This document shows, one piece after another, positions 1 through 60,980 of a stretch of DNA of 60,980 nucleotides. The notes beneath the pieces are model-generated. The model worked only from the letters and a program-made list of their open reading frames with translations, was not told where the DNA came from and ran no database searches. Where the stretch lies: contig JALSHV010000018.1 in NCBI GenBank assembly GCA_026981975.1, positions 1 to 60,980 of the forward strand, read 5' to 3'. This stretch comes from Aquificaceae bacterium (lineage in GTDB: Bacteria > Aquificota > Aquificia > Aquificales > Aquificaceae). The position numbers and the translations under genes were made by a program. The number at the start of each line of letters is the position of its first letter. The first letter of the stretch is position 1.

Positions 1-61
1 TTAGAGTGTTGGGGTGGACACCGAGCATCTTTGAAGCCTGTCCTATCTTGTAAGCTCTCAC
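1..61 (-). CDS. tnpA: IS607-type serine recombinase (TnpA), N-terminal end only
   Basis: Only the first 20 codons lie in the window; the gene runs off the left edge. Read leftward from a GTG at 59-61, the peptide carries the segment KIGQASKMLGVHPNTL. This is the MerR-like helix-turn-helix that opens IS607-family resolvases, which typically continue with RRW. These enzymes bind DNA through this domain and recombine with a downstream serine-recombinase domain. I see no Shine-Dalgarno sequence before the GTG, so the start is uncertain; the frame is also open back to a TTG near 95. A MerR-family regulator is the main alternative. The next gene to the left should be tnpB if this is a complete element. 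Confidence 0.55.
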   Translation of the reverse strand, partial: MRAYKIGQASKMLGVHPNTL

Positions 62-126
62 GGAGGATAAACTAACACCATAAGCACAAATTGTCAAGTA
101 TTGTTAGAAAAGTGGTTAACAGTTAA

Positions 127-246
127 CTACCCGACAGCCTAAAGGAAACCATCATTAATGCCCTGAAAGAGGGAGGTGAAGAAGTTAAAGAAATGCTGAG
201 AAGTTTTCTCTCCCAGATAGACCTTGAGGATCGCCCGATCCTCTAA
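127..246 (+). pseudogene. 39-codon orphan coding fragment, possibly a transposase remnant
   Basis: A short frame opens right after a TAA at 124-126 and ends at TAA 244-246. The peptide is acidic and amphipathic, beginning LPDSLKETIINALKEGG and ending DLEDRPIL. It has no start codon or ribosome site at its 5' end, so it looks like the cut-off 3' end of a gene. It lies between a recombinase gene and inverted repeats, so a transposase or nuclease remnant is likely, but I do not recognise the family. Confidence 0.3.
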
Positions 247-285
247 GAAGAATTTTTGAAAAAATTTACCACTCTTGTTCAAAAA

Positions 286-415
286 AATTTACCACCCAAA
301 CATTAGAATATTCTAAGCTTCTTATAGTCTTTGATTTTCAACCATTTCCTCTGACACGGAATTTCACGCTATGTCACGCAAAAACACGGAATGTTAACAT
401 AATGGGTGGTAAATT
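286..415. repeat. Inverted repeat pair (13 bp) bounding a 130-bp AT-rich segment
   Basis: AATTTACCACCCA at 286-298 is repeated exactly in inverse orientation as TGGGTGGTAAATT at 403-415. A further partial direct copy of the left arm (AAAATTTACCAC) lies at 261-272. The segment has no coding potential; inside it are a 14-bp palindrome (TTAGAATATTCTAA, 303-316) and a repeated CACGGAAT motif. It sits 15 bp before the truncated porin frame. This is the arrangement expected for the ends of a small or internally deleted insertion element. No target-site duplication could be identified. Confidence 0.5.
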
Positions 416-430
416 ATTTTTTAAAATTAC

Positions 431-1180
431 ATGGGAGCTACAATGTGTTCTTATACAAACGACGCTGACGGTGACCGTGTGCCGGGTATAAATAGATGTT
501 GGAATGCTGGTGGTGGACAGTATCAAACATTAGGTATAGGCATACAACTGGGTGCTTCTTTTAACTTTGGTAATTTTCTCTACGCAGGTATAACGTATCA
601 GTCTCCCGTTTCCATGACGTATAAAAGGGTTTTTGATTCCAATGGTGATGGTCAGTTTGAAGATCTTAAACTTACCCAGCCTCAGGAAGCTGCTCTTGGT
701 ATAGGTGCTCTCCCGTTGGATAATTTCAAAGTCGGTTTTGATCTTAGATGGATAAATTGGAAAAATGCTGATGGCTATGGGGATTTCAAATGGGATAACC
801 AGCTTGTATTTGCTTTGGGTGCTGAATATAAGCCTATAAAAGAGCTTGCTCTGCGAGCAGGTTACAACTACGGTAGATCTCCCATAAGCGGTGGTGAGAA
901 AAGTGCTGTAAATTCAAATACTATACCTAACTTTAGAGCTACGTTTTCTGATTATAGTATAGCGTGGTTTAACCTTGTTGGTTTTCCAGCTATTTCAGAA
1001 CAACACGTAACCTTCGGTGTAGGATACAATTTCAGTAATACCTTTGGTATAGACGTTTCTTATGTAAGAGCCTTCAAAAAATCCGTCAAAGCCTGTATGC
1101 AGGGCAACTGTAATGGAAGCTATGTGGAAGCGAGTAACACTCAAGATTCCATCTCCGTAGGTGCTAATTGGAAGTTTTAA
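431..1180 (+). pseudogene. FadL/OMPP1/TodX-type outer-membrane transport protein, 5'-truncated
   Basis: The 249 codons encode the C-terminal part of a FadL-family beta-barrel, which imports hydrophobic compounds across the outer membrane. Alternating aromatic beta-strands are clear (LGIGIQLGASFNFGNFLYAG, ALGAEYKPIKELALRAGYNYG, VTFGVGYNFSNTFGIDVSYV) and the protein ends in a barrel-type aromatic residue (NWKF). Family members are usually over 400 residues, and here the signal peptide, plug and first strands are missing. An in-frame TAA lies at 422-424, directly after the inverted repeat, so the ATG at 431 is probably not a real start. Two Ca-binding-like loops occur (DADGDRVPG and DSNGDGQFEDL). 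I infer that an insertion destroyed the 5' half. Confidence 0.75.
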
Positions 1181-1189
1181 TAAAGACAC

Positions 1190-2308
1190 TTATTCTACGG
1201 TTCTTAAACTCTCGTAGAGAGTGTTTCTCTCTACTGGTATCTTACCAGCGTTCTTAATCAGTTTTATAAGTTTGTTTACACTGTGTCCATAAGCGGATTC
1301 CGCACCAGCAGAGTGTATAATCTTCTCTTCCTCCAAAGTTCCATCTAAATCATCAGCTCCGAAGTTAAGAGCTATTTCCGCAGTTCTTTCTCCCAAAGCT
1401 ACCCAATAGGCTTTTATGTGTTCAAAGTTATCTAAGAAGAGACGGGATATTGCTATTGTTTTGAGATCATCTACGGAAGATGTTCTTTTTCCTCCTAAGC
1501 GTGTTCCGTTAGGCCAATAAGGTAAGGGAATAAAGACTTGAAATCCACCTGTTTCATCTTGTAGAGTTCTTAGCTTTAAAAGATGATCAACTCTTTCTTC
1601 ATAGGTTTCTACGTGTCCGTATAGCATTGTAGCATTTGTGGGAATTCCCAACATATGTGCTGTTCTGTGTATCTCAAGATACTCTTCTGCCTTTGCTTTG
1701 TGGGGAGCTATTATTTTTCTTACTCTTTCAGAAAATATCTCCGCCCCACCTCCGGGAAGAACAGAAACTCCTGCTTCCTTTAAATCGGTGAGAACTTCTC
1801 TGTATGTTTTTTTAGAAATAAATGTTAAGCGGTGTATTTCCACTGCGGTCCAAGCTTTTATGTATATATCGGGAAAGCTTTCTTTTATCCTTCTTACAGT
1901 ACTTATGTATTTTTCATAAGTCCAGTGAGGAGGAACTCCACCCACCATGTGAACTTCTCGTCCACCTACTCTGTAAACCTTTTCAATCTTGTTTAGTATC
2001 TGTTCAAGATCCATTTCGTAAGCTGTTGGATCTCCTTTGCTCACTCCGAAAGCGCAAAAGGGACATCTGTAAATACATATATTGGTAGGGTTTATCTGGA
2101 CGTTGACAATGAAGTAAGCTTTTTCACCGTTTTTTAGTCTGTTCCTAAATTCTGCTAAAATACCTATAAGCGAAAGCTCTCTACTGCGAAAAAGGTGAAG
2201 AGCTTCTTCAGGAGAAAGCCGTTTGTCTTCCAAAACCTTTTCCGCTATACTCCACAAAGCTTTATCCGATGTCAGTTTAAAAATGTGATCTTCTATCAGT
2301 TCTCTCAT
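1190..2308 (-). CDS. mqnE: Aminofutalosine synthase (radical SAM)
   Basis: The 372-residue protein makes aminofutalosine from 3-[(1-carboxyvinyl)oxy]benzoate and S-adenosylmethionine in the futalosine route to menaquinone. The radical-SAM cluster motif CX3CX2C is at C78, C82 and C85. The family blocks HMVGG, LPGGGAEIF, RTAHMLGIPTNATMLYGH and LQDETGGFQVFIPL identify MqnE rather than the related MqnC. It ends 9 bp from the truncated porin gene and is divergent from grpE. In an aquificale it would supply menaquinone-type quinone to the bc complex encoded at 43899-46382. The start ATG has no strong ribosome site. Confidence 0.92.
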   Translation of the reverse strand: MRELIEDHIFKLTSDKALWSIAEKVLEDKRLSPEEALHLFRSRELSLIGILAEFRNRLKNGEKAYFIVNVQINPTNICIYRCPFCAFGVSKGDPTAYEMDLEQILNKIEKVYRVGGREVHMVGGVPPHWTYEKYISTVRRIKESFPDIYIKAWTAVEIHRLTFISKKTYREVLTDLKEAGVSVLPGGGAEIFSERVRKIIAPHKAKAEEYLEIHRTAHMLGIPTNATMLYGHVETYEERVDHLLKLRTLQDETGGFQVFIPLPYWPNGTRLGGKRTSSVDDLKTIAISRLFLDNFEHIKAYWVALGERTAEIALNFGADDLDGTLEEEKIIHSAGAESAYGHSVNKLIKLIKNAGKIPVERNTLYESLRTVE

Positions 2309-2361
2309 TGGTGTTTAAATTTAATATTTACTATTGTATTTCCGAAGAAGGAGGTTGCAAG

Positions 2362-2922
2362 ATGGAGGAAAAAGAAGAGCTTAAGGAGATAAAAAGGGAA
2401 CTTGAGCAAGAGGAAGAAGAAGTAGAGTCTCTTAGAAAAAGAGTCAATGAACTTGAAGAAAAAGTGCAGAAACTTGAAAGGATAGCAAAGAATTCCAATA
2501 TAAGGGCTGCCGAGCTTCAAAGGGAATTAGAGTATATGAAGGAAAGATACCGTAGGGATTTGGAAGAGCAGAGAAAATACGGTCATGAAACCTTTGTGCT
2601 TGATGTTCTCTCTGTGCTTGATGACTTTGAAAGGGCGCTTTCTGTTTCCAGAAATACAAAGGATTTTGATTCCCTTCTGAAGGGAGTAGAGATGATCTAC
2701 AACGAATTCAAAAGGATTTTAGAGAAACACAACGTTATAGAGCTTGATGTAGAGGGAAAGGAGTTTGATCCTTACACTGCAGAGGCAGTGGAGACAATCA
2801 GTGATCAAAACTGTATGCCGAATACAGTTGTAAAAGTTATCCAAAAGGGTTACAAACTTCACGATAAAATTATAAGACCTGCGAAGGTTATTGTTTCTAT
2901 CCAAAGAGAGGAAATAACTTGA
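2362..2922 (+). CDS. grpE: Nucleotide exchange factor GrpE
   Basis: The 186-residue GrpE drives ADP release from DnaK. Residues 1-75 form a long charged heptad coiled coil. The head domain follows with the usual motif pattern (DVLSVLDDFERAL, KGVEMIYNEFKRILEKHNV, GKEFDPYTAEAVE and the final IRPAKVIVS). I chose the ATG at 2362 because GGAGG lies at 2350-2354; a longer frame from 2308 would add an unrelated leader. The stop overlaps the TTG start of hisZ, so the two are probably cotranscribed. No dnaK or dnaJ is nearby. Confidence 0.93.
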   Translation: MEEKEELKEIKRELEQEEEEVESLRKRVNELEEKVQKLERIAKNSNIRAAELQRELEYMKERYRRDLEEQRKYGHETFVLDVLSVLDDFERALSVSRNTKDFDSLLKGVEMIYNEFKRILEKHNVIELDVEGKEFDPYTAEAVETISDQNCMPNTVVKVIQKGYKLHDKIIRPAKVIVSIQREEIT

Positions 2923-4088
2923 GAAAGATTTCTGTTCTTCCCTTTGAGAGAATTCTTAATCTTGAAGAATCTAATCTTCTAAAGGAAGCTGTGTTGAAGG
3001 CTATTCGTGTTTTTGAAAGTTGGGGTTATAACTACCTGAAACTACCTTACTTTGAATTTTACGAATCCCAGAAGAAGACATTGGGGGATAGAATTAAGGA
3101 TTCTATAACTTTTAAAGATCCTTTTACAGGCGAGTTGATATGTTTAAGAGAAGACTTTACGGTGCAGGTAGTAAAAAGTGTAAGTTTTTTAAGAACGTGC
3201 CAATTTCCCCTTAGAATTTATTACTTTGGCACAGTGTTCTCAGTAGGAGATGTTTTAGAGAGATTCCAAACAGGAATTGAGTTAATAGGTGTTCCTCAAG
3301 TGGAAGGAGATGCGGAAGTCATATCAGCTATATACACCTATTTAAAATCCTTAGGGTTTTCAAATCTTAAAGTAAGTGTGGGTCACATAGGGGTTGTAGA
3401 AAAAGTTTTACTCAGCGTGAACAACTCAAAAAGGGAAATAGTAAGGAAAGCTTTTAAGGAAAAGAATCTTTCTTTGCTCAGAGGTATATTCGGTAAAGAC
3501 AAACGAGCGGAACTTCCCCTATTGCAGGGGGGTTATGAAATTCTAAACGTCTTAGCGGATATAGGTTTTGAGGAAGAAAGAGAACTTCTGGAAATGCTGG
3601 GTAAACTTTTAGATCAAGCTGATGTTAACTTCAGCTATGATCTGGCTGAGGTGAGAGAATTTCCCTATTACACTGGAATTGTCTTTGAAATTTTTACTCC
3701 TGATACGGGATTTCCCATAGCGGGAGGTGGTAGATACGATCGCCTCTCGGAAGTATACGGAGAAAGCTTCGCCGCCACGGGGGGAACAGTCTATCTTGAT
3801 AGAGTCCTCAGCGTTACTAAGCCTGAGTTGTGCAAGAAAGACTTTTTTATACTGGATACTACAGAAGGTAAGAAATACGGCTTTAAAGTAGCCTCTTATT
3901 TAAGAAGCAAGGGTTATAAGGTGGGTAGAGATATAGTAAAAAGATCCCTTAAGCACTCCTTAGAATACGCTTTCTCCGAAGGATATAATAGGGTTGTAGT
4001 AATTGAAGATAAAGGAAAAGTAAGCATTTACACTAATACAAATGAATTTATATCAGTAAACTTAAAGGAATTCCTTAAGCTCTTCTAA
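2919..4088 (+). CDS. hisZ: ATP phosphoribosyltransferase regulatory subunit
   Basis: The 389-residue protein is a class II histidyl-tRNA-synthetase-like fold. It has motif 2 features (REDFTVQVVKS, RIYYFGTVF), the segment PYYTGIVFEIF and a glycine-rich AGGGRYDRL block. It lacks the C-terminal anticodon domain of real HisRS. HisZ partners short-form HisG in the first step of histidine synthesis, and hisG is not in the window. The start is TTG at 2919, overlapping the grpE stop. Its 3' end runs 27 bp into the end of metK on the other strand. A HisRS paralogue of other function cannot be excluded. Confidence 0.82.
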   Translation: MRKISVLPFERILNLEESNLLKEAVLKAIRVFESWGYNYLKLPYFEFYESQKKTLGDRIKDSITFKDPFTGELICLREDFTVQVVKSVSFLRTCQFPLRIYYFGTVFSVGDVLERFQTGIELIGVPQVEGDAEVISAIYTYLKSLGFSNLKVSVGHIGVVEKVLLSVNNSKREIVRKAFKEKNLSLLRGIFGKDKRAELPLLQGGYEILNVLADIGFEEERELLEMLGKLLDQADVNFSYDLAEVREFPYYTGIVFEIFTPDTGFPIAGGGRYDRLSEVYGESFAATGGTVYLDRVLSVTKPELCKKDFFILDTTEGKKYGFKVASYLRSKGYKVGRDIVKRSLKHSLEYAFSEGYNRVVVIEDKGKVSIYTNTNEFISVNLKEFLKLF

Positions 4089-5189
4089 ATATGTTAGTCT
4101 TTCCCATGGAAAGATATCTCTACCAAAGTGACCGTAAACGGCGGTTTTTCTATAAAGAGGTTTCCTTAAATCAAGAAAATCTATAATATCCGCAGGTTTT
4201 AGTGGAAATATTTCTTGCAAAGCTTCTTCTATTTTTTGTTTGGGAATCTTTTCTGTTCCGAAAGTTTCTATATCAAAAGCAACAGGCTCTGCTAAACCGA
4301 AAGCGTAACCTATCTGCACAACACATTTCTCAGCGAGATCTGCGGCAACCACGTGCTTAGCTATCATTCTTGCCAAATAAGAACCTGATCTATCAGTTTT
4401 GGTGGGATCTTTACCTGAGAAAGCACTTCCTCCAGAAAATCCTATATCCCCGTAAGCATCGGATACTATCTTTCTTCCTGTTAGTCCTGTGTCGGCAACA
4501 GGACCTCCTATAACAAACCTACCGGAGGGATTAACTTTTACAGTGGTTATATTTTTCATAAAGTGAGAAGGAACTTCTCTGTGGATTACTTCTTCAACTA
4601 CGAGTTCTCGTAAATCTTCAGCTGATACTTCTGGATCGTGGTGAAGATAAACCACTATATCCTTTACCGCCTCAGGTTTGCTGTTCTCGTAAACCATGGT
4701 AACAAGAACCTTACCGTCAGGTCTTAGAAAGGGGTATTTTCCCGTTTTGCGAAGATCGGAAAGTTTTTTAGTTATTCTGTGAGCCAAAGTTATGGGCCAA
4801 GGCATTAGGGTTTCTGTTTCTTTTACCGCATAACCTACAACAATTGCTGTATCCCCTGCGCCTTCTCTTGATACTCCCAAATTTATTTCTGGACTTTGTT
4901 CGTCAATTGAAGTTATAACGGCACAAGTATCTGCATCAAAACCGAGTTCGGGTTTAGTGTAACCTATATCTTTAACAACTCCTCTTACTACCTTGGGTAT
5001 GTCTACATACCCTTCCGTAGAAAGCTCTCCTCCTACGATTACAAGTCCTGTAGTTACCATTATTTCAAGAGAAACTTTACTGTAGGGATCTTTTTTTAAA
5101 AACTCATCAAGTAAAGCGTCCGCTATTTGATCTGCAATTTTATCAGGGTGCCCTTCTGTAACAGATTCCGCCATTCTCAGAGAATACAT
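4062..5189 (-). CDS. metK: S-adenosylmethionine synthetase
   Basis: The 375-residue MetK makes S-adenosylmethionine from methionine and ATP. Near the N-terminus is the ATP-binding block GHPDKIADQIADALLDE. The P-loop-like segment GGSAFSGKDPTKTDRSG and FVIGGPVADTGLTGRKI are present, and the length is normal. It is the last gene of a leftward rimP-nusA-rlmD-metK set. AGGA lies three bases before the ATG, and the upstream stop is 5 bp away. It would supply SAM for the many SAM-dependent enzymes in this window (MqnE, RlmN, PrmC, HemN, RlmD). Confidence 0.96.
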   Translation of the reverse strand: MYSLRMAESVTEGHPDKIADQIADALLDEFLKKDPYSKVSLEIMVTTGLVIVGGELSTEGYVDIPKVVRGVVKDIGYTKPELGFDADTCAVITSIDEQSPEINLGVSREGAGDTAIVVGYAVKETETLMPWPITLAHRITKKLSDLRKTGKYPFLRPDGKVLVTMVYENSKPEAVKDIVVYLHHDPEVSAEDLRELVVEEVIHREVPSHFMKNITTVKVNPSGRFVIGGPVADTGLTGRKIVSDAYGDIGFSGGSAFSGKDPTKTDRSGSYLARMIAKHVVAADLAEKCVVQIGYAFGLAEPVAFDIETFGTEKIPKQKIEEALQEIFPLKPADIIDFLDLRKPLYRKTAVYGHFGRDIFPWERLTYLEELKEFL

Positions 5190-5194
5190 GATTC

Positions 5195-6466
5195 CTATTT
5201 TAACCTTAAAAAACTTATACTTTCTATATGATAGGTTTGGGGAAACATATCAATAAGCTTTAGTTTTTCCAAAACATAACCGTTTTTTAAGAGAATTTTA
5301 AGATCTCTTGCAAGGGTTGTAGGGTTGCAGGATATATACACAATCCTGTCTGGCTTGTTTTTTACAAGAACTTCTATTTCTCCCTCCTCAAGTCCACTGC
5401 GGGGAGGATCCATAACCACAAGATCCAAAACCTCACCCGCACGACTTTTTAGATGCCTCAGAGCATCAGCTTTTACAAAGATAACATTATCTCTGTTGTT
5501 GATTTTAGTATTATACTGAGCATCGTTTATGGCATAGCTGTTGGTATCAGAACCTTCTATAAAATTTCCCCTTTCCGAAAGGGGGATAGTGAAAAATCCA
5601 ACACCGCAGTGAAGATCAAGGGCTTTTCTAAAGCTCAGTGGTGAAACCACAGCTTTTATGAAACTTTCCCAAAGTGTAAAGTTAACTTGGAAGAAAGAAT
5701 CTCCGCTAACTCTGTAAAGCCATTTATCCACCTTCATGTATAAGTGTTCTTGTCCTATCCAGTAACGTCGGTTTAGAACCGTTCTGAGTTTTGAATAGGA
5801 GCCTATACCAACAACTTCAGGAGGAAGAAAATCTTCTTTAAGAGCTTTTAGCAGTTCTCTTTCTATCTCTACGGGAGCGACGAATTTGACAAGAAACTTA
5901 TCCTCTGTAGGTGAGTAGGTAACATGAATTTCCTTAAGTTCTTTTATATAACGGCTACACTCTTTAAGGGGTTTTATAAGTTCATTTATACGGTTATGAG
6001 ATATAACACACTCTTCTATATCTACAACTTCCCTTTCACCTGTTTTAAAGAAACCAAGTTTTCCACTGTGAACCTTAAACTGAACTCTTATTCTGTATCT
6101 TAATTCATACTCTGAGGAAATGGATTCTATATCAGGAAGGTTCTCCACGCCACCCAGTCTTTTGAGACTTTCTATGAGAATTTCTTTTTTAATTTTTATC
6201 TGTGAGGGATAATCTATGTGCTGTAATTGACATCCTCCGCATATTCCAAAATAAGGACATATAGCTTCTCTTCTTACAGGGGAAGGTAGAATAACTCTCT
6301 TTACCTGAGCGTAGCTGTAATCTTTTTTCTCCTCCAATAGATCTGCTTCAACTATTTCCCGAGGTGCAGCATACCTTACCATAAACACTTTCCTTCCTTG
6401 CCTTGCTATCCCGTATCCGCCGTAAACGAGTTTTTCTATGTTCAGTTTTAGTTTTTTTTCTTTCAC
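5195..6466 (-). CDS. rlmD: 23S rRNA (uracil-5-)-methyltransferase, RumA/RlmD type
   Basis: The 423-residue enzyme methylates C5 of a uridine in RNA, most likely 23S rRNA. It opens with a TRAM RNA-binding domain (about 1-60). Iron-sulfur cysteines follow in CPYFGICGGC (C70, C76, C79) with a fourth near C153. The Rossmann methyltransferase domain shows DLHCGVGFFTIPL and VMDPPRSGL, and the catalytic cysteine is in ISCNPTTLARDL. I chose the GTG at 6464-6466, one base after the nusA stop; a longer frame to 6526 would overlap nusA. The exact target uridine (RlmD or RlmCD type) is not decidable here. Confidence 0.85.
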   Translation of the reverse strand: MKEKKLKLNIEKLVYGGYGIARQGRKVFMVRYAAPREIVEADLLEEKKDYSYAQVKRVILPSPVRREAICPYFGICGGCQLQHIDYPSQIKIKKEILIESLKRLGGVENLPDIESISSEYELRYRIRVQFKVHSGKLGFFKTGEREVVDIEECVISHNRINELIKPLKECSRYIKELKEIHVTYSPTEDKFLVKFVAPVEIERELLKALKEDFLPPEVVGIGSYSKLRTVLNRRYWIGQEHLYMKVDKWLYRVSGDSFFQVNFTLWESFIKAVVSPLSFRKALDLHCGVGFFTIPLSERGNFIEGSDTNSYAINDAQYNTKINNRDNVIFVKADALRHLKSRAGEVLDLVVMDPPRSGLEEGEIEVLVKNKPDRIVYISCNPTTLARDLKILLKNGYVLEKLKLIDMFPQTYHIESISFLRLK

Positions 6467-6467
6467 C

Positions 6468-7460
6468 TTATTCTGATTCTCTAAGCTCTGTAAGTCTTTC
6501 AAAGTCTTCCTCCGACATAACATCAATATGCCAGCCTGTTAAACGATGTGCTAACTTGACATTTGTTCCTTTTTTCCCTATAGCAAGGGAGAGTTGATCT
6601 TGTGGAACTGCTACCTCCGCTCTGTCTTCTTCCGGAATAAGTCTTACCGCAGTAGGTTTTGCAGGAGATAAAGCTCTTTTTATAAATTCCTCTTCTTCTT
6701 CCGTCCACTTTATAACGTCTATTTTCTCTCCACAGAGTTCTTCTGAAATAGGTTGTATTCTGGAACCTCTGAGACCCACCACTATACCTACAGGATCCAT
6801 TTTAAGATCCTTAGCGTAAACTGCTACTTTTGCTCTTTCACCCGGTATTCTTGCAACAGCTTTTATGTCTATATCCTTTTCTCCCACTTCCGGTATTTCC
6901 GTTTCAAGAAGTCTTTTCAAGAATAAAGGGTGTGTTCGCGAAAGGATAAGTCGCGGTTCACCGTGAACTTTTTTAACCTCTAAAAGTAGAGCCTTAACTT
7001 TTTCTCCGATACTGTATTTTTCCACAGATATCTGTTCTCTGCGGGGAAGAACCGCTTCTACTTTTCCGAGATCTACAAGGATATCACCTGTATCGTAAAT
7101 TTTCCTTACTATTCCTGTTACTATTTCCCCTTCAAGTTCTTTATATTCCAGAAAACCTCTTTCCCTTTCCGCTCTTTCAAGTTCGTTGAGGAATTCTTCT
7201 TTCGCAGCGTAAGCTGCAATTCTGTTTATATCCTCAGGAGAAATCTCCAGAGGGAAACGGATTTTATCTCTTCCCTTTTTTCTGACAATGTAAACCCTTA
7301 TACCTTCTTCCGAAAACTCTATATCCAGTGTATCTTTTATACGTTTTGCTTTTTTAACCGCAATGGCTATAGCGTTTTTCAACGCATACTCCACAACTCT
7401 TTCCGGAAGATCTTTTTCCTTAGCTACATGTTCTATAAGTTTTTTTATATTTTTTACCAT
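6468..7460 (-). CDS. nusA: Transcription elongation/termination factor NusA (short form)
   Basis: The 330-residue NusA controls pausing, termination and antitermination by RNA polymerase. It has the N-terminal polymerase-binding domain (1-120), an S1 domain (about 125-195, starting EGEIVTGIVRKIYDTGDILVDLG) and two KH domains (VGLRGSRIQPI and AIGKKGTNVKLAHRLTGW). It lacks the C-terminal acidic repeats of proteobacterial NusA. It overlaps rimP by 7 bp, the common rimP-nusA arrangement. Because convergent genes here overlap and leave no room for hairpin terminators, factor-dependent termination may matter in this organism. Confidence 0.95.
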   Translation of the reverse strand: MVKNIKKLIEHVAKEKDLPERVVEYALKNAIAIAVKKAKRIKDTLDIEFSEEGIRVYIVRKKGRDKIRFPLEISPEDINRIAAYAAKEEFLNELERAERERGFLEYKELEGEIVTGIVRKIYDTGDILVDLGKVEAVLPRREQISVEKYSIGEKVKALLLEVKKVHGEPRLILSRTHPLFLKRLLETEIPEVGEKDIDIKAVARIPGERAKVAVYAKDLKMDPVGIVVGLRGSRIQPISEELCGEKIDVIKWTEEEEEFIKRALSPAKPTAVRLIPEEDRAEVAVPQDQLSLAIGKKGTNVKLAHRLTGWHIDVMSEEDFERLTELRESE

Positions 7461-7927
7461 TTTTCCGGCTCCAACCTTCCCCTTGCAATAACTGAAAAGG
7501 GTATATGGAAGACCTCCTCCTTTTCTTTATTCCTGATAGTTATTATACCTTCTCTTACCTCTTCTATATATCCTGTCACTTCTCTTTTACCTTCTATAGG
7601 TTCTTTTAGTATAAGTTTTGCAAGCCTCCCTTTAAAAAACTCATAATGTTCCGGTTTGTTAAGTTCACGTGTAAGTCCCGGTGATGATATCTCAAGAGTA
7701 TAGGAGAAAGGAATAAGATCTTCCACATCAAGAAGAGCGCTTATTTTCCTACTGACTTCTTCGCAGTCTCCTATGGTAACGCCTCCTTCCTTATCAATTA
7801 TTATTCTTAAAACCCAACCTCTTTCAGATTTAAATTCCACATCAAAAAGTTTGTAGCCAAGACTTTTTACTATAGGTTCTACAAGTTCTTTAACTCTTTC
7901 AGAAATATCTTTACCGTTAACATTCAT
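7454..7927 (-). CDS. rimP: Ribosome maturation factor RimP
   Basis: The 157-residue RimP assists 30S subunit assembly. The family signature is visible in VKELVEPIVKSLGYKLFDVEF, GGVTIGDCEEVSRKISALLD and LEISSPGLTREL. The frame is open to 7981, but I chose the ATG at 7925-7927: this gives normal family length and places a TATAAA box 9 bases upstream. It is divergent from the M50 peptidase gene with 25 bp between starts, and is the first gene of rimP-nusA-rlmD-metK. Confidence 0.88.
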   Translation of the reverse strand: MNVNGKDISERVKELVEPIVKSLGYKLFDVEFKSERGWVLRIIIDKEGGVTIGDCEEVSRKISALLDVEDLIPFSYTLEISSPGLTRELNKPEHYEFFKGRLAKLILKEPIEGKREVTGYIEEVREGIITIRNKEKEEVFHIPFSVIARGRLEPEKW

Positions 7928-7936
7928 TCCTATTAT

Positions 7937-7944
7937 TTTATAAT
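7937..7944. promoter_or_regulatory. Overlapping divergent -10 boxes (rimP / M50 protease)
   Basis: The 8-bp core TTTATAAT contains TATAAT on the plus strand (7939-7944, 8 bp before ATG 7953) and TATAAA on the minus strand (7942-7937, 9 bp before ATG 7927). A good -35 (TTAACA, 7917-7922, 16-bp spacer) exists for the rightward gene only. Both mRNAs would have almost no leader. Confidence 0.5.
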
Positions 7945-7952
7945 CCTCTGTT

Positions 7953-8606
7953 ATGAACTTGAGTGAAGCTATTCTTTCCATACCTGCTCTTATGATAGCG
8001 GTTATACTTCACGAAGTAGCTCATGGTTGGGTTGCTTATAAAATGGGAGATCCGACGGCAAAAATGGCGGGAAGACTAACTCTTAACCCTATTCCTCATG
8101 TGGATCCCTTTGGAACAATCCTTTTACCGGGTATGTTTATAATTCTCGGCTCTCCTATAATATTCGGTTGGGCAAAACCTGTTCCTATAAATCCTTTGAA
8201 TTTCAGGGATTTGAGAAAAGGCACTTTTCTTACTTCAATAGCGGGAGTGGTTACAAACCTCTGTCTTGCAATTTTTTTCGGTATTACTTACAGAATACTA
8301 TACGAGATGGTGGGTAATGTAGATCCCTTTATATCCAAAAGTGTGCTTATCCCCCTTATGATATTCAGCGCAAAGTCTGTGCTTATTAATCTAATACTCG
8401 CTCTTTTCAATATAATACCGATTCCACCTCTTGACGGTAGTAAGGCTCTTATGAGTTTCCTTTCTTTCAAATACTGGGAACTTTTTCAGAAATACGAAAT
8501 TTACGGCTTTTTTATCATAGCACTGCTTTTGTTTTCTGGAGTCCTTGGCAAAATAATATACCCGCCTCTTATATTCCTGTATCATCTCATTTTAGGAGGA
8601 GTTTAA
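7953..8606 (+). CDS. Site-2 protease family zinc metallopeptidase (M50)
   Basis: The 217-residue integral membrane protein has four to six hydrophobic segments. It carries the zinc motif HEVAH near residue 20 and the third-ligand motif [14 protein letters not shown] near residue 150. It belongs to the small M50 group without PDZ or CBS domains. Such enzymes cut substrates within the membrane, often anti-sigma factors; the substrate here is unknown. It is the first gene of a rightward series leading into hemN, and its TATAAT box lies 8 bp before the ATG. Confidence 0.85.
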
Positions 8607-8622
8607 AAGGAGTATATTTAAT

Positions 8623-9999
8623 TTGATTATGAAAACAGTTTTTGATAAGGAGCTTATAAGAAAATACGATAGACCGGGACCGAGATATACCAGCTATCCG
8701 CCTGCTACGGAGTTTACGGAAAAGGTAGGAGAAGAAGATTACAGGAGAAAACTAATTGAGAGTAATTCTAGGAAAACTCCTCTTTCTCTTTATTTTCATA
8801 TACCTTTTTGTGAAAGTGGTTGCTATTACTGTGGTTGTAACATCATCATATCCCATCGCAAGGGAATAGAAAAACCCTACTTAGAGAGAGTTTACAAAGA
8901 AATGAATTTCCTTACTGAGTTGTTAGACAGAGAAAGAAAGGTTGTTCAGCTTCACTGGGGAGGCGGAACACCTAACTATTTGGATTCGGAAGAAATAGAA
9001 GAATTTATGGAGGAGATAAAGAAAAGGTTTGATTTCTCAGAGGACGCGGAGATAAGTATAGAAATAGATCCACGTTTTGCAACGGACCATCAACTTGAAA
9101 CTATTAAAAGAGTAGGGTTTAACCGTATAAGTATGGGATTACAAGATTTAGATGAAAAAGTTCAAAAGGCTATAAACAGAATCCAACCTTATTCTCTTAT
9201 GGTAGAAACTATGGAAAAACTCAGAAGTCTTGGTTTTCAAAGTATAAACATAGATCTGATATACGGCTTACCCTATCAAAGCCGTAGTAGTTTTGAGAGA
9301 ACTGTAGAGAAAGTCATAGAACTCAATCCGGATAGAATAGCTGTTTACAGCTTTGCTTACGTCCCTTGGGTAAAGCCTATTCAGAAACGCATAGATCCGC
9401 ACACCTTACCCTCAGCGGAGGAAAAGCTCAGTATTTTAGAAATGGTGGTGAATAAATTTCAAGAAGCGGGATACGTCTATATAGGTATGGATCACTTTGC
9501 AAAACCGCAAGATGAACTTGCCATAGCTCAGCGAAAAGGTGAACTGTGGAGAAACTTTCAAGGTTATACAACCCGTAAAGGGGTGGAACTTATAGGTGTA
9601 GGTGCTACTTCAATAGGCATGCTTTACGATTCTTATTTTCAAAATTACAAAACTCTTAGAGAATACAACTTGGCTATAGATGAGAACAGGTTACCTGTTT
9701 ACAGAGGTTATATACTTAACAGAGACGATTTTATAAGAAGGGAGGTGATAATGGATGTAATGTGTAATTTGGGAGTAAACTTTGAAAAGATAGAGCGTAT
9801 GTTCAATATAAGTTTCACCGATTACTTTAGCTCAGAGTTGGAGAATCTGAAGGAATTAGAAGCAGATGGACTTATAAAAGTGTCAAATCGTAGAATAAAC
9901 ATACTCCCGCCGGGTAGAATGCTTATAAGAAACGTAGCTATGGTTTTTGACGCCTATCTTAAAACAAAAAAAGATCTTAAATTTTCTAAAACTATATGA
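8623..9999 (+). CDS. hemN: Oxygen-independent coproporphyrinogen III dehydrogenase
   Basis: The roughly 458-residue radical-SAM enzyme converts coproporphyrinogen III to protoporphyrinogen IX without oxygen. The HemN cysteine cluster CX3CX2CXC is at C63, C67, C70 and C72. The N-terminal [16 protein letters not shown] is diagnostic of true HemN rather than HemW. Other blocks are [27 protein letters not shown] and [14 protein letters not shown] at 8607-8612 suits the TTG at 8623 better than the ATG at 8629, so I kept the TTG. Heme would be needed for the cytochromes b and c1 encoded later. Confidence 0.93.
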
Positions 10000-10913
10000 A
10001 GACCCTTCTGAGGATTGAGGAGTTGACCAAGATATACAAAGTAAGAAAAGGTATCTTCAAAAAGGATCTCCTTTACGCTTTGAAGAGCGTATCGCTGAAT
10101 GTAGTAAAAGGAGAAATTCTCGGAATTGTAGGGGAATCCGGTTCAGGAAAATCCACTTTGGGTAAAATAGTGCTTAGACTTGAAAGGCCCACTTACGGGA
10201 GGGTTCTGTTTGAAAATAGGGATATATTCAGTGTGGGAAAGGATTATACGAAGAAGGTATCAGTTATATTCCAAGATCCGAGGGCTTCTCTTAATCCTAG
10301 AATGAGTGTGAAATCCATAGTAGAGGAGCCTCTTGTGGTTCACAAAGTCAGTGATCGGGAAAAGATTGTGAACGAAGCCATGGAAAAAGTTCAACTGGAT
10401 CACTCTTTACTGGAGAGAAAACCTGAAAACCTATCAGGTGGACAAAGACAAAGAGTTGCTATAGCCAGGGCAATAGTTTTAAAACCGATGCTCATTGTAG
10501 CAGATGAACCCACCGCTTCCTTAGATGTTTCTGTTCAAAAGGAAATACTTAATCTTTTCCTTTCCCTAAGAAGAGAAGGGATAGCCTTTATATTTATAAC
10601 CCATGATATAAGAACAGTGGAGAAAATAGCGGATAGGGTAGCAGTAATCTACGGAGGCATACTTATGGAAGTTGGGAGTAAGGAAGAAGTTCTTTCTGAA
10701 CCTCTTAATCCTTATACACGTTTTCTTTTGAGTAACGTTCCCGTTAAGCATCCAAAAATGAGGGAATACAGAGACTACACGGAAGCTGAATACGAAATTC
10801 CTTTGAAAGGTTGTCCTTTTTATCCAAGATGCCCCCAGAGAAAAGACGAGTGCTTTGTAAATATCAGGAGGGTAAGTGTAAATGGAAGGATCGTTAGCTG
10901 CAATCTATACTGA
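9996..10913 (+). CDS. Oligopeptide/dipeptide-type ABC transporter ATPase (OppF/DppF-like)
   Basis: The 305-residue ATPase has Walker A GESGSGKS (about 46-53), the signature [14 protein letters not shown] and Walker [13 protein letters not shown]. Its C-terminal oligo-HPY extension carries the typical cysteine pair in [15 protein letters not shown]. This subfamily energises peptide or nickel import with a partner ATPase, two permeases and a binding protein. None of those lies here, so its partners are elsewhere. It overlaps hemN by ATGA and the next gene by 32 bp. Confidence 0.85.
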
Positions 10914-12150
10914 CATACTCATCATCTTCTTTCTACTTTTAGCTTCTGGTTTTTTCGCCTCTTCAGAAGTGGTTTTTTTCAGTGTGAGTAAACCCTTCCT
11001 TCTTAAGTATTCCAAGAGCAGGGTTTACAGAATTTTAATGGGTTTGCTTTCCAGACCCAAGGAGGTGTTGATATCTATACTCATAGGCAACGAGATAGTA
11101 AATGTTCTTATATCCTCTTACGGAACAAAACTCTTTACAGATTTATACGGCACAGAAGGAGCGCTTATATCAGCTCTTCTTATATCAGCTCTTATATTTA
11201 TATTCGGTGAAACTTTACCGAAAAACGCAGTTCTTCCTTTGGCAGACCGACTTTCCCTTGTTTATACTCCCTTTTTTTATATATTCCATACTCTTATCTC
11301 CCCTTTAAGGTGTGTATTCCTACTTCCTCTGCAAACGCTTCTGAAAAAGTTCGGTATAGAACCGAAAGAAGAAACCTTTGAGCTTTCGGAAGAAAAATTG
11401 CTCGGAATTCTTGAAGTGGGAATAGCCTCGGGTGAATTTTCCGAAGAAGAAAGGAAGACTGTTGAAAAGGTTTTTCAGATGGATAAAGTTCTTGTAAGGG
11501 AAATAATGACACCCAGACCAGATATTTTCGCACTTCCCGAAAACAGTAAGGTAAAAGAAGTTATAGGAGAAATCAGAAAAAGAGGACATAGCCGTATACC
11601 TATTTACAGGGAAAAACTAGACGATATAACCGGTGTAGTAAATGTTAAAGATCTTCTTCCTATTCATAAAAACAAGGAAAGGGAAATCTCTGAATTCAGA
11701 AGGGAAGCTCTTTTAGTACCAGAGGTGATGAGTATAAGTAGTCTTCTGCAAGAGCTAAGGAAAGCACGCACTCAAATTGCCATAGTAGTGGACGAACACG
11801 GAGCTGTATCTGGACTTATCACTATGTATGATATTCTGCGTTGGCTTGTTGGAGAAGTTCCCGAAGAATGGGAAGAGGAAAGAGATATAGAAAAAATCTC
11901 CTATGATGTGTATAAAGTAGACGGTTCCGCTGATATAGAGGAAGTGGCTCAAACTCTTGGCTTTGAACTACCCGAAGAATACGATTACGATACTGTAAGT
12001 GGTTTTGTTATGGCGAATTTGAAAAGAGTTCCGGAAAAGGGAGACGAGTTTGAATACGAAGGTTTTAAGTTTATGGTGGGAGAAGTGGAAAAAAACCGAG
12101 TTAAGGAAGTTATAGTTAAAATTATGAAAAAAGCAGAGGAAAAAACTTAA
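10882..12150 (+). CDS. CNNM/HlyC-CorC family transporter (DUF21-CBS-CorC_HlyC)
   Basis: The 422-residue membrane protein has an N-terminal DUF21 domain of about four transmembrane helices (1-190). A CBS pair follows (MTPRPDIFALPENSKVKEV, then IAIVVDEHGAVSGLITMYDIL). A C-terminal CorC_HlyC domain ends the protein. Family members act in Mg2+ or other divalent cation efflux; the ion here is not known. AGGAGG lies before the ATG at 10882, so the 32-bp overlap with the ABC gene looks real. A second member is encoded at 29907-31139. Confidence 0.88.
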   Translation: MEGSLAAIYTDILIIFFLLLASGFFASSEVVFFSVSKPFLLKYSKSRVYRILMGLLSRPKEVLISILIGNEIVNVLISSYGTKLFTDLYGTEGALISALLISALIFIFGETLPKNAVLPLADRLSLVYTPFFYIFHTLISPLRCVFLLPLQTLLKKFGIEPKEETFELSEEKLLGILEVGIASGEFSEEERKTVEKVFQMDKVLVREIMTPRPDIFALPENSKVKEVIGEIRKRGHSRIPIYREKLDDITGVVNVKDLLPIHKNKEREISEFRREALLVPEVMSISSLLQELRKARTQIAIVVDEHGAVSGLITMYDILRWLVGEVPEEWEEERDIEKISYDVYKVDGSADIEEVAQTLGFELPEEYDYDTVSGFVMANLKRVPEKGDEFEYEGFKFMVGEVEKNRVKEVIVKIMKKAEEKT

Positions 12151-12247
12151 GGCATACTATACACTTAGGATAAACTTCCTAAGTTCTCTAAAATGCTTAT
12201 TAATTTAAAAACAACAGCTTTGCAAAGTATTTTTAATATCCTAATCT
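12151..12247. promoter_or_regulatory. dnaE upstream region
   Basis: This 97-bp gap has no coding sequence. A possible -10 (TAATAT, 12234-12239) lies 8 bp before the dnaE ATG with no matching -35. There is no Shine-Dalgarno sequence before dnaE. Confidence 0.3.
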
Positions 12248-15200
12248 ATGGCAGATTTTGTTCACCTCCATCTTCATACGCAGTATTCACTCTTAGACGG
12301 TGCTATAAAAATAGAAGACTTGGTAAGGAAAGCAAAAGCTTACGGATACAAAGCGGTAGGAATATCCGATCACGGTAATCTCTTTGGTTCACTTCAATTT
12401 TACAGAGTTATGAAAGAAGCAGGGATAAAACCTATCATAGGAATAGAAGCCTATTTCACAACGGGATCTCGGTTTGATAGAAAAGCAAAAGGAAGTGAGG
12501 ACAATATAACTGATAAGCACAATCATCACATCATACTTATAGCAAAAGATGATGAAGGCATTAAAAATCTCATGAAACTTTCTACTCTTTCTTACAGGGA
12601 AGGTTTTTACTATAAACCCCGTATAGATTACGAGCTTTTACAAAAATACTCCCAAGGGCTTATTGCGTTGACCGCTTGCCTCAAAGGAGTTCCCACTTAT
12701 TACGCTTCTCTTAACGAAACGGAAAAAGCAGCACACTGGATAAAGAAATTTAAAGACATTTTTGGAGAAGATCTTTACCTAGAAATCCAGTGTAACGACA
12801 TAGAAGAACAAGAAATTGCTAATAAAAATCTCATCTCTTTAGCACACCGTTATGGTATTAAACTCGTAGCGACTAACGACTCTCACTATTTAAATCCGGA
12901 AGATAGAGAAGCTCATACAGTTCTAATGGCTATTCAAATGAAGAAAACTGTTCATGAAATAGAAACAGGCTCTTTTTATTGCAATAACAACGGACTGCAT
13001 TTTACAAGTCCTGAAGAAATGGTAAGTAAGTTCAAGGGAAAGTTTGAAGGGTGGAAGGAAGCTCTTTACAATACTCTTGAAATTGCGGAGAAAGTAGCTG
13101 ATAGTTTTAAAGTATTTGAGAACAAAAATCTCTTACTACCTTATTACAAAGTTCCTCACGATTCTACATTGGAAAAACACCTTAGGGATTTAGCCTTCAG
13201 GGGATTAGAGCAGAGAATAAAGAAAGGACAAGCAAAGAACTCTCCCGAATACTGGAACAGACTTGAGTATGAGCTGGAAATCGTGAACAAAATGGGATTC
13301 GCTGGTTATTTCCTTATAGTTCAGGACTTTATAAACTGGGCTAAGAACAACGGTGTGCCTGTAGGTCCTGGTAGAGGATCCGCTGCAGGTTCTTTGATTG
13401 CTTACGCTATAGGAATAACCGATGTGGATCCTATAAAGCACGGGTTGCTTTTTGAAAGATTCCTAAATCCTGAAAGGATTTCTATGCCTGATATAGATGT
13501 TGACTTCTGCCAAGAAGGAAGAGATAAGGTAATAGACTACGTCAAGAACCGTTACGGTGAAGAGAACGTAGCTCAGATAATAACCTACAATGTAATGAAA
13601 GCACGTCAAACTCTCAGAGACGTTGCTCGTGCTTTAGGAGTTTCTTACTCTACAGCAGATCAACTTGCGAAACTAATTCCTCAAGGAGATGTTCAAGGAA
13701 CATGGCTTTCCTTAGAGGAGATGTATTCAACTCCCTTAGAGGTTTTAAAAGAGCGTTACGGGAGCCATAGAAGTGACATAGAAGATAACGTATTAAAATT
13801 CCGCAAGCTCTGCAGGGATAATCCTCAAATAGATAAGCTTGTAAAAATAGCTCTTAAGTTGGAAGGGCTGACACGACATACTTCCCTTCACGCGGCGGGT
13901 GTTGTTATAGCTCCCGAACCTCTCAGTAACTTAGTCCCCCTTTATTACGATAGAGATGGAGCTGTTGCTACTCAATACGACATGGTAAGACTAGAAGATC
14001 TCGGCTTATTGAAAATGGACTTCTTAGGATTGAAAACCCTTACAGAACTCAAATACATGAAGAATCTAATAAAAGAAAGAAGGAACTTAGAAATAGACCT
14101 TTTAAACCTTCCTATGAACGATCCAGCTGTTTTTACCCTGCTTCAGGAAGGAAATACTACAGGAGTCTTTCAGTTAGAGAGTAGAGGAATGAAAGATCTC
14201 CTCAGAAGACTTAAACCCGATAATTTTGAAGATATCGTAGCGGTATTGGCTCTTTACAGACCGGGACCACTTAAAAGTGGGCTGGTGGACAAATACATAA
14301 ACAGAAAACACGGTAGAGAAGATATAGATTACCCTTTTCCAGAACTTGAGGAAATTTTAAAGGAAACCTATGGAATAATTGTTTATCAAGAACAAGTAAT
14401 GAAAATGTCCCAAGTGCTTGCAGGATTTACCCCCGGCGAGGCAGACACTCTTAGGAAAGCCATAGGAAAGAAGAAAAAAGATTTAATGGAAGAGATGAAA
14501 GAAAAGTTTATTAAAGGAGCAGTGGAAAGAGGCTTTTCCGAAAGTAAAATTCGTAAATTATGGGAAGATATAGAAAAATTTGCCTCTTATTCTTTTAACA
14601 AATCCCATTCCGTTGCTTACGGTTATATTTCTTACTGGACAGCTTATATGAAAGTGCATTTCCCACAAGAATTTTTTGCGGTAAAGCTTACAATGGAAAA
14701 AAACGATAATAAATTTATTAATCTTATAAAAGATGCTGGACTTATGGGATTTAAAATTCTTCCACCTCATATAAATAAAAGCAATGTGGAATTTAAAATA
14801 GAAGGAGATAAAAGTATAAGATTCGGTTTGGGAAGGATAAAAGGAGTGGGTGAAGACACAGCGCAATCCATAGTAAGCTCGCGGGGGAAAAAACCTTTTA
14901 AAGATTTTAGAGATTTTGTAAGGAGAGTAGACGGAAGAAAAGTAAATAAGAAGGTCTTAGAAGCTCTTATAAAAGCCGGAGCTTTTGATTTCGTAGGTGA
15001 GAACAGGGAAAATCTTCTTAAACTCGTTGATAACGGGGGAAAAAGTTTGTCTTCTTTAAGTCAAAATTCCTTATTCGGCACAGAAAAAGAGAAAAAACCG
15101 GACAGAAACGAAATACTGCATCTTGAAAAAGAGGTTATAGGATTTTACATATCAGGACATCCTCTGGATAAATACGAGAATATACTAAGGAATAAGTATA

Positions 15201-15736
15201 CACCAGTGGAAAAACTTGAAGATTTAAAAACTGGCACAGAAGTAACCCTTGCAGGTGTAATTTCTTCTCTAAAAGAAAGAAAAACTAAAAGTGGAGAATA
15301 CATGGTTATTTTTAACTTGATAGACAAAACAGGTGTGGTTGAAGTTATAATCTTTCCAGATTTATACAAAGATTGTAAACGAAAGATAAAGGAAGATAGA
15401 GTTGTAATATGTAAAGGCACATTGGAGGAAGACATAGAGGTTGAAAATTTCCGCTTGATTGCGCGTGATATTTACATACCAGAGGAGTTTATTCAGAATA
15501 ACGGTAACAGTATAACCATAGTTATTAAAAGGGAAGATACATTTAACGGTAGAGTTGAAAAACTAAAACAACTTCTAGATCAATTTAAAAGCAGTGAAGG
15601 AATACAGATAGTATTTCATCTTTACGGTGATAATTTCAAAGCCCTCCTACAGCCTCCTCCTGATTACAGGATAAAGCCTTCCGCGGAAGTATTTCGCAAG
15701 ATTTCAGAGGAAGCAGGTTTCAAAGTTCTGATGTGA
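12248..15736 (+). CDS. dnaE: DNA polymerase III alpha subunit
   Basis: The 1162-residue replicative polymerase starts with a PHP domain (DFVHLHLHTQYSLLDGA; about 1-290). The polymerase core has the catalytic aspartates in MPDIDVDFC (about 412-420) and in KMDFLGLKTL (about 590). GPGRGSAAGS, YRPGPLKSGL and FNKSHSVAYGYISYWTAY are typical. A helix-hairpin-helix segment and an OB fold (about 1000-1070, from TEVTLAGVISSLKERKT) follow. It has 97 bp upstream and downstream gaps of 62 bp, so it appears monocistronic. TAATAT lies 8 bp before the ATG. Confidence 0.97.
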   Translation: MADFVHLHLHTQYSLLDGAIKIEDLVRKAKAYGYKAVGISDHGNLFGSLQFYRVMKEAGIKPIIGIEAYFTTGSRFDRKAKGSEDNITDKHNHHIILIAKDDEGIKNLMKLSTLSYREGFYYKPRIDYELLQKYSQGLIALTACLKGVPTYYASLNETEKAAHWIKKFKDIFGEDLYLEIQCNDIEEQEIANKNLISLAHRYGIKLVATNDSHYLNPEDREAHTVLMAIQMKKTVHEIETGSFYCNNNGLHFTSPEEMVSKFKGKFEGWKEALYNTLEIAEKVADSFKVFENKNLLLPYYKVPHDSTLEKHLRDLAFRGLEQRIKKGQAKNSPEYWNRLEYELEIVNKMGFAGYFLIVQDFINWAKNNGVPVGPGRGSAAGSLIAYAIGITDVDPIKHGLLFERFLNPERISMPDIDVDFCQEGRDKVIDYVKNRYGEENVAQIITYNVMKARQTLRDVARALGVSYSTADQLAKLIPQGDVQGTWLSLEEMYSTPLEVLKERYGSHRSDIEDNVLKFRKLCRDNPQIDKLVKIALKLEGLTRHTSLHAAGVVIAPEPLSNLVPLYYDRDGAVATQYDMVRLEDLGLLKMDFLGLKTLTELKYMKNLIKERRNLEIDLLNLPMNDPAVFTLLQEGNTTGVFQLESRGMKDLLRRLKPDNFEDIVAVLALYRPGPLKSGLVDKYINRKHGREDIDYPFPELEEILKETYGIIVYQEQVMKMSQVLAGFTPGEADTLRKAIGKKKKDLMEEMKEKFIKGAVERGFSESKIRKLWEDIEKFASYSFNKSHSVAYGYISYWTAYMKVHFPQEFFAVKLTMEKNDNKFINLIKDAGLMGFKILPPHINKSNVEFKIEGDKSIRFGLGRIKGVGEDTAQSIVSSRGKKPFKDFRDFVRRVDGRKVNKKVLEALIKAGAFDFVGENRENLLKLVDNGGKSLSSLSQNSLFGTEKEKKPDRNEILHLEKEVIGFYISGHPLDKYENILRNKYTPVEKLEDLKTGTEVTLAGVISSLKERKTKSGEYMVIFNLIDKTGVVEVIIFPDLYKDCKRKIKEDRVVICKGTLEEDIEVENFRLIARDIYIPEEFIQNNGNSITIVIKREDTFNGRVEKLKQLLDQFKSSEGIQIVFHLYGDNFKALLQPPPDYRIKPSAEVFRKISEEAGFKVLM

Positions 15737-15798
15737 AATTTTCACTTTAATTAGGAAATCATTAGCTAAAATAATTAGGTAAAAAGGAGGGTGGCAAA

Positions 15799-16383
15799 AT
15801 GAAAAAGGTAGTTGCTATTCCCTTAGTAGGGTTGGCAGGCTTAATTTTTGTAACTTCCTGTGGAAAAAAACAGGAAGCTACTGGATTTGAAGAAGATCCT
15901 TGTCTTAAAGGAGCGCCCGATTGGGTTTTAAATCCACAGGTAGAGGGATCTAAGATAGCTGCTGTAGGTTCTGCAAGAATAGGAAAAGCTGGATTTCAGT
16001 TTGCAAGAACAGAAGCTCTTTCAAATGCAAGGGACGAACTTGCAAGAATGATAGAAGTGCGTGTGAAAAATATGGTGAAAAACTTCATGCAAGTTACCGG
16101 TGTGGGAGACGCGGAAACAGTTGATAGAGTTTCAGTGCAGGTTTCAAAGCAAGTAGCTTATCAAACAATAAGGGGATCAAGACAGGTGGCTATGTGGAGA
16201 TCACCTTGTGGAGAGTTATTTGTTCTCTTGGGAGTAGATCCTCAAATGGTAAAGGATTTTATAAAAACACAAGTGGAAACCAGCTTACGTAATGAGCAAG
16301 CTCTGTGGCAGCTCTATCAAGCAAAGAAAGCACATGAAGAGTTGGAGAAAGAAATAGAGAAAGAGTTTAAAGGTGCTCAATGA
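15799..16383 (+). CDS. LPP20-family lipoprotein (first of a pair)
   Basis: The 194-residue protein has a lipoprotein signal peptide ending in the lipobox VTSC (acylated Cys about 21). An LPP20 domain follows: CLKGAPDWVLNP, IAAVGSARIGKAGFQFARTEAL and NARDELARMIEVRVKNMVKNF. The C-terminus is a charged helix. LPP20-domain proteins include Helicobacter Lpp20 and the flagellar basal-disk protein FlgP. AAGGAGG precedes the ATG by 8 bp, and the stop overlaps the next gene (ATGA). It forms an operon with another LPP20 lipoprotein and a transglycosylase, suggesting a joint envelope role. Confidence 0.82.
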   Translation: MKKVVAIPLVGLAGLIFVTSCGKKQEATGFEEDPCLKGAPDWVLNPQVEGSKIAAVGSARIGKAGFQFARTEALSNARDELARMIEVRVKNMVKNFMQVTGVGDAETVDRVSVQVSKQVAYQTIRGSRQVAMWRSPCGELFVLLGVDPQMVKDFIKTQVETSLRNEQALWQLYQAKKAHEELEKEIEKEFKGAQ

Positions 16384-16778
16384 TTGCCTTAGGTGCAGGG
16401 GGAAGGCTCTTGCCTCTCCTTCTGCTTATAATATCCTGTGCTAAGAAATCAGATTTGCCTGAGTGGGTAATTCACTTTAAACCTAAAAGAGGTGAAATTT
16501 GTGGTGTTGGAATTGCAGGTATTCACATGAAGGGGTTTGCATACCAAAGAGCAACCGCAATAGCAAGGGCTGTTGATGAAATAGCTCGTCAAAAGGGAGT
16601 AACTGTAAATACCCAAGTTGAGTATTTTATGAAAGGAACAACAGCAGGATCTGAAGCCTATCTTTCCGTTTACAGCGTCCAGACAACGGAGGGGCAAACC
16701 ATAAGGGCTGTGTTGAAGGAAGCTTATCACGATAGAGAAAAAGGAACTTTTTATGTGCTAATGTGTGAAGAAAAATGA
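16380..16778 (+). CDS. LPP20-family lipoprotein (second of a pair)
   Basis: The 132-residue protein has a lipobox (LIISC, Cys about 20). A short LPP20-like domain follows: LPEWVIHF, GEICGVGIAG, GFAYQRATAIARAVDEIARQKGV. It resembles a trimmed version of the preceding protein, without the long C-terminal helix, so the pair may derive from duplication. Both neighbours overlap it by four bases (ATGA), indicating translational coupling. Its exact role is unknown; location should be the outer membrane or its inner leaflet. Confidence 0.75.
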   Translation: MIALGAGGRLLPLLLLIISCAKKSDLPEWVIHFKPKRGEICGVGIAGIHMKGFAYQRATAIARAVDEIARQKGVTVNTQVEYFMKGTTAGSEAYLSVYSVQTTEGQTIRAVLKEAYHDREKGTFYVLMCEEK

Positions 16779-17947
16779 GGAAATTGTTGATATTTTTAAT
16801 AGCTTTTAGCTTTTCTTTTTCTCAAGAAAGCTTTGAAGAGTTTCTTCAAAGAGAACAAGAGGGATTTTTACAAGAAAAAGAGGAATTCAGAAGATATATT
16901 GAAGAAGTAAACAGAGAATTTGAAGAATATAAACGCATAGTTCAAAAAGAATTTAAAAAATTCAAGGAAGAAGTGATAAGACATTGGGGAGTTTTTGAAG
17001 GAAGCGATAGAAAAAAATGGGTTGAGTATTCTTCAGATTACAAGGTGAAAAGAGTTTTTGATTTTGAAAAAGGAGAACTGAGGATAGAAGTAAAAGGTGA
17101 AGTTAAAAATGTAAAGGAATTTATAAAGGAACAGCTCAAAGATTTTATAACGGAAACAAAAAGAGAAGCCTTTCTCAAAGACAGGGTTATGTCCGCTGTA
17201 GAGAAAAAAATAAAAGGAAAACTAAAGCATGTAAAAACAGCACCCTTAGAAGATACGCCTGTTCTTCTACCTATAGTATTTGGCAAGGAAAAGGTAAGTA
17301 AAAGTGAACTTGAAAAAGGAGTAGAAAGGCTTTTAAAAAAAGGGAAATTTTATAAAAAAAACTCCAGCACTGTTGTAAACACCTTTAAAATAGAATTTCC
17401 TTCCAAGAGAATTTTAGCAAAGGCTAAACGCTACAAACCTTACGTAATAGAAGAATCCAGAAAAAGAAAGATATCTCACCCTCTTGTATTTGCCATAATT
17501 CACACAGAGAGTCACTTTAACCCGTTTGCCCGATCCCATATTCCCGCTTACGGACTCATGCAGATAGTTCCCCATACAGCAGGTAGAGATGCAACTAAGT
17601 TTCTTTTTGGAAAACCCGTTTTACTTTCTCCTTCTTATCTTTACAACGCTAAAAACAACATAAAAATAGGAACAGCTTATTTGTATTTACTTTACTACAA
17701 GTATTTTAAGGATATAAAAGATCCGGAAAGCAGACTCTACTGCACCATAGCTGCTTACAATACCGGACCCGGAAACGTTGCAAGAGCCTTTACAAGAAAG
17801 AGGGACTTAAAACAAGCTGTTAGGATAATAAACAGAATGTCTCCAGATGAAGTTTACAGAACTCTCTTGAGAAGACTTCCTTATAGGGAAACTAGGGACT
17901 ACTTGCAAAAGGTATCTCGTAGAATTTCCTTTTATAAAGACTTTTAA
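16775..17947 (+). CDS. MltC-like lytic murein transglycosylase
   Basis: The 390-residue protein has a signal peptide (FLIAFSFSFS) and a charged coiled-coil stretch (20-75). An MltC-type N-terminal domain (about 85-215) is followed by an SLT catalytic domain. The catalytic Glu lies in IIHTESHFNPFA, followed by AYGLMQIVPHTAGRD and AAYNTGPGNVARAF. It cuts peptidoglycan glycan strands with anhydro-sugar formation. No lipobox cysteine is seen, unlike E. coli MltC, so it may be periplasmic. Its 3' end overlaps the convergent DUF2229 gene by 56 bp. Confidence 0.86.
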   Translation: MRKLLIFLIAFSFSFSQESFEEFLQREQEGFLQEKEEFRRYIEEVNREFEEYKRIVQKEFKKFKEEVIRHWGVFEGSDRKKWVEYSSDYKVKRVFDFEKGELRIEVKGEVKNVKEFIKEQLKDFITETKREAFLKDRVMSAVEKKIKGKLKHVKTAPLEDTPVLLPIVFGKEKVSKSELEKGVERLLKKGKFYKKNSSTVVNTFKIEFPSKRILAKAKRYKPYVIEESRKRKISHPLVFAIIHTESHFNPFARSHIPAYGLMQIVPHTAGRDATKFLFGKPVLLSPSYLYNAKNNIKIGTAYLYLLYYKYFKDIKDPESRLYCTIAAYNTGPGNVARAFTRKRDLKQAVRIINRMSPDEVYRTLLRRLPYRETRDYLQKVSRRISFYKDF

Positions 17948-19112
17948 AAGATTCAGGCATCAGCGACATGGGTAACCTTTCAAGTTTTCTTTTTACAATT
18001 TGTTGGAAGTATTTTTTAACGTAGTAATCTATAGTTTCTACTCTTATACGAACACTGCCGGTGGGTTTTGTTTCATCAAGATCTCCGAACTTAAAGTATA
18101 AAGTTCCTGAGTATTCCACTATTCTCTGAACAGGTGTATAAGTAGGCTGATCCATTCCACACTCGTAGCTTGAAAGCCTTATTACCGCAGTTATCCAAGG
18201 AAAACGTGCTGCAAATTTAGCCGCCCATACTATTTCATTTGTATTGGCACTGTAGGAAGAGATCCATACATCAGATATATCAAAGGGACTTTTTATAATA
18301 CCTTCTGAAATCTCCTGAGAAAATAGCCAATTCATAATATCGGAATCCGTAGGAAGGTATTGACTCCAAAGAATAGGATACCCACATCTTTGAAATTCCA
18401 CATCTATCTCGTGTCCTATTCCCGGATCCATGTGATAGGGTCTGCCTAGAATAAGCAAACAGGGAGAATTTTTCTCTATACACTCTTCAAGAATTTTCCG
18501 AGCTTGAATGCGCATTTCTCTGTCAAAAGAATTCAATTCTTCCATTCCTATTTTGACAGCTTCCTTTGTCTCTTCATAACTCAGTCCCAATAAAGAGCCT
18601 AAGCTCTTGTGAAGTTGTTTGGGGAGAAGGTGTGGTTCTGCAAAACTGACAAAGGGAGAAACATAAATCACACCGTGTTTTAGAAATTCATCTTGTTCCT
18701 TTATGAATCCCGCTTTTATATTTTCTGGTCCCATCATTACTCTTGTGCAACTAAGGCAGTCAAGAACGTGTCCTTTGAGAAAGGAAGGAAGAGAATAGAT
18801 CTGAGGTACTAAGAGAATATCTACTTTTTTTGTGAAGATTAGCTCTCCTATATGTCCTGCCATTGACTTTACAGGATAACAAGAGTCCATTCCTATTCTT
18901 CCTTTACCGAATTCCCTGAACTGTTCTTCCGAGGTGTTAGAACTGAAGATTATATTTCTATCCGGCACTCCAAGTGCTTTGAAAAAGCCTATCCAAAATC
19001 TATGGGTTGACCAAATGTTTAAAACCTTAGGAATGCCTATTTTTATATTCTTTCTTCTTCCTGTATAATCACCGCCTAAGGCGGTTCTTTTGAGTATTTT
19101 CAGAATAGGCAT
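17892..19112 (-). CDS. DUF2229 protein, CoA-dehydratase-activase-related
   Basis: The 406-residue protein matches the segment (DUF2229 plus a HgdB-like part) normally found inside very large BadF/BcrA-type 2-hydroxyacyl-CoA dehydratase activase proteins. It opens IGIPKVLNIWSTHRFWIGFFKALGV. The cysteine blocks DSCYPVKSMAGHIGEL and DCLSCTRVMMGPENI could bind a metal cluster. The ASKHA ATPase half is missing here and may be encoded elsewhere. Function is unknown. It follows the GDPD gene by 26 bp and has GGGAGG upstream of its ATG. Confidence 0.7.
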   Translation of the reverse strand: MPILKILKRTALGGDYTGRRKNIKIGIPKVLNIWSTHRFWIGFFKALGVPDRNIIFSSNTSEEQFREFGKGRIGMDSCYPVKSMAGHIGELIFTKKVDILLVPQIYSLPSFLKGHVLDCLSCTRVMMGPENIKAGFIKEQDEFLKHGVIYVSPFVSFAEPHLLPKQLHKSLGSLLGLSYEETKEAVKIGMEELNSFDREMRIQARKILEECIEKNSPCLLILGRPYHMDPGIGHEIDVEFQRCGYPILWSQYLPTDSDIMNWLFSQEISEGIIKSPFDISDVWISSYSANTNEIVWAAKFAARFPWITAVIRLSSYECGMDQPTYTPVQRIVEYSGTLYFKFGDLDETKPTGSVRIRVETIDYYVKKYFQQIVKRKLERLPMSLMPESFKSLYKRKFYEIPFASSP

Positions 19113-19138
19113 CTTACAAAGCCTCCCTTTAATTGATT

Positions 19139-19849
19139 TTACCGCTTAAGAGATTGATTTATAAGGTTTCTAAGAAGAAAAGGATCATCGGTGGTTATGC
19201 CCCAAAAACCTATTTTCAGAAGTCTTACAAGTTCTTCTCTTCTTTCTTCGTGCCAACAGACAACTTTGTATCCTGCGGAGTTCATAGTAGTTATATTTTC
19301 TCTGTCTATAAGAACATGAGGATACGGGTGCTTTCTCTCCCAGCAAGGGTGGATTATATCCGCTTTGTATTTATTTGCAAGGCGGATCATTTCTTCGGAG
19401 GGAAGAATATTTCTGAAAAGCAGAGCTGTTAGGATATGTTCATTTTTTTCTTTAAACTTTTTTAAAAATGTAAAGTCATCAGAAGAAACTATTACGTCTA
19501 TTTTCCCTTTGACAAAATCTTTGAGTATCTCTGTAAGGGGGTTGATCATGTCTCTATCTTTAACATCAAGATAAAGCCCTATCCTTCTCCTTTCTGCCCA
19601 AAGTAGAACTTCCTCCAAGGAAACGGAGCCGGGGATAAGGTTTTTAATCTCTTTTAGTTTTACAGTGCGAATTAAATACCTTCCTACAGTAAGATCGTGA
19701 TTTACAAATACTCTGCCGTCTGCGGTTAAAACCAGATCAAGCTCTACAAAATCAGCACCAGCTCGGAAAGCTGCTTCAAAAGCAGGCAGGGTGTTTTCTC
19801 TGTAAAGAAGACTGTATCCACGATGAGCTATAATCTTAGGCTTATACAT
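19139..19849 (-). CDS. Glycerophosphodiester phosphodiesterase
   Basis: The 236-residue protein is a GDPD/UgpQ-type TIM barrel that splits glycerophosphodiesters into sn-glycerol 3-phosphate and an alcohol. The catalytic opening IIAHRGYSLLYRENTLPAFEAAF gives the first His-Arg, Glu and Asn. FVELDLVLTADGRVFVNHD supplies the metal ligands and second His. The frame extends to 19921, but the ATG at 19847-19849 gives the standard family start and lies 12 bp after a TATAAT box. It is divergent from trpE (24 bp) and likely cotranscribed with the DUF2229 gene. Confidence 0.88.
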   Translation of the reverse strand: MYKPKIIAHRGYSLLYRENTLPAFEAAFRAGADFVELDLVLTADGRVFVNHDLTVGRYLIRTVKLKEIKNLIPGSVSLEEVLLWAERRRIGLYLDVKDRDMINPLTEILKDFVKGKIDVIVSSDDFTFLKKFKEKNEHILTALLFRNILPSEEMIRLANKYKADIIHPCWERKHPYPHVLIDRENITTMNSAGYKVVCWHEERREELVRLLKIGFWGITTDDPFLLRNLINQSLKR

Positions 19850-19857
19850 GTGAGCTT

Positions 19858-19867
19858 TGCTATTATA
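19858..19867. promoter_or_regulatory. Overlapping divergent -10 boxes (trpE / GDPD)
   Basis: On the plus strand TGC-TATTAT (19858-19866) is an extended -10 ending 7 bp before the trpE ATG. On the minus strand TATAAT (19867-19862) ends 12 bp before the GDPD ATG. The two hexamers share five base pairs. No good -35 is visible for either. trpE would be leaderless, leaving no room for a trp leader or attenuator. Confidence 0.5.
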
Positions 19868-19873
19868 CAATTC

Positions 19874-21352
19874 ATGGATCTTAGTTTGAGTAAGAAAAAG
19901 ATAAAGTCTCTTGCTGATCACTTCAATGTTATTCCGATATACGCGGAACTGTTAGCGGACGTAGAAACTCCTCTTTCTGTTTTTCTTAAGGTTAAGGAAA
20001 AGGGTGATTTTAACTTTCTTTTAGAGAGTGCAGAGGGTAGTGAAAAGTGGGGAAGATACTCCTTTGTTATTCTGGGATCTTCTTTTTACTTAAGAACAAA
20101 GGGTAAGTATGGAGAAATTTACGATAGAGGGAAAGTTCACTTTTTTGAAAGTAAAGATCCACTTAGAGTTTTAAAGGAAATTATAAAAAAATACAAACCT
20201 TTTGAAGATTCGCGACTGCCGAGGTTTTGGGGAGGGCTTGTAGGTTACGTAGCTTACGACATAATAAGTTTCTACGAACCCGTTACAAGTTCTACGGAAG
20301 ATCCCGTAGGAACTTACGATCTTTATTTTGTTTTAACGGATATGGTTATTATTTGTGATAACTTGACCGGAAAGATAAAGATTGTCTATCCGATACTTAC
20401 CCAAAGGGGGGTAGAAAGGGAATACGCAGAAGCTGAAAGGAAAATAGGAGAAACAGTGGATAGATTGAAAGAAAAAGTAGCTCTACATATAAGTGTAAAG
20501 GAAAAAGAGCCTGAAATATCTCAATGGCGTTCAAATTTTAGTAAAATTGAGTTTTTAGAAGCGGTTAAAAAAGCTAAGGAATATATACGTAAAGGAGATA
20601 TTATTCAGGTAGTTCTGTCTCAGCGTTTTTACAGAGATTTTAAAGGTGATACGCAAGATATATACAGAATTCTAAGATACTTAAATCCTTCTCCCTATAT
20701 GTTTTACCTTGATTTTGGAGAACTCAAAGTTATCGGTTCATCTCCTGAAGTTCTCGTTAGAGTTGAAGGTGGTAGGATAGAAACAAGACCTATAGCGGGA
20801 ACAAGGCGTAGAGGAAGAGATCAAGAGGAGGATAAAAGATTAGAAGAGGATCTCCTCTCTGATAAAAAGGAGAGAGCGGAACATCTTATGCTTGTTGATC
20901 TTGCCAGAAATGATATAGGAAGAGTTGCGAAGCCGGGAACCGTAAGAGTTGAGGATTTTATGAGAATAGAGAAATACTCCCACGTTATACACATGGTAAG
21001 TGATGTATCAGGTATCCTTAAAGAAAACTTAAGTGCTTTAGAAGTTTTAAAGGCTACTTTCCCTGCAGGAACAGTTTCGGGAGCGCCAAAGGTTCGTGCT
21101 ATGCAGATAATAAGTGAACTGGAAAAAGAAAGAAGAGGAATCTACGCGGGATCTGTTGGATATTTATCTTTTCAGGGAAACATGGATATGGCAATTGCTA
21201 TAAGAACAGCTGTATTCAGGGATAGAGAAGTGTTTGTTCAAGCGGGAGCTGGAATAGTAGCGGATTCTATTCCGGAGAAGGAATGGGAAGAGACCCTCAA
21301 CAAAGCTAAAGCACTTATGAAAGCTGTGGATACAGCGGTTCAATCAACGTAA
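19874..21352 (+). CDS. trpE: Anthranilate synthase component I
   Basis: The 492-residue TrpE makes anthranilate from chorismate with glutamine-derived ammonia from TrpG. Typical blocks are IQVVLSQRF, RPIAGTRRRGRD, VDLARNDIGRV and GTVSGAPKVRAMQII. The start at 19874 gives the common N-terminus, while a longer frame from 19823 overlaps the divergent promoter. It stands alone, without trpG or other trp genes. Its 3' end overlaps the convergent gene by 13 bp. PabB is the main alternative, but the N-terminal domain and length favour TrpE. Confidence 0.92.
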   Translation: MDLSLSKKKIKSLADHFNVIPIYAELLADVETPLSVFLKVKEKGDFNFLLESAEGSEKWGRYSFVILGSSFYLRTKGKYGEIYDRGKVHFFESKDPLRVLKEIIKKYKPFEDSRLPRFWGGLVGYVAYDIISFYEPVTSSTEDPVGTYDLYFVLTDMVIICDNLTGKIKIVYPILTQRGVEREYAEAERKIGETVDRLKEKVALHISVKEKEPEISQWRSNFSKIEFLEAVKKAKEYIRKGDIIQVVLSQRFYRDFKGDTQDIYRILRYLNPSPYMFYLDFGELKVIGSSPEVLVRVEGGRIETRPIAGTRRRGRDQEEDKRLEEDLLSDKKERAEHLMLVDLARNDIGRVAKPGTVRVEDFMRIEKYSHVIHMVSDVSGILKENLSALEVLKATFPAGTVSGAPKVRAMQIISELEKERRGIYAGSVGYLSFQGNMDMAIAIRTAVFRDREVFVQAGAGIVADSIPEKEWEETLNKAKALMKAVDTAVQST

Positions 21353-21882
21353 AGGGAAAGATTTGGTATTTTGAATTTTTTTCTGATTTCACTTTTTATA
21401 AATTCCCTAAAAATCTCTCTGTTCTTTTTGAACTCTTTGTATTTATTTATTATTTCTTTTTTTTCCTCTTCGGTTAGCTTGTTCCAAAACAGACGTAAGA
21501 TTTTCTCCTCTACGGATTTGAGGGTTTTCCAAGCCTCTTCTTCTGAAGAAGGGGGGTTTACTTTTATACTGATCAGTTCTTTAACAAGCTCTAACTTTCT
21601 GTAAAAGCGTGCTCGCCAGTCTATTTTTTGTATTTGGGCGTTTAATCTTATATACCTTTCGTAGGAAGTCATTATCTCTTTAAAACTCAGGAAAACAGGT
21701 TTAACGGATCGCTTGCGGGGATTGAGCGCTGTGTAGTATTTTTCTATACCTTCTTTTACAATATCTTCAGGAATACCCATTTCCGCAAGAAGTTCAAGGA
21801 AAATTCTTTCCCTAGGAGATAGGAAGAAATCTTCTCCCTTTAGCTTAATTATAAAATTCTCAAGTCTTTCTGTATAGCTCAT
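21340..21882 (-). CDS. Uncharacterised charged helical protein
   Basis: The 180-residue protein is not recognised. It is rich in Lys and Glu, has no signal peptide or membrane segment, and looks all-helical. The segment LFWNKLTEEEKKEIINKYKEFKKNREIFREFIKSEI suggests a coiled coil near 130-165. It overlaps acpS by four bases (ATGA), making it the last gene of flgH-flgI-flgJ-acpS. It could be lineage-specific. The coupling makes a real gene likely. Confidence 0.65.
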   Translation of the reverse strand: MSYTERLENFIIKLKGEDFFLSPRERIFLELLAEMGIPEDIVKEGIEKYYTALNPRKRSVKPVFLSFKEIMTSYERYIRLNAQIQKIDWRARFYRKLELVKELISIKVNPPSSEEEAWKTLKSVEEKILRLFWNKLTEEEKKEIINKYKEFKKNREIFREFIKSEIRKKFKIPNLSLYVD

Positions 21883-22238
21883 CTTATCAAAGCCACTGCG
21901 GTGGAGTAATCCTTTTCATGAGACAAGGATACTTCTATATGTCTGCCTTTGAGTATGTCATTTATATCTTCTCTTTTTATTATTACTTTTGCGGGTTTTC
22001 CTCTGTTTCCGATAACTTCTATTTCTCTGAATCTTAAAAGGATTCCGAATTCCTTATAAAAAGCCTTAAGAACAGCTTCTTTACACGCCCAGCGGGCGGA
22101 TAAGCAGGGAATTTTTGCTTCTTGTGATAGGCAGTATTCAAGCTCCTTTTCTGTAAATACTCTTTTGAGAAAGCGGTCGCCGAATCTCTCCAAAGCCGCT
22201 TCTATTCTGCTGTTCTGAACTATATCTATCCCTATCAT
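21879..22238 (-). CDS. acpS: Holo-[acyl-carrier-protein] synthase
   Basis: The 119-residue AcpS attaches 4'-phosphopantetheine from CoA to acyl carrier protein. The N-terminal GIDIVQNSRIEAAL holds the Mg2+-binding Asp, and LSARWACKEAVLKAF holds the second ligand Glu with the usual Lys. The family start leaves little choice, so the gene overlaps flgJ by 101 bp in another frame. Its substrate is probably AcpP (25018-25254). Confidence 0.92.
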   Translation of the reverse strand: MIGIDIVQNSRIEAALERFGDRFLKRVFTEKELEYCLSQEAKIPCLSARWACKEAVLKAFYKEFGILLRFREIEVIGNRGKPAKVIIKREDINDILKGRHIEVSLSHEKDYSTAVALIR

Positions 22239-22485
22239 TCAAGTTTTCTATTATAAATCTAGCTATCCCTACTCCACCTGCTGAAGCTAACTTTTTACTG
22301 ATACTGTCAAGGAACATATCGTAATACATTCTTTGATAAAAGCTCTTTTTTTCCGTTAAAGGTTTAAAAGCAACTTTTAGAATTTCTTTGAGAAGTATCG
22401 CTTCAAAATCTGAAGCTATTTTTTTTATTTTTATATCTTTTTCTATACTGTTATAAGATACGTTGCCAAGGGAAATTCCTATCAT
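22138..22485 (-). CDS. flgJ: Flagellar rod-cap/rod-binding protein FlgJ, N-terminal domain only
   Basis: The 115-residue protein matches the rod-binding domain: IASDFEAILLKEILKVAF, FYQRMYYDMFLDSISKKLASAGGVGIARF. There is no C-terminal muramidase domain; single-domain FlgJ is common outside the gamma-proteobacteria. Domain homology ends near residue 82, so the last 33 residues, which lie inside acpS, look like a non-conserved extension. It follows flgI with a 4-bp overlap. A transglycosylase such as the one at 16775-17947 could replace the missing muramidase, but this is inference. Confidence 0.85.
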   Translation of the reverse strand: MIGISLGNVSYNSIEKDIKIKKIASDFEAILLKEILKVAFKPLTEKKSFYQRMYYDMFLDSISKKLASAGGVGIARFIIENLNDRDRYSSEQQNRSGFGEIRRPLSQKSIYRKGA

Positions 22486-23570
22486 AAAACCTCCAACTTT
22501 GCCCTAAGTGCTCCTGCGGATTTTATAGCTTGGAGCACTGAAATTATTTCTCTGGGAGTAGCTCCTATACTGTTAAGAGAATCAACTAAATCTTTAACAG
22601 TAGTTCCTTTTAGTGGAACTACTCTTCGTTCTTCTTCAATAACTTCAATTTCTGTTCTTGGAACTTCCTTAGTTTCTCCTTTTCCAAAAGGTTTGGGTTG
22701 AACTACTTGAGGTTTTTCTTTTACTTTAACCACTAAACTTCCTACTGCAACAGCGACGGGACCTATTCTTACATTTCCTCCAAGGACTATTGTTCCCGTT
22801 CTTCCGTCTATAACAACTCTTGCAGTTTGTGAGACGGAAACTTCAAGGTTTTCTACTTCTGCCAGGAAATCCACCGGATTCATTTTCTCGGGAATCTTGA
22901 CTCTCACAGTAGCACTATCAAGAGCAAAAGCTGTGCCTTCACCGAAACGTTGGTTTATTATATCCTGAATCCGTTTTGCGGTGGTAAAGTCTGGATAATC
23001 AAGTATTATGTTAACTTCCGAAGAATCCATACGAAAAGGTAGATCTCTTTCCAAAACAGCACCGTTAGGAATTCTACCTGCGGTGGGAACGTTTTTAACT
23101 TGAGTTGCTCCTCTTCCACGTGCTTCATATCCTCCTACTATAACCTGTCCTTGTGCTAGAGCGTAAATCTGTCCATCTGGTCCTCTGAGAGGTGTTAAAA
23201 TCAGAGTTCCTCCTTCTAAACTTTTAGCGTCTCCTATGGAAGAGACACTCACATCAAACCTCATACCAGCCTTTGCGTAAGGAGGTACTTTTGCAGTTAC
23301 CATAACTGCTGCTACATTCCTTACAGTTAATCTGTTAGGATCTACAACTATACCCAATTTCTGAAGCATATTGGCAAGACTCTTTACAGTAAACTGGGTA
23401 GCTTTACCATCTCCTGTTCCCTTTAACCCTACTACAAGACCGTATCCTTGTAAGTAGTTTATTCTGTTGCCCTCTATCTGAGCTATATCCTTTATCCTCT
23501 CCGCACTGGATATGTTAACGATAAGCAAAACTAAAAGGGAAAGATAACGGCAAATATTCTTGCCAGCCAT
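22482..23570 (-). CDS. flgI: Flagellar P-ring protein FlgI
   Basis: The 362-residue periplasmic protein forms the P ring around the flagellar rod. It has a signal peptide (YLSLLVLLIVNISSA). Conserved FlgI blocks follow: RIKDIAQIEGNRINYLQGYGLVVGL, GTGDGKATQFTVKSLANML, RNVAAVMVTAKVPPYAKAG and GTLILTPLRGPDGQIYALAQG. The C-terminal VKDLVDSLNSIGATPREIISVLQAIKSAGAL is complete. It overlaps flgH by 40 bp and flgJ by 4 bp. Confidence 0.96.
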   Translation of the reverse strand: MAGKNICRYLSLLVLLIVNISSAERIKDIAQIEGNRINYLQGYGLVVGLKGTGDGKATQFTVKSLANMLQKLGIVVDPNRLTVRNVAAVMVTAKVPPYAKAGMRFDVSVSSIGDAKSLEGGTLILTPLRGPDGQIYALAQGQVIVGGYEARGRGATQVKNVPTAGRIPNGAVLERDLPFRMDSSEVNIILDYPDFTTAKRIQDIINQRFGEGTAFALDSATVRVKIPEKMNPVDFLAEVENLEVSVSQTARVVIDGRTGTIVLGGNVRIGPVAVAVGSLVVKVKEKPQVVQPKPFGKGETKEVPRTEIEVIEEERRVVPLKGTTVKDLVDSLNSIGATPREIISVLQAIKSAGALRAKLEVL

Positions 23571-24196
23571 CCCGGTTTTCCTCCTTCCGCTATGTAGCCT
23601 TTGCCGTCAAAAAATATCTCCATGTTGGCGATTCTATCGCTTGGAACAGTGTTGTTACTATCTATGTCTTCAGGTCTTATTATTCCCATAAGAACAAACT
23701 CCCTTTTAACACCGTTTACCATGATATACTTTTTAGCTTCTATTAACATCGTCCTATTTGGATAAACTTTTACCACTCTACCTGCCAATCTGGTGGTAAG
23801 AACTCCTCTTTGCTGAATTTTGCTTCCTCCTTTTGTATCAAACTCCCCTTCAGCTCCAGCTCCTAAGTTTCGGAGTGTGCTGGCTGGAACTCCGAAAAAG
23901 GAACTTATAGCACTTGAAAAAGAAGTGGATCTTCCTATTTGACTGGAAACACTTTCAACAGCGTTGATACTTTCAACTACTCGGATAAATATAACGTCCC
24001 CCGGCTGGGAAGCTCTGTTTTCTCCGTATAAATCCGCCCAAGTTCCCTCTGCAAAAAGGCTTCCTTTTGTTTTTCCCCGCTTATACGTTTCGGGAAAAGG
24101 ATTTTCTCTTTCATAAGTTTTAATATCCTTGGGTTTATCGGAACAGGCAAACAGAAATACAAGGAGACTTAGCCAAAAAAGCAAAAACCTCCCCAT
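23531..24196 (-). CDS. flgH: Flagellar L-ring lipoprotein FlgH
   Basis: The 221-residue outer-membrane lipoprotein forms the L ring. The lipobox is LFACS (Cys near 18). FlgH signatures are GSLFAEGTWADLYGENRASQPGDVIFIRV and LTTRLAGRVVKVYPNRTMLIEAKK, with IRPEDIDSNNTVPSDRIANMEI near the end. I chose ATG 24196, seven bases after TATATT, over a GTG at 24202. It heads flgH-flgI-flgJ-acpS and is divergent from fabG. The ring genes confirm a two-membrane envelope. Confidence 0.94.
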   Translation of the reverse strand: MGRFLLFWLSLLVFLFACSDKPKDIKTYERENPFPETYKRGKTKGSLFAEGTWADLYGENRASQPGDVIFIRVVESINAVESVSSQIGRSTSFSSAISSFFGVPASTLRNLGAGAEGEFDTKGGSKIQQRGVLTTRLAGRVVKVYPNRTMLIEAKKYIMVNGVKREFVLMGIIRPEDIDSNNTVPSDRIANMEIFFDGKGYIAEGGKPGWLARIFAVIFPF

Positions 24197-24203
24197 CTTC
24201 ACT

Positions 24204-24236
24204 AATATAGCAATTTGCTATCAAATCTGCTATAAT
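24204..24236. promoter_or_regulatory. flgH/fabG divergent promoter region with dyad
   Basis: A 15-bp dyad, ATAGCAA-T-TTGCTAT (24207-24221), lies between the two genes. For fabG, TGC-TATAAT (24228-24236) is an extended -10 ending 12 bp before the ATG. For flgH, TATATT (24209-24204) ends 7 bp before the ATG at 24196 and touches the dyad. No consensus -35 is visible. The dyad may be a repressor site for one or both genes. Confidence 0.45.
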
Positions 24237-24248
24237 TTGTAGGCAACT

Positions 24249-24992
24249 ATGATACACCTCTCAGGAAAAACAGCATTAGTAACAGGTTCAACTCGTGGTA
24301 TAGGTAAAGCAATAGCCTTTAAGCTGGCGGAGGCTGGTGCTACTGTTGTAATAACCGGCAGGACAGAAGATAGAGCTAAGGAAGTGGCAAAGGATATTAA
24401 AGCTAAAACCGGTGCGGATACCTTTGCTGTTGAATTAGACTTAAGCTTTAAGGAGTCAATAGAAAGAGCTGTATCCCGTATAACGGAAGAATTGGGAGCT
24501 GTTGATATACTTGTAAACAACGCAGGTTCTAACAGAGATGCGCTTTTTATCCGTATGAAATACGAAGATTGGGAAGAAATTTTAAAAGTAAATCTCACAG
24601 GAACGTTTTTAATTACCCAACTTCTGGTAAAGGGTATGCTTAGAAAAAAGTGGGGAAGAATTATAAACATATCTTCAGTAGTAGCTTTTATAGGCAATCT
24701 CGGACAGGCTAACTACTCTACTGCGAAAGCGGGATTAATAGGTTTTACTAAAACCTTAGCAAAAGAGTTGGCAACGAGGAATATAACGGTGAACGCTGTA
24801 GCTCCCGGCTTCATAGAAACCGATATGACAGAAAACCTTTCGGAAGATATAAAACAAGGATTTTTAAGTCAGATACCCATGGGACGGTTTGGTAAACCTG
24901 AAGACGTGGCGGGAGTGGTTTTGTTTTTAGCTTCTGATCTTTCAAACTATATAACGGGAGAGGTTATTCACGTTAACGGGGGTCTCTTTTGA
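24249..24992 (+). CDS. fabG: 3-oxoacyl-[ACP] reductase
   Basis: The 247-residue short-chain dehydrogenase reduces 3-oxoacyl-ACP with NADPH in fatty-acid elongation. The cofactor motif [12 protein letters not shown], the NNAG motif and the Ser-Tyr-Lys triad (NISSVV, YSTAKAG) are all present. The C-terminal [11 protein letters not shown] is typical. It is the first gene of fabG-acpP-fabF-rnc, a widespread order. Confidence 0.95.
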
Positions 24993-25017
24993 GATAAATT
25001 CAGCTGGAGGTGAAGGC

Positions 25018-25254
25018 ATGGCACTTGAAGAGAGAATCAGAGAGATCATAGCGGATCAACTTGGAGTTGAAACGGAAAAAATAGTCCCAGAGGCTAAATT
25101 TGTTGAGGATCTGGGAGCGGACTCTTTGGACGTAGTAGAACTTATAATGGCATTTGAAGAGGAGTTCGGGATTGAAATTCCCGATGAAGATGCAGAAAAA
25201 ATTCAAACAGTAGGAGATGTTATCAGTTACCTCAAAGAAAAGGTAGATAAATGA
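25018..25254 (+). CDS. acpP: Acyl carrier protein
   Basis: The 78-residue acidic protein carries growing acyl chains on a phosphopantetheine bound to the Ser of LGADSLD. GGAGGTGA lies ahead of the ATG. It overlaps fabF by four bases. AcpS encoded at 21879-22238 would modify it. Confidence 0.96.
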
Positions 25255-26501
25255 GGAGGCGAGTTGTCGTTACTGGTCTGGGTGTTGTAACACCCATCGG
25301 AACAGGAGTCTCCAAGTTCTGGAACAGCCTTACAAAAGGCGTAAGTGGAATTGATCACATAAAGAGCTTTGATCCAGATGAATTTGGACTTAATGTGAAA
25401 ATAGCGGGAGAGGTAAAAGATTTTGATCCCTTGGACTTTATGGATAAAAAAGACGCTTCCCGTTTGTCTTTGTTCATTCAGTTTGCTGTCGGAGCAGCAG
25501 AAGAAGCCATAGAAGACAGCGGGATAAAGGAAGCGGGATACGATCCTTTTAGGATAGGTGTAATTATAGGAACAGGTATAGGAGGATTAAGGGATATAGA
25601 AAGAGAACACACTGTTATAACCAGCAAAGGAGCTAGAAGGGTTTCCCCCTTCTTTATACCTTACGGTATATCCAACATGGGTGCAGGATACATAGCTATA
25701 AGGCACGGTTTTAAAGGTCCGAATTACTGTGTGGTTTCCGCTTGTGCTACTGGAAATCACGCTATAGGAGATGCTTTCAGACTCATACAAATGGGTGATG
25801 CAGACGCGGTAATAGCAGGTGGAGCTGAAGCCTCCATCACTCCATTGGGAGTAGCTGGCTTTGCTGTAATGAGAGCGCTCTCTACAAGAAATGATGAACC
25901 TCAAAAAGCTTCACGTCCCTTTGATAAAGATCGTGATGGTTTTGTAGTAGGGGAAGGTGCGGGTGTTTTGATTTTAGAAGAATACGAAAGAGCAAAAGCA
26001 AGGGGTGCAAAAATATACGCGGAAATAGTGGGATACGGAGCTACAGATGATGCTTTTCATATAACAGCTCCCCACGAATGTGGTGAAGGAGCTTACTACT
26101 GTATGAAACTTGCTCTTGAAGACGCTGGAATAAATCCCGAAGAGGTGGATTACATAAACGCTCATGGAACTTCTACACCTCTTAACGATGTCATAGAAAC
26201 ACAAGCTATAAAACAACTGTTCGGTGAACACGCTTATAAGTTGAAAATAAGTTCCAACAAATCTATGATAGGACATTTGTTGGGAGCAGCAGGTGCTGTT
26301 GAGGCGATTGCTTCTGTAAAGACAATAGAAACAGGTATAATTCCACCTACCGTCAACCTTGAGAATCCGGATCCTCAATGCGATTTAGATTACGTTCCTC
26401 AAAAAGCAGTTTCCGCTGATGTAAAGGTGGCTCTTTCAAATTCCTTTGGTTTCGGAGGAACGAACGCTTGCTTAGTTTTCAAGAAAGTAGAAGATGTATG
26501 A
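25251..26501 (+). CDS. fabF: 3-oxoacyl-[ACP] synthase II
   Basis: The 416-residue condensing enzyme extends acyl-ACP with malonyl-ACP. The catalytic triad is visible: Cys in [11 protein letters not shown], His in [11 protein letters not shown] and His in [22 protein letters not shown] near the C-terminus is typical. It is translationally coupled to acpP (ATGA) and overlaps rnc by 8 bp. Confidence 0.96.
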
Positions 26502-27162
26502 GGAGATTGAGGAGAAGATAAACTACACTTTTAGGAATAAGGATTTACTCAAGCAAGCCTTTACTCACATATCTTATGCACGGGAAAAGGGAACGTCTCA
26601 TTATGAAACCTTGGAGTTTCTGGGAGATGCACTGCTTAACTTCTTTATAGTAGATATTTTAGTAGAAGAGTTTCCAGATAAAAGAGAAGGAACACTTGCA
26701 GCTCTTAAAGCGTATCTTATAAGCGAAGAGTTTTTTAATGAACTGGCGAAGGATTTGGACATAGTAGATTACATACTAATAAGCAGGGGGAGAAAAAATG
26801 TGTCCATAGTAGGTGATGTTTTTGAAGCTCTATGGGCAGCTGTTTACATAGACAGCGGTAGGGACTGTGGTCGGGTTAAAGAGATCTTTAACAAATTATT
26901 CAAAAAAAGAATTTTAGAAACCGTTAGAAATCGTAAAATAAGAAAAGACTATAAAACAATGCTCCAAGAAGTAACCCAGAAAAGATGGAAGGAAAGGCCT
27001 ACTTATAGAGTAGTAGAGGTTGAAGGTCCAGAGCATGCCAAAATATTCACTGTGGAAGGATCTATAAAGGGATTATCCGCACTGGGCAAGGGCAAAACCA
27101 AAAAGGAAGCTGAGCAAGAAGCAGCGCGACGTCTTTACGAAATTCTGCGGGAAGAAGTATAA
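26494..27162 (+). CDS. rnc: Ribonuclease III
   Basis: The 222-residue RNase III cuts double-stranded RNA in rRNA and mRNA processing. The signature [16 protein letters not shown] holds the metal-binding acids, and [16 protein letters not shown] holds the second set. The double-stranded-RNA-binding domain occupies about 150-222. It overlaps the 3' end of convergent modC by 28 bp. Such overlaps would create the antisense RNA duplexes this enzyme cleaves, though that link is only inference. Confidence 0.95.
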
Positions 27163-27851
27163 ACGTGTTCTTTCAACTCCGAGAAGTATTCTTCAATAAG
27201 TTCCCTGCTTCCCTCTTCTATTTTCTTTCCCTTTTCCATTAGGAAAACTTTATCTGCCAAAAGAAGGGCTTCAAAAGGATCATGGGTTACTACAATTGTA
27301 AGCTTTTGAGTCATTTTATCCTTTATAAATTCTATAATTTCCAATTTTATTTTGAAATCTAAAGAGGAAAACGGTTCGTCCATTAAAAGGACAGGAGGAT
27401 CAAACGCCAAAGCTCTAATAATAGCTACCCTTTGCCTCTCCCCAGTGGAAAGCTGATGAGGTTTTCTGCTCTCAAAAGCCTCTAATCCTAAATTTCTCAC
27501 AAGTTCTACAGGATACTTAGGATCTTTTGCCTTTTTAACAGCAAATTCTATGTTTTCCTTTACACTCAAGTGAGGAAGCAAGTTGTTTTCTTGAAAAACA
27601 AAACCAAAACCCCTTTGTTGAGGTGGTATAAAAATCCCTTCAGAGGTATCCATAAGGACTCTATCCTTCCAAAAAAGAAACCCCTCTTCCGGTTTTAAAA
27701 GTCCTCCGATGATTCTAAGAACCGTTGTTTTCCCACTACCTGAAGGACCTAAGATGACGTTAAACCCTTCTTCAAAAGTAAAATCACCTTCTACTGTAAA
27801 ACTGCGGTATCTTTTCCTAAATGAAAGCTTTATAAAGTTTCTTCCTTCCAT
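27135..27851 (-). CDS. modC: Molybdate-type ABC transporter ATPase
   Basis: The 238-residue ATPase has Walker A GPSGSGKT, the signature LSTGERQRVAIIRA and Walker B VLLMDEPFSSLD. It lacks the C-terminal MOP domain of E. coli ModC, so it is a short form. It overlaps modB by 22 bp, with which it forms the importer. Substrate could be molybdate, tungstate or another oxyanion. Confidence 0.86.
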   Translation of the reverse strand: MEGRNFIKLSFRKRYRSFTVEGDFTFEEGFNVILGPSGSGKTTVLRIIGGLLKPEEGFLFWKDRVLMDTSEGIFIPPQQRGFGFVFQENNLLPHLSVKENIEFAVKKAKDPKYPVELVRNLGLEAFESRKPHQLSTGERQRVAIIRALAFDPPVLLMDEPFSSLDFKIKLEIIEFIKDKMTQKLTIVVTHDPFEALLLADKVFLMEKGKKIEEGSRELIEEYFSELKEHVYTSSRRIS

Positions 27852-28492
27852 CTTCTAAGCAAGGATACCACACTAAGAGCTACTAAGGATACAGCGAATA
27901 GCAAAAGGGAAGCTCTGTTAGCCTCTGAGTAATTAAGCGCTTGAACCTCGTCGTATATATATATGGACAAAGTCTTAGTTTCTCCGGGTATATTCCCTCC
28001 TACCATTAAAATTACACCGAATTCTCCCATTGTATGGGCAAAAACAAGAGCGCAAGAGGTGAGGATTCCTCCCCAACTTAGTGGAAGTATAACCTTTACA
28101 AAGGATTCAAGCTTTGAATAGCCGAAAATATAGGATATCTCAACGTATCTGTGATCAACTGCTTGGAAAGCGTCTCTTATGGGAAAAACTCCAAAAGGTA
28201 AAGAGTATATAACAGAAGCAAGTAAAATAGCTTCAAAAGAAAAAAGTAGAGATTTATGGCAAAAGTAGTTAAACAATTTACCCAGCGGTGATTCAGGATT
28301 GAAAAGATATATAAGATAAAAACCTAACACAGTAGGAGGAAGAAGAATTGGCATAAATATAATGGCTTCTACAATAGACTTCCCTTTGAAACTATAGAAA
28401 GCCAAAATATAACCGATTATAAGTGAAAAAAATAAAAGAATTAACGTAGTAAGAGATGCTAATTTTAAGCTTATTATAAGAGCTTCTTTCAT
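27830..28492 (-). CDS. modB: Molybdate-type ABC transporter permease
   Basis: The 220-residue inner-membrane protein has about five transmembrane helices. It carries the ModB/CysT-type segment MPILLPPTVLGFYLI and the ATPase-coupling EAA loop in LESFVKVILPLSWGGILTSCALVFAHTMGEFGVILMVGG. It overlaps modA by one base and modC by 22 bp. Confidence 0.9.
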   Translation of the reverse strand: MKEALIISLKLASLTTLILLFFSLIIGYILAFYSFKGKSIVEAIIFMPILLPPTVLGFYLIYLFNPESPLGKLFNYFCHKSLLFSFEAILLASVIYSLPFGVFPIRDAFQAVDHRYVEISYIFGYSKLESFVKVILPLSWGGILTSCALVFAHTMGEFGVILMVGGNIPGETKTLSIYIYDEVQALNYSEANRASLLLFAVSLVALSVVSLLRRWKEETL

Positions 28493-29202
28493 TATAGAGC
28501 CTCAAACCCGTGTCTTTTTATAAGACTTTTGACTTCCGGTTCTCTTAGAAAGTGAAAAAATTTTAAAACTTCTTTCTTTTTACTACCTTTAACACTTATC
28601 ATCAGCACGTGTTTTACAGGCGGGTAAAGATCCGAAGGAATTATAAAATACTTGCCTTTTCCATACGACAACGCCAAGGAGAGAGAAACTATGGCAATCT
28701 CCGCACCACCCATAACGGCAAACTGGAAAGCCTGAGCTACATTAGAGCCGTAAACGAGTCTATCTCTCAACTTTTTATAAAGATCTGTTCTCTTAAGAAA
28801 AATAACAGCAGCTTTTCCGTAAGGAGCATAACGAGGGCTTGCTATAGCTATCCTTTTGCTGTTTTCAAGAGATTTTATACTGGGGTTTTTATGAAGAGAA
28901 AAGAGAATAAGTTTTCCTACCGCGAACTCCCTGTAAAGGAAACCTTTACCTTCTTCCATTAGTTTTTTTACATAAAGCGGATCAGCTGAAATAAAGATGT
29001 CATAAGGTGCTCCTCCTGAGAGTTGTCTATACAGATTTCCCGATGAGCCAAAGGAAAGCTTTACCTTGATCCTTCCGTATTTCTTCTCAAAAGCATGCGT
29101 TAACTCTTCAAAAAGAGGTCTCATACTTGAAGCAACTGCTACGTATATCTCTGTCCCGTAGGAGAGTGAAAAAATCAGCAATAAAGCGGGAATGAATACC
29201 AT
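28492..29202 (-). CDS. modA: Molybdate-type periplasmic binding protein
   Basis: The 236-residue protein has a signal peptide (IPALLLIFSLSYG). ModA-type blocks follow: EIYVAVASSMRPLFEELTHAFEKKYG, FGSSGNLYRQLSGGAPYDIFISAD and ASPRYAPYGKAAV. It captures molybdate or tungstate for ModBC. TATAAT ends 7 bp before the ATG and lies inside a 24-bp dyad, so expression is probably repressor controlled. Confidence 0.9.
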   Translation of the reverse strand: MVFIPALLLIFSLSYGTEIYVAVASSMRPLFEELTHAFEKKYGRIKVKLSFGSSGNLYRQLSGGAPYDIFISADPLYVKKLMEEGKGFLYREFAVGKLILFSLHKNPSIKSLENSKRIAIASPRYAPYGKAAVIFLKRTDLYKKLRDRLVYGSNVAQAFQFAVMGGAEIAIVSLSLALSYGKGKYFIIPSDLYPPVKHVLMISVKGSKKKEVLKFFHFLREPEVKSLIKRHGFEAL

Positions 29203-29209
29203 AAAATTA

Positions 29210-29234
29210 ATTATATGACATAAATGTCATATAA
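29210..29234 (-). promoter_or_regulatory. modA -10 box within a perfect dyad operator
   Basis: The arms TTATATGACAT (29211-29221) and ATGTCATATAA (29224-29234) are exact inverse complements with an AA spacer. The modA -10 (TATAAT, minus strand 29215-29210) overlaps the proximal arm, and 7 bp separate it from the ATG. The distal arm covers the radC stop codon. A dimeric repressor bound here would block the polymerase. It does not match the E. coli ModE consensus closely. Confidence 0.6.
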
Positions 29235-29910
29235 GATTTCTTTCCCTAAGAGAGGTGTAGGAATCTTTACTTAAGATTATATGATCTACAAGCTCAAAAC
29301 CCATTATACTGCAAGCTTTTTTCAATCTCTGGGTAAAGGCTATGTCTTCTTGGGAAGGTTCAGCATTGCCCTGGGGGTGATTGTGTGCCACGAGTATACC
29401 GTAAGCGGAAATAACAAGAGCAGTTCTTAAAATTTCTTTGGGTTCTGCGAACACTCTATTAAGAGATCCTATTGCTATTGTTTCCATTTCCATTACCCTG
29501 TGGGAAAGATCTAAATACAGAGCTATTAGGCTCTCCCTTTTTGAATTGAATTTATCTTTCAAAAATTCGTAAGCGCTTTCTGGAGTCAGAACAGATATGT
29601 GAGCAAAGGGTTCTCTTATACGACGGGATAGCTCTATAAGGGCTTTTATCTGTAAAGCCTTTACTTTGCCTACTCCTTTAACTGCTGTAAGTTCGGAAAG
29701 GGACATTTCTTCCAGTTTTTTCCAACCTATTTCTGTGAGCTTGCTGGAAAGGGATAAAACATCAAAATCTTTTGTTCCAGTCCCCAATATTACAGCTAAA
29801 AGTTCTTCATCGGAGAGAGCTTGTGCTCCCATTTTGGATAGCTTTTCACGAGGTTTAAGTTCTTGGGGTATGTCCTTAATGTTTTTATACTTGTAAAACC
29901 TTTTTTTCAC
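29227..29910 (-). CDS. radC: RadC/YeeS-family JAMM protein (UPF0758)
   Basis: The 227-residue protein begins with a helix-hairpin-helix domain (KLEEMSLSELTAVKGVGKVKALQIKALIELSRR). A JAMM metalloprotease-like domain follows, with HNHPQGNAEPSQED supplying zinc-ligand residues. The name RadC is historical and the biochemical role is uncertain. It overlaps the upstream CNNM gene by four bases. Confidence 0.92.
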   Translation of the reverse strand: MKKRFYKYKNIKDIPQELKPREKLSKMGAQALSDEELLAVILGTGTKDFDVLSLSSKLTEIGWKKLEEMSLSELTAVKGVGKVKALQIKALIELSRRIREPFAHISVLTPESAYEFLKDKFNSKRESLIALYLDLSHRVMEMETIAIGSLNRVFAEPKEILRTALVISAYGILVAHNHPQGNAEPSQEDIAFTQRLKKACSIMGFELVDHIILSKDSYTSLRERNLI

Positions 29911-31139
29911 CTTTTGTTTCCCTTTATCTTTTCCACAAGAATCTTTCTTACCCTTCTTTCGCTAACAGAAACTACCTTGAACCTATAACCGTTTAGATCA
30001 AAGATTTCTCCCTCATGCGGTATCCTTCCCGCTAAGAAGGACAGCAATCCTCCTACAGTGTTGTAATTGCCTTCTGCAACTTTTATACCCGTTATCCTTA
30101 TAAGTTCGTTCAATTCCAATTTACCGTCCACTATCCACTTGTCTTTGCTTATCTCCTTTATCAGTTCTTCCTCTCCTTTTTCGGAGTATATGTTCCCTAC
30201 GATTTCTCTTAGAATATCCTCAAGAGTTACTATACCTATTATTACTCCTCTTTCATCAACTACCACCGCTATATGTTCCCTTCTCTCCCTGAACTCTTTG
30301 ATTACCTCGGGTAGGGGCATGTATTCGGAAAAGACAGGAATTCTCCTTATATATTTTTTTACGGGCTCTTCTGGTTGAGCGCTTAAGAGATCGTAAGCAC
30401 TTACATAACCTACAATGTCATCTACTCTTATTCTGTAAACGGGAATACGAGAGTAGCCACTTTCCTTAGCTTTCTCTACAGCTTGAGCTACACTTGCGTT
30501 TTCGGAAATCATGACTATTTCGTAAAGAGGTTTTACTATTTCACCTACTCTTCTATCTTTAAAGGAGAGTATATTGGAAACAATAAGTCCTTCGTATTCC
30601 GCGAAGGTTTTTTTATCACGTAGCAGTTCTATTATATCCTCCCTTCTTACACTTATTTTCCCACGAGCAAATCTTTCCGATATAAATCTACTTATAATTT
30701 TGGAAAGAATAAGAAAAGGTTTTAAAGGAAATCTTATTTTATCTAAGATAAAAAGACTTGGTATAATAATCCTATTGGCGTAATGCTGAAAAAGACTCTT
30801 GGGAATTATTTCACCAAGGGTTATTGTAAAAATAACCAAGGTTTCAGCTAAGAGAACTTCATAACCTGAAATCTGAGGGAAATACTTTGTCAAGGATATG
30901 AGCATAAGTGTGTAAAGTGTTGCAGCAAAAACTATGCTGACAGTGTATCCTAACATCGTAAGGGTTATATACTCTTCCGGATTTTCAAGAAAATGTGCAA
31001 TGTATTTGTATTTTCTCTTCCTTAAAACAGCTTTCAGTGTCCCTTTATCTGCACTAAGTAAAGCTATTTCTGAACCCGCAAAGAATCCCTCTAAGGCTAT
31101 AAAAAATAAAACTCCTATAGCGAAACCTATCAGTTCCAT
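29907..31139 (-). CDS. CNNM/HlyC-CorC family transporter (second copy)
   Basis: The 410-residue protein has an N-terminal DUF21 membrane domain, beginning LIGFAIGVLFFIALEGFFAGSEIALLS. CBS domains follow (EIVKPLYEIVMISENASVAQAV; IAVVVDERGVIIGIVTLEDIL), then a CorC_HlyC domain. It is paralogous to 10882-12150 but clearly diverged. Function is probably divalent cation transport. It overlaps prmC by 10 bp and radC by 4 bp. Confidence 0.87.
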   Translation of the reverse strand: MELIGFAIGVLFFIALEGFFAGSEIALLSADKGTLKAVLRKRKYKYIAHFLENPEEYITLTMLGYTVSIVFAATLYTLMLISLTKYFPQISGYEVLLAETLVIFTITLGEIIPKSLFQHYANRIIIPSLFILDKIRFPLKPFLILSKIISRFISERFARGKISVRREDIIELLRDKKTFAEYEGLIVSNILSFKDRRVGEIVKPLYEIVMISENASVAQAVEKAKESGYSRIPVYRIRVDDIVGYVSAYDLLSAQPEEPVKKYIRRIPVFSEYMPLPEVIKEFRERREHIAVVVDERGVIIGIVTLEDILREIVGNIYSEKGEEELIKEISKDKWIVDGKLELNELIRITGIKVAEGNYNTVGGLLSFLAGRIPHEGEIFDLNGYRFKVVSVSERRVRKILVEKIKGNKR

Positions 31140-31939
31140 GCTAAAACTACTCTGTCTTGTCCTGCATAATCTTTATATATCATAACTTTAAAATTCCTCT
31201 CTTCAAGGAACCTTTTGACTATTGCCCCTTGATCGTGACCTATCTCAAGGGCTAAAATTCCTCCTTTTTTCAAGTAATCTTTAACCTTTCGTGAAAGTCT
31301 TTCGTGGAACTCGTATCCTTTTTTACCCGCTATTAGAGACGTATATCCTTCGTATTTTACTTCAGGGGGAAGGTATTTCCATTTAGAAGCGGGTATATAA
31401 GGAGGATTTGACACTATGAAGTCAAACTTCTTTCCCTTCACAGGTTCAAACATATCTCCCTTAAGAAGAGTTAGTCTACTTTCTACGCTGTAGCGTTTTG
31501 CATTTTCAAGGCTAAGTTCTAAGGAAGCTGGATTTATATCTACAGCTGTAATCCTTATAGAAGGTTTTTCTAACAGTAAGGTGATTGAAATACAACCACT
31601 ACCGCACCCTATTTCAAGTCCCTCCGCATTTTCAGGTATTAACGGAAGAACTTTCTCCACAAGTATTTCCGTTTCCGGTCTAGGAATAAAAACTCCTTCC
31701 CTGACTTTGAACTCTCTACCAAAAAAATCCCATACACCTAATAAATAGGGAACGGGAATGTTCTCTTTAAGTCTTTTATCCATAAGCTTATGGAATTTAG
31801 CTCTTACAAGAGGTGGAATTTCACTTTCCAGAAGGAGCGGGAGCTGGTTCGTTTTTACCTTTAACAGGTGGGATAGTATTATCTCCGCTTCCCTTCTCAG
31901 GGAGGGGGGCAGGTTCAACAGGAGCTGTTTTGCTTTCAT
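31130..31939 (-). CDS. prmC: Release factor glutamine methyltransferase
   Basis: The 269-residue PrmC methylates the GGQ glutamine of release factors RF1 and RF2. It has the helical N-terminal domain (1-75), motif I EIGCGSGCISITLLL and the substrate motif FIVSNPPYIPASKW. The N-terminal helical domain requires a start near 31939. The gene therefore overlaps the 3' end of secG by 119 bp in a different frame. Confidence 0.93.
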   Translation of the reverse strand: MKAKQLLLNLPPSLRREAEIILSHLLKVKTNQLPLLLESEIPPLVRAKFHKLMDKRLKENIPVPYLLGVWDFFGREFKVREGVFIPRPETEILVEKVLPLIPENAEGLEIGCGSGCISITLLLEKPSIRITAVDINPASLELSLENAKRYSVESRLTLLKGDMFEPVKGKKFDFIVSNPPYIPASKWKYLPPEVKYEGYTSLIAGKKGYEFHERLSRKVKDYLKKGGILALEIGHDQGAIVKRFLEERNFKVMIYKDYAGQDRVVLAWN

Positions 31940-32198
31940 CTTTTAATTCCTTTTCCAATATAGATCCTTTCTTCTCTTTTGGAACAACGGACAGTAGAAG
32001 GGCAAGGAGAAGAAAAATTCCCCCTAACCAGTAAGTAGCCTTTGTAAGAACGGTATCCACACCTCCGACACCGAATATGGACTGTCCCATACCACCACCG
32101 AAGGCAGCTCCTACATCTGATCTTCCCTTTTGAAGCAGTGAAAGAATTATAAGGAGAATTGCCACCATAAGAAAAAGAGCCAGCAGAGCGTAATACAT
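31821..32198 (-). CDS. secG: Preprotein translocase subunit SecG
   Basis: The 125-residue protein has two transmembrane helices (about 3-20 and 52-70). The SecG core LLQKGRSDVGAAFGGG is followed by TKATYWLGGIFLLLALLL. The last 40 residues are Pro/Lys/Glu rich (PVEPAPLPEKG, NEPAPAPSGK) and fall within prmC. SecG cores are usually about 75 residues, so this tail is an extension. TATTAT ends 7 bp before the ATG. Confidence 0.9.
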   Translation of the reverse strand: MYYALLALFLMVAILLIILSLLQKGRSDVGAAFGGGMGQSIFGVGGVDTVLTKATYWLGGIFLLLALLLSVVPKEKKGSILEKELKDESKTAPVEPAPLPEKGSGDNTIPPVKGKNEPAPAPSGK

Positions 32199-32205
32199 AA
32201 GTTAA

Positions 32206-32215
32206 ATAATAAAAT
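32206..32215. promoter_or_regulatory. Overlapping divergent -10 boxes (secG / aldolase-like)
   Basis: TATTAT on the minus strand (32211-32206) ends 7 bp before the secG ATG. TAAAAT on the plus strand (32210-32215) ends 6 bp before the GTG at 32222. Only 23 bp separate the two start codons. Neither has a clear -35. The AT-rich context (all A/T over about 18 bp) lowers specificity. Confidence 0.4.
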
Positions 32216-32221
32216 AAAATT

Positions 32222-32890
32222 GTGTCTTTTGTATCTGGGAAAGTTCTCTTAGAGAAAGCTCACGAGTTCGGTTTTGCACTAGCAACCTTTTACACTTCTG
32301 ATTTAAAATCCTTAAAAACTGTGCTTTCCGTAGCTCAGGAATTAGAATCTCCGATTGTTGTTTACACACCTGAGAGCTTCCCAAGGAATTACATCAAAGA
32401 AACCAGTAGAATTCCTCTGGGCTTTTACAGTAGAGTAAAGGATTTCTCTTCGGTTTTTTCAGCTCTGAGAAGTGAACACACTGTGTTGAGTATTGAACCT
32501 TCTTTAAATTATGAAGAAAGTATTGAATTTATACGTAAAGTGGTTTCTTTATGTGTTCCCTTTGGCATAGCTGTAGAGGCGGTGTTGAACAAATCCTCTT
32601 TAGCGGAAGATTTCGCTCTAAGAACGGGTGTGGACGCTTTAGTTTTAAAATATCCAATAAGATTGGAAATTCTTAGGGAAATAAAGAAAAACACCTGCAT
32701 GCCTCTTGTTCTTGAAGGAATAGGAAAGAAAGTGTCCAAGGAATACTTAAAAGATGCACTTGAACTGGGTGTAAACAAGTTGAACGTGGAAATGGACCTT
32801 TCTCACAAAAAAACTTCTGAAATAGCAAGATTAGTAGAGAGCAGTATAAAGCTTTGCGGAAGTGAAGGTAAAGCTTCACTTTTTTGGTAA
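32222..32890 (+). CDS. Class II fructose-bisphosphate aldolase-like protein lacking metal ligands
   Basis: The 222-residue protein follows class II aldolases end to end: KVLLEKAHEFGFALATFYTSDL, QELESPIVV, IAVEAVL, LREIKKNTCMPLVLEGIG, ALELGVNKLNVEMDL. It is about 60-80 residues short. The HLDHG ligand motif is replaced near 90-95 by SIEPSL, the GTSHG block near 140 by LVLKYP, and the LHGGSG His by Glu (LEGIG, 164-168). I infer it is not a zinc aldolase; it may bind a sugar phosphate or regulate. The start is GTG. Confidence 0.72.
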   Translation: MSFVSGKVLLEKAHEFGFALATFYTSDLKSLKTVLSVAQELESPIVVYTPESFPRNYIKETSRIPLGFYSRVKDFSSVFSALRSEHTVLSIEPSLNYEESIEFIRKVVSLCVPFGIAVEAVLNKSSLAEDFALRTGVDALVLKYPIRLEILREIKKNTCMPLVLEGIGKKVSKEYLKDALELGVNKLNVEMDLSHKKTSEIARLVESSIKLCGSEGKASLFW

Positions 32891-32893
32891 AAT
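32888..32893 (+). promoter_or_regulatory. efp -10 box inside the end of the aldolase-like gene
   Basis: TAAAAT ends 8 bp before the efp ATG at 32902 and overlaps the stop codon of the upstream gene. It fits the leaderless spacing seen elsewhere in the window and supports the start at 32902. No -35 is visible. Confidence 0.35.
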
Positions 32894-32901
32894 ATCCTCT
32901 C

Positions 32902-33471
32902 ATGGCTGAGAGAATAGATATTAACAGACTTCAAAAAGATATGTTTATAGAGCATAAAGAAGAACCCTATCGGGTTTTGGATTATGAACACGTAAAACCC
33001 GGTAAAGGGCAGGCTTTTGTGCGGATAAAAGCAAAAAACATGCTTACGGGCAACGTTACCGAAATAACTTACAAGGCTTCAGATACTATAGATCTTGCGG
33101 ATTTTGAACAAGTCTTTGCTGACTATTCTTACAGTGATGGAGAAAACTACTACTTTATGAACTCACAAACTTATGAGATGATAGCTATTCCAAAGGAAAG
33201 GATAAAGGAAGAATCTCGCTTTCTTAAAGAGGGTATGCAGGTTGTTGTGTTTATTTACGAAGGACAACCGACAGGTATAGAACTGCCTAAGCATGTAGAA
33301 TTAAAAGTAGTAGAAACAGAACCTACTTTTAAAGGAGACACCGCCGCGGGAGGAACAAAACCCGCAAAGCTGGAAACGGGAGCGGTGGTTCAAGTTCCCT
33401 TTTTTATAACGGAAGGAGATATAGTAAAGGTGGATACGAGAACAGGCACTTATGTGGAAAGGGTAAAATGA
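32902..33471 (+). CDS. efp: Elongation factor P
   Basis: The 189-residue EF-P rescues ribosomes stalled at polyproline stretches. Three beta-barrel domains are predicted. The tip loop reads VKPGKGQAF, with a lysine at the position that some bacteria modify; no EpmA or EpmB gene is seen here. A TTG at 32884 could add six residues, but [10 protein letters not shown] is the better start. It overlaps accB by four bases, an efp-accB order common in bacteria. Confidence 0.94.
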
Positions 33472-33923
33472 TGGAAAAGGAGTTTATCCGAGAATTAATC
33501 AATCTTATTAGAAACTCCAACATTCGTCTGTTGAAAGTGGAAAGTGGAGATTTCAAGGTGGAAATAGAAACCCATCAACCTATGACAAATACTACTTCAG
33601 AGGAACAAAGAATTCAGCAGGAGATCAGACATCAGGAGATACTTCCGCCTTCAGAGGATATAAAAGAAGAGGAAAAAAAATTTCATGTTATAAAAAGTCC
33701 TCTGGTGGGAACTTTTTACAGATCTCCGTCGCCAGATGCACCTCCTTTTGTTGAAGTAGGAGACATAGTTTCACCGGGTCAAGTTCTGTGTATAGTAGAA
33801 GCTTTGAAAGTCATGAACGAGATAGAAAGCGATGTAAGAGGTAAAGTAGAAAAAATATTGGTAGAAAACGGAGAAACTGTAGAATACGGACAGCCCCTTT
33901 TCCTGATAGATACAACTGTATAA
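33468..33923 (+). CDS. accB: Biotin carboxyl carrier protein of acetyl-CoA carboxylase
   Basis: The 151-residue AccB has a short N-terminal helical region, a charged linker (50-75) and a C-terminal biotinyl domain. The biotin-accepting lysine is in EALKVMNEI. It supplies malonyl-CoA for the fab pathway. accC is not adjacent. Only 2 bp separate its stop from the convergent ccsA-like gene. Confidence 0.94.
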
Positions 33924-33925
33924 CT

Positions 33926-34693
33926 TCAGGAAACACTGTGTCTTATAAGAGTTATACTAATGACAACCATTAAAAACCCTAAGAAGGAAAGAAGAGACAA
34001 CTGTGAAGGTTTAAGCCCCTTTACAAGGTTTAAATGAGTGAGGATTGCGTAGTATATCCAAAGAACAAGCGTCAGAATAAGTTTAGGATCGTTTATCCAA
34101 TGCTTTCCCAGAAAGCTCTTAGCCCAAAGACTTCCGAATATAAGTGTAAAGGTGAGAGCTAAAAAGCCTATGTTGAGGAATCCCCGTTCTATCCTTCTTA
34201 GGAGATTTACGGGAATCATAAACCCCTCTATATGTTTAGTTTTCAGCTTTTTTTCTACTACAAGTTTTATAAGAGAAGAAAGTCCCCCTAAGATAAGGGA
34301 GGCGTAAGCAATTGCAGCGGATAGTATGTGATAAACGTAAAAAGGATTTTTATACCCTACTTCTTTTGCGGGAATTCCTATTAATGTTGTCAGAAAACCT
34401 ATAAAAGCTACAATCATTCCAAAATCCATAACGTTCCTTTTAAAACACAGTGTCATAAAAGTGAACAAGAGAACCAGAAGATTACCCATAAGGGATACCA
34501 TACCGTATATATCACCTATGGGAAAGTGACCAGTAGATATGTATCTGTAGAAAAAATAAACAGCGTAAAGGAAAAATCCAGAGAGAAGCATTACAGAAGG
34601 TAAGTTTTTAAAATATACACCCCTAAAAGTTCCGATAGCGAACATACCTGCAGAGAAAAGATAAAAAAATACCGCTACAAACAAAAAGGGCAT
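33926..34693 (-). CDS. CcsA/HemX-family membrane protein
   Basis: The 255-residue protein has about eight transmembrane helices. It resembles CcsA-type cytochrome c assembly proteins, with the histidine in YVYHILSAAIAYASLILGG. The tryptophan-rich heme loop is altered: SLWAKSFLGKHWINDPK against the usual W-x-W-D core, so the second Trp is Asn. It could handle heme for the cytochrome c1 at 45681-46382, or be a HemX-type protein. No CcsB/ResB partner lies nearby. Confidence 0.72.
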   Translation of the reverse strand: MPFLFVAVFFYLFSAGMFAIGTFRGVYFKNLPSVMLLSGFFLYAVYFFYRYISTGHFPIGDIYGMVSLMGNLLVLLFTFMTLCFKRNVMDFGMIVAFIGFLTTLIGIPAKEVGYKNPFYVYHILSAAIAYASLILGGLSSLIKLVVEKKLKTKHIEGFMIPVNLLRRIERGFLNIGFLALTFTLIFGSLWAKSFLGKHWINDPKLILTLVLWIYYAILTHLNLVKGLKPSQLSLLSFLGFLMVVISITLIRHSVS

Positions 34694-34703
34694 AGGCTTT
34701 ATT

Positions 34704-35651
34704 TTACAGCATAGATTTGTTTGAACTTCTGAATCTCTCTAAGGACCAACGCAGAGACTTCTCATAAGGTATTGGATCTCTTCCAAGCAATTCTTTAACG
34801 CCGTATGGAATTGCGTCCTCTGACAAACCGCACAGATTTTCTCTCCACATCATAAGCATTTGATCGGAGGAAAAAGGCGGCGGATCTAAAAGTTTTTCTA
34901 ATACCTTGCCTGTCCAATACATAAATTTCAAGGGAACAGGTATCATAAACACTCTTTTTTTCCAAAAGGAAAATATGTCCTCTAAAAGTTTTTTAAAGGA
35001 AACCTTCTCAGAACCGCACAGTTCGTATATTTTCCTGTGGGCAGTATCCTTTTGAGTGGCTATAAAAAAGCACTCCGCTACATCTCTAACATCTACAGGT
35101 TGGAATCTGTAACCCCCTCCATCAGGTAGGGCTATAATGGGTAGTATCTTTGTGATTTTTTTCATATCTGTAAAGAGTTTTTGTTCTGGACCTAAAATCA
35201 GAGAAGGACGGAAAATAGTATAGTCTAATCCACATTCCATTAAATACTTTTCCGCTTGCCTTTTTGTGCGATGATACTGGGAAGGAGCTTTGTCATGTGT
35301 TCCAAGAGCGCTCATATGAAGGACTCTTTTTACTCCCGTTTTCAAAGCACAGTTGTAAAGATAAGCAGAATAAAGATAATGAACCTTATCAAAGGTAATG
35401 CCTTTTTTTCTTTCTTCAAAGAGTATGCCTATTAAATGAACAAGAACATCAGCCTTGATTTCCTCCATTTTTGAACATAGAAGTTCTTCATCTGTTAGAT
35501 CTACCTTGTGAATACTGACACGGTTACCGAAAAGTCTTTTAGCTTTTCCGGGATTCCTGACAATTAAGTGAACCTCTGTTTTTCCTTCAAGGAATCTGTT
35601 TACTACGTATCTACCTACAAAGCCTGTTGCACCTGTAATTAATACTTTCAT
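34704..35651 (-). CDS. NAD(P)-binding SDR protein, NDUFA9/epimerase-like
   Basis: The 315-residue protein has an N-terminal Rossmann motif (VLITGATGFVGRYV). It belongs to the extended atypical SDRs related to complex I subunit NDUFA9. LHMSALG and RTKRQAEKYL supply the Ser and a YxxxK-like region lacking a clear Tyr. The substrate is unknown. A GTG at 35657 directly after the upstream stop would add two residues. Confidence 0.75.
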   Translation of the reverse strand: MKVLITGATGFVGRYVVNRFLEGKTEVHLIVRNPGKAKRLFGNRVSIHKVDLTDEELLCSKMEEIKADVLVHLIGILFEERKKGITFDKVHYLYSAYLYNCALKTGVKRVLHMSALGTHDKAPSQYHRTKRQAEKYLMECGLDYTIFRPSLILGPEQKLFTDMKKITKILPIIALPDGGGYRFQPVDVRDVAECFFIATQKDTAHRKIYELCGSEKVSFKKLLEDIFSFWKKRVFMIPVPLKFMYWTGKVLEKLLDPPPFSSDQMLMMWRENLCGLSEDAIPYGVKELLGRDPIPYEKSLRWSLERFRSSNKSML

Positions 35652-35657
35652 AATCAC

Positions 35658-36233
35658 TTAGGTTTTTATGAGCTTTTTTATGGAAATATAATCCCCTATT
35701 CCGTATCTACTCCACAGAAGATCTAAAAGGTTTAGAAATACATGGGCAGTGACAACAGCATCTTCTAATGCTCTGTGAAGTCTTTTATATCTTATACCAA
35801 AGTAATCTGCCACTTCTTTAAGAGAATATCTCCCTAAGAAGGGAAGCAGTTTTCTGGAAAGATACAGTGTGCATATATAGGGTTTTTTGAACCTTTCTCC
35901 TTGATAAATTCTGGTGTATTTGTCTAAGAGCTTTATATCCTGAATTACATTATGCCCTATGAGAATGTTATTCCCTATAAACTTTAGAAACTCGGGAAGA
36001 ATTCTATTTATTTTAGGTTTACCTATTAGCATAGCATTTGTTATTCCTGTCAACCTTTTTATCCTATCAGGTATAAAAAAACCGGGATCCACAAGTGTGT
36101 AAAAGGTTTCTGTTATAACACCTCCTTCCACCCTTACAGCTGCAAGATCTATTATTTCAGCATCAACTACATTAAATCCCGTGGCTTCCGTATCCAAGAC
36201 TACAAAGGAATCGTCTAATAGACATTCTCTCAT
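35658..36233 (-). CDS. DEDDh 3'-5' exonuclease (DnaQ/epsilon-like)
   Basis: The 191-residue protein has the exonuclease I motif VVLDTEATGFN (Asp and Glu), motif II IGHNVIQDIKLLDKY and motif III HRALEDAVVTAHVF. It may be the proofreading epsilon subunit for DnaE (12248-15736) or a stand-alone exonuclease. A GGGGGAG run lies before the ATG. It leads the leftward group with the SDR and CcsA-like genes. Confidence 0.84.
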   Translation of the reverse strand: MRECLLDDSFVVLDTEATGFNVVDAEIIDLAAVRVEGGVITETFYTLVDPGFFIPDRIKRLTGITNAMLIGKPKINRILPEFLKFIGNNILIGHNVIQDIKLLDKYTRIYQGERFKKPYICTLYLSRKLLPFLGRYSLKEVADYFGIRYKRLHRALEDAVVTAHVFLNLLDLLWSRYGIGDYISIKKLIKT

Positions 36234-36266
36234 TTACTCCCCCCTTAAGTAATTCAAAGAATATAT

Positions 36267-36272
36267 TAAAAT
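36267..36272 (+). promoter_or_regulatory. HIT-gene -10 box
   Basis: TAAAAT ends exactly 7 bp before the ATG at 36280. There is no Shine-Dalgarno sequence, which fits a leaderless mRNA. No -35 is visible. Confidence 0.4.
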
Positions 36273-36279
36273 AAACATT

Positions 36280-36645
36280 ATGCAGGTAAAGGATTGTGTA
36301 TTCTGCAAAATTATCAGGGGAGAGATCCCTTCTGAAAAGGAATACGAAGACGATTTTGTTTACGCTTTCAAGGATATAAATCCTGTAGCTCCAATTCATA
36401 TACTTATAGTTCCCAAGAAACACATAACGGGTATTCAAAGCTTAGAGAAAGAGGATACAAGTCTTGTGGGATATATGTTCTACGTAGCACGTATAATAGG
36501 AGAAAAAAAGGGAGTAGCTCCCTGTAAAGATATGGAAGGAGGATACAGACTTGTTTTTAATGTGGGAAGAGATGCAGGACAAACAGTTTTCCATCTCCAC
36601 CTTCACTTTATAGCGGGAAGATCTATGAAGTGGCCTCCCGGTTAA
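36280..36645 (+). CDS. HIT-family nucleotide-binding hydrolase (HinT type)
   Basis: The 121-residue protein starts with CVFCKIIRGEIPSEKEYEDDFVYAFKDINPVAPIH. It carries the histidine triad HLHLH (QTVFHLHLHFIAGR) near the C-terminus. HinT enzymes hydrolyse AMP-lysine or phosphoramidate nucleotides. It lies 4 bp before ribF. Confidence 0.92.
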   Translation: MQVKDCVFCKIIRGEIPSEKEYEDDFVYAFKDINPVAPIHILIVPKKHITGIQSLEKEDTSLVGYMFYVARIIGEKKGVAPCKDMEGGYRLVFNVGRDAGQTVFHLHLHFIAGRSMKWPPG

Positions 36646-36649
36646 GGGA

Positions 36650-37579
36650 ATGAAATCTTTCTTCTTGAAATTATCCAGTGGTATTTATCCAGGGGGGTTC
36701 AGTGTTCTTAAAGAATTAAAAGAAGATACTGCAGTAGTGGTGGGAAATTTTGACGGTTTTCACTTAGGACATCGTTATCTTACGTCAATACTTAAGGAAA
36801 GGGCTAAAAGAAGAAAATTAAAAACCCTTTTGGTAACTTTTTACCCACATCCTTTAAGAGTTTTAGCTAAGGAATTGTCCTTATGCGAGTTAACTACTCC
36901 TCAGGAAAAGAGAGAACTCTTGGAAGGGGAAGGTATAGACTTTCTATGTTTTATAAGATTTGATGAGACTTTTGCCAAAATGAACGCCCGTGAATTTCTG
37001 ACAGATATAATACACAAACGTCTTAAGTGCAGATACCTGCTTGTAGGTTACGATTGGAGATTCGGATACAAAAGGGAAGGGGAAATAGAACTCGCTAAGG
37101 AAGTAGCTACTAAACTCGGTTTTGAAGTAGAGGAAGCAGAACCTTACAGAAAAAACGGACATATAATAAGTAGCACTCTCATAAGGAGACTTTTATCAGA
37201 AGGAAGACTCAGTGAAGTGAGGGAGTTTCTGGGAAGAAACTATTGGATAAAGAGAAAAGTTGTAAAAGGTAAAGGTAGGGGATCAGTTTTGGGATTTCCT
37301 ACCGCCAATTTGGAAAATACAGAAAATTTATGTTTAAAAGAAGGTGTTTATATTGTAAGGGTAAACGACCAATATTCCGCTTTGGCTAACTTCGGCTACA
37401 GACCTACTTTCGGGGATAAAAGAAGACTGCTTGAAGTTCATATACCGGGTATAAAAGAGAATTTCAAAGGAAAGGAAATGAAGGTAGAATTCCTACGTTT
37501 TTTAAGAGAAGAAAAGAAGTTCCACAGCGCAGAAGAACTTAAGAGCCAAATAGAAAAGGATCTTCAATCTCTTTTGTAA
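36650..37579 (+). CDS. ribF: Bifunctional riboflavin kinase/FAD synthetase
   Basis: The 309-residue RibF converts riboflavin to FMN and FMN to FAD. The nucleotidyltransferase domain starts VVVGNFDGFHLGHRYL. The kinase domain begins near 185 with VVKGKGRGSVLGFPTANL and continues ANFGYRPTF. It overlaps a convergent small gene by 16 bp. The N-terminus (KLSSGIYPGGF) looks longer than usual by some residues. Confidence 0.94.
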   Translation: MKSFFLKLSSGIYPGGFSVLKELKEDTAVVVGNFDGFHLGHRYLTSILKERAKRRKLKTLLVTFYPHPLRVLAKELSLCELTTPQEKRELLEGEGIDFLCFIRFDETFAKMNAREFLTDIIHKRLKCRYLLVGYDWRFGYKREGEIELAKEVATKLGFEVEEAEPYRKNGHIISSTLIRRLLSEGRLSEVREFLGRNYWIKRKVVKGKGRGSVLGFPTANLENTENLCLKEGVYIVRVNDQYSALANFGYRPTFGDKRRLLEVHIPGIKENFKGKEMKVEFLRFLREEKKFHSAEELKSQIEKDLQSLL

Positions 37580-37842
37580 AGTATCTTTATCTCACCGTTT
37601 TTAAGTAGAACAAAATTCTTTTCCAATTTATCTTTAATTCCTTTCTTATTCTGAATGAAATTTTCTAAGCCTTTGGGTTCACCGTGAGATTTAAGCAGAT
37701 ATTTTCTTACTTCTCCGTTGTCAAAATGTATTTTCACCGGCAAGCAGTAAAAACGTGTATCTTCAGCTGTTCTGCATCTTTGGATTTCTCCTACTACCTC
37801 TATTTTTACGCTTCTGGCAACTATCTCTTCTTTTTTAAGCAT
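37564..37842 (-). CDS. Uncharacterised 92-residue protein
   Basis: The protein is unrecognised. It is mixed alpha/beta by eye, without signal peptide or membrane helix; two cysteines (RCRTAEDTRFYC) may pair. It begins 10 bp after lepB on the same strand, so it is the likely last gene of gmk-rpoZ-rlmN-lepB. Its 3' end overlaps ribF by 16 bp on the other strand. Confidence 0.6.
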   Translation of the reverse strand: MLKKEEIVARSVKIEVVGEIQRCRTAEDTRFYCLPVKIHFDNGEVRKYLLKSHGEPKGLENFIQNKKGIKDKLEKNFVLLKNGEIKILYKRD

Positions 37843-37852
37843 GGATACTATT

Positions 37853-38614
37853 TTAAGGTATAAGAACTTTGCCTATTCTCTCAAAACGAGGATTCAGCAA
37901 AGCCAGAAACAGTTGTTTAAACCCTGTGAAGAAGTTAACATCTGCGGGTGTAAGAGGAGGAACTTCTCCCGAAAAGTAAACTACAAAAGCTTTCCCCACT
38001 ACGTATTCCCTCGGCACAAAACCCCAAAATCTGCTGTCTTCACTGTTGTCTCTGTTGTCACCCATTACAAAATACTTCCCCTGTGGAACTATGAATTTAA
38101 CACAGAGGTTGTATCTATACCTAAGGCAATTCACTTTAACATAAGGTGTAAGTCCAGCAACTTTTGTAGGGTGTGAAGAAAACCAAATCCTGTGTTTGAG
38201 TTCCTTTCCGTTAAGGGAAATGGTTTCTTCAAATTCATAGTAGGTTCTACTGTTGAATTTTACATCTCTTATATACTTTAAACTGTATTCATTACCATTA
38301 ACACTTACGCTGTAAACCTTCTTTCCCGCTATTTCTTTACTGCTAAATTCCACCAGATCTCCCGGACCGCCTATTATTCTTTTTATATAATCAAGGGAAG
38401 GATTTACAGGGTATCTGAAAACAACTATATCACCCACTCTTGGTTCAGAAAGACTGTAAACAAGCTTGTTAACAAGAATAAAATCACCTATTAAAAGAGT
38501 AGGTTGCATAGAAGCGGAGGGTATGTTAAAAGCTTGAACCAGGGTTGCTCTTATAAAGAGAACTACAACAATTATCAATACTAACTCCGTTAGCCATTTG
38601 GGAATAGCTTTCAT
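37853..38614 (-). CDS. lepB: Signal peptidase I
   Basis: The 253-residue inner-membrane protease removes signal peptides. One N-terminal transmembrane helix (TELVLIIVVVLFIRATLVQAF) is followed by the catalytic Ser in PSASMQPTLLIGDF. The Lys block is YPVNPSLDYIKRIIG, and MGDNRDNSEDSRFWGFV is intact. The membrane helix fixes the start near 38614. The gene therefore overlaps the 3' end of rlmN by 89 bp in another frame. Confidence 0.95.
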   Translation of the reverse strand: MKAIPKWLTELVLIIVVVLFIRATLVQAFNIPSASMQPTLLIGDFILVNKLVYSLSEPRVGDIVVFRYPVNPSLDYIKRIIGGPGDLVEFSSKEIAGKKVYSVSVNGNEYSLKYIRDVKFNSRTYYEFEETISLNGKELKHRIWFSSHPTKVAGLTPYVKVNCLRYRYNLCVKFIVPQGKYFVMGDNRDNSEDSRFWGFVPREYVVGKAFVVYFSGEVPPLTPADVNFFTGFKQLFLALLNPRFERIGKVLIP

Positions 38615-39659
38615 GGAAATGAGATTTTAACATATTCCTATTGTGTCTTAACTGACCGCATGCACCGAATACTTCAACGCCTTTGCTGAAACGAACAAAA
38701 GTGGAAATTCCTTTACTCCACAGTATTCTTTGAAATTCCATTATTCTGTCAAGGGAAGGACGTTCATAAGGAAGAAAAGGATCCGGATTATAGGGTATCA
38801 AATTTACTTTAAATCTCTTAACAGATTTTCCTATTAAATCAGCAAGAGCTTTAGCCATAGAGGGAGAATCGTTTAAATCCTTTATAAGAACGTATTCAAG
38901 AGTTATTCTCCTGTATTTTGGAAGTGGAAATTCCCTCAGGATCTTCATAAGTTCTTCTAAATCGTTTTTTTCTGACAAAGGCATAATTTCTTCTCTTAAT
39001 TCCTGAAAAGGTGCGTTAATAGAAACAGCTAAGTTTATTTCTTTTAAAAGAGGATCTCTTCTCATTTTACAAAGAGGTTTTAAGAGACCGCTGGTTGAAA
39101 GAGTTACACGCCTTTTTGAAAGATCAAAACCCCATGGAGATATCATTATCTCAACTGCTTTTCTTACGTTATCATAATTAGCTAAGGGTTCACCCATTCC
39201 CATGAAAACCACGTTTCTTATGTGTTCTTTTAGAGTAAGCTGGACTTGGAGAAATTGATCAACTATCTCTTCCGTTTTTAAGTTTCTCTTCAAACCGTCT
39301 AAGGCGGTCGCACAGAATTTGCAACCTACAGCACAACCTATCTGTGATGAAACACAAAGGGTAAGATGATCCCTTTCTTTTATAAGAACTGTTTCAATAA
39401 GGTGATCGTCTTTTGTCTTGAATAGATATTTAACAGCGGAAGGAGCTTCTACACTTTTGATTAACTTCAAACTACAAACAGAAAAGATTTCTCTTAGGTG
39501 TAGTCTGTAGTTCCGTGGAAGATCTGTCATGAGTTCAAAGTCTGTTACCTTTTTCTTATAAATCCACCTTAGAATTTGATTTGCCCTGTAAGATTCCATT
39601 CCTAATTGAGAAACTTTATCTCTAAGCTCTCTTAAAGTGTATCCTGTAATGGATTCCAT
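38526..39659 (-). CDS. rlmN: Dual-specificity RNA methyltransferase RlmN
   Basis: The 377-residue radical-SAM enzyme makes 2-methyladenosine in 23S rRNA and some tRNAs. The cluster motif CAVGCKFCATA, GMGEPLANYDNV and the catalytic cysteine in VFGACGQL are present. About 39 residues follow GACGQL, most of them encoded inside lepB and not resembling a conserved tail. It starts on the rpoZ stop (TAATG). Confidence 0.95.
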   Translation of the reverse strand: MESITGYTLRELRDKVSQLGMESYRANQILRWIYKKKVTDFELMTDLPRNYRLHLREIFSVCSLKLIKSVEAPSAVKYLFKTKDDHLIETVLIKERDHLTLCVSSQIGCAVGCKFCATALDGLKRNLKTEEIVDQFLQVQLTLKEHIRNVVFMGMGEPLANYDNVRKAVEIMISPWGFDLSKRRVTLSTSGLLKPLCKMRRDPLLKEINLAVSINAPFQELREEIMPLSEKNDLEELMKILREFPLPKYRRITLEYVLIKDLNDSPSMAKALADLIGKSVKRFKVNLIPYNPDPFLPYERPSLDRIMEFQRILWSKGISTFVRFSKGVEVFGACGQLRHNRNMLKSHFHESYSQMANGVSIDNCCSSLYKSNPGSSF

Positions 39660-39865
39660 TACTTTGCTTTGATCACCTTTACTTTACCGTTAGCGATATC
39701 TTCTATAGACTGAAAAGTTTTCTTTATAAGTTCCCTTTCTCCTCTTATAAAGAAGTCTTCACCTTCTTTTAAAAGCTGAAGTGTTCTCTTTACAGCAGCA
39801 TGAACAAGTTCATACCTTGAGCTTACCTGATTGAGAGCATTTTCTATATTAGGTCTTTTTGCCAT
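39659..39865 (-). CDS. rpoZ: RNA polymerase omega subunit
   Basis: The 68-residue omega protein assists RNA polymerase assembly. The typical stretch is NIENALNQVSSRYELVHAAVKRTLQLL. I chose the ATG at 39863-39865 because AAGGAGGTGA lies just upstream. It overlaps gmk by 17 bp, matching the common gmk-rpoZ order. Confidence 0.92.
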   Translation of the reverse strand: MAKRPNIENALNQVSSRYELVHAAVKRTLQLLKEGEDFFIRGERELIKKTFQSIEDIANGKVKVIKAK

Positions 39866-40496
39866 AGCATTCACCTCCTTTTACAAGACTCCTTATCTCT
39901 TCTGATGGGAGAACATTTTTTAAGACTTCTAATACACTTTCTCTCTCACAACGTGAAGCTGTTATAATACTCTTTAACTGATAAACAGCTTTATCCACAA
40001 AGTCATTAATTATAATATAATCAAATTCCCTCGCGCAAGGTATTTCTTTCTTAGCGGTTTCAAGTCTGAGGCGTGCGTTGCTATCTCTGTATCCTCTTGA
40101 TATCATTCTCCTCTTGAGTTCTTCCAAAGAAGGAGGAAGAAGAAAAACAGTTACAGCGGAAGGGAAAATCTCCTTTACCCTAAAAGCTCCTTGAACATCA
40201 ATAACAAGAAGAGAATCAACACCCTCTTTCAAATTCCTTTCAACCTGATCCTTGGGTGTGCCGTAGTAATTACCGTAAACTTCTGCGTATTCAAGGAAAT
40301 GTTCTTCTTTTATTCTTTTCTCAAATTCCTCTTTGGTAATAAAGAAGTAATCAACACCGTCCGATTCACCGGGTCTTGGTGTTCTTGTAGTTACAGTTAC
40401 TATTTTTTTAATCCCCTCAATTTGTTGAAGAAGCTTGCTTGCTATAGTGCTTTTACCAGTCCCTGAAGGAGCTGATAAGACAAACAGTTTTGCCAT
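39849..40496 (-). CDS. gmk: Guanylate kinase
   Basis: The 215-residue kinase converts GMP and ATP to GDP and ADP. The P-loop is SAPSGTGKST, and TTRTPRPGESDGVDYFF is the GMP-binding block. YGTPKDQVERNLKEG and LVIDVQGAFRVK are also typical. It begins 8 bp after the end of the msbA-like gene, so they may share a transcript. Confidence 0.95.
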   Translation of the reverse strand: MAKLFVLSAPSGTGKSTIASKLLQQIEGIKKIVTVTTRTPRPGESDGVDYFFITKEEFEKRIKEEHFLEYAEVYGNYYGTPKDQVERNLKEGVDSLLVIDVQGAFRVKEIFPSAVTVFLLPPSLEELKRRMISRGYRDSNARLRLETAKKEIPCAREFDYIIINDFVDKAVYQLKSIITASRCERESVLEVLKNVLPSEEIRSLVKGGECYGKKT

Positions 40497-40504
40497 TGTA
40501 TTTT

Positions 40505-42208
40505 TTATAGCATGTTGGAGTTTCTGAAGAGTCGGAAAAATTCCTGTCCTTTTGCGCTTAAGCTTTTAAAATCACCTTCTTCCACTACTCTACCTTCTTT
40601 CATAACAATTATTCTATCGCACTCTGTTATATTGCTTATTCTGTGGGCTACTACAAAAAGAGTTTTCCCTTTAAAAAATTTCCATATATTGTTTAGAACT
40701 AATTTCTCCGTTTCCATATCCAAAGCGGAAGTAGCTTCGTCCAGAATAAGTATATCGGGATTTTTTAAAAACAATCGGGCTATGGCAAGCCTTTGCCTTT
40801 CTCCTCCAGAAAGGGAATGTCCTCTTTCTCCTACCACGGTATCAATGCCTTTTTCTAACCGATATACAAAATCGCACACCGCAAGGTGTAAGGCTTCGTG
40901 TATTTCTTCTTCACTGGCATTTGGCTTTGCTATAAGCATATTCTCTCTTACGGAAGCGTTAAGAAGAAAAGTTTCTTGAGTGGACATTCCTATCCTGTTT
41001 CTCAGACTTTTCACGTCTAAATCCCTTAGCTCTATACCATCCAAAATAACTGATCCCTCGTAATCTACGAGGTGTGGGATAATCTTTACAAGTGTGCTTT
41101 TCCCAGAGCCGGTATGTCCTACTATTCCTATCTTTTCTCCCCGCTTTACAGTTAAATTAATCCCCTTTAAAATCTCCTTATTTTCTATCTTGACTTTAAC
41201 TTCTCTGAACTCTATGGAGTCCTTAAACCCATCAAAGCGAATTCCACCAGAAGTTTCTTCTTTCATTTCAAGGAGTTCTTTTAATCTGTTTATCACCGGT
41301 AGAGATCCCTTTAAGTTCATAAGCGCTTTTTGTGTGTTAAGTAGTGGTGGTTGTATCATAAAAAGAGCGGTCAGATAGGAGATAAAATCTCCGGGTGTCA
41401 AATCTCCTTCAAGTATCCTGTATCCTCCGTAGAATATAACAGCTGCAGTTACAGTGTATCCGAAAATGTAGTTAAGAGCCGTATTCCCTACTACGTAAAA
41501 CTCAGCTTTGGCAGAGGATTTGTAAATTCCTCTATTAAAATCTTTAAAGAAAGAAAGAAGCCTGTCTTCCGCAGAGAAAACCTTGACGTTTTCAATCCCG
41601 TGCAGGCTTTGGGATAAAACCTGCGTTAGATCTCCTGTTTTTTCTTGAGTTTTTTTTACGTGTTTGCCTTTCCTTCCGCCGAAAAACTTCACCATAAAAG
41701 CCATAAGAGGGACTGCTATTAAAAGAAAAGAAGTCAAAACAGGATCTCTGTATATAAGAACTCCAAAGAGAGCAATTCCTACGAAAGGCTCTCGTAAAAC
41801 CGTTGGTATTTGATCTACAAGAATTTGTCTTATTCTCTCCACATCACTTACAATTCTGCTTATTATGTCTCCTACCGGTTGTCTAATGAAGAATCCGTAG
41901 GGTATGAACATAAGCTTTTGGAATATTTCTGTTCTTATATCTTGAAGTGTTTTTTCAGAGGCAAGGACTACCGTGTATTTGGAAAGGAAGAAACCTCCCT
42001 GCATCAGGATAGCACTTCCGAGCAACATCAGAACAGTTTTCACAAGCTCTTCCTCATTTCTGAATAAAAAAACATCATCTATTATTCCCTTTACAAGAAG
42101 AGCAACAGCCGAAGCTCCGCTTGACTGAAGTAAAGATCCAATAACGGACAGAACAAGTAAGAACGAATAAGGTCTAATTCTCTTTAAAAGCCAAATTAAA
42201 TTTTCCAT
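40505..42208 (-). CDS. MsbA-type ABC exporter (fused membrane and ATPase domains)
   Basis: The 567-residue half-transporter has six transmembrane helices (about 15-300). The ATPase domain has Walker A GHTGSGKST, signature LSGGERQRLAIARL and Walker B ILILDEATSALD. It could flip lipid A or lipids like MsbA, or export drugs. The frame extends to 42625, but the ATG at 42206-42208 is the family start and has TATAAT 7 bp upstream. The longer version would cover flgG antisense. Confidence 0.86.
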   Translation of the reverse strand: MENLIWLLKRIRPYSFLLVLSVIGSLLQSSGASAVALLVKGIIDDVFLFRNEEELVKTVLMLLGSAILMQGGFFLSKYTVVLASEKTLQDIRTEIFQKLMFIPYGFFIRQPVGDIISRIVSDVERIRQILVDQIPTVLREPFVGIALFGVLIYRDPVLTSFLLIAVPLMAFMVKFFGGRKGKHVKKTQEKTGDLTQVLSQSLHGIENVKVFSAEDRLLSFFKDFNRGIYKSSAKAEFYVVGNTALNYIFGYTVTAAVIFYGGYRILEGDLTPGDFISYLTALFMIQPPLLNTQKALMNLKGSLPVINRLKELLEMKEETSGGIRFDGFKDSIEFREVKVKIENKEILKGINLTVKRGEKIGIVGHTGSGKSTLVKIIPHLVDYEGSVILDGIELRDLDVKSLRNRIGMSTQETFLLNASVRENMLIAKPNASEEEIHEALHLAVCDFVYRLEKGIDTVVGERGHSLSGGERQRLAIARLFLKNPDILILDEATSALDMETEKLVLNNIWKFFKGKTLFVVAHRISNITECDRIIVMKEGRVVEEGDFKSLSAKGQEFFRLFRNSNML

Positions 42209-42215
42209 CTTTGAA

Positions 42216-42221
42216 ATTATA
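42216..42221 (-). promoter_or_regulatory. msbA-like gene -10 box
   Basis: TATAAT on the minus strand ends 7 bp before the ATG at 42208. It overlaps by two bases the -35 element of the oppositely directed sigma-28 promoter for flgG. No -35 of the usual type is visible. Confidence 0.45.
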
Positions 42222-42246
42222 AATATCCGCGGTAAAGAGCCGATAG
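42220..42246 (+). promoter_or_regulatory. Sigma-28 (FliA) type promoter for flgG
   Basis: TAAA (42220-42223), a 15-bp spacer and GCCGATAG (42239-42246) match the flagellar sigma-28 consensus TAAA-N15-GCCGATAA with one mismatch. It is followed by AGGAGG and the flgG ATG at 42269. Spacing and context agree with the function. Confidence 0.75.
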
Positions 42247-42268
42247 AAGCTTTTAGGAGGGTTAAAGT

Positions 42269-43057
42269 ATGTTCAGAGCACTTTGGACATCTGCTTCTGG
42301 CATGACAGCACAGCAAACTAATCTTGATATTATCTCTCACAATATGGCTAACGTAAACACGGTGGGTTATAAAAAACTCAGAGCTACTTTTCAAGATCTT
42401 ATTTATCAAACAGTAAGAGAACCCGGAGCGCCTACCTCTCCTATAACCCGCTCCCCTTCTGGATTTCAGATAGGTTTGGGAACTTATATAGCGGATACTT
42501 ACGGTATATTTACCCAAGGAAATATAACTCAAACGGGAAACACTTTGGATATTGCAATTCAAGGAGATGGTTTTTTTAAGATAGTTCTTCCTGACGGAAC
42601 CATAGCTTATACACGAAACGGCCAATTTCGTCTTGACAGAGATGGTAGAATAGTTAACAGTGACGGCTATCCTTTAGATCCCGAAATAAGTATCCCTCCA
42701 GATGCTGTAACCATAGGTATAGGGGCGGACGGAACAGTAACTATACTGAGACAAGGTTCTACTTCAGTTGAAGAAGTCGGTAGAATAGAGCTTGCTAAAT
42801 TTATAAATCCAGCTGGTTTAAGAAGAATAGGAAATAACCTGTATTTACAAACAGACGCTTCAGGTGAACCAATTATAGACAATCCCGGTAATCAGGGAAT
42901 AGGAACCCTTTTGCAGGGATACCTTGAATCTTCTAATGTTAATATAGTAGAAGAAATGGTGAATCTTATAATAGCACAAAGAGCCTATGAATTTAACACT
43001 AAAAGTATAACAGCTGCTGATGAAATGCTTTCTCAAGCTGCTAATCTGCGCCGTTAG
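42269..43057 (+). CDS. flgG: Flagellar distal rod protein FlgG
   Basis: The 262-residue FlgG builds the distal rod. The N-terminal [36 protein letters not shown] is typical, with [13 protein letters not shown] in the middle and [34 protein letters not shown] at the C-terminus. AGGAGG precedes the start. It overlaps flgA by 38 bp and is led by a sigma-28 promoter. The ring genes are at 22138-24196. Confidence 0.96.
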
Positions 43058-43691
43058 TATTTCCTTAGTTTTTGGAGAAATTATTGATAAGGATTTTTTG
43101 AAAAATTACGCTCTTAAGGAACTTAAGAATAAATTCGGCAATAAAGTGAAGATTGTTGATCTTTCTCTCCTTCCTATAAATTCACTTCACTATGAGAAAA
43201 TAGAAAGAGTTGTTGTTAATGTCAGAGAAAACAACCCAAGAGGAAACGTTCACATTTACGTGAGAACAAGGAAAGGTGTAAGGAGAATTACTGTATCCCT
43301 GCGTCTTTTATGGAGATGTAAAATCACAGTTACCTTAACACGTATTGAAAAAGGAGAAAGGATATCTCTTGATCTCTTGGAAATAAAGGAGAAATTCCTG
43401 CCAAGGTGTCCAACTTTTCAAGAAGATCCAGAAGAGTTTATCAACTATATTGCTCTTAAGGACATTCCCGCAGGTAGCCTATTACGTAGGCAGCTTATCA
43501 GAAAGGAAGCGCTCGTGAAAAGAGGTGAAGAAGTTACGGCTGTTCTCAAAAAGGGAAATCTTGAGATTAGATTCACAGCTAAATCCTTGGACAGGGGTTT
43601 CTACAGAGATATAGTAAGGATCAAGATACCCAGCAAGGGAAAGGTTCTTAAAGGGAGAGTTATAGCCGAAGGTTTTGTAATTATAAATTAA
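43020..43691 (+). CDS. flgA: Flagellar P-ring assembly chaperone FlgA
   Basis: The 223-residue periplasmic protein helps FlgI form the P ring. It has a signal peptide ([16 protein letters not shown]) and a SAF-type C-terminal region ([33 protein letters not shown]). The signal peptide needs the start at 43020, inside the end of flgG, so the 38-bp overlap is probably real. Confidence 0.88.
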
Positions 43692-43898
43692 ATAAAAAAT
43701 ATTAGGAAGTCTTTGATCTTTTATAAGTGAAGCTAATTTTTTTAAAAAAGAGTAAATGTTTAAACATATATTAAGAAAAGTTATAAAGCTATAAAAATTT
43801 TTCATAAAGGTTATAAGAAAATTTCATAAGTTTATTAGAAATTATTTATATGATAAACAACATATAGGGTATGTTAAAATCTGGGGACAGGAGGTAGT
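43692..43898. promoter_or_regulatory. AT-rich leader region of the bc operon
   Basis: This 207-bp gap is the largest in the window after the left end. It is very AT rich. It holds a near-direct repeat (AAAATTTTTCATAA at 43794-43807, AAAATTTCATAA at 43818-43829) and a palindrome TGTTTAAACA (43757-43766). A possible -10 (TAAAAT, about 43875) lies upstream of the AGGAGG site for the Rieske gene. No RNA gene or small ORF was recognised. Confidence 0.4.
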
Positions 43899-44447
43899 AT
43901 GATGGAAGCTTCTAGAAGGGATTTTATTCACGTTGCTTTGGGTGGAATGGGAGCTGTGGGTGCGCTCGGGGTCCTCTATCCTATTCTTAAAACCTTAGCG
44001 CCCAGTGCTGCTTCTGTAACTGAAGCTAAGGTTGAAATAGCCATTGATTCTGTTCCGGAATTGGGTATGAGGGTGACTTCTTGGAAAGGAAAACCCCTTT
44101 TTATTCTCAAACTACCCTCTGACATTACTCAGAAATACACGTATAAGGTAAAGAAAGAATCTAAGAACAGTGCAGGTAAGCTTAATCAGGAAATCCTTAG
44201 AGATAAACCGGTCTTCGCCCTCATCGGGGTTTGTACCCATCTGGGGTGCATTCCCCTCTGGAAGCCTAAGGGTAGTAGTGATGTGAAAGCTCCCTATTTG
44301 CACTGTCCGTGCCACGGCGGACTTTACACCCCTTGGGGAGATAACATAGGAGGTCCTCCGCCAAGACCGTTATTTGTTCCTCCCCAAAAGATAGAAGGTA
44401 ATAAGCTTGTAGTAGGAGAACCCGGATTTGTTAAGGAGCTTGTTTGA
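43899..44447 (+). CDS. petA: Rieske iron-sulfur protein of cytochrome bc complex
   Basis: The 182-residue protein carries the [2Fe-2S] centre that takes electrons from quinol. It has a twin-arginine signal anchor (SRRDFIHVALGGMGAVGALGVL). Ligands are Cys112 and His114 in CTHLGC and Cys136 and His139 in CPCHG; Cys117 and Cys138 would form the disulfide. AGGAGGT precedes the ATG. It starts the three-gene operon petA-petB-petC. Confidence 0.95.
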   Translation: MMEASRRDFIHVALGGMGAVGALGVLYPILKTLAPSAASVTEAKVEIAIDSVPELGMRVTSWKGKPLFILKLPSDITQKYTYKVKKESKNSAGKLNQEILRDKPVFALIGVCTHLGCIPLWKPKGSSDVKAPYLHCPCHGGLYTPWGDNIGGPPPRPLFVPPQKIEGNKLVVGEPGFVKELV

Positions 44448-44460
44448 GGAGGTGGAGAAT

Positions 44461-45684
44461 ATGCTAAAAAAACTTCTGGACTGGTTAGATGAAAGAACGC
44501 ACGTAAAGGATTTATACAGAGAGCAAATGATAGACTACAAAGTTCCTAAGAATCTTACCTTTCCTTATGTATTCGGTGTTTTAGCGCTTATAACTTTTGT
44601 CATTCAGATAGTATCGGGAGTGATCTTAATAATGTATTACAAACCTGTTATGGCTCACGCTTTTGACAGCGCTAATTACACTATAATGAAGGAAATATCC
44701 TTTGGTTGGCTTTTCAGACATATTCACGCTGCAGGTGCTAACTTTTTCTTAGCTATAGTTTATCTTCACATGTTTACGGGAATATACTACAACGCTTACA
44801 AAAAACCCCGCGAACTTGTATGGATAGTAGGCTGGGTTATCTACTTTACACTACTTACAACAGCTCTTACCGGTTATCTTCTTCCGTGGGGGCAACTTTC
44901 TTATTGGGGAACGGTTGTTACTACGGAAATACCAGCTTCCTTGGCAGATGCTCCTATTTTAAAGGGAATATTTACCGCTATAGGGGAAACCATTTCAATA
45001 TGGATGAAAGGAGGATATAAACTTGAAGATCTCGCCTTAGGCAGATTTTTCGGACTTCACGTTCTCCTTCTGCCGTTGATATTGCTCGGTCTTGTTAGTA
45101 TTCATCTGTTTCTTGTAAGGGCAGCTGGTATATCTAATCCCGAAGGGTATGAAATAGACAAAAAAAGTGAATCCGAAAAACTCGCACCATTTCATCCTTA
45201 TATAACACTTAAAGAAGGTGCGATAGCTATGTGGTATTTAGCTCTCTTTTTCTTCTTTGTTTTCTTCAATATGTCTCACTTTCTTCCTGCGGATAATTTT
45301 GAACCGGCAGATCCTTTGAAAACTCCTCCTCATATAGCACCTGAATGGTATTTGTTAGGATTTTACGAAGTTTTTAGATCCATACCCAGTAAATTCTGGG
45401 GATTTGTAGCCTTTAATTTGATTCTAATACTTCTGTTACTTTTGCCTGTGCTTGACTTTTCTCCGCTCAAAAGTGCAAGACGTAGGCCTCTGTTTTTCGT
45501 AATGTTTCTTGTTTTCTTGTTCTCTTCTATGATTCTTACAGTGTTGGGAACTATGGCACCTACTCCCACTAACGCTCAGCTGGGAATGTTTTTCACCTTC
45601 TTAGTTTTTCTATTTTTCTTGTCCCTGCCTGTGATTTCCTTCCTTGAATGGGGCTGGTATAGAGCAAGAGGAGGTAAATCATGA
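44461..45684 (+). CDS. petB: Cytochrome b of cytochrome bc complex
   Basis: The 407-residue membrane protein binds two hemes b with paired histidines in HIHAAGANFFLAIVYLH and in FGLHVLLLPLILLGLVSIHLF. The quinol-site motif PEWY is present (APEWYLLGFYEVFR). It has eight or so transmembrane helices and is a full-length single-chain cytochrome b. GGAGG lies before the ATG at 44461; a longer frame from 44428 overlaps petA. Confidence 0.96.
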   Translation: MLKKLLDWLDERTHVKDLYREQMIDYKVPKNLTFPYVFGVLALITFVIQIVSGVILIMYYKPVMAHAFDSANYTIMKEISFGWLFRHIHAAGANFFLAIVYLHMFTGIYYNAYKKPRELVWIVGWVIYFTLLTTALTGYLLPWGQLSYWGTVVTTEIPASLADAPILKGIFTAIGETISIWMKGGYKLEDLALGRFFGLHVLLLPLILLGLVSIHLFLVRAAGISNPEGYEIDKKSESEKLAPFHPYITLKEGAIAMWYLALFFFFVFFNMSHFLPADNFEPADPLKTPPHIAPEWYLLGFYEVFRSIPSKFWGFVAFNLILILLLLLPVLDFSPLKSARRRPLFFVMFLVFLFSSMILTVLGTMAPTPTNAQLGMFFTFLVFLFFLSLPVISFLEWGWYRARGGKS

Positions 45685-46382
45685 ACACTTGGGGAATGGT
45701 GAAAACCTTCGTGTTGGGAGGAGCTACTTTGCTGTTCTTCTTTATAATCTGGATCTACAATCCTTTTTCTCCTCATGAAGAATACCCTCTTCCCGCACAA
45801 GCGGAGGAGATAATAAAAGATCCAAGATCTGCTCTTGAGGGCAGGGAGCTATTTAAACAGTATTGTACTAGCTGTCATTCCCTTAGATACGATGGAATCT
45901 ACCTCTCTTCCGTAGCAGCAAAACCAGAGTGGAGTAAAATAGAGAAATCTCAGGGTAAGCCTATTCTGGAAAAACGAGATGGCAAACTCCACATAAAAGG
46001 TTATTTTGTCCCTCGTGATGTTTATGAAGCGGTAGCATTTCAAGAGTTGGAGAGTTTAAAGGCTACCTTTGGTAAGATTCCACCTGATCTTTCAACCTAT
46101 TACTTAGCAAGAGGACCGGGATATCTGTATCAGTTTATTCTTGAACCCGATAAGATCTTACCGGGGACTTCAATGCCTAAGCTGTTTATGCCTGAATTTG
46201 ATAAGGAAGCTCCTCAAAAGGTAGCTAAAATAGTAGGATACATGAGATCTGTAAGTGAACCTTCTCCTGAGGAAAAAGCGAAAAGAACACTAATGGGAAT
46301 GTTGACAATAGGTTACTTTGTAATTATGGGATTTCTCCTGTGGATTTACAGGAAAAGACTTATAAATCGTATGAATCTTTGA
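45681..46382 (+). CDS. petC: Cytochrome c1-type subunit of cytochrome bc complex
   Basis: The 233-residue protein has one N-terminal membrane helix (FVLGGATLLFFFIIWIY). A single heme motif CTSCH (Cys62, Cys65, His66) and a probable Met ligand in PGTSMPKLFMP follow. A second membrane helix ends the protein (TIGYFVIMGFLLWIY). Two anchors and one heme set it apart from mitochondrial c1 but fit Aquificota and related complexes. It overlaps petB by four bases. Confidence 0.9.
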   Translation: MNTWGMVKTFVLGGATLLFFFIIWIYNPFSPHEEYPLPAQAEEIIKDPRSALEGRELFKQYCTSCHSLRYDGIYLSSVAAKPEWSKIEKSQGKPILEKRDGKLHIKGYFVPRDVYEAVAFQELESLKATFGKIPPDLSTYYLARGPGYLYQFILEPDKILPGTSMPKLFMPEFDKEAPQKVAKIVGYMRSVSEPSPEEKAKRTLMGMLTIGYFVIMGFLLWIYRKRLINRMNL

Positions 46383-46412
46383 TAACAAGCCGTCGGAGGG
46401 GGAGGGAAAAAG

Positions 46413-46418
46413 TATAAT
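46413..46418 (+). promoter_or_regulatory. -10 box of the ABC exporter/pilin group
   Basis: TATAAT ends exactly 7 bp before the GTG start at 46426. A GGAGGGGGAGGG run lies further upstream (46395-46407), outside the predicted mRNA. This supports GTG as the start and a leaderless transcript. Confidence 0.45.
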
Positions 46419-46425
46419 TGTAAGA

Positions 46426-47148
46426 GTGGAAGAAGCTATCTCTCTTGTAGGAGTTGAGAAAAAGATAGGGAAGACTAAAATCCTTAAGGGGATTACCTTT
46501 TCTGTGAAAAAGGGAGAGATTTTCGGATTTGTAGGTCCTAACGGTGCGGGTAAATCCACCACTATGAAAGTAATAATGAACTTTATAAAAGCTGATAAAG
46601 GTAAGGTATTTATATTTGGTAAAGAAAATACGGACACTTCAATTATCAAAAGAGTTGGATTCCTGCCAGAACACCCTTATTTTTACACAAACGTTACAGG
46701 ATTTGAATTTCTTAGATTTATTCAGATGATTTTGAATTTGGAGGAGGAAACCTTCAGAGAGAAAGTCAATGAATACGCAGATAGGCTTCAAATAAAATGG
46801 GCGTTGAACAAAAAGTTGTCCGAATACTCAAAGGGTATGCTCCAAAGGTTCGGTTTGCTTCAGGCACTTATAGGAGATCCTGATTTGTTTCTTCTGGACG
46901 AGCCGATGTCCGGATTAGATCCTATCGGTAGGAAACTCGTAATAGATCTTATTCTTGAGCTTAAAGAAAAGGGAAAAACGGTTTTTTTTAGCACTCACAT
47001 ACTTCCCGATGTGGAAAGACTGTGTGATAGGGCTTGTATAATTATAGAAGGTGAAATTAGGGATATACTGAATTCTGAAAATCTGAAAAATATAGAGGAT
47101 ATTTTTATGGAAAAAGCTTCTCTATTAAATCTTAAGAAGGTCCTTTGA
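46426..47148 (+). CDS. ABC exporter ATPase (ABC-2 type)
   Basis: The 240-residue ATPase has Walker A GPNGAGKST, signature YSKGMLQRFGLLQAL and Walker B LFLLDEPMSGLDP. It is of the ABC-2 (DrrA/NodI) group that drives export. Its permease is the next gene, which starts on its stop codon. The substrate is unknown. The start is GTG. Confidence 0.88.
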   Translation: MEEAISLVGVEKKIGKTKILKGITFSVKKGEIFGFVGPNGAGKSTTMKVIMNFIKADKGKVFIFGKENTDTSIIKRVGFLPEHPYFYTNVTGFEFLRFIQMILNLEEETFREKVNEYADRLQIKWALNKKLSEYSKGMLQRFGLLQALIGDPDLFLLDEPMSGLDPIGRKLVIDLILELKEKGKTVFFSTHILPDVERLCDRACIIIEGEIRDILNSENLKNIEDIFMEKASLLNLKKVL

Positions 47149-47951
47149 TGAAACTACTTTTGGGTTTTGCCTATATAACAGTAAAAGAGAACGCACGTCG
47201 CAGGAGTTTTTACGGACTCTTAGTAGCTTATTTGTTAAGTCTTGGATTTTCCCGTGCTTTGATGGAGTTTTCTTTACAGGATCTTACTAAGGTTTTTTTA
47301 GATTTCTCTTACAGTTTTCTAAGTTTTTTTCTTTTTGTTTCAATTCTTTTTATTACTACAGATATTATGAGTAAAGATTTAGATAAAAAAGGTGTGTATA
47401 TTGTCCTTTCAAAAGGAATATCTAAGGAAACATATATATTGGGAAGAGCTTTCAGCTTTCTTGTTTTTTCCTTTTTAATTGCGTTTACAATGGGATTTTT
47501 ATTTTTAATAGGAACAAAACTGATAAATTATTTTACACCTACAGCTTTTAGAAAAGAAATACAGATTTTAGCCGGATTTACAGTTGTTCTGTTTCTGTGG
47601 ATTAAAGCGTTTTTACTTTCTACAGTAATTCTTTTTCTGTCTTCTTTTATGGGTAACTTTTTCCTAATTTTTCTAACAGCGGTAGTTGTTCTTATAGCAG
47701 GATCTGCTGTGGAAAACCTGTATAAATTTGTGATTCTTGAAGGGGACAGGATTTCTCCTCTTGTGAGTTCTTTAGTTACTTTTATTTTTTATACTTTCCC
47801 AAACTTCTCTTCACCTGGTCCAGATCCGTTAATGGACATGAGTAGGTTAAAGTCTTCTTATTTGATTTTAGATTTTATCCGAGCTGTGATTTACTCTTTA
47901 TTTCTTGTGTTTCTTTCTTCACTTCTTTTCAAAAGGAGGCAGATTCCTTGA
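47148..47951 (+). CDS. ABC-2 type permease
   Basis: The roughly 267-residue protein has about six transmembrane helices and a Phe-rich composition. It contains DIMSKDLDKKGVYIVLSKGISKETYILGR, the coupling-type loop of ABC-2 permeases. I chose the ATG at 47148 (TGATG overlap). It pairs with the ATPase upstream. Confidence 0.8.
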   Translation: MKLLLGFAYITVKENARRRSFYGLLVAYLLSLGFSRALMEFSLQDLTKVFLDFSYSFLSFFLFVSILFITTDIMSKDLDKKGVYIVLSKGISKETYILGRAFSFLVFSFLIAFTMGFLFLIGTKLINYFTPTAFRKEIQILAGFTVVLFLWIKAFLLSTVILFLSSFMGNFFLIFLTAVVVLIAGSAVENLYKFVILEGDRISPLVSSLVTFIFYTFPNFSSPGPDPLMDMSRLKSSYLILDFIRAVIYSLFLVFLSSLLFKRRQIP

Positions 47952-48814
47952 GGAGTTTTACTATAGCTGTTTTTACAACTGTTCTTCTGGGACTAATCCT
48001 TACTCTTTCTCATTTCCTTTCGGGAAGGATAAAAGGAAGAATAGAGGAAAGATTTCTCCTACCGGAAAAGATGTATTTACTTTTTGTTCCTGAGGATCTA
48101 CACTACGGCTTAGCCGATATGGGTTTTATAAACACTCTTTCCTTCATAGGATATTCTCTACAAAAGGAAAAAGGTATATTGAAAAGGGAAGACGCTTTGA
48201 TGGTATACTCCGCTCTTGATGCGGTAACTTTTTACAATCCCTCTTACTTTGATCCTTACTACGTGGGTAACGCATTTCTTACGTGGAATGTAGGACTTTA
48301 TCAAGAAACCGTAGATCTTCTTAAAAGAGGATTGAAGTATATAAAGGACTGGAGAATACCCTTTTACATAGGTTTTAACTACTTTTACTTTTTAAAGGAT
48401 AACTTAAAAGGTGCAGAATACCTACGTCTTGCAGCTAAATATCCAGGTGCGAAGGAGTATAACCTTCTTCCCTTATTGGCTTCTAAGCTTTACTATGAAG
48501 AAGGGCAGCTTGATGTGGCTATAGCTCTGCTCAAAGAGCAGCTTAAGTTAATGAAAGAGGAGAAAATGAAAGAATTGCTAAGAGCAAGGCTTGAAACCTT
48601 AAAAAAGGCAAAAACGATTTACAGAGCTATGAAAATCTTTAAGAAAAGGTTTGGAAGAAAACCTAAAAGTGTGGAAGAATTGGTAAGAGCTAAATTGATC
48701 CCTCCAAATTTGAGAGATAGTAGAGGTGGAAAGTTTTTCATAACGTCCGATGGAAAAGTAAGAAGTGAAAAGGATCTTATGCCGGTAGTAAGAAAACTGT
48801 TGGAGGAAGAGTAA
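47948..48814 (+). CDS. Membrane-anchored TPR-like protein
   Basis: The 288-residue protein has one N-terminal membrane helix (FTIAVFTTVLLGLILTLSHFL). Helical repeats resembling TPRs follow (YYVGNAFLTWNVGLYQETVDLLKRGLKYI; PFYIGFNYFYFLKDNLKGAEYLRLAAKYPG; LLPLLASKLYYEEGQLDVAIALLKEQLKLM). The start is a TTG overlapping the upstream stop. It is coupled to the ABC-2 exporter and to a pseudopilin, so an assembly or scaffold role is possible. I do not recognise a named family. Confidence 0.65.
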   Translation: MRSFTIAVFTTVLLGLILTLSHFLSGRIKGRIEERFLLPEKMYLLFVPEDLHYGLADMGFINTLSFIGYSLQKEKGILKREDALMVYSALDAVTFYNPSYFDPYYVGNAFLTWNVGLYQETVDLLKRGLKYIKDWRIPFYIGFNYFYFLKDNLKGAEYLRLAAKYPGAKEYNLLPLLASKLYYEEGQLDVAIALLKEQLKLMKEEKMKELLRARLETLKKAKTIYRAMKIFKKRFGRKPKSVEELVRAKLIPPNLRDSRGGKFFITSDGKVRSEKDLMPVVRKLLEEE

Positions 48815-49245
48815 TCAGGGGATTTACGTTAGTAGAGCTTCTTGTAACCATAGCCATAGTTGCGATACTGGCTGTTATAGCCATTCCTTTGTTCAATAAA
48901 TACATGAATAGAGCTTATAAAGGAACAGTTATTTCAGATGTAAGAAACGCCACGATAGCAATAGGTGCTTTTGTAGAAGACTACGGATCTGTGCCGGAAA
49001 GTGTTAGTTGTCCTTCTGTTGGTTACGGACCTGCCCGTTGTGATTTGACGGACGGAACAAATATCGCTAAGAATGCCTTGTCAGTTTCTAAAGGAGTAAG
49101 AGTTGAAGTAGAAAAGGTAAACAACTGTAACGGTTCGGAAAGTTTCAAAATTCACGGAACACATCTACGTCTTAATTCATGGGGATACTGTTTTTCCGCC
49201 TGTGAAGGCTACAGAGGGAATACCGACGGTAGCGGTTGTCCTTAA
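48814..49245 (+). CDS. Type IV pilin/pseudopilin-like protein with AUC start
   Basis: Translated from ATC at 48814, the 143-residue protein begins M/I-RG then FTLVELLVTIAIVAILAVIAIP, a class III-type prepilin signal with Glu at +5 and cleavage after Gly. An in-frame TGA at 48766 and the lack of ATG, GTG or TTG before 48886 leave no standard start ahead of the signal. GGAGG (48802-48806) lies 7 bp before ATC, which overlaps the upstream TAA as TAATC. The mature part has six cysteines. The ATG at 48889 would remove the whole signal helix. Confidence 0.7.
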   Translation: MRGFTLVELLVTIAIVAILAVIAIPLFNKYMNRAYKGTVISDVRNATIAIGAFVEDYGSVPESVSCPSVGYGPARCDLTDGTNIAKNALSVSKGVRVEVEKVNNCNGSESFKIHGTHLRLNSWGYCFSACEGYRGNTDGSGCP

Positions 49246-52200
49246 TCCGCCATTAAGTCCCTTTTAATTTCCTCAGGAGTGGGACAGCTCTCTGGTGGTA
49301 GATCTTTAACTTTGGAAGCGTAATACATAAGAGGTATAAGAATAAGAGTAAGAACAGTTGCTCCCAGTGTTCCGAATATCAAGGAAATTGCCAATCCGTT
49401 AAAAATAGGATCAAATAAAATAACAAAAGCTCCAATGACTACAGCTACCGCTGTCAGAAGTATTGGTCTTGTTCTTATTACACCTGCTTCAACAACTGCT
49501 GTATGAGGAGGTAGCCCCTCTTTTATCCGTTCTTCCGCAAAACCTACAAGTAGAATGGAATTTCTTACAATAATACCTGCAAGAGCTATAAAGCCTATCA
49601 TGGAAGTTGCGGTAAAGAAGACACCTCCTGTTATTTTATCCATAATCCAGTGACCGGGAATTATTCCTATCAGTGTAATAGGTATAGGAGTCATAATTAT
49701 TCCGGGAATTCTGAAGCTTTTAAACCAACCGAGTATAAGCACATACATCACAAACAGAGCTACTCCGAAAGCAAATCCTAAGTCTCTAAAAACCTCAAGG
49801 GTTATGTGCATTTCTCCGTCCCATTTAAGATAAACTCTGTCTTCTAATACAGGCATGGAAAGCCAAAGCTCCTCTACACGACCGTAAGGGTTTTCAATTT
49901 CAGAAATCTTATTTCTAAGGTTAAGAATACCGTAAAAGGGGGCTTCTTCCTTTCCTGTGGTGTCTCCGATAACGTATATAACTCTGCGAAGGTTCTTATG
50001 GTATATAGTGTATGGTGCTTGAGCCTCTTCTATTTGTGTTATTTCCGAAAGTGGTATCGCTATACCTTTTTTGTTTATAAGTTTCAAATTCCTTAGAACA
50101 TCTGGTGATTTGAACTTCTCAGCTAAGGTAACTTTTACAGGAACGTGTTCTGTGTCAGTTGTTTGTAAAATTCCCACTTGAAATCCTTCCGTATAAATTT
50201 TTAACATGTGAACAATTTCTTCCTTAGTGAAGCCATTGAGTGCAGCTTTATCTTCTCTTATCCTTAAGTTAATAAGCCTTTGGGGAGTTTCCATGTATAT
50301 ACCTTCATCGGTTATGGCAGGAGATTTCTTGAAAAGCTCAAATACTTTAAGAGCTACTTTTCTCTGAGTTTGCCTTTCTGGAGCGTAAATTTCTGCTACT
50401 ACGGGAGATAAAACGGGTGGCCCAGGGGGAACTTCTACAACCGCTACGTATTTAGCTCCTTCTTTTTTTGCAATACTATGAACATAAGGTCTTATTCTCT
50501 TTGCAAATTGATGGGATTGTTCTTCCCTGCTGTGTTTATCTATTAGGTTTACCTGAATTTCCGCAAAATGCGGAGCTTTTCTCAAGTAGTAATGCCTGAC
50601 AAGCCCGTTAAAGTTAAAAGGAGCAGGAGTTCCTACGTATATTTGATAATCTCTGACTATACTCTGACGTGAGATGAATTCTCCTATTTCCTTAGCTGCA
50701 CTGAGAGTTTTCTCTAATGTAGTTCCTTCTGGCATATCAAGGACAATTTCCAATTCGGATTTATTGTCGTAGGGAAGCATCTTTACTACTACTGCTTTTG
50801 TGTAAAACATAAACAGAGAAGCACCAAGTAAGAAAACAACAAAGCTGTAAAAGGTAAATCTCTTTAATCTACTTGAAAGTAAGGGTTGCATAAGAAAACA
50901 GTAGAGTTTCCAAAAAAGAGTTTTTCTTATGTTGATTTCTTTACGTTCTCTTTCTTTGGATAAAAGTCTATAAGCAGCCCACGGTGTTATTACGAACGCT
51001 ACAAGCAGTGAAAAAAACATAGCAACGGAAGCGTTTATAGGTATAGGCTTCATATAAGGACCCATAAGTCCGGAAACAAAAGCCATGGGCATAAGAGCAG
51101 CTATTACTGTAAAAGTAGCTAATACTGTAGGATTACCTACTTCATCGGTAGCTCTGACTATGGAATCACGAGGAGGAAGCTTTTGCATTTCAAACCAGCG
51201 ATGTATATTCTCCACCACTACTATGGCATCGTCCACCAATATCCCTATGGCAAAGATAAGAGCAAAAAGGGTAACCCTGTTTAAAGTGAAACCGTAAAGT
51301 TCACTTAAAAAAAGAGCGATAGAAAGGGTAACAGGAACAGCTATACCTATTACCAGAGCTTCTCTAAAACCGAGAGCTACTGCTATAAGCAGTATGACAG
51401 AAAACGTTGCTATGAGAAGGTGTTTTAGGAGTTCTTCCGCTTTTTCTTCTGCTGTCTTTCCGTAGTTGCGAGAAATGGTTATGTTTACATCTTTGGGAAT
51501 TATCTTACCTTTCAGATGTTTTACCAGATTTAAAACTTCTTCAGATACTTCAACAGCGTTTGTTCCCTTTCTTTTGGAAATAGCAAGAGTAACCGCTGGT
51601 AAAAGATCCGTTATAGATTTCTCTTCTGCAGAGGGTCCGAAACCCATAAAAACGTAGTCCTTTATTTCTGAAGGTCCTTCTATTACACGGGCAACATCTC
51701 TGAGATAAATCACTCTATTTTCTTTAACTTTTATAACTAGATTTTCTATATCTTCCTTTGATTTAAGAAAATTCCCTACTCTTATTAAATACTCCTGATT
51801 GGTTTTCCTCACACTTCCCGTTACCGCTTGAGCGTTGGCAGTTTTTAAAATTCTGACAATCTGTAGTGGAGATATTCCGTAAGCTTCAAGCTTGTAGGGA
51901 TCTAAAACCACACGCACCTCCTTAGGTGTTCCTCCCAGTATGTAGGTATTTGCTACGTTTTCTATCTTCTTTATTTCACTCTGCAAAGTGGTTGCTATTC
52001 GCCTGAGAGAATACCAGTTGTAATTTTCACCCCACAGTGTAAGGGTTATAACTGGCACATCGTCTATGGACATAGGTTTTATAAGGGGAGGTAAAACAAC
52101 ACCGGGCGGAGCAAGATCAAGAGCGGACATCATTTTTGAATTCAAATCTACAAGAGCCTTTACAGGATCTGTTCCTACGTAAAATCTCGCAGTCACAATC

Positions 52201-52478
52201 GCTGAGCCATTTGTAGAAGCGGAGTAGATATACTCTATGTCTTTAAGCTCCCAAAGTTTTTTTTCCAAAGGGTAAACAACACGGTTCTCCACTTCTTCCG
52301 GATCAGCACCGGGATAGGAGATGTAGATATCTATCATAGGAACTACTATTTGAGGTTCTTCTTCCTTAGGTGTGGTTATAACAGCGAATAAACCTAAGAA
52401 CAGAGATACCAGTATAATTATTGGAGTCAGCTTGGAATCTATAAACCTATGGGCTAATTTACCTGCAAATCCGTGCAT
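49242..52478 (-). CDS. RND-family efflux transporter (AcrB/HAE type)
   Basis: The 1078-residue protein has the RND plan of twelve transmembrane helices and two large periplasmic loops. The N-terminal SYPGADPEEVENRVVYPLEKKL and helix 4 GILVDDAIVVVENIHRW are typical. The paired aspartates favour drug/hydrophobe (HAE) over heavy-metal (HME) pumps. The ATG at 52478 has GGAGG at the right distance. It exports through the MFP and TolC encoded upstream. Its end overlaps the pilin gene by 4 bp. Confidence 0.92.
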   Translation of the reverse strand: MHGFAGKLAHRFIDSKLTPIIILVSLFLGLFAVITTPKEEEPQIVVPMIDIYISYPGADPEEVENRVVYPLEKKLWELKDIEYIYSASTNGSAIVTARFYVGTDPVKALVDLNSKMMSALDLAPPGVVLPPLIKPMSIDDVPVITLTLWGENYNWYSLRRIATTLQSEIKKIENVANTYILGGTPKEVRVVLDPYKLEAYGISPLQIVRILKTANAQAVTGSVRKTNQEYLIRVGNFLKSKEDIENLVIKVKENRVIYLRDVARVIEGPSEIKDYVFMGFGPSAEEKSITDLLPAVTLAISKRKGTNAVEVSEEVLNLVKHLKGKIIPKDVNITISRNYGKTAEEKAEELLKHLLIATFSVILLIAVALGFREALVIGIAVPVTLSIALFLSELYGFTLNRVTLFALIFAIGILVDDAIVVVENIHRWFEMQKLPPRDSIVRATDEVGNPTVLATFTVIAALMPMAFVSGLMGPYMKPIPINASVAMFFSLLVAFVITPWAAYRLLSKERERKEINIRKTLFWKLYCFLMQPLLSSRLKRFTFYSFVVFLLGASLFMFYTKAVVVKMLPYDNKSELEIVLDMPEGTTLEKTLSAAKEIGEFISRQSIVRDYQIYVGTPAPFNFNGLVRHYYLRKAPHFAEIQVNLIDKHSREEQSHQFAKRIRPYVHSIAKKEGAKYVAVVEVPPGPPVLSPVVAEIYAPERQTQRKVALKVFELFKKSPAITDEGIYMETPQRLINLRIREDKAALNGFTKEEIVHMLKIYTEGFQVGILQTTDTEHVPVKVTLAEKFKSPDVLRNLKLINKKGIAIPLSEITQIEEAQAPYTIYHKNLRRVIYVIGDTTGKEEAPFYGILNLRNKISEIENPYGRVEELWLSMPVLEDRVYLKWDGEMHITLEVFRDLGFAFGVALFVMYVLILGWFKSFRIPGIIMTPIPITLIGIIPGHWIMDKITGGVFFTATSMIGFIALAGIIVRNSILLVGFAEERIKEGLPPHTAVVEAGVIRTRPILLTAVAVVIGAFVILFDPIFNGLAISLIFGTLGATVLTLILIPLMYYASKVKDLPPESCPTPEEIKRDLMAD

Positions 52479-52480
52479 CT

Positions 52481-53599
52481 TTATCCTCCAAACACACAAC
52501 CCTCACAAGCTTTTTCAATACCTTCAATAACGATCACTTCACCCTCGGAGATTCCTGAAAGAACTTCTACTTTATTTCCTGACCTCTTTCCTAAACGCAC
52601 AAACCTAAGTTCTAAAACGTTGTTTTCTTTAACTACCCACACACCTGTGAAATCCCATTTTTTAAAAACCGCCTTTGAAGGTATAAACAAACTCTTATCA
52701 GAACTTGGGATAAAAACTTTTGCAAAGAGACCACCCTTTACTTTTTGATCCTTAATAAGAGCCTTTACTTTAAAAGTTCTACTTGAAGGATCTACAGAAG
52801 GTTCTATTTCTACCACATTTGCGTAAATTCTCTTGTTAAAGACTTCAATATAAAGGGAAACTTTTTGTCCTTTTTTGATCTTACCCGTATAGCTTTCCGG
52901 CAGACTGAATTCAACTTTGTATGGTGGTTTTTCCAGTATTATCAAAGCCTTTCCGGGAAGTGCCATATCACCGATATTTCCCTTTTTCTCAACCACATAA
53001 CCGTCAAAGGGTGATTTTATTTCTGCATAGGCTAAGGAAGCAGAAACAGCTTCAAAAAGCTTCTGAGCTATTTTTATCTCTTCCTCTGCGGACTTAACAT
53101 CTGCTAAGACGGTTTTGTAATTAGCTTCTATATTTTCGTATTCTTGAAGAGTGACTGCTTTTTCTTCTAACAGTTTTTTGTATCTTTTGTATGTATTCTC
53201 AGCATTTTTATAGTGAGCAAGTGCAGCTTCGTATTTCTTTTTTGCTTGTAAGATTCGCCTTTGGACTGATTCTATCTGAGCTTTTATTTCTCTCAAATCT
53301 AATCTTACCAAGAGTTGCCCTTTTTTTACGAAATCCCCTTCCTTTACAAGGAATTCTTTTATAAATCCAGCCACTTTGGTGGAAATTTCTGTTCTTTCTG
53401 AGGGAATTACAGTGCCTGTGAAAACGATGTAAGTTTCAGCAGTAGATTTAACCTTAAAAGTTTTAAGATTTTTTACAATTTTTCTTTCTTTTTTAAGCTT
53501 TTCAGAGGGTATTTTAATATGAAAAGCTCCTGAAAGCCAGAGAAGCACAGTAGATACAGGGATTATCAGTAAAAAGAGATATTTTAAAAATACTCTCAT
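52481..53599 (-). CDS. RND efflux periplasmic adaptor (membrane fusion protein)
   Basis: The 372-residue adaptor has an N-terminal membrane anchor (YLFLLIIPVSTVLLWLSG). A lipoyl-type half (GFIKEFLVKEGDFVKKGQLLVRLD), a coiled coil (about 115-175) and the second half (IKSPFDGYVVEKKGNIGDMALPG) follow. The C-terminal CEGCVFGG has two unusual cysteines. It overlaps the TolC gene by four bases. Confidence 0.9.
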   Translation of the reverse strand: MRVFLKYLFLLIIPVSTVLLWLSGAFHIKIPSEKLKKERKIVKNLKTFKVKSTAETYIVFTGTVIPSERTEISTKVAGFIKEFLVKEGDFVKKGQLLVRLDLREIKAQIESVQRRILQAKKKYEAALAHYKNAENTYKRYKKLLEEKAVTLQEYENIEANYKTVLADVKSAEEEIKIAQKLFEAVSASLAYAEIKSPFDGYVVEKKGNIGDMALPGKALIILEKPPYKVEFSLPESYTGKIKKGQKVSLYIEVFNKRIYANVVEIEPSVDPSSRTFKVKALIKDQKVKGGLFAKVFIPSSDKSLFIPSKAVFKKWDFTGVWVVKENNVLELRFVRLGKRSGNKVEVLSGISEGEVIVIEGIEKACEGCVFGG

Positions 53600-54906
53600 G
53601 GTAGAACCTCCGCGATTACTCCCGCTTTGAAGAGAATCTTCCCATAGCTAAGATTGCACTTGTAAAGAGCGGAAGCGTAATCTAAAAGAGCTTGCTCTAA
53701 ATTAAGTTCGGCTTCTGTAAGATCTGTAGTGCGTGCCAGTCCTTCTCTGTATCTTTTTCTAACAATGCTTAAAAGTTCCTGTGCACTTTTTACTCTTATT
53801 CGGGCAGAGTTAATCTCTTCAAGAGAGTTAAGGTAGTTTGTATAAGCTCTATCCAATTCAAGTAGGATTTTCCTTTTAAGAAGTTTTTCCTTGAACAGCA
53901 GAGCTTTTTTTCTTTCTGCATAAGTTTTGAGTTTTTCAAGTATTGAAAGACCAGTGTTTAAGCTAAGGGATACACTTAAACCGACAGTGTATCCATCGCC
54001 TTCTGAATTAAAAGGAGAGTTTCTGCTGTATAAAGTATAAGAAGCAAAAAATCCCACTGCAGGCAATGTTTCTGCAAGAGTGGCTCTGGAATTGGCTTCT
54101 ATGACTTTAATCTGATCTCTCAAGGCTAACAGATCTTTTCTATTTGTAAGAGCTTTTTCTCTTAAAGTTTCCAGCTTTATAGAAGGACAGGAATCAATTG
54201 ATTTTAGTTTTACCTTACTGTAATTTTTACCAACGATAAAACTTAGAGTCTTAGTAGCAAGATAAAATTCTCTTTCAGCTTTTTTAACATTCTCTTGAGC
54301 TTTGTTTAAAGCAACTTCCGTCTTAAGAAGATCAGAAAGCAGTATTTTCCCCGCTTTATAGAGGGCTTTAGCAATACGGTAATGTTCTTCCGCAGCTTTT
54401 AAATTTATTTTTGCCAATTTTAAGTTTTTTTGAGCAAAATCTGTTTTCAAATAAGCCTTGTAAACTTTAAAAACAATCTCTTCTCTTTTTCTAAGAAAAG
54501 TTTTTGTAAAAGCTTTTTCACTGTGAAATGCCACAGATTTTAAAGCTCTTATTTTACCGCCTTCCCAAAGAGGGATTTCTAAGGAAATCAAGGTTTCAAA
54601 GTTGTTTACAGCAGAAGGGTTTGCCAGTGTATTAGGAGAAAAATCTTTGGCTGTTATTCTACCTTGATTCATTTTTGCAAAAAGCACATAAGCGGGTATA
54701 TTTGTCCGTGTAAAGTTTTCCTTAAAAGTAAGCACTGGATATACAGCTTTTTCCGAAGCAATAGATTTGTAACGGTATGCTTTTAATTCATGAGCGTATG
54801 CTTTCAATTCTAAGTTGTTTTCTAAAGCGTCTTTTAGGACCTTCTGAAGGGTAAGCTCTTGTGATAGTAGTGAACTTACAAGGATCAGAAATAAGAGAAC
54901 AAACAT
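53596..54906 (-). CDS. TolC-family outer-membrane efflux protein
   Basis: The 436-residue protein has a short signal peptide (FVLLFLILVSSLLSQ). Two outer-membrane efflux repeats of long helices follow (KTDFAQKNLKLAKINLKAAEEHYRIAKALYKAGKILLSDLLKTE; SAQELLSIVRKRYREGLARTTDLTEAELNLEQALLDY). It is the first gene of the efflux operon. The ATG lies 9 bp after TATATT, so the mRNA leader would be only a few bases. Confidence 0.92.
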   Translation of the reverse strand: MFVLLFLILVSSLLSQELTLQKVLKDALENNLELKAYAHELKAYRYKSIASEKAVYPVLTFKENFTRTNIPAYVLFAKMNQGRITAKDFSPNTLANPSAVNNFETLISLEIPLWEGGKIRALKSVAFHSEKAFTKTFLRKREEIVFKVYKAYLKTDFAQKNLKLAKINLKAAEEHYRIAKALYKAGKILLSDLLKTEVALNKAQENVKKAEREFYLATKTLSFIVGKNYSKVKLKSIDSCPSIKLETLREKALTNRKDLLALRDQIKVIEANSRATLAETLPAVGFFASYTLYSRNSPFNSEGDGYTVGLSVSLSLNTGLSILEKLKTYAERKKALLFKEKLLKRKILLELDRAYTNYLNSLEEINSARIRVKSAQELLSIVRKRYREGLARTTDLTEAELNLEQALLDYASALYKCNLSYGKILFKAGVIAEVLP

Positions 54907-54915
54907 AATGATATT

Positions 54916-54955
54916 AATATATTCTAATATTCTTATCTTGTCAAGATTGTAATAT
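54916..54955 (-). promoter_or_regulatory. Efflux operon promoter with dyad operator
   Basis: TTGACA (54944-54939, minus strand), a 17-bp spacer and TATATT (54921-54916) form a near-consensus promoter for the TolC-MFP-RND operon. A 29-bp interrupted dyad covers the -35: ATATT (54927-54931), ATCTTG (54935-54940), T, CAAGAT (54942-54947), AATAT (54951-54955). A repressor of TetR or MarR type would fit, but none is encoded here. Confidence 0.6.
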
Positions 54956-54959
54956 CTTC

Positions 54960-55259
54960 ATGCTTGAAATTCCAATTTACGGTATTAAAATTAATCCGAA
55001 GATGGGAGCAGAAAAAAAAGAAGAACTTAAAACTGAAAGTTTGGAAGAGGAAGTCAGAGAATTAAGAAAAAGTGTATTTAATTTGATTGAAGTTCTTTTG
55101 CCTCCACGTGATGTTAGGGAAGAGGTTAAAAAGAATCTGTATTTAATGGAGCTTTCTTTTCTGCGGATATTCAAAACCCTTCTTGACTATCAAGTAGAAA
55201 CTTTAGAAAAAAAAGTTCAAGGAAAAAAGAAAAAGGCTCAAAAGATAGAAGTAGAATAA
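54960..55259 (+). CDS. Uncharacterised small coiled-coil protein
   Basis: The 99-residue protein is not recognised. It is highly charged and helical, with a probable coiled coil (KTESLEEEVRELRKSVFNLIEVLL) and a Lys-rich tail (KKVQGKKKKAQKIEVE). No helix-turn-helix is evident. It is divergent from the efflux operon (53 bp) and ends 6 bp from convergent pyrG. TAATAT lies 4 bp before the ATG; an alternative start is ATG 55002. Regulation with the efflux operon is possible. Confidence 0.55.
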   Translation: MLEIPIYGIKINPKMGAEKKEELKTESLEEEVRELRKSVFNLIEVLLPPRDVREEVKKNLYLMELSFLRIFKTLLDYQVETLEKKVQGKKKKAQKIEVE

Positions 55260-55265
55260 CAGCTT

Positions 55266-56855
55266 CTAACTTATTCCTTTTCTGAGAGCAGCAGCTTTTA
55301 TAAATGAAGCAAAAAGAGGGTGTGGAGCAAAAGGTTTACTTTTGAATTCCGGGTGAAACTGGCAACCTATATACCAAGGATGGTTATCAAGTTCCATTAT
55401 CTCCACAAGCTTGCCATCTGGAGACAAACCGGAAAAGACTATACCGTTACTTTCAAAAACCTCTCTAAAACTGTTGTTGAACTCATACCTGTGGCGATGT
55501 CTTTCGTGAATAAGAGATTTACCGTATATTTTCCTTGCTTTTGTGCCTTCTTTAAGAACACAGGGATATGCTCCTAATCTCATTGTTCCCCCTAAGTTAC
55601 TTACTTTTTTTTGATCTTCCATAAGATCTATAACAGGATAGGGAGTGTGTGGATCAAACTCTGTGGAGTTTGCTTCTTTTAACCCTATAACATTACGTGC
55701 AAATTCTACCGCCATCATTTGCATTCCTAAACATATCCCGAAAGTAGGAATTTCTTCTTCCCTTCCCACACGTAGAGCTTCCATTTTTCCCTTTATACCT
55801 CTTTCCCCGAATCCTCCAGGAATAAGGATCGCATCTAGTTCTCTTATTTCGGAAATATCCACACCTTCGGAGCTTTTCCAGATTATTTCAACCTTTAAGT
55901 TATTGGCTATACCACCGTGAATGAGAGCTTCTGAAATGCTCTTATAGGCATCTCTAAGTTCAGTGTATTTCCCTATAACTCCGACTTTTACACTTTGATC
56001 TGCATTCTTTAAAATGTTAACGATCTTTTTCCATCTGCCTAAGTTGGAGTTTCTGTATTCAAGGTTTAACTTATCCGCTATTATTCTATCAAGTCCTTCC
56101 TCTTTGAATTTGTTTGGTAAATCGTATATGTAATCAAGATCTGGTGCGGATATTACACAGGATTCTTCTACGTTGGAAAACAGAGCAATTTTAGCCTTTA
56201 TACCCCGTGGAAGGGGCCTGTCCGCTCTGCATATAATTGCATCTGGCTGTATTCCGATAGCTCTTAGTTCTTTAACAGAATGCTGTGTAGGTTTTGTTTT
56301 AAGTTCACCTGCTGTTTTTATATAGGGAACATAAGTTACATGAATGAACATGGAATTACCTCGTCCCAGTTCAAGTGAGAGTTGTCTAACCGCTTCAAGA
56401 AAAGGAAGACTTTCTATATCTCCCACCGTTCCGCCTACTTCTACTATAACAACATCTTTGTCTTCTTTTACTTTCCTAATAAGTTCTTTTATTTCTTCTG
56501 TTATATGGGGAATAACCTGAACAGTAGCTCCTAAGTAATCTCCTTTACGCTCTCTTGCTATAACGTTGAAGTAAACTTTCCCTGCGGTTATGTTATTGTC
56601 TTTTGTCATTACAGCTTCTGTAAATCGCTCGTAGTGTCCCAGATCTAAATCTGTTTCCGCTCCGTCTTCTGTAACGAAAACCTCTCCGTGTTGGTAGGGA
56701 CTCATAGTTCCCGGATCCACATTCAGATAGGGGTCTAACTTCTGGAGCGTTATTCTGTATCCCATTCCTTCAAGAATAGCTCCTATGGAAGCGGAAGTGA
56801 CTCCCTTTCCTAAGGAGGACAAAACCCCGCCGGTAACGAATATGAATTTGCTCAT
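55266..56855 (-). CDS. pyrG: CTP synthase
   Basis: The 529-residue enzyme aminates UTP to CTP. The synthetase domain starts [20 protein letters not shown]. The glutaminase domain has the catalytic Cys in [18 protein letters not shown] and His-Glu in [11 protein letters not shown]. It lies 38 bp after yicC on the same strand. A weak GATAAT box is 8 bp before the ATG. Confidence 0.97.
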
Positions 56856-56893
56856 TGGAGAAAATTATCCTACAGCGGACCGTTGTGTGCAAT

Positions 56894-57745
56894 CTATTCT
56901 ATATTTGCTGCTTGTTGTTTTATTCTATCAATTTCCGTTTTTATATCTACCGCATAAATTGATAAGTCTGGTATTTTCCCTCCTAAGGTGTTTATCTCTC
57001 TGTGCATTTCTTGTGCTATGAATTCAAGTTTTTTTCCAACGTCTCCTTCCTCGGACAGGAGTTCCTTGAACCTTCTCAGATGGGTTTCTAATCTTGTGAT
57101 TTCTTCTTCTACGTCCATCTTCTCCAAAAGGAATAAAATTTCATTTACCACAAGTGGATGTTCTTCGTGAAGATTTAGCTTCTTAGCTCTTTCTCTTATG
57201 CGTTCTTTTAATTTGTGTATAATTCTGTCTTTATTTTTTAGAATTTCCTTAAGAAGTCTACCTATTTTCTCCGCTCTTTTGAACAAATCCCTTTTGAGAG
57301 CTTCACCTTCCCGTTTTCTACTTTCCAACAGATCCTTCAAAGCTCTCCGAGAAGCATTTAAAAGGGTTTCTTCCAGTTCCTTATCCATTTCAGGAGAAAC
57401 CTTTTCGGAGTATTTCCAACTGAGTTCAAAAAGGCTATCATCGGATATATTAAGAGAAAGCTTTTGCCGAGTGAGATTTTTAAGTAGCTCCGCATTTTTA
57501 ACAAGCCTATCAATATCTACGGGCAAAGTAGCCTCTTTGGGTTCGGCTTCTATAAATACTTGAAGGCTTCCTCTTTTCAGGTTACTTTTTATAAGTTCTC
57601 TGATCTTTTGTTCTGCCGGCATCATAAAAGGGGGAATTCTCAAATTTATATCCAATCCCTTTCCGTTGAAGGATCTTATGACAACGGTTACCTTCCAAGC
57701 ACTGCTTTCCTCTTCACCTTTTCCAAAACCTGTCATACTATACAT
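56894..57745 (-). CDS. yicC: YicC-family endoribonuclease
   Basis: The 283-residue protein has the YicC N-terminal domain (MYSMTGFGKGE, VVIRSFNGKGLDINLRIP) and a C-terminal DUF1732 region (EEEITRLETHLRRFKELL, GKKLEFIAQEMHREINTLGGK). Members are reported RNases that act on small RNAs. It is divergent from the JAMM gene with 16 bp between starts. TAAAAT ends 7 bp before the ATG. Confidence 0.92.
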   Translation of the reverse strand: MYSMTGFGKGEEESSAWKVTVVIRSFNGKGLDINLRIPPFMMPAEQKIRELIKSNLKRGSLQVFIEAEPKEATLPVDIDRLVKNAELLKNLTRQKLSLNISDDSLFELSWKYSEKVSPEMDKELEETLLNASRRALKDLLESRKREGEALKRDLFKRAEKIGRLLKEILKNKDRIIHKLKERIRERAKKLNLHEEHPLVVNEILFLLEKMDVEEEITRLETHLRRFKELLSEEGDVGKKLEFIAQEMHREINTLGGKIPDLSIYAVDIKTEIDRIKQQAANIE

Positions 57746-57748
57746 GAC

Positions 57749-57758
57749 TATAATTTTA
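57749..57758. promoter_or_regulatory. Overlapping divergent -10 boxes in a 16-bp gap (yicC / JAMM)
   Basis: TATAAT on the plus strand (57749-57754) ends 7 bp before ATG 57762. TAAAAT on the minus strand (57758-57753) ends 7 bp before ATG 57745. The two boxes share two base pairs and the gap between starts is 16 bp, so any -35 must lie in the opposite gene's coding region. None is obvious. Confidence 0.5.
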
Positions 57759-57761
57759 ACG

Positions 57762-58181
57762 ATGAGAATCAGAAAATCCGCTCTAAGAAAAATTCTTAAC
57801 CAAGCGGAGAGAGACTATCCCTATGAAACCTGTGGTCTTTTACTGGGAAGGTGGGAAGGGAATGATCGCACGGTTTTTGAAGCCTTTGAAACTCCCAACG
57901 TAAACAAATCACGTAAGAGGGATCGTTATGAGATTTCACCTGTAGACTACCTGCGGGCGGAGAAGAAGGCAAAATCTTTAGGACTTGAAGTAGTAGGCGT
58001 GTATCACTCTCATCCAGATCACCCAGACAGACCTTCAAAGTTTGATGCGGAAAGAGCTTTTGAAGGTTTTTCTTACATAATAGTTTCCGTTTGCGAAGGT
58101 AAAGTAGTCTCTTATAGAAGCTGGGAATTTTGTGATGAGGGTTTTAAGGAAGAAAGAATAAAGGTTTTCGGTAAGAGTTGA
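57762..58181 (+). CDS. JAMM/MPN metallopeptidase (M67, Mov34 family)
   Basis: The 139-residue protein has a full JAMM motif: Glu22 (YETCGLLLG), His82-Ser-His84-Pro, Ser92 and Asp95 (HSHPDHPDRPSKFD). Bacterial members remove C-terminal residues from sulfur-carrier proteins or act on ubiquitin-like substrates. No carrier gene is nearby, so the substrate is unknown. A longer frame to 57666 overlaps yicC; the ATG at 57762 fits the -10 spacing. Confidence 0.86.
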   Translation: MRIRKSALRKILNQAERDYPYETCGLLLGRWEGNDRTVFEAFETPNVNKSRKRDRYEISPVDYLRAEKKAKSLGLEVVGVYHSHPDHPDRPSKFDAERAFEGFSYIIVSVCEGKVVSYRSWEFCDEGFKEERIKVFGKS

Positions 58182-58834
58182 TGGGCAGAAGGGAAACAAT
58201 AAAAGCTTTAGAAGTTATAGGATTAAGTGAAGTGTATTTAAAAACAAAAATTGAAAAGGAAACCGACAAAGCAGGACTACTTAAGAAACTTTTTGAGTCT
58301 TTTAAAGACTGCTCAAAGTGCTCCCTTTATAGAAGCAGAAGGCAAGTAGTTTTTGGAGACGGTAATCCTTATTCACCTGTGGCATTTGTAGGAGAAGCTC
58401 CTGGTGAAGAGGAAGATGTTCAAGGAAAACCCTTTGTGGGTAGAGCGGGCAAGTATTTAAACAGAAAACTAGAAGAAATACTGAATATGAAAAGAGAACA
58501 AGTGTATATAACAAACGTTTGCAAATGCAGGCCACCTGCGAACAGAAAACCAACTTCCGTGGAAATAGCTACTTGCTTACCTTATCTAAGACAAGAGTTA
58601 CAGATAATAAAACCTAAGGTTATATGCTGCCTTGGTTCCACAGCGGCGGAAGGGATTCTTGGAAAAAAACTCTCCATAACCAGGCTCAGAGGACAACTGT
58701 TTTCTTATCCTTACGATCAGAAGATAAAAGTTTTTTTTACCTATCACCCTGCTTATATTTTGAGAAATCCAAGATCAGAAGCTGAATTTGTAGAGGATTT
58801 GGAAAAGCTTAAAGAATTGATTGGACAAAGTTAA
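58181..58834 (+). CDS. Family-4 uracil-DNA glycosylase
   Basis: The 217-residue enzyme removes uracil from DNA in thermophiles. It has cysteines for an iron-sulfur cluster (CSKCSLY; NVCKCRPPANRKPT and TCLPYL). The active-site block VAFVGEAPGEEEDVQGKPFVG and the C-terminal YHPAYILRNP are typical. Its ATG overlaps the upstream stop (TGATG). Hot growth makes cytosine deamination frequent, so the gene fits a thermophile. Confidence 0.9.
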   Translation: MGRRETIKALEVIGLSEVYLKTKIEKETDKAGLLKKLFESFKDCSKCSLYRSRRQVVFGDGNPYSPVAFVGEAPGEEEDVQGKPFVGRAGKYLNRKLEEILNMKREQVYITNVCKCRPPANRKPTSVEIATCLPYLRQELQIIKPKVICCLGSTAAEGILGKKLSITRLRGQLFSYPYDQKIKVFFTYHPAYILRNPRSEAEFVEDLEKLKELIGQS

Positions 58835-58856
58835 AAGGTTTTAATAAACTTTCGTA

Positions 58857-60980
58857 ATGAAATTCTTTGTAGTCCTAATAGTTTTAACCTTCTCAGTTTT
58901 TTCTGCAGTGCGTCTGGAATCTAATTATCCTTTGAGAAATAACAATTTCAAGGAAAATCTATCAGAAGAAAATCTTTTTTTAATTCTCTGGGCTCTTCAA
59001 AAGTTAAAAGATATAAAGGATATAACCATAAAAACGGAAAACGGGGATACGGTGATATATGTTGAAAGATATCCTATAGTAAAAAGTATAGAAGTGGAGG
59101 GAGATTTATTTACAGAAAAAGAAGAAATAGTTAATATTTTAGGATTAAGAGAAAATGAACCTCTTGTTTATTTTGACACCAAAGCTGCAGAAGAAATTCT
59201 TGAAGTTTACTATAAGGAAAAGGGTTTTCTTGATGCTAAGGTAAATATAGAATACCGTATAGACTCGCAAGGTTACGCCTATATCAAAATAGTGATAAAG
59301 AAAGGAGATCTTTACTTTCTGGGAGGAGCTGAGTTCAAGGGAATAGAATTGTTCTCAGAACAGGATTTACTTTTTAAATCAGGATTGCGCATCGGCACTG
59401 TTTTTTCCAGAGATCAGATTCTAAGGGCAACTTACAGAGTTTATGAATTTTACAGAGAAGAAGGTTTTTTAGAAAGCAGTGTTTACTTTCAAAAAGTAAA
59501 CAAGAAAAAATCTCCCATACCCTTTTTCTATGTTCTTATACCGGGTGTTGAAGTTTCGGGTAAAAGTTTAAAAGAGACTGTATTTTCCTTTTTAAAAGGG
59601 TTTTCTAATCTAATCTCTTATCCTCTTGATACCTTTAAAACTCTGTTTGGAAGAGGAAAAATTGCAATACCAGTGTATCTTGTAAACGAAGGTAAAAGAT
59701 ATTTTCTTGAGTTCAAGGGGAATAAAGCTTTTTCATCACAAGTTTTAAAAAATGTTATTGATCTGGAAACAGGAGGTGTAGATTATCTGTTTTTAGAAAA
59801 CAATAAAGAAAGGATAGAAAACTTTTACAAAAGCAAAGGTTTTTTTGATGTAAAGGTAAACTATTCTTATAAAGAAGGGAAAATTATATTTTACATAGAA
59901 GAAGGAACAAGGTATAGCCTTAAAATAACAGGATTTAAAGGAATAGACCTTCCTGAAAAATACGATAAAGAAGAAATAGAAAAAAGAATAGAGGATTTTA
60001 TTCAAAAAGCAAAGGAAGAAGGGTATCTTTCCGCTAAAGTAGATGTATATGAAAATATAAATAGGAAAGAAAAAAAAGTGAATTTAGTTATTATCTACAA
60101 GCCCGGAGAAAAAGTGATTTTAAAAGATCTTCTCTATAAAGGGCATGTAGAGGAGTTAAGAAGAATCTTCGGAAAATACAGAGCTGTGCTACCGACACCT
60201 TTAAAAGGGGAATTCCTTGAGCTTCTTAACAAAGACATAAAAGAATTTTTTAAAAGAAACGGCTATTTAGATGGAGATTTTGCAGTTAACATAAATGTTG
60301 AAAAATCAGGAGAAAATATATTCTTGACGTATATATACAGAGTAGAATTAGGAGAACCCTATACTTACGGAGAGCTTTTTATATACGGCAATGAAAAAAC
60401 AAAAGCGAAAGAGATCTACTACACCCTTGTAAAACAGAAATACTTTTCCACAAAAGCGGAGGAAGAAAGTCTCTGGAATCTACTTCAAAGTGAAAACTAC
60501 ACAGGCGTGAAAATAGAGAACATTGTTGATCGCGAAAGTAAGAAAGTTCACCGTCTTGTAGAAGTTCGTGAAAGTAAGAGAGGAATTGTTGAACTGGCAT
60601 TCGGTTACAACTCTGAAGAAAAACTCAAGCTGGAAGGGGGGATAAAACTGAAGAATCTCTTAGGTATAGGTATTATAGGAAAACTCAGAGCTTCCAAAAG
60701 TGAACTCTATAGAACCTATGAGATGAGTTTTTCAGATAGATTCCTTTTTTCAAGAAAATACTTTGCAAATACTTCTCTTTTCCGCAAGTTGGAATTTCAC
60801 AAAAACTACGATCTTGAAAACGAAGGATTTCTTTTATCAGTAGGGTATAGACCTGTGAGAAGTTTTTCCTTAAGCTTGTTCCTTTCTAAGGCAAACAATA
60901 CAGTTTACGGTGTGGAAGAAGGTAAATACACTCTCAGTCGCTACGGTTTGTTTTTGCTCAGAGAAAAAAGAGACAATCCT
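58857..60980 (+). CDS. bamA: Omp85/BamA-family outer-membrane assembly protein, 3' end beyond window
   Basis: The frame opens at ATG 58857 and stays open to the window end (708 codons). A signal peptide (FFVVLIVLTFSVFSA) leads a string of about six POTRA-like units, with tell-tale segments YPIVKSIEVEGDLF, GGAEFKGIELF, LEFKGNKAFSSQVL, LKITGFKGIDL, LKDLLYKG and ELFIYGNEKTKAKEI. The beta-barrel begins near residue 570 (GIVELAFGYNSEEKLKLEGG). A Phe-rich insert of about 50 residues lies between units 2 and 3. It inserts barrel proteins into the outer membrane; a TamA-type paralogue is possible. Confidence 0.85.
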   Translation, partial: MKFFVVLIVLTFSVFSAVRLESNYPLRNNNFKENLSEENLFLILWALQKLKDIKDITIKTENGDTVIYVERYPIVKSIEVEGDLFTEKEEIVNILGLRENEPLVYFDTKAAEEILEVYYKEKGFLDAKVNIEYRIDSQGYAYIKIVIKKGDLYFLGGAEFKGIELFSEQDLLFKSGLRIGTVFSRDQILRATYRVYEFYREEGFLESSVYFQKVNKKKSPIPFFYVLIPGVEVSGKSLKETVFSFLKGFSNLISYPLDTFKTLFGRGKIAIPVYLVNEGKRYFLEFKGNKAFSSQVLKNVIDLETGGVDYLFLENNKERIENFYKSKGFFDVKVNYSYKEGKIIFYIEEGTRYSLKITGFKGIDLPEKYDKEEIEKRIEDFIQKAKEEGYLSAKVDVYENINRKEKKVNLVIIYKPGEKVILKDLLYKGHVEELRRIFGKYRAVLPTPLKGEFLELLNKDIKEFFKRNGYLDGDFAVNINVEKSGENIFLTYIYRVELGEPYTYGELFIYGNEKTKAKEIYYTLVKQKYFSTKAEEESLWNLLQSENYTGVKIENIVDRESKKVHRLVEVRESKRGIVELAFGYNSEEKLKLEGGIKLKNLLGIGIIGKLRASKSELYRTYEMSFSDRFLFSRKYFANTSLFRKLEFHKNYDLENEGFLLSVGYRPVRSFSLSLFLSKANNTVYGVEEGKYTLSRYGLFLLREKRDNP

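Follow-up and report, generated by a model that had tools for sequence, protein, structure and literature searches.

In a stretch of 60,980 nucleotides from a heat-loving Aquificaceae bacterium (contig JALSHV010000018.1 of assembly GCA_026981975.1; the whole stretch is called the window below), yicC and a JAMM metalloprotease gene are arranged back to back, with 16 bp between their start codons. The locus raises the question of how two genes can be started from so little DNA, and of whether the start of one excludes the start of the other. A first-pass annotation of the window proposed that two overlapping -10 boxes in the gap bring about mutual exclusion without a regulator. The reading that we favor is that the gap very probably acts as one compact bidirectional promoter that gives leaderless messages on both sides, with a core that would have been inherited from an arrangement in which yicC faced a tRNA-Ser gene.

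The gap and its two hexamers

The two start codons are contained in the 22 bases from 57743 to 57764, which read CATGACTATAATTTTAACGATG. The intergenic gap itself occupies 57746-57761, between the CAT of yicC (57743-57745, minus strand) and the ATG of JAMM (57762-57764, plus strand), and the 16 bp given by the annotation are exact to the base. The annotation also placed a -10 box exactly 7 bp before each ATG and had the boxes overlapping by two bases on opposite strands. TATAAT (plus) and TAAAAT (minus) are indeed read at those spacings, and both include 57753-57754, an opposite-strand overlap of the kind that defines a bacterial bidirectional promoter. Each box is a TAnnnT about 7 bp upstream of a start codon, as in TA-led leaderless genes, and no GGAG, AGGA or GAGG occurs in the last 15 bp before either start, again as in leaderless genes.

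The annotation further expected any -35 contacts to fall within the opposite gene. The positions concerned (about 57726-57731 for the plus strand and 57776-57781 for the minus strand) do fall there, but no -35-like element could be recognized at either. A TGn extended -10 was considered for the JAMM side and rejected, with the TG sitting two bases away from TATAAT and no genome-wide TG peak at that position. The lack of both a -35 element and a TGn extended -10 on either side is a point against the promoter reading, and a promoter consensus scan listed no promoter inside the gap.

The yicC start codon is backed by a Pfam YicC_N match from residue 1, and that of JAMM by orthologues that start within one codon of 57762. 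An alternative in-frame JAMM ATG at 57744-57746, which overlaps the yicC start codon, was discarded as lying upstream of the -10 box and not being conserved. The JAMM protein scored below the cut-off of a desampylase model. Its stop codon overlaps the start of a uracil-DNA glycosylase (UDG) gene as TGATG, and UDG directly follows JAMM in most same-genus genomes; across the genus, the protease and glycosylase genes (57762-58834) are kept closely paired.

In the model that we propose, RNA polymerase with sigma-A (the presumed sigma factor) would bind TATAATTTTA both ways round, with TATAAT as its -10 for JAMM-UDG and TAAAAT for yicC. Transcription would start at or beside the A of each ATG, making both messages leaderless, with no 5' leader. 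The claim that polymerase could serve one direction at a time follows from this geometry, in which the predicted starts are separated by 17 bp and the footprints coincide. There would be room for one polymerase at a time, presumably with no real competition, and little effect on either gene would be expected at ordinary promoter strength.

Table. Features of the yicC-JAMM gap and of two further gaps with the same core
Feature	Positions	Strand	Remarks
yicC, YicC/YloC family endoribonuclease, 283 aa	56894..57745	-	PF03755, PF08340 and TIGR00255 above cut-off
JAMM (Prok-JAB) metalloprotease gene, 139 aa	57762..58181	+	PF14464 (1.2e-26), PF01398
Family 4 uracil-DNA glycosylase (UDG), second gene of JAMM unit	58181..58834	+	TIGR00758 above cut-off
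Core TATAATTTTA	57749..57758	both	union of the two -10 boxes
-10 box TATAAT, JAMM-UDG unit	57749..57754	+	6/6 consensus; 7 bp (TTTAACG) to ATG
-10 box TAAAAT, yicC	57753..57758 (57758-57753)	-	5/6 consensus; 7 bp (TATAGTC) to ATG
Predicted yicC transcription start, A of ATG	57745	-	from -10 spacing and lack of Shine-Dalgarno
Predicted JAMM transcription start, A of ATG	57762	+	from -10 spacing and lack of Shine-Dalgarno
pntA / lipoprotein gene gap			16 bp, carries TATAATTTTA; names judged from sequence
pgsA / small membrane protein gene gap			19 bp, carries TATAATTTTA; names judged from sequence

The core beside yicC in related genomes

A search for the two genes in 60 related genomes showed yicC and JAMM side by side in the window's genome alone; every other genome searched lacked the adjacency. 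In all 12 of the same-genus genomes checked in which yicC faces tRNA-Ser(CGA), the core lies at an identical distance from the yicC ATG, and the 5' end of the tRNA is about 19 bp from that ATG. The sequence upstream of yicC in these genomes is TTAAAATTATAG[GA]C-ATG, with TACAAT in one of them. The core TATAATTTTA is identical in 11 of the 12 gaps, the twelfth having a single T->G change, and it presents TATAAT towards the tRNA and TAAAAT towards yicC. The same core thus joins yicC to tRNA-Ser in relatives, which argues that it is older than the yicC-JAMM pair.

Nine of the 10 core columns are invariant, as against 0 of 14 fourfold-degenerate columns of yicC in the same genomes. These fourfold sites are saturated (mean identity 0.33; window versus the others 0.14-0.39), and the invariance of the core despite this saturation argues for selection on both boxes. 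The presence of two overlapping -10 boxes that would both be functional is therefore supported by conservation.

A wider comparison takes in 13 loci at which yicC has a close divergent partner, namely the 12 yicC/tRNA-Ser gaps and the window's own gap. On the strand that reads away from yicC, TATAAT occurs at 13/13 of these loci and at 0/16 family loci without such a partner; 11 of the 16 partnerless loci retain a yicC-directed -10 box at a spacing of 6-10 bp. At every partnered locus TAAAAT or TACAAT stands 7 bp before the yicC ATG (TACAAT in L122), and TAAAAT is also found at this spacing in L129, which has no divergent partner. The comparison among relatives that the annotation had suggested thus finds both hexamers conserved, at 13/13 partnered yicC loci. 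Support from conservation for the JAMM side comes from other loci, the yicC-JAMM gap itself occurring in one genome: a TATAAT-like box lies 6-9 bp before the JAMM ATG in 13 of 14 same-genus loci, with yicC not nearby.

How JAMM might have come to lie beside yicC can be considered from the present locations of the genes. In a complete genome (G007), yicC and JAMM are about 137 kb apart and JAMM lies behind a same-strand gene. The tRNA-Ser(CGA) of the window's genome sits elsewhere (G000:C16:1947-2038), with its own upstream TATAAT, and has recN on one side and phage-type genes on the other. The JAMM-UDG unit has its own leaderless TATAAT box in relatives, and a rearrangement could have substituted this unit for the tRNA, the two parts being joined at or beside TATAATTT, a word common to both ancestral promoters. 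The plus-strand box could be derived from either of two sources, the promoter of tRNA-Ser or the box that JAMM already had, both of which read TATAATTT. If tRNA-Ser(CGA) were the attachment site of a mobile element, this may explain the tRNA's move.

Some other observations concern these neighborhoods. A phage-type lysozyme gene and a holin-like gene lie next to the relocated tRNA-Ser(CGA) (L141/L226; L237:2056-2559). G015 has a homologous lysozyme (61%) near its tRNA-Ser(CGA), which there still adjoins yicC. In G019 (C1:533978-534822), yicC is interrupted, with residues 1-153 and 144-283 in separate frames that overlap, through either a frameshift or a sequencing error.

Leaderless starts and short divergent gaps

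Leaderless transcription is typically recognized by a -10 box 7 bp from the ATG and the lack of a Shine-Dalgarno sequence. Zheng (2011, PMC3160421) took a TA-like signal some 12 bp before the start to mark leaderless genes, with Aquifex aeolicus as a showcase, and the ORF-adjacent motif of Deinococcus was shown experimentally to act as a -10 region (PMC12340547). Genome statistics were drawn from 393 kb of the window's own genome, window included, and from 400 kb each of G007 and G019. TA...T hexamers with at least 5/6 matches at a spacer of 7-8 precede 25 of 179 first genes in the 393 kb, compared to about 2 per position elsewhere, and the -10 peak has an identical position in G007 and G019. 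Genes classed as leaderless (box at spacer 6-9) have a Shine-Dalgarno sequence in 0/38 cases, versus 59/141 for the other first genes, and TTGA was found at 17 bp in just 3 of the 38. We infer that the 7-bp spacing mainly reflects mRNAs that begin with the ATG itself, as leaderless mRNAs do. The annotation missed this meaning, and also that the gene pair, in contrast to the hexamers, is confined to this genome.

Divergent gaps of 8-40 bp make up 17 of about 50 pairs in the own sequence, 17/58 in G007 and 21/54 in G019, per roughly 0.4 Mb; the own 17 include the yicC-JAMM pair, entered by hand beside the output of a simple gene caller. A leaderless-type box is present on at least one side of 13 of these 17 gaps (shuffle mean 3.1, maximum 7) and on both sides of three (shuffle mean 0.47, maximum 3), the both-sided excess being modest when taken alone. 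Across the whole genome, the pattern CAT-N3-8-TATAAT-N3-12-ATG has 19 matches versus 3 in reversed controls, and 10 of the 19 open frames of at least 60 codons in both directions. The core TATAATTTTA recurs at two further divergent gaps of the window's genome, making three in total. Gaps with this core other than that of yicC-JAMM are L178 (G000:C13:53136-53157, gap 16) and L177 (G000:C13:40504-40528, gap 19). Unrelated housekeeping-like genes are often separated by ultra-short divergent gaps, with pntA, pgsA and metG (names judged by sequence) among them.

Competing readings and known promoters

Bidirectional promoters of enterobacteria are defined by divergent starts 7-25 bp apart (PMC10268837), the commonest separations in E. 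coli being 18, 10 and 23 bp (PMC12825309). The gap resembles such promoters (Warman/Grainger; PMC12825309, PMC10268837) in its opposite-strand -10 overlap, its dispensable -35 and the steric competition for one site, with the starts here predicted. In its predicted separation of 17 bp and the side on which the boxes overlap it departs from these commonest E. coli classes, a point against the reading, and its two-base overlap (TATAATTTTA) contrasts with the shared -10 of the 18-bp class. Unlike in known bidirectional promoters, each of the two transcripts would open with its start codon, and whereas the second RNA of those promoters is often antisense and non-coding, here there are genes on both sides. 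The gap is also like the ORF-adjacent -10 leaderless genes described by Zheng (2011, PMC3160421) and in Deinococcus-Thermus (PMC12340547), with a TAnnnT a few bases before the ATG at the same spacing and no Shine-Dalgarno sequence, and Aquifex aeolicus has already been reported among them; it is unlike them in having two of these elements in opposition, with bases in common. A literature search on leaderless bidirectional promoters in bacteria found no description of this combination: the Deinococcus-Thermus study (PMC12340547) mentions neither 'bidirectional' nor 'divergent', and PMC3160421 does not describe such a pairing.

The geometry could have evolved as a switch, with yicC and JAMM expressed in a mutually exclusive fashion and each direction repressing the other with no regulator. 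The overlap of the two promoters is complete, real and kept across the genus, and in E. coli, activating one direction can lead to repression of its opposite (PMC12825309). Nevertheless, the working switch envisaged by the annotation is very unlikely. The partner in 12 relatives is tRNA-Ser, so selection on the overlap predates JAMM, and because tRNA-Ser and yicC are both plausibly housekeeping a switch would have no pair of functions to alternate between. The ancestral tRNA partner, together with the frequency of similar gaps between housekeeping-like genes, makes a dedicated yicC/JAMM switch improbable, and the five E. coli bidirectional promoters that have been measured show no competition at basal activity, competing just when one side is strongly activated (PMC12825309). 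A compact bidirectional promoter, as we prefer, could also be a by-product of compaction, a variant of the preferred reading rather than its opposite. Leaderless genes need just a -10 box beside the ATG, so divergent neighbors can close up until their boxes touch. Given that both boxes work, we put the chance that their overlap is of no consequence at about even: divergent gaps of 14-40 bp turn up often in all three genomes, their boxes standing at differing offsets, but the recurrence of TATAATTTTA at three divergent gaps of the window's genome hints that the symmetric form is favored.

Another reading would have one hexamer real and the other a chance AT-rich match, the second gene being started elsewhere, for example within the opposite gene with a longer leader. 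Lone -10 hexamers are easily matched in AT-rich gaps, and promoter-like sites barely exceed those in shuffles. This reading is nonetheless unlikely in view of the exact coincidence of TATAAT with a divergent partner, the variation of the yicC box solely to another TAnnnT, and the lack of a Shine-Dalgarno sequence on either side. Finally, the assembly could have mistakenly fused fragments of yicC and JAMM at the common TATAATTT, an 8-bp word found in both halves and their relatives, and the restriction of the adjacency to one genome would fit such an error. We consider this extremely unlikely: the junction lies about 3.2 kb inside the window, the assembly is 99.94% complete and 0.24% contaminated, GC3 is similar on either side of the junction, and the tRNA-Ser(CGA) with its own TATAAT was located elsewhere in the genome.

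With the compact bidirectional promoter as the preferred reading, a broader proposal can be made tentatively, as a possibility that we would not yet call probable. In the Aquificaceae, the recurrent 10-bp symmetric core (TATAATTTTA and variants) may serve by itself as a two-way gene-start module, complete and leaderless on both sides, and be inherited intact through changes of partner, as from tRNA-Ser to JAMM-UDG, and a whole class of intergenic regions would then consist of one shared -10 element. Two promoters within 16 bases, with no ribosome-binding sites, would show how little DNA a complete pair of gene starts can take up. The change of partner from a tRNA to a protein gene with the core kept would amount to a natural experiment on the inheritance of bidirectional promoters, and the many similar gaps make the Aquificaceae suited to testing whether overlapping -10 boxes couple neighboring genes. 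These findings refine known promoter biology rather than reveal a new mechanism, and the most interesting among them are that a protein gene has replaced a tRNA as partner and that the core recurs. As a separate observation, JAMM in G019 apparently has a close divergent neighbor of its own at 23 bp (from the simple gene caller; L222:9087-9110), with a poorer -10 match.
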